Below are positions 1 through 7,402 of a DNA stretch of 7,402 nt, one piece after another. Both the position numbers and the translations under genes were made by a program. The notes below the pieces were generated by a model. It was not told the DNA's origin. It saw only the letters and a list, made by a program, of their open reading frames with translations, and searched no databases. The DNA is from Anaerolineales bacterium (GTDB taxonomy: Bacteria > Chloroflexota > Anaerolineae > 4572-78 > NAK82), in assembly GCA_024643945.1 (NCBI GenBank), contig JAHELX010000078.1, forward strand, positions 7,609 to 15,010. The letters run 5' to 3'. Each line of letters begins with the position of its first letter. The stretch's first letter is position 1.

Positions 1-2359
1 CTTCTTGCTCCAGCTCCTGTTGCAGCCCGGTCAGTTCGGCCTCCAGGTCCTCCATCTCTTGCTGGCTTTCTTCAACTTCCATTTTGGCCCGGTTGGCCAA
101 CCTGCGCCGGCTGGCGTTCCAACTTGCCGTTCGATACACCCTGCGCCTTCTCATCAAAGTCAACAGCATCTCGCCGGTGGCGATCCACGCTTCCCGCTTA
201 CGCGCAGCGTAGTCTGCCTGGTCTTGCTCCCGTTCGCGCTTTTCCTTGCGCAGCTTGGCTTCGAGTCTTTCCACCTGGGTGGCGTATTTTTCCCTCAACC
301 GATCGACTTCTGCGTCTCGGCGCTCGCGCATGGCCTGGCGCAGTCGCAGCTTGAAGTGCTGTTCCGTCTCTTCCGGCCGCTGCACCAGGTCTAGCTCGGG
401 ATGAGCCAGCAGCGTCAACTGGCTGTTGTAATACAACCAGTCTGCGAACGCCTGGCCGATGTTTTTTAGTTCCGGCGCGCTGTTGGCCGCTTCCGGCACA
501 GGGGCGAAGAAGGGACCCTGTCCCGGCGCCAATCGGGCCGGCTCCTGCTCCAGAGCGCTGAGTGGAATGGACAGGGCTTCTGCTTCATTCCAATCCACAG
601 CGCCCAGGTGATCAGGTGAGGGAGCCAGTAAGAGGCGCTCGTGTTGTTCGGATATGCTCTGCTTCCGGTCGAAGAAGCGGACGGTCGCTCCGGCCAGAAT
701 GGCCAGCTCGTATACCAGTTGTGCCTGCTCTATTCTGATGTTGCCCTGCGCCGCTCGTGGCAGACGTTGTACCACCCCAGTCTCATCCACGCTGGCAGGC
801 AGGAAGAGCTGGGGAATGCTGGGATCCAGCACCTGGCGGATTGGGGAGAAGCCCGTTGGGGGTGCCAGGCTCTCGGTCGTTGGCGCTGGTTGGCTAATCA
901 AAGCCGGCGGCACGCTCGCCTCGGGGGCAAAGTTGTCCTGGTCTTTACGCTCTGCCATCAGGGCCTGGATCTGGGGCCTGGTCAGCGGGCCGTGCAAGTA
1001 ACTCATCACCCACCGGGTTTGGAAGATGGCCGGCTCCTCTTCGTGGACATTGTGCATCAGGAAGACTCGCGGCTTGAGTTGGCCGATGATGCGCTCGTAA
1101 TCAACCCGTTTACCCTCTCCCCCCGTCTCTGCTATCGCATTCTCGAGTCCCTCGATCACGCGCGCCTTGTCGCGCTCAGCCTGGAGCCTCCCGATGAACC
1201 ACGTCCCGGCATTGGTCAGAGCTTTGTAGTCTACGTCGGCCGGGTTTTGAGTTGCCAGGACGCAGCCCAATCCCACGGCTCTACCTTGTTTGAGGAGGGC
1301 CATCAAGGGCCTTTTTGAAGACGGCTCTGCGACCGGAGGAAGATAACCATAGACCTCGTCAAAGTAGAGAAGCGCTCGCAGGCTATTGGTGCCGGCCTGG
1401 CGGCGTACCCAGGCGAGGACGGTTTCCAACAGGAGGGTGACAAAGAACATGCGCTCTTTGTCTGGCAGATGGGCGATGTAGAAAATGCTGTGGCGCGGCT
1501 TCCCCTCTGCGGTGTAGAGCAGGGAGTTAATCTCCAGGGCTTGGCCCTGCAGCCAGCCTTCAAATCGAGGAGAGGCTACCAGGTTGTTGAAGGCCATCGC
1601 CAGCTCAAAGCGCTCTTTTTCAGGATAAAAGGTGTCCACGTCCAACACGCCCAGTTGCCGGACCGGTGGGTTTTGTATGGAGAGAATCAATTGGGTCAGA
1701 TCCAGGTCCTGATTTTGGCGCCAGAAGTGTTCGAATATGTTGGACAGCAGGATAGCCTCCCGGCTCTGAATGGGATCGGCGGATATGCCGATGAAACCCA
1801 GCAGGGCATTCACCGTTCCAGCGATACGTTCCCGGATGGTTTCGGCCTGGGCGTCGAAGTTCAAGCCTGGCGCGGCGAGGCTGCCCAGGATATTCACGGG
1901 CAGGCCGGCGTCGGATCCGGGAGTGTAAATGGTATAGTCCCCCGCCTCCTTCAGGGTGCGGATCCGCTCGGAACTCATCCCCCACGTTTCGATGCCGCGT
2001 TTCCAATCCGCGGCGACGTCTGCCGCGTACTCTTCGACGGTTTTTCCCTGGCGTTGCGCCTCATCCTGGTCGATCCAGGGCGCGAAGTCCTGGGGGGTCA
2101 GGTCGGGAAATTGCAGTACCAGGTTAGAGATGTCACCTTTGGGATCGATGAGGATGGCTGGTACGTTGTCAATGGCGGCTTCCTCGAGCAGTGCCAGGCA
2201 CAACCCTGTCTTCCCACTCCCGGTCATCCCGACACACAGGGCGTGCGTGGTCAGGTCGCGGGAGTCATAGTTGAGAGGGATGGCGGTGTGTGCTCCCCTT
2301 TGTAAATCATATTCGGCTCCCAGATAAAACGATCCCAGGTGTTCTGGGGGCAGTTGCAT
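1..2359 (-). CDS. HerA/FtsK-like P-loop ATPase with C-terminal coiled coil (3' end beyond window)
   Basis: Reading leftwards from an ATG at 2359, the frame stays open for 786 codons to the window edge, so the stop codon is missing. A strong Shine-Dalgarno (AGGAGGAG, complement of 2367-2374) sits 7 nt upstream and supports this start. The sequence shows Walker A GMTGSGKT at residues 44-51, an ILIDPKGD strand at 70-76, Walker B LLYFDEV at 330-336, and the polar motif ATQNPADVDYKAL at 369-381, followed by FIGRL and an Arg-rich segment (391-400) that may carry the arginine finger. This order is that of the HerA/FtsK/VirB4 superfamily (DUF87-like, COG0433), hexameric motors that move DNA or protein. 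Residues about 475-620 are a less conserved linker. From about 665 to 786 the chain is highly charged with heptad-like spacing, probably a coiled coil, broken by a basic stretch (MRRRRVYR, 736-743). The substrate is unknown. No NurA-type nuclease partner is visible in the window. The ATPase fold is secure; a role in DNA processing is inferred. Confidence 0.9.
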   Translation of the reverse strand, partial: MQLPPEHLGSFYLGAEYDLQRGAHTAIPLNYDSRDLTTHALCVGMTGSGKTGLCLALLEEAAIDNVPAILIDPKGDISNLVLQFPDLTPQDFAPWIDQDEAQRQGKTVEEYAADVAADWKRGIETWGMSSERIRTLKEAGDYTIYTPGSDAGLPVNILGSLAAPGLNFDAQAETIRERIAGTVNALLGFIGISADPIQSREAILLSNIFEHFWRQNQDLDLTQLILSIQNPPVRQLGVLDVDTFYPEKERFELAMAFNNLVASPRFEGWLQGQALEINSLLYTAEGKPRHSIFYIAHLPDKERMFFVTLLLETVLAWVRRQAGTNSLRALLYFDEVYGYLPPVAEPSSKRPLMALLKQGRAVGLGCVLATQNPADVDYKALTNAGTWFIGRLQAERDKARVIEGLENAIAETGGEGKRVDYERIIGQLKPRVFLMHNVHEEEPAIFQTRWVMSYLHGPLTRPQIQALMAERKDQDNFAPEASVPPALISQPAPTTESLAPPTGFSPIRQVLDPSIPQLFLPASVDETGVVQRLPRAAQGNIRIEQAQLVYELAILAGATVRFFDRKQSISEQHERLLLAPSPDHLGAVDWNEAEALSIPLSALEQEPARLAPGQGPFFAPVPEAANSAPELKNIGQAFADWLYYNSQLTLLAHPELDLVQRPEETEQHFKLRLRQAMRERRDAEVDRLREKYATQVERLEAKLRKEKREREQDQADYAARKREAWIATGEMLLTLMRRRRVYRTASWNASRRRLANRAKMEVEESQQEMEDLEAELTGLQQELEQE

Positions 2360-2426
2360 ACGTGATCTCCTCCTGCATGTAATCACCAGTTGCCAATAGT
2401 CAAGCGCGTGTCTGGCAGGTAGTGTG

Positions 2427-2490
2427 GGGCAGACTTTTCCCCAGAGGGGACCTATCCCCGCAGGGGACCTATGGGTGGGCCAGTCTGCCC
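2427..2490 (-). promoter_or_regulatory. structured mRNA leader (branched hairpin) upstream of the ATPase gene
   Basis: A 9-bp perfect inverted repeat, GGGCAGACT at 2427-2435 and AGTCTGCCC at 2482-2490, encloses two small perfect hairpins: CCCC-gca-GGGG at 2456-2466 and CCCC-aga-GGGG at 2439-2449. In the predicted ATPase leader RNA this would fold as an outer stem carrying two short hairpins. A competing pairing exists: the GTCTG half of the outer stem (minus strand, 2434-2430) can pair with CAGAC (minus strand, 2414-2410). This suggests a possible switch, although no U-tract terminator follows. I do not recognise a known riboswitch class. It could also be a DNA-level operator. The complementarity is certain; the function is inferred. 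Confidence 0.4.
2445..2472. repeat. two direct copies of AGGGGACCTAT, 17-bp period
   Basis: AGGGGACCTAT occurs at 2445-2455 and again at 2462-2472, so corresponding bases are 17 bp apart, between one and two helical turns. Each copy includes the right arm of one of the two small CCCC/GGGG hairpins, so the repeat may reflect duplication of a hairpin unit or a tandem protein-binding site within the ATPase leader. Confidence 0.5.
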
Positions 2491-2526
2491 AGTCGGGCTC
2501 CACGCCTTTTCAGACATGTTGGCCCA

Positions 2527-2555
2527 AGTATACGTCACGCCGCCCACGCTGACAA
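2527..2555 (-). promoter_or_regulatory. sigma70-type promoter for the ATPase gene
   Basis: On the minus strand, TTGTCA (complement of 2550-2555) and TATACT (complement of 2527-2532) are separated by exactly 17 bp. Each box matches the consensus at five of six positions. Transcription would begin near 2520 and give a leader of about 160 nt before the ATPase start codon. It diverges from the PBP promoter about 65 bp away. The call rests on sequence match only. Confidence 0.6.
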
Positions 2556-2620
2556 GCCGGTTGGGGGGCGCCGGGTGCATCCTAAATGTGGGACAAGCTG
2601 CTGGCAGCGCGGACCTTAGA

Positions 2621-2649
2621 TTGACGACGCTTTGCCTTTCTGATATACT
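2621..2649 (+). promoter_or_regulatory. sigma70-type promoter for the penicillin-binding protein gene
   Basis: TTGACG at 2621-2626 and TATACT at 2644-2649 are separated by 17 bp, and a TG dinucleotide one base before the -10 (2641-2642) adds an extended -10 element. Both hexamers match the consensus at five of six positions. The predicted start near 2656 leaves a leader of about 50 nt before the PBP start codon at 2706. This is the best promoter match in the window. Confidence 0.7.
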
Positions 2650-2688
2650 CTCATTGGACGCTGAATAGAGGGACAGGAACTGCACGCC

Positions 2689-2709
2689 ATGCGGATTTGT
2701 AAAAGATGA
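2689..2709 (+). CDS. possible six-codon leader peptide (MRICKR) overlapping the PBP start
   Basis: An ATG at 2689 opens a six-codon frame, MRICKR, whose TGA at 2707-2709 overlaps the PBP ATG at 2706 as ATGA. AGGA at 2675-2678 lies 10 nt before this ATG. The PBP ATG has no Shine-Dalgarno at a usable distance (the preceding bases are ATTTGTAAAAG), and an in-frame TAA at 2700-2702 rules out an upstream PBP start. The simplest reading is that ribosomes load on the small frame and reinitiate on the PBP. It may also be chance: a six-codon frame is cheap, and GC-rich bacteria use some SD-less starts. Confidence 0.3.
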   Translation: MRICKR

Positions 2710-5700
2710 GCGAATCACCTACCGACCCCGGTCCTCTGCTACCTGGCGAGCCTGGATCTGGCCGGTCCAATTCAGATAAGGACGACACCCGGCCACAACG
2801 TCCCCAGACTCCGCCTCCTTACTGGCGGTCCGACGCCCCAACGCAAAGCGGCGGCCAGAGACAACCGGCGGCGCCCCCGCCCGATTCTGCCAGCCAGACG
2901 CGGCGCTCTGCCGGCCCACTTCCTGGGCAACCGGGCAGTGCCCCGCCCCCACCGCCGCCCGGCAACTACCCCGGCGCCATGCGGGGCCAGAGCACGCGCA
3001 GGTCTTCCTCAGCCCCGCGCCGCCCTCACCAGCAGGTCAGCCTGGGGCAGTGGCTGCTGCGCGGCTTCATCGTGGCGGCGATGGCTATCGTGGCTCTGTC
3101 GCTGCTGATCATTGTCGGCGGCGTGGCCGGATACTTTTACATCGCGGCTGAGTTGCCCTCCCCCGAGGAGCTGCAAAATCGGGCCTTCACCTTCGCCAGC
3201 AGCCAGATTTACGACCGGAATGGGAACCTGTTGTGGGAGTTGATGGACCCGTCGGCGGGGCGGCGCACCTGGGTGCCCCTCAGCCGGGTCTCCCCGTACT
3301 TGCAGCAGGCAACCATCGCCACCGAAGATCGCTTCTTCTATCAGAACGTCGGCGTGGACCCTATCGCCGTCGTCCGCGCCCTTTATTACAACCTCAGCGA
3401 GGGTGAGATTGTCTCCGGCGGCAGCACCATCACCCAGCAACTGGCGCGCACTGTGCTGCTCACTCCCGAAGAGCAATCCGAGAAGACTCTTTCGCGCAAA
3501 ATCCGCGAGGCAGTGCTGGCGGTGGAGCTCGCCCGCCGCTACCCCAAAGACAAAATCCTGGAGATTTACCTCAATCAGATTTATTACGGCAACCTGGCGT
3601 ATGGCATCGAGGCCGCCAGCCAGACCTACTTTGGCAAGCCGGCGACCGACCTGACGCTGGCCGAAGCGGCCTTGCTGGCCGGCCTGCCCCAGTCGCCGGC
3701 TCTGTATGACCCCTTCGCCAATCCCGAAGTGGCCAAGGCCCGCCAGCAGGTGGTGCTCAACCTGATGGTCGAGGCGGGCAACATCACCCCGGCCCAGGCG
3801 GTCGCTGCTTACCAGGAGGAGCTCCAGTACGCTCCGCAGCGCGCCGCGTTTGCCGCGCCTCACTTCGTGACCTACGTCCGCCAGTTGCTCGAAGCTCGCT
3901 ACGAACCCCACCTGCTTTACCAGGCGGGGCTGCGCGTGCAAACCACTCTGGATCCGCGCATCCAGGCCATCGCCGAAGAGGAAGTGGTCAAACAGATCAA
4001 TGCGCTGCAGGGCAAGAATGCCACCAACGGTGCGGTGGTAGTGCTCAACGTCAAGACGGGCGAGATCCTGGCCATGGTCGGCAGCAAGGATTTCAACGAC
4101 GAGAACATCGACGGCCAGGTGAACGTCACCCTACGACCGCGCCAGCCTGGCTCGGCCATCAAGCCGCTGACCTACCTGGCCGCCTTCGAGCAGGGTTGGA
4201 CGCCAGCGACCTTGGTTATGGACGTGCCGGTGGAATACCCGGATGGAGCGGGGGGCATCTACCGGCCGTCCAACTATGACGGGAAGTTCCATGGTCCCGT
4301 GCTGTTGCGAAATGCGTTGGCCAATTCGTATAACGTCCCGGCAGTCAAAACACTGGAGTTCATCGGTGTCCCGGCTTTGAAAGAGATGGCCAGACGCCTG
4401 GGCATCACTACCCTCACCCGCGAGGACTACGGCCTGTCGCTGACCCTGGGGGGCGGCGAGGTGACGTTGCTGGAGATGGCCGGTGCCTACCAGGCTATGG
4501 CCGATGGCGGTCTGCGCGTGCCGCCCGTTGCCATTTTGCGCGTCACCGACAACTTTGGGCGGGTGATCGACGAATATCACCCGCCGCAAGGAACGCGCGT
4601 GCTGCGCGCCGAGCACGCCTACCTGATTACTCACATCCTGGCCGACAACCAGGCGCGTACGCCTGCTTTTGGCCCCAACAGCGTGCTCAAGCTGTCGAGA
4701 CCGGCCGCGGTCAAGACGGGCACCACCAACGACTTCCGCGACGATTGGACGCTAGGCTATACGCCTGACATCGTGGTGGGCGTGTGGGTGGGCAATTCGG
4801 ATAACAGCAAGATGCAGGGCGTGAGCGGCGTCAGCGGTGCCGGCCCCATCTGGCACAACGTGATGGAACGAGCCCTGGAAGGGGTGCCGGTGCGCGACTT
4901 CATCCGCCCGCCGACCATCGTCGAGATGGAGATCTGCGCCGACTCAGGCACCACCCCCAGCCCAGTCTGTCCGCGCCGGGCGACTGAGATTTTCGCCCAG
5001 GATCAGCCCCCGCTGGGCCCGGAACACGATATTCACCAGATGGTGCGCCTTGATACCCGGGCCAACTGTATCGCCCACGAGTTTACTCCGCCCAATGTGG
5101 TGATCGAGCGTTACTTCCAGGTGTATCCGCCCGACGGGCGGGAATGGGCCCTCGAGCATGGCATCGAGCAACCCCCCGACCCCTGTCCGGAGCCGGCCGG
5201 CGCGGCCCAGGCGCTCATCACCTGGCCGGCCGATGGCCAGACGGTGGAGGGCGTCATTACCATTGAGGGTGTGGCGCTGGCCGCCAATTTCTCCCACTAC
5301 CTGGTCGAATACGGCGTAAGCTGGGGACCACAGGCTTTCGGCCCGGTGGCCGGCCCTATCAACCAGTTGGTGGAAGGAGGGCCGCTGGCCGAATGGGACA
5401 CCCGGGAGCAGCCCAACGGACCCTACACCCTGCGCGTGGTCGTCTTCGACCAGGCGGGCGGCGCTTACGAGGGGCGGGTCACTATTCTCATTGACAACCC
5501 GCCACCCACGCCGACCGACACGGCTACCCCCGCGCCGGTCACCGATACGCCGACGCCTGTACCCGCGACGGATACCCCAACGCCTGTACCGCCGACCGAC
5601 ACGCCCACGCCGGAACCGGCGACGGATACGCCTACGCTGGAACCGGCGACTGACACACCTACGCTGGAACCCGCCACCCATACACCCACTTCAGAACCAG

Positions 5701-5846
5701 CGACCAGCACGCCAACTGGCACGCCAACGCCCAATCCGCCGACTAACACGCCAACACCTACGCCTTCTCCCACTGGCGCTCCGGCGCCCACGCCGACACC
5801 AGGTGCGTCACCATCGCCGGCTGCCACCGGTACACCAGCCGGTTAG
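2706..5846 (+). CDS. class A penicillin-binding protein (GT51 transglycosylase / transpeptidase) with Ig-like domain and Thr-Pro tail
   Basis: This is a 1046-residue bifunctional peptidoglycan synthase that polymerises lipid II and cross-links stem peptides at the outer face of the membrane. Residues 1-115 are a Pro-rich, presumably cytoplasmic tail. A membrane segment lies at about 120-146. The GT51 domain (about 165-345) shows ATEDRFF with catalytic Glu207, GGSTITQQ (238-245), RKIREA with the probable second Glu268, and ILEIYLNQIYYG (284-295). The transpeptidase domain (about 440-725) has Ser483 in PGSAIKP, SYN at 541-543 and KTGTT at 670-674, so both activities look intact. Cys744 and Cys755 follow (CADSGTTPSPVC). 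Residues about 836-931 resemble a bacterial Ig-like domain, and 932-1046 is a Thr-Pro repeat tail. The protein is longer than the 700-850 residues usual for the family because of both tails. ATG 2706 is the only sensible start, given the in-frame TAA at 2700. It is transcribed alone from the promoter at 2621-2649. Confidence 0.97.
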   Translation: MSESPTDPGPLLPGEPGSGRSNSDKDDTRPQRPQTPPPYWRSDAPTQSGGQRQPAAPPPDSASQTRRSAGPLPGQPGSAPPPPPPGNYPGAMRGQSTRRSSSAPRRPHQQVSLGQWLLRGFIVAAMAIVALSLLIIVGGVAGYFYIAAELPSPEELQNRAFTFASSQIYDRNGNLLWELMDPSAGRRTWVPLSRVSPYLQQATIATEDRFFYQNVGVDPIAVVRALYYNLSEGEIVSGGSTITQQLARTVLLTPEEQSEKTLSRKIREAVLAVELARRYPKDKILEIYLNQIYYGNLAYGIEAASQTYFGKPATDLTLAEAALLAGLPQSPALYDPFANPEVAKARQQVVLNLMVEAGNITPAQAVAAYQEELQYAPQRAAFAAPHFVTYVRQLLEARYEPHLLYQAGLRVQTTLDPRIQAIAEEEVVKQINALQGKNATNGAVVVLNVKTGEILAMVGSKDFNDENIDGQVNVTLRPRQPGSAIKPLTYLAAFEQGWTPATLVMDVPVEYPDGAGGIYRPSNYDGKFHGPVLLRNALANSYNVPAVKTLEFIGVPALKEMARRLGITTLTREDYGLSLTLGGGEVTLLEMAGAYQAMADGGLRVPPVAILRVTDNFGRVIDEYHPPQGTRVLRAEHAYLITHILADNQARTPAFGPNSVLKLSRPAAVKTGTTNDFRDDWTLGYTPDIVVGVWVGNSDNSKMQGVSGVSGAGPIWHNVMERALEGVPVRDFIRPPTIVEMEICADSGTTPSPVCPRRATEIFAQDQPPLGPEHDIHQMVRLDTRANCIAHEFTPPNVVIERYFQVYPPDGREWALEHGIEQPPDPCPEPAGAAQALITWPADGQTVEGVITIEGVALAANFSHYLVEYGVSWGPQAFGPVAGPINQLVEGGPLAEWDTREQPNGPYTLRVVVFDQAGGAYEGRVTILIDNPPPTPTDTATPAPVTDTPTPVPATDTPTPVPPTDTPTPEPATDTPTLEPATDTPTLEPATHTPTSEPATSTPTGTPTPNPPTNTPTPTPSPTGAPAPTPTPGASPSPAATGTPAG
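5538..5726 (+). repeat. seven 27-bp coding repeats (nonapeptide ATDTPTPxP) in the PBP tail
   Basis: Seven consecutive nine-residue units cover PBP residues 945-1007: VTDTPTPVP, ATDTPTPVP, PTDTPTPEP, two of ATDTPTLEP, ATHTPTSEP and ATSTPTGTP. Irregular TPTP sequence follows to the end. Codons vary between units, so the array is old or selected at protein level rather than a fresh duplication. Such Thr-Pro tracts act as extended, often glycosylated spacers in cell-surface proteins. The units could still change in number by slippage. Confidence 0.85.
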
Positions 5847-5855
5847 CAACTTATA

Positions 5856-5876
5856 ATACCCACACGCGTTGGGTAT
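5856..5876. other. 7-bp inverted repeat just after the PBP stop codon
   Basis: ATACCCA (5856-5862) and TGGGTAT (5870-5876) form a perfect stem around a 7-base loop, starting 9 bases after the PBP stop codon. It is AT-rich at its base and is followed by AAAA, so it does not look like an intrinsic terminator on the plus strand. It may be a protein-binding site or an mRNA 3'-end stabiliser, or have no function. Confidence 0.35.
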
Positions 5877-5881
5877 AAAAG

Positions 5882-5910
5882 GCCCGCCCCGGATGAATTT
5901 CGGGACGGGC
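5882..5910. terminator. GC-rich stem-loop between the PBP and TIR genes, probable terminator
   Basis: GCCCGCCCCG (5882-5891) and CGGGACGGGC (5901-5910) pair over ten positions around a 9-base loop. Read on the plus strand there is one C-A mismatch, and the following bases are TTGCCATTCC, a poor U-tract. Read on the minus strand the mismatch becomes a U-G wobble, and the stem is followed by CTTTTATA, a better intrinsic terminator. By position it should end the PBP transcript, so it may work in both directions. The stem is clear; the direction is uncertain. Confidence 0.55.
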
Positions 5911-5940
5911 TTGCCATTCCTGCCTAATCTGTGATAAACT
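5911..5940 (+). promoter_or_regulatory. candidate promoter for the TIR-LSDAT operon
   Basis: TTGCCA at 5911-5916 (five of six) and TAAACT at 5935-5940 (four of six) have an 18-bp spacer, with TG at 5932-5933 forming an extended -10. Transcription would begin near 5947, upstream of the ATG at 5979. It immediately follows the GC-rich stem-loop, which fits a new transcription unit starting there. Weaker than the two promoters in the divergent region. Confidence 0.4.
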
Positions 5941-5978
5941 GGACGAAAGGGATCCATGTGCCGGGAGGTCCCGGCCAT

Positions 5979-7049
5979 ATGGGGCAGATGCGCATATTCG
6001 TCTCCAATCTCAGGCGAAAGGGGCGGAATTGTGTGTCTCCGTCCCCAGCCGGGTACAGAGGGAGGAAACCAATCGACCCGCGCCATTTGCTGGTGTATGT
6101 GAGTTGGGATGTCATCCGTCGCTGGAAGCGGGGGCGTCGCCCCGACCGTCCGGTCGTTGCCGAGGCCCCTTACGCCTACGGCAGCGCGCAGATTCGCCTG
6201 GCTCGCCTGGCCCGGCCAGGGGACGTGATATGGGTACTGACCGCGCCTCGCTTTGCCGGATACCGGCTGCCCCCTTCTCTTATCGCCCGCCTGCAGGTGG
6301 CCCAGGTAGTGGATCGCCAGACGCCTGACGGTCTCGCGGCGGCCATCCCCCCGGACTTCGATCCCCGCTGGCGCTACGTCGTCCTGGCTGAACCACCACC
6401 TGCCAGTCGCTATTATCCTCTCAACAATGCCTACCAGACTCTGCTCGCGTTGACTTTCGTCGGTCGCGCGCCGACGTTGCGCGATTGCCCCCACTGCCAG
6501 CGGCTGGTAGCCGAGCAGAAGAGATTGTACGCCGGCCTGCCCGCCCACCTGCAAACGGTGCGCCATCTGACACCCGGTGCGGGGGCGGCGCTGGAGGCCT
6601 TCGCTCGCGCCGTGGCTGAAGGGCAGATAGTCTTTCTCAGCTACCGGCGGGCAGAAGCAGCTCCGCTGGCCATGGCGCTGGCGGAGCGGTTGACCGGTCA
6701 GGGCGTCGCTTGCTGGTGGGATCACTGGATGGTTCCTGGGCGCGTGGCGCGGGGGGACATCCAGATAGATAACGATTTGCTGTCGGCGGTACTGGCCGAT
6801 GGTTTGCGACAGAGTACCTGGGCTGTGGCATTGGTGACGCCTACCTTCTATAGGAGCCGATGGACGGCACGGGAGTGGACGTTAGCCGGGGAAGAGAGAG
6901 ATAACCCGCGCCGCGCCCGCCCCTTGCGGCGGATCGAGGTGCTCCTGGAGGGTGAGGCCAGCGGCCAAGCGGATGTGGTGCTCCCGGCCACCAACGTTGA
7001 CCCCAACCGGTTGGCGGCTCAATTGTTGGCCGCTATAGAGGAGGCATGA
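5979..7049 (+). CDS. TIR-domain protein with an unrecognised N-terminal domain
   Basis: The frame is open from GTG 5931. ATG 5979 is chosen because GGGAGG (5963-5968) lies 10 nt upstream, giving 356 residues. ATG 5988 is an alternative, and conserved-looking sequence begins only at about 6087 (LLVYVSWDVIRRW). The C-terminal part, coded by 6621-7046, is a TIR domain: IVFLSYRR at the first strand, LAERLTGQGVACWWDHW for helix A and the second strand, then an amphipathic helix, WAVALVTPTFYRSRW, and WTARE. The Glu of WTARE (coded at 6873-6875) aligns with the catalytic Glu of NAD+-cleaving TIR domains such as SARM1 (WVHKE), so NADase activity is plausible. The N-terminal domain has GDVIWVLTAPRF, PPSLIARLQVAQVVD, YYPLNNAYQTLLALTF and a CPHC motif (6486-6497). 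I cannot name it; it may be the sensor. The stop codon overlaps the next gene, indicating one operon. TIR assignment is strong; the biochemical product is inferred. Confidence 0.88.
   Translation: MGQMRIFVSNLRRKGRNCVSPSPAGYRGRKPIDPRHLLVYVSWDVIRRWKRGRRPDRPVVAEAPYAYGSAQIRLARLARPGDVIWVLTAPRFAGYRLPPSLIARLQVAQVVDRQTPDGLAAAIPPDFDPRWRYVVLAEPPPASRYYPLNNAYQTLLALTFVGRAPTLRDCPHCQRLVAEQKRLYAGLPAHLQTVRHLTPGAGAALEAFARAVAEGQIVFLSYRRAEAAPLAMALAERLTGQGVACWWDHWMVPGRVARGDIQIDNDLLSAVLADGLRQSTWAVALVTPTFYRSRWTAREWTLAGEERDNPRRARPLRRIEVLLEGEASGQADVVLPATNVDPNRLAAQLLAAIEEA
6057..6068 (+). promoter_or_regulatory. strong Shine-Dalgarno-like sequence inside the TIR reading frame
   Basis: AGAGGGAGGAAA is the best ribosome-binding match near the gene, but no ATG, GTG or TTG follows at normal distance. 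The in-frame codon at 6072, 6 nt after GGAGG, is ATC. The next usable in-frame starts are TTG 6087 and GTG 6093, both too far. The homologous-looking part of the protein begins right here. Either the gene starts upstream and this is coding sequence, or translation starts at a non-canonical ATC. Confidence 0.25.
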
Positions 7050-7402
7050 TGGCCCAGCAACCGGAGACGCTGACCTTTCCCGGCGGCCATGCCGCCCGCC
7101 TGGCCCGCATCGCTGACCTGGATGGGCTGCCGGACGCCCTGGCCGCGCTGGCCCTGGCCCCGCCCTGGCCGGTCCTGGTCCTGGTGGGTGGGGCGGCGGG
7201 CTTGTCGCTGGCGGGAGAGGCTGCCTCGCCCTTAAAAGAATTGTTCCACGCGCTGGCCGGAGTGGCGCAGGCGGCCGGCGCGACGGTCGTGGACGGCGGT
7301 ACTAACGCCGGCGTGATGGCCTTAATGGGCCAGGCCCGCGCCGAAGTTGGGGCTACCTTTCCGCTGCTGGGCGTAGCTGCCGAAGGGACGGTAGACCTCA
7401 CC
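7049..7402 (+). CDS. SLOG-superfamily LSDAT (TRPM-like) nucleotide-binding protein (3' end beyond window)
   Basis: The first 118 codons are visible. ATG 7049 lies 4 nt after AGGAGG (7039-7044) and shares one base with the TIR stop codon. ATG 7046 in the same frame would overlap by 4 nt but sits only 1 nt from AGGAGG. After a short N-terminal segment comes a Rossmann-like core: PVLVLVGGAAGLS (residues 41-53), a helix with PLKELFHALAGVAQAAGA, then VVDGGTNAGVMALMGQAR (80-97) and FPLLGVAAEGTV (104-115). The paired GG loop and DGGTxxGVMxLMG motif match the prokaryotic LSDAT family, the SLOG branch related to the ligand-binding region of TRPM channels, predicted to bind NAD+-derived or similar nucleotides. 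Coupling to a TIR gene suggests it senses or processes the TIR product. Any effector or membrane domain would be C-terminal, outside the window. Confidence in the fold is good; the ligand is inferred. Confidence 0.82.
   Translation, partial: MAQQPETLTFPGGHAARLARIADLDGLPDALAALALAPPWPVLVLVGGAAGLSLAGEAASPLKELFHALAGVAQAAGATVVDGGTNAGVMALMGQARAEVGATFPLLGVAAEGTVDLT

Follow-up and report, generated by a model that had tools for sequence, protein, structure and literature searches.

Thoeris systems link TIR proteins to SIR2-SLOG effectors and to TM-macro effectors (PMC11204291 and the review PMC12948488, in their available portions). In type II Thoeris, the product of the TIR protein ThsB reaches a membrane effector, the TM-macro protein ThsA, through a ligand-binding domain (same portions of PMC11204291 and PMC12948488). 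SLATT proteins, which adjoin TIR in phages, have been predicted to be membrane effectors regulated by ADPr derivatives (PMC9503650, accessible part) and, elsewhere, to be pores that respond to nucleotide signals (PMC7159879, accessible part). VcaM4I uses its EVE domain to flip and read modified cytosine, and EVE-HNH enzymes are modification dependent (available part of PMC7897488). EVE-HNH proteins have also been described as putative modification-dependent restriction enzymes, one of several EVE-nuclease fusions, in a paper on EVE contexts whose main text, in the portion available, does not contain the whole word "TIR" (PMC7641849).

The window, by which we mean the whole stretch of 7402 bases analyzed here, ends with a gene for a TIR protein whose N-terminal domain appears EVE-like, overlapped by a gene for an LSDAT protein. 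The pair resembles type I Thoeris (ThsB TIR plus ThsA SIR2-SLOG) in joining a TIR protein to a SLOG-family protein and in the logic proposed here, in which the SLOG protein would read the TIR product. However, the SLOG protein of the window is of the LSDAT (TRPM-type) clade and shows no SIR2 in its visible part, the TIR domain is accompanied by an EVE-like domain, and the likely partner is a two-transmembrane (2TM) protein rather than an NADase. Compared with type II, the ligand-binding domain would be LSDAT, encoded by a separate gene, instead of macro. The closest named TIR model is ThcB4 of type III Thoeris (NF058526), matched far below its equivalog cut-off and by the TIR part only. By the profile tests run, on a contig that ends inside LSDAT, the window pair did not come out as a member of Thoeris, but it may work like a Thoeris-type circuit.

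Three other comparisons are relevant. Modification-dependent EVE-HNH restriction endonucleases of the VcaM4I type have a homologous N-terminal domain, which is EVE/YTH-like in the model obtained here, whereas the window protein lacks the HNH catalytic domain and has a TIR domain in its place (Pfam). In TIR–SLATT neighborhoods (PMC9503650, accessible part), a 2TM SLATT effector partners TIR, an arrangement shared by the Azospirillum relative described below; the visible partner in the window is instead LSDAT, which would add a receptor between TIR and pore. The N-terminal ligand-binding region of TRPM2 is a related LSDAT/SLOG domain, but the LSDAT of the window is prokaryotic and a separate protein, or in relatives is fused to a SLATT 2TM protein, not to a TRP channel. 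The literature searched, which excluded most subscription journals and the paper defining LSDAT and SLATT, yielded no description of an EVE-like–TIR protein combined with LSDAT. The parts themselves are already known.

Overlapping TIR and LSDAT genes at the end of the window

The four proteins of the window were scanned with Pfam, and the features identified are collected in Table 1. The preliminary description had reported TIR and LSDAT genes with overlapping stop and start codons; both genes are present, and the overlap is an ATGA that lies behind a GAGGAGG. An alternative ATG at 7049 is an equally possible LSDAT start and would reduce the overlap to one base.

TABLE 1 Positions of genes, domains and candidate signals in the window
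Feature	Position	Strand	Remark	Basis
HerA/DUF87-like ATPase	2-2503	minus	runs off left end	Pfam
Class A penicillin-binding protein (PBP)	2706-5846			Pfam
Candidate sigma-70-like promoter before TIR gene	5911..5940	+	weak	one consensus match, 0.2 expected in shuffles
GGAGG ribosome-binding-like site	6061..6065	+	6 nt before conserved TIR start	read from sequence; start from homologues
EVE-like–TIR gene, 325 aa	6072..7049	+	conserved start at ATC	16 homologues, alignments
N-terminal EVE/PUA-like domain	6072..6578	+		hhalign, structure model, Foldseek
TIR domain	6624..7046	+		PF13676
Glu codon of WTARE	6873..6875	+		aligned to Glu of WTNYE in AbTIR
GAGGAGG ribosome-binding-like site for LSDAT	7038..7044	+	within TIR gene end	read from sequence
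ATGA overlap, TIR stop/LSDAT start	7046..7049	+		read from sequence
LSDAT (TRPM-type SLOG) gene, 119 aa visible	7046..7402	+	off window end	PF18171, homologues

The window, and the contig with it, ends inside the LSDAT gene at 7402, and no 2TM SLATT/DUF4231 gene or domain is visible in it. There is no defense island around the gene pair in the window, where the neighbors are the class A PBP and the HerA-like ATPase. PADLOC gave only weak TIR matches to the TIR protein and no match to the LSDAT protein.

The TIR domain retains the catalytic glutamate

The TIR domain exceeded the gathering cut-off of PF13676 (TIR_2; E 1.8e-11, 45 versus 28 bits). Within its WTARE motif (W at 6861, E at 6873), the W, T and E of W-T-x-x-E were invariant in 18 of 18 aligned sequences, the window included. 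The glutamate aligns with that of WTNYE in the NADase AbTIR, which we take to be the catalytic residue there. As judged from these alignments, the catalytic Glu is retained, as had been proposed, and NADase activity is predicted.

Among NCBIfam models, the TIR protein best matched Thoeris type III ThcB4 (E 7.8e-8), which was also matched by two relatives (8.9e-13 and 2.2e-11) and by the Azospirillum protein (1.2e-4). These matches favor a divergent Thoeris-type system in which the TIR protein is a ThsB/ThcB-like sensor and the effector is encoded past the contig end, and the passage of a TIR product to a SLOG or membrane effector fits both SIR2-SLOG and TM-macro Thoeris (PMC11204291, available portion). 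The ThcB4 score of the window protein, however, was 31.5 bits against an equivalog cut-off of 220 bits, with the match confined to the TIR part. Seven further proteins (four LSDAT, of which one was a SLATT fusion, two SLATT and one 8xMP) were scanned as well, and none matched a Thoeris effector model in NCBIfam, which may lack such models. Neither a SIR2 nor a macro domain was visible: SIR2 was absent from the visible 119 aa of LSDAT, in keeping with the earlier view that this is not classical Thoeris, and no TM-macro effector was found among the four window proteins scanned. We consider a divergent Thoeris system distinctly improbable.

Homology of the N-terminal domain to HNH endonucleases

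When genomes were searched with the TIR family, an HNH endonuclease (L005/L044, P0041) was found that matched the N-terminal part alone. Profile searching with the N-terminal part then yielded 70 proteins, and an HNH domain was present in 60; this list is not an independent test because P0041 was in the query. In hhalign, 18 TIR rows and 61 HNH-side rows aligned over 144 columns with 25% identity (probability 96.8, E 2.2e-10 for a single comparison); the TIR and HNH profiles were built separately, with the HNH rows chosen by a mixed profile. On this profile evidence, HNH endonucleases begin with a homologue of the N-terminal domain. A short protein of Rhodococcus opacus (P0072) carries the domain too.

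A first structure model, built from 18 TIR sequences (pLDDT 60.6), was unreliable in its N-terminal half, with blocks of ∼30 to 58, and was superseded by a 60-row model. With 42 HNH relatives joined to these 18 rows, the mean pLDDT of the best model rose from 60.6 to 82.0, the five models of the 60-row run having means of 82.0, 80.4, 66.0, 60.5 and 59.8. The N-terminal blocks of the best model were mostly at pLDDT 66 to 92; two weaker ones, at residues 141 to 160, had 62 and 56. Foldseek with this model placed 2p5d at rank 2 (E 3.1e-4, TMt 0.63, rmsd 6.7; aligned model range not given) and the YTH domain 4u8t, bound to m6A RNA, at rank 13 (E 1.3e-3). The first of these, MJECL36, is presumably an EVE/DUF55 protein. 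At the sequence level, PF01878 (EVE) was not matched by the window TIR protein in the Pfam scan and was matched by 1 of 60 HNH relatives (E 0.081), and the N-terminal profile retrieved six chance-level rows from PDB sequences, none of them an EVE or YTH protein. The rows of VIA-align span mainly residues 183 to 325, the TIR half, and the absence of EVE proteins there is uninformative. From the modeled fold, the N-terminal domain appears to be EVE-like, resembling EVE/YTH nucleic acid readers. The fusion of TIR to an N-terminal domain thus stands as first described, but the domain need no longer be called unnamed, since it is homologous to the HNH-endonuclease N-terminus and appears EVE-like.

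The LSDAT protein is related to TRPM channels

LSDAT and SLATT were reportedly defined by Burroughs in 2015. The LSDAT open reading frame (ORF) of the window exceeded the cut-off of LSDAT_prok, PF18171 (E 1.9e-22, 80 versus 25.4 bits), the 119 aa matching profile positions 2 to 77 of 195; this places the downstream protein inside SLOG/LSDAT, where it had been put from the sequence alone. Stand-alone relatives are mostly 220 to 310 aa long. LSDAT_euk (PF18139) was matched below its cut-off (E 0.0015, 18.5 versus 25.7 bits). When PDB sequences were searched at E up to 10, all 27 rows were TRPM chains, the best being TRPM2 at E 0.05, with no row significant alone. These comparisons bear out the proposed TRPM relation: by sequence, the window LSDAT is related to LSDAT_euk and to the TRPM MHR, which we take to be the N-terminal ligand-binding region of TRPM2, but is not a member of that family.

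A tree built on the visible region (68 sequences and 112 columns; no support values used) placed the window protein with metagenomic proteins, near those of two LSDAT-DUF4231 pairs (L039 and L028) and also near one from a partnerless locus (L089).

The motif VVDGGT was invariant in 11 aligned LSDATs. Such invariance favors an LSDAT that is an enzyme, like the LOG-type SLOG proteins, and that cleaves the messenger or NAD-derived nucleotides, ending or further processing the TIR signal. In the same direction, N-glycosidases are found among SLOG proteins, and cleavage of cADPR has been proposed for SLOG domains of viruses (PMC9503650, accessible part). Against an enzyme, the fusion or overlap of LSDATs with 2TM proteins, detailed below, argues for sensing upstream of a pore. 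The TRPM relatives of LSDAT, moreover, are binding modules. An enzymatic LSDAT seems to us improbable.

The EVE-like–TIR family is rare and varies in gene context

Scans of 400 genomes from the phylum, 56 from the order and 396 from the class, samples that overlap and together comprise roughly 750 different genomes, found one full-length member of the TIR family, in a Chloroflexi UBA11865 genome (G001/L001). The phylum and class scans scored no more than five candidates in each genome, and the 56 order genomes and 25 further genomes were scored fully. No member was found in 25 genomes of the order nearest to the HerA-like gene of the window. The family had no match in viral contigs or in phages, and its N-terminal piece (one query) had none in viral contigs. 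In plasmids, an Azospirillum protein was the only TIR-family match, and P0057 as query gave none.

L001 is 47% identical to the window TIR protein over its length and 50% in the best segment. No LSDAT lies near it within its 3.1-kb contig. Downstream is a convergent gene that by eye resembles a gamma-Glu-GABA hydrolase. Another contig of the same genome carries an LSDAT-DUF4231-SLATT_1 fusion (Pfam), and 84 bases downstream of that fusion is a TIR-like ORF piece (E 2.9e-5 with our own profile), which was unlisted in the PF13676 genome search. The window is the only locus at which the EVE-like–TIR family was seen beside LSDAT. Conserved LSDAT neighbors of homologous TIR genes, which the preliminary description proposed to look for, were not borne out, since the only near relative with context has none; overall, its interpretation is partly supported.

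The lone TIR gene of L001 speaks for a second explanation: the EVE-like–TIR protein acts alone, sensing invader nucleic acid and killing by NAD+ depletion, and LSDAT is an operon neighbor that binds nucleotides for a separate purpose, perhaps a metabolic one. That one TIR protein can act by depleting NAD is well established. This explanation sits poorly with the ATGA overlap and the embedded ribosome-binding-like site in the window, and also with the gene order on the Azospirillum plasmid. There, a DUF4231–SLATT_1 gene lies immediately before the distant relative (27% identity over 82% of P0003), in the same orientation. The relative matches clearly in its TIR part (5.4e-21) and weakly but collinearly at its N-terminus (2e-4), the E-values being those of a two-sequence search. 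The annotated TIR start is 188 bases past the SLATT stop, and the TIR frame is open from a TTG that overlaps this stop by 4 bases. At residues 42 to 46 of the longer frame is a motif resembling the H-L-L-V-Y of the family, and the true SLATT–TIR gap would thus be at most about 120 bases. We hold the action of the TIR protein alone to be possible but rather unlikely.

LSDAT genes recur with 2TM proteins and with TIR genes

PF18171 was matched at E 0.001 in 17 of 400 phylum genomes and 52 of 392 class genomes, and above its cut-off in 15 and 48, respectively. We surveyed 52 LSDAT loci with flanks, 47 strong and 5 weak, with genes taken from a simple ORF script; twelve weak LSDAT places with E 9e-6 or worse (3 and 9 from the two scans) were left out. 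A 2TM protein (DUF4231/SLATT or 8xMP) was present at 17 of the 47 strong loci, fused to LSDAT at 8 and adjacent at 9, a lower bound since the seeds were single sequences; six of the 17 partners were Pfam-checked, and that of L113 was counted despite a frame overlap of 224 bases. At L039, L105 and L110, the LSDAT and 2TM genes overlap by 4 bases.

TIR ORFs, 13 in all, were found at 11 of the 52 loci (9 of 47 strong, 2 of 5 weak) and on the LSDAT strand at 9 of these 11. Pfam confirmed TIR at 9 of the 11 loci (10 of the 13 ORFs); L039 and L042 rest on our own TIR profile, which was trained in part on surveyed LSDAT loci. Given a background of 111 matches in 226.6 Mb (60 class genomes, sizes rounded), about 0.3 TIR would be expected in the 653 kb covered, and 3.3 if all loci had the TIR density of the richest genome (26 in 5.1 Mb); some of the LSDAT loci come from the wider phylum sample. 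Several arrangements recurred. In three genomes, LSDAT is followed by a TIR-EAD8-CHAT protein, with a 4-base overlap in L120 and spacings of 27 bases in L119 and 332 bases in L118, where EAD8 is below cut-off. The same-strand order LSDAT–8xMP–x–TIR occurred three times, once in G193 (L030) and twice in G746 (L091 and L096), and in two genomes RelA/SpoT-TPR-LSDAT-RyR proteins have TIR proteins alongside (L122, L123). TIR genes near LSDAT at 11 of 52 loci strengthen the idea that LSDAT reads a TIR product and count against a TIR protein acting alone. Partners of the 2TM kind were more frequent at strong loci than TIR was.

With our own profiles, neither a TIR nor a 2TM partner was seen at 27 of the 47 strong loci and 3 of the 5 weak ones, and at least 9 of the 27 adjoin a MutY-like gene (named by eye). 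LSDAT thus has other roles too, and by itself is no mark of TIR signaling. These partnerless loci favor both an independently acting TIR protein and an enzymatic LSDAT. In plasmids, the LSDAT of L028 as query matched four records, and our own profile found no TIR in the 6-kb flanks of three of these (two Embleya, one Hymenobacter). The LSDAT piece of the window had no match in plasmids, and no LSDAT was matched in phages or viral contigs.

The reading that we favor, tentatively and with somewhat less than even confidence, is a signaling module of the abortive-infection kind with an EVE-like sensor, a TIR messenger synthase, an LSDAT receptor and a 2TM effector. The EVE-like domain would recognize nucleic acid that is foreign or carries chemical alterations, probably its task in the HNH nuclease fusions as well, and this recognition would trigger the TIR domain to convert NAD+ to an ADP-ribose-type messenger. 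LSDAT would bind the messenger, as the homologous region of TRPM2 binds ADPR, and would act by way of a 2TM effector (DUF4231/SLATT or 8xMP) whose gene perhaps lies past the contig end. The effector would permeabilize the membrane and stop infection, its role being presumably one of defense. The fused or adjacent 2TM proteins at 17 strong loci support this module, as do the TIR ORFs at 11 of the 52 loci, the TIR-EAD8-CHAT and LSDAT–8xMP–x–TIR arrangements, and the Azospirillum EVE-like–TIR gene directly after a DUF4231–SLATT_1 gene. Weighing against it are L001, with no LSDAT on its contig, and the 27 partnerless strong loci. The near absence of sequence support for EVE, the mean pLDDT of 66 or less in three of five models of the 60-row run and the lack of a defense island in the window also count against it. 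That the locus is an undescribed immune circuit in one operon, where an EVE-like domain reads modified nucleic acid and activates a TIR synthase and LSDAT gates a SLATT-family pore as a bacterial counterpart of ADPR-gated TRPM2, we regard as unlikely.

If the favored module is real, TIR signaling would extend to a new receptor class, and a sensor domain that was otherwise seen here on nucleases could trigger a diffusible messenger instead. It would also offer a tractable bacterial system for TRPM-type domains that read ADP-ribose signals and gate membranes. The LSDAT–2TM linkage and the repeated proximity of TIR make the prediction testable at other loci.

Start of the TIR gene

The homologue search for the TIR protein gave 16 relatives among 7,996 scored candidates (those with most shared words). 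A start at 5979, as given in the preliminary description, was rejected: the 31 residues that it places before 6072 are missing from all relatives. The open frame reaches upstream to 5931, in a stretch that is not conserved. The ATC at 6072 may be the true start or a sequence error. In the alignment, 13 of the 16 relatives start at the residue matching 6072, and the remaining three have unrelated short N-terminal extensions.

Cysteine/histidine motif in the TIR protein

In the alignment of the TIR family (the EVE-like–TIR protein of the window and its relatives), C139, H141, and C142 of a C-x-H-C motif, together with H159, were invariant, and the motif cysteines were missing in those HNH endonuclease relatives displayed. 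These residues possibly form a small metal site between the EVE-like and TIR domains. The penicillin-binding protein directly 5' of the TIR/LSDAT pair ends in Thr-Pro-rich, TDTPTPEPA-like repeats.

Coordinates of features
Feature	Location	Detail
C-x-H-C motif and H159	window 6486-6548	residues 139-159
Thr-Pro-rich repeats	window 5508-5846	penicillin-binding protein C-terminus
TIR-EAD8-CHAT with LSDAT	L118:6163-10295	
TIR-EAD8-CHAT with LSDAT	L119:3586-7383	
TIR-EAD8-CHAT with LSDAT	L120:6598-10403	
RelA/SpoT-TPR-LSDAT-RyR fusion	L122:3268-5757	
RelA/SpoT-TPR-LSDAT-RyR fusion	L123:5985-8474	
Small hydrophobic protein	L001:973-1365	130 aa
PAS, CHAT, pentapeptide-repeat, DUF4231-SLATT, and TIR genes	L002:458-8960	same strand

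Genomic settings of LSDAT and TIR genes

In three genomes, LSDAT is paired with a TIR-EAD8-CHAT protein whose CHAT domain is protease-like; this is a second type of TIR-LSDAT arrangement. At two further loci (L030 in G193 and L096 in G746), LSDAT is followed in turn by an 8xMP membrane protein, a HAD-type protein (checked with Pfam at L096 only), and a TIR protein that also bears a Trans_reg_C domain; in G193 this TIR protein was the sole PF13676 match. TIR proteins also adjoin both fusions that combine a RelA/SpoT domain and LSDAT in one protein.

Nine LSDAT loci (L037, L094, L097, L099, L100, L102, L106, L112, and L114) lacked both TIR and a 2TM membrane partner and adjoined a gene named by eye, from the protein N-terminus, as a MutY-like glycosylase; they may represent a separate, perhaps housekeeping, LSDAT lineage. 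TIR and 2TM partners were likewise absent at L032, L034, and L035 (three genomes), where LSDAT lies downstream of a four-gene row that the three share, as judged from gene length and N-terminus.

Among TIR-family relatives, L001 encodes, 48 bases 5' of the TIR gene on the same strand, a hydrophobic protein that is probably a membrane protein. The Azospirillum plasmid bearing L002, where the PAS to TIR genes listed above form a single row, was typed as mobilizable.
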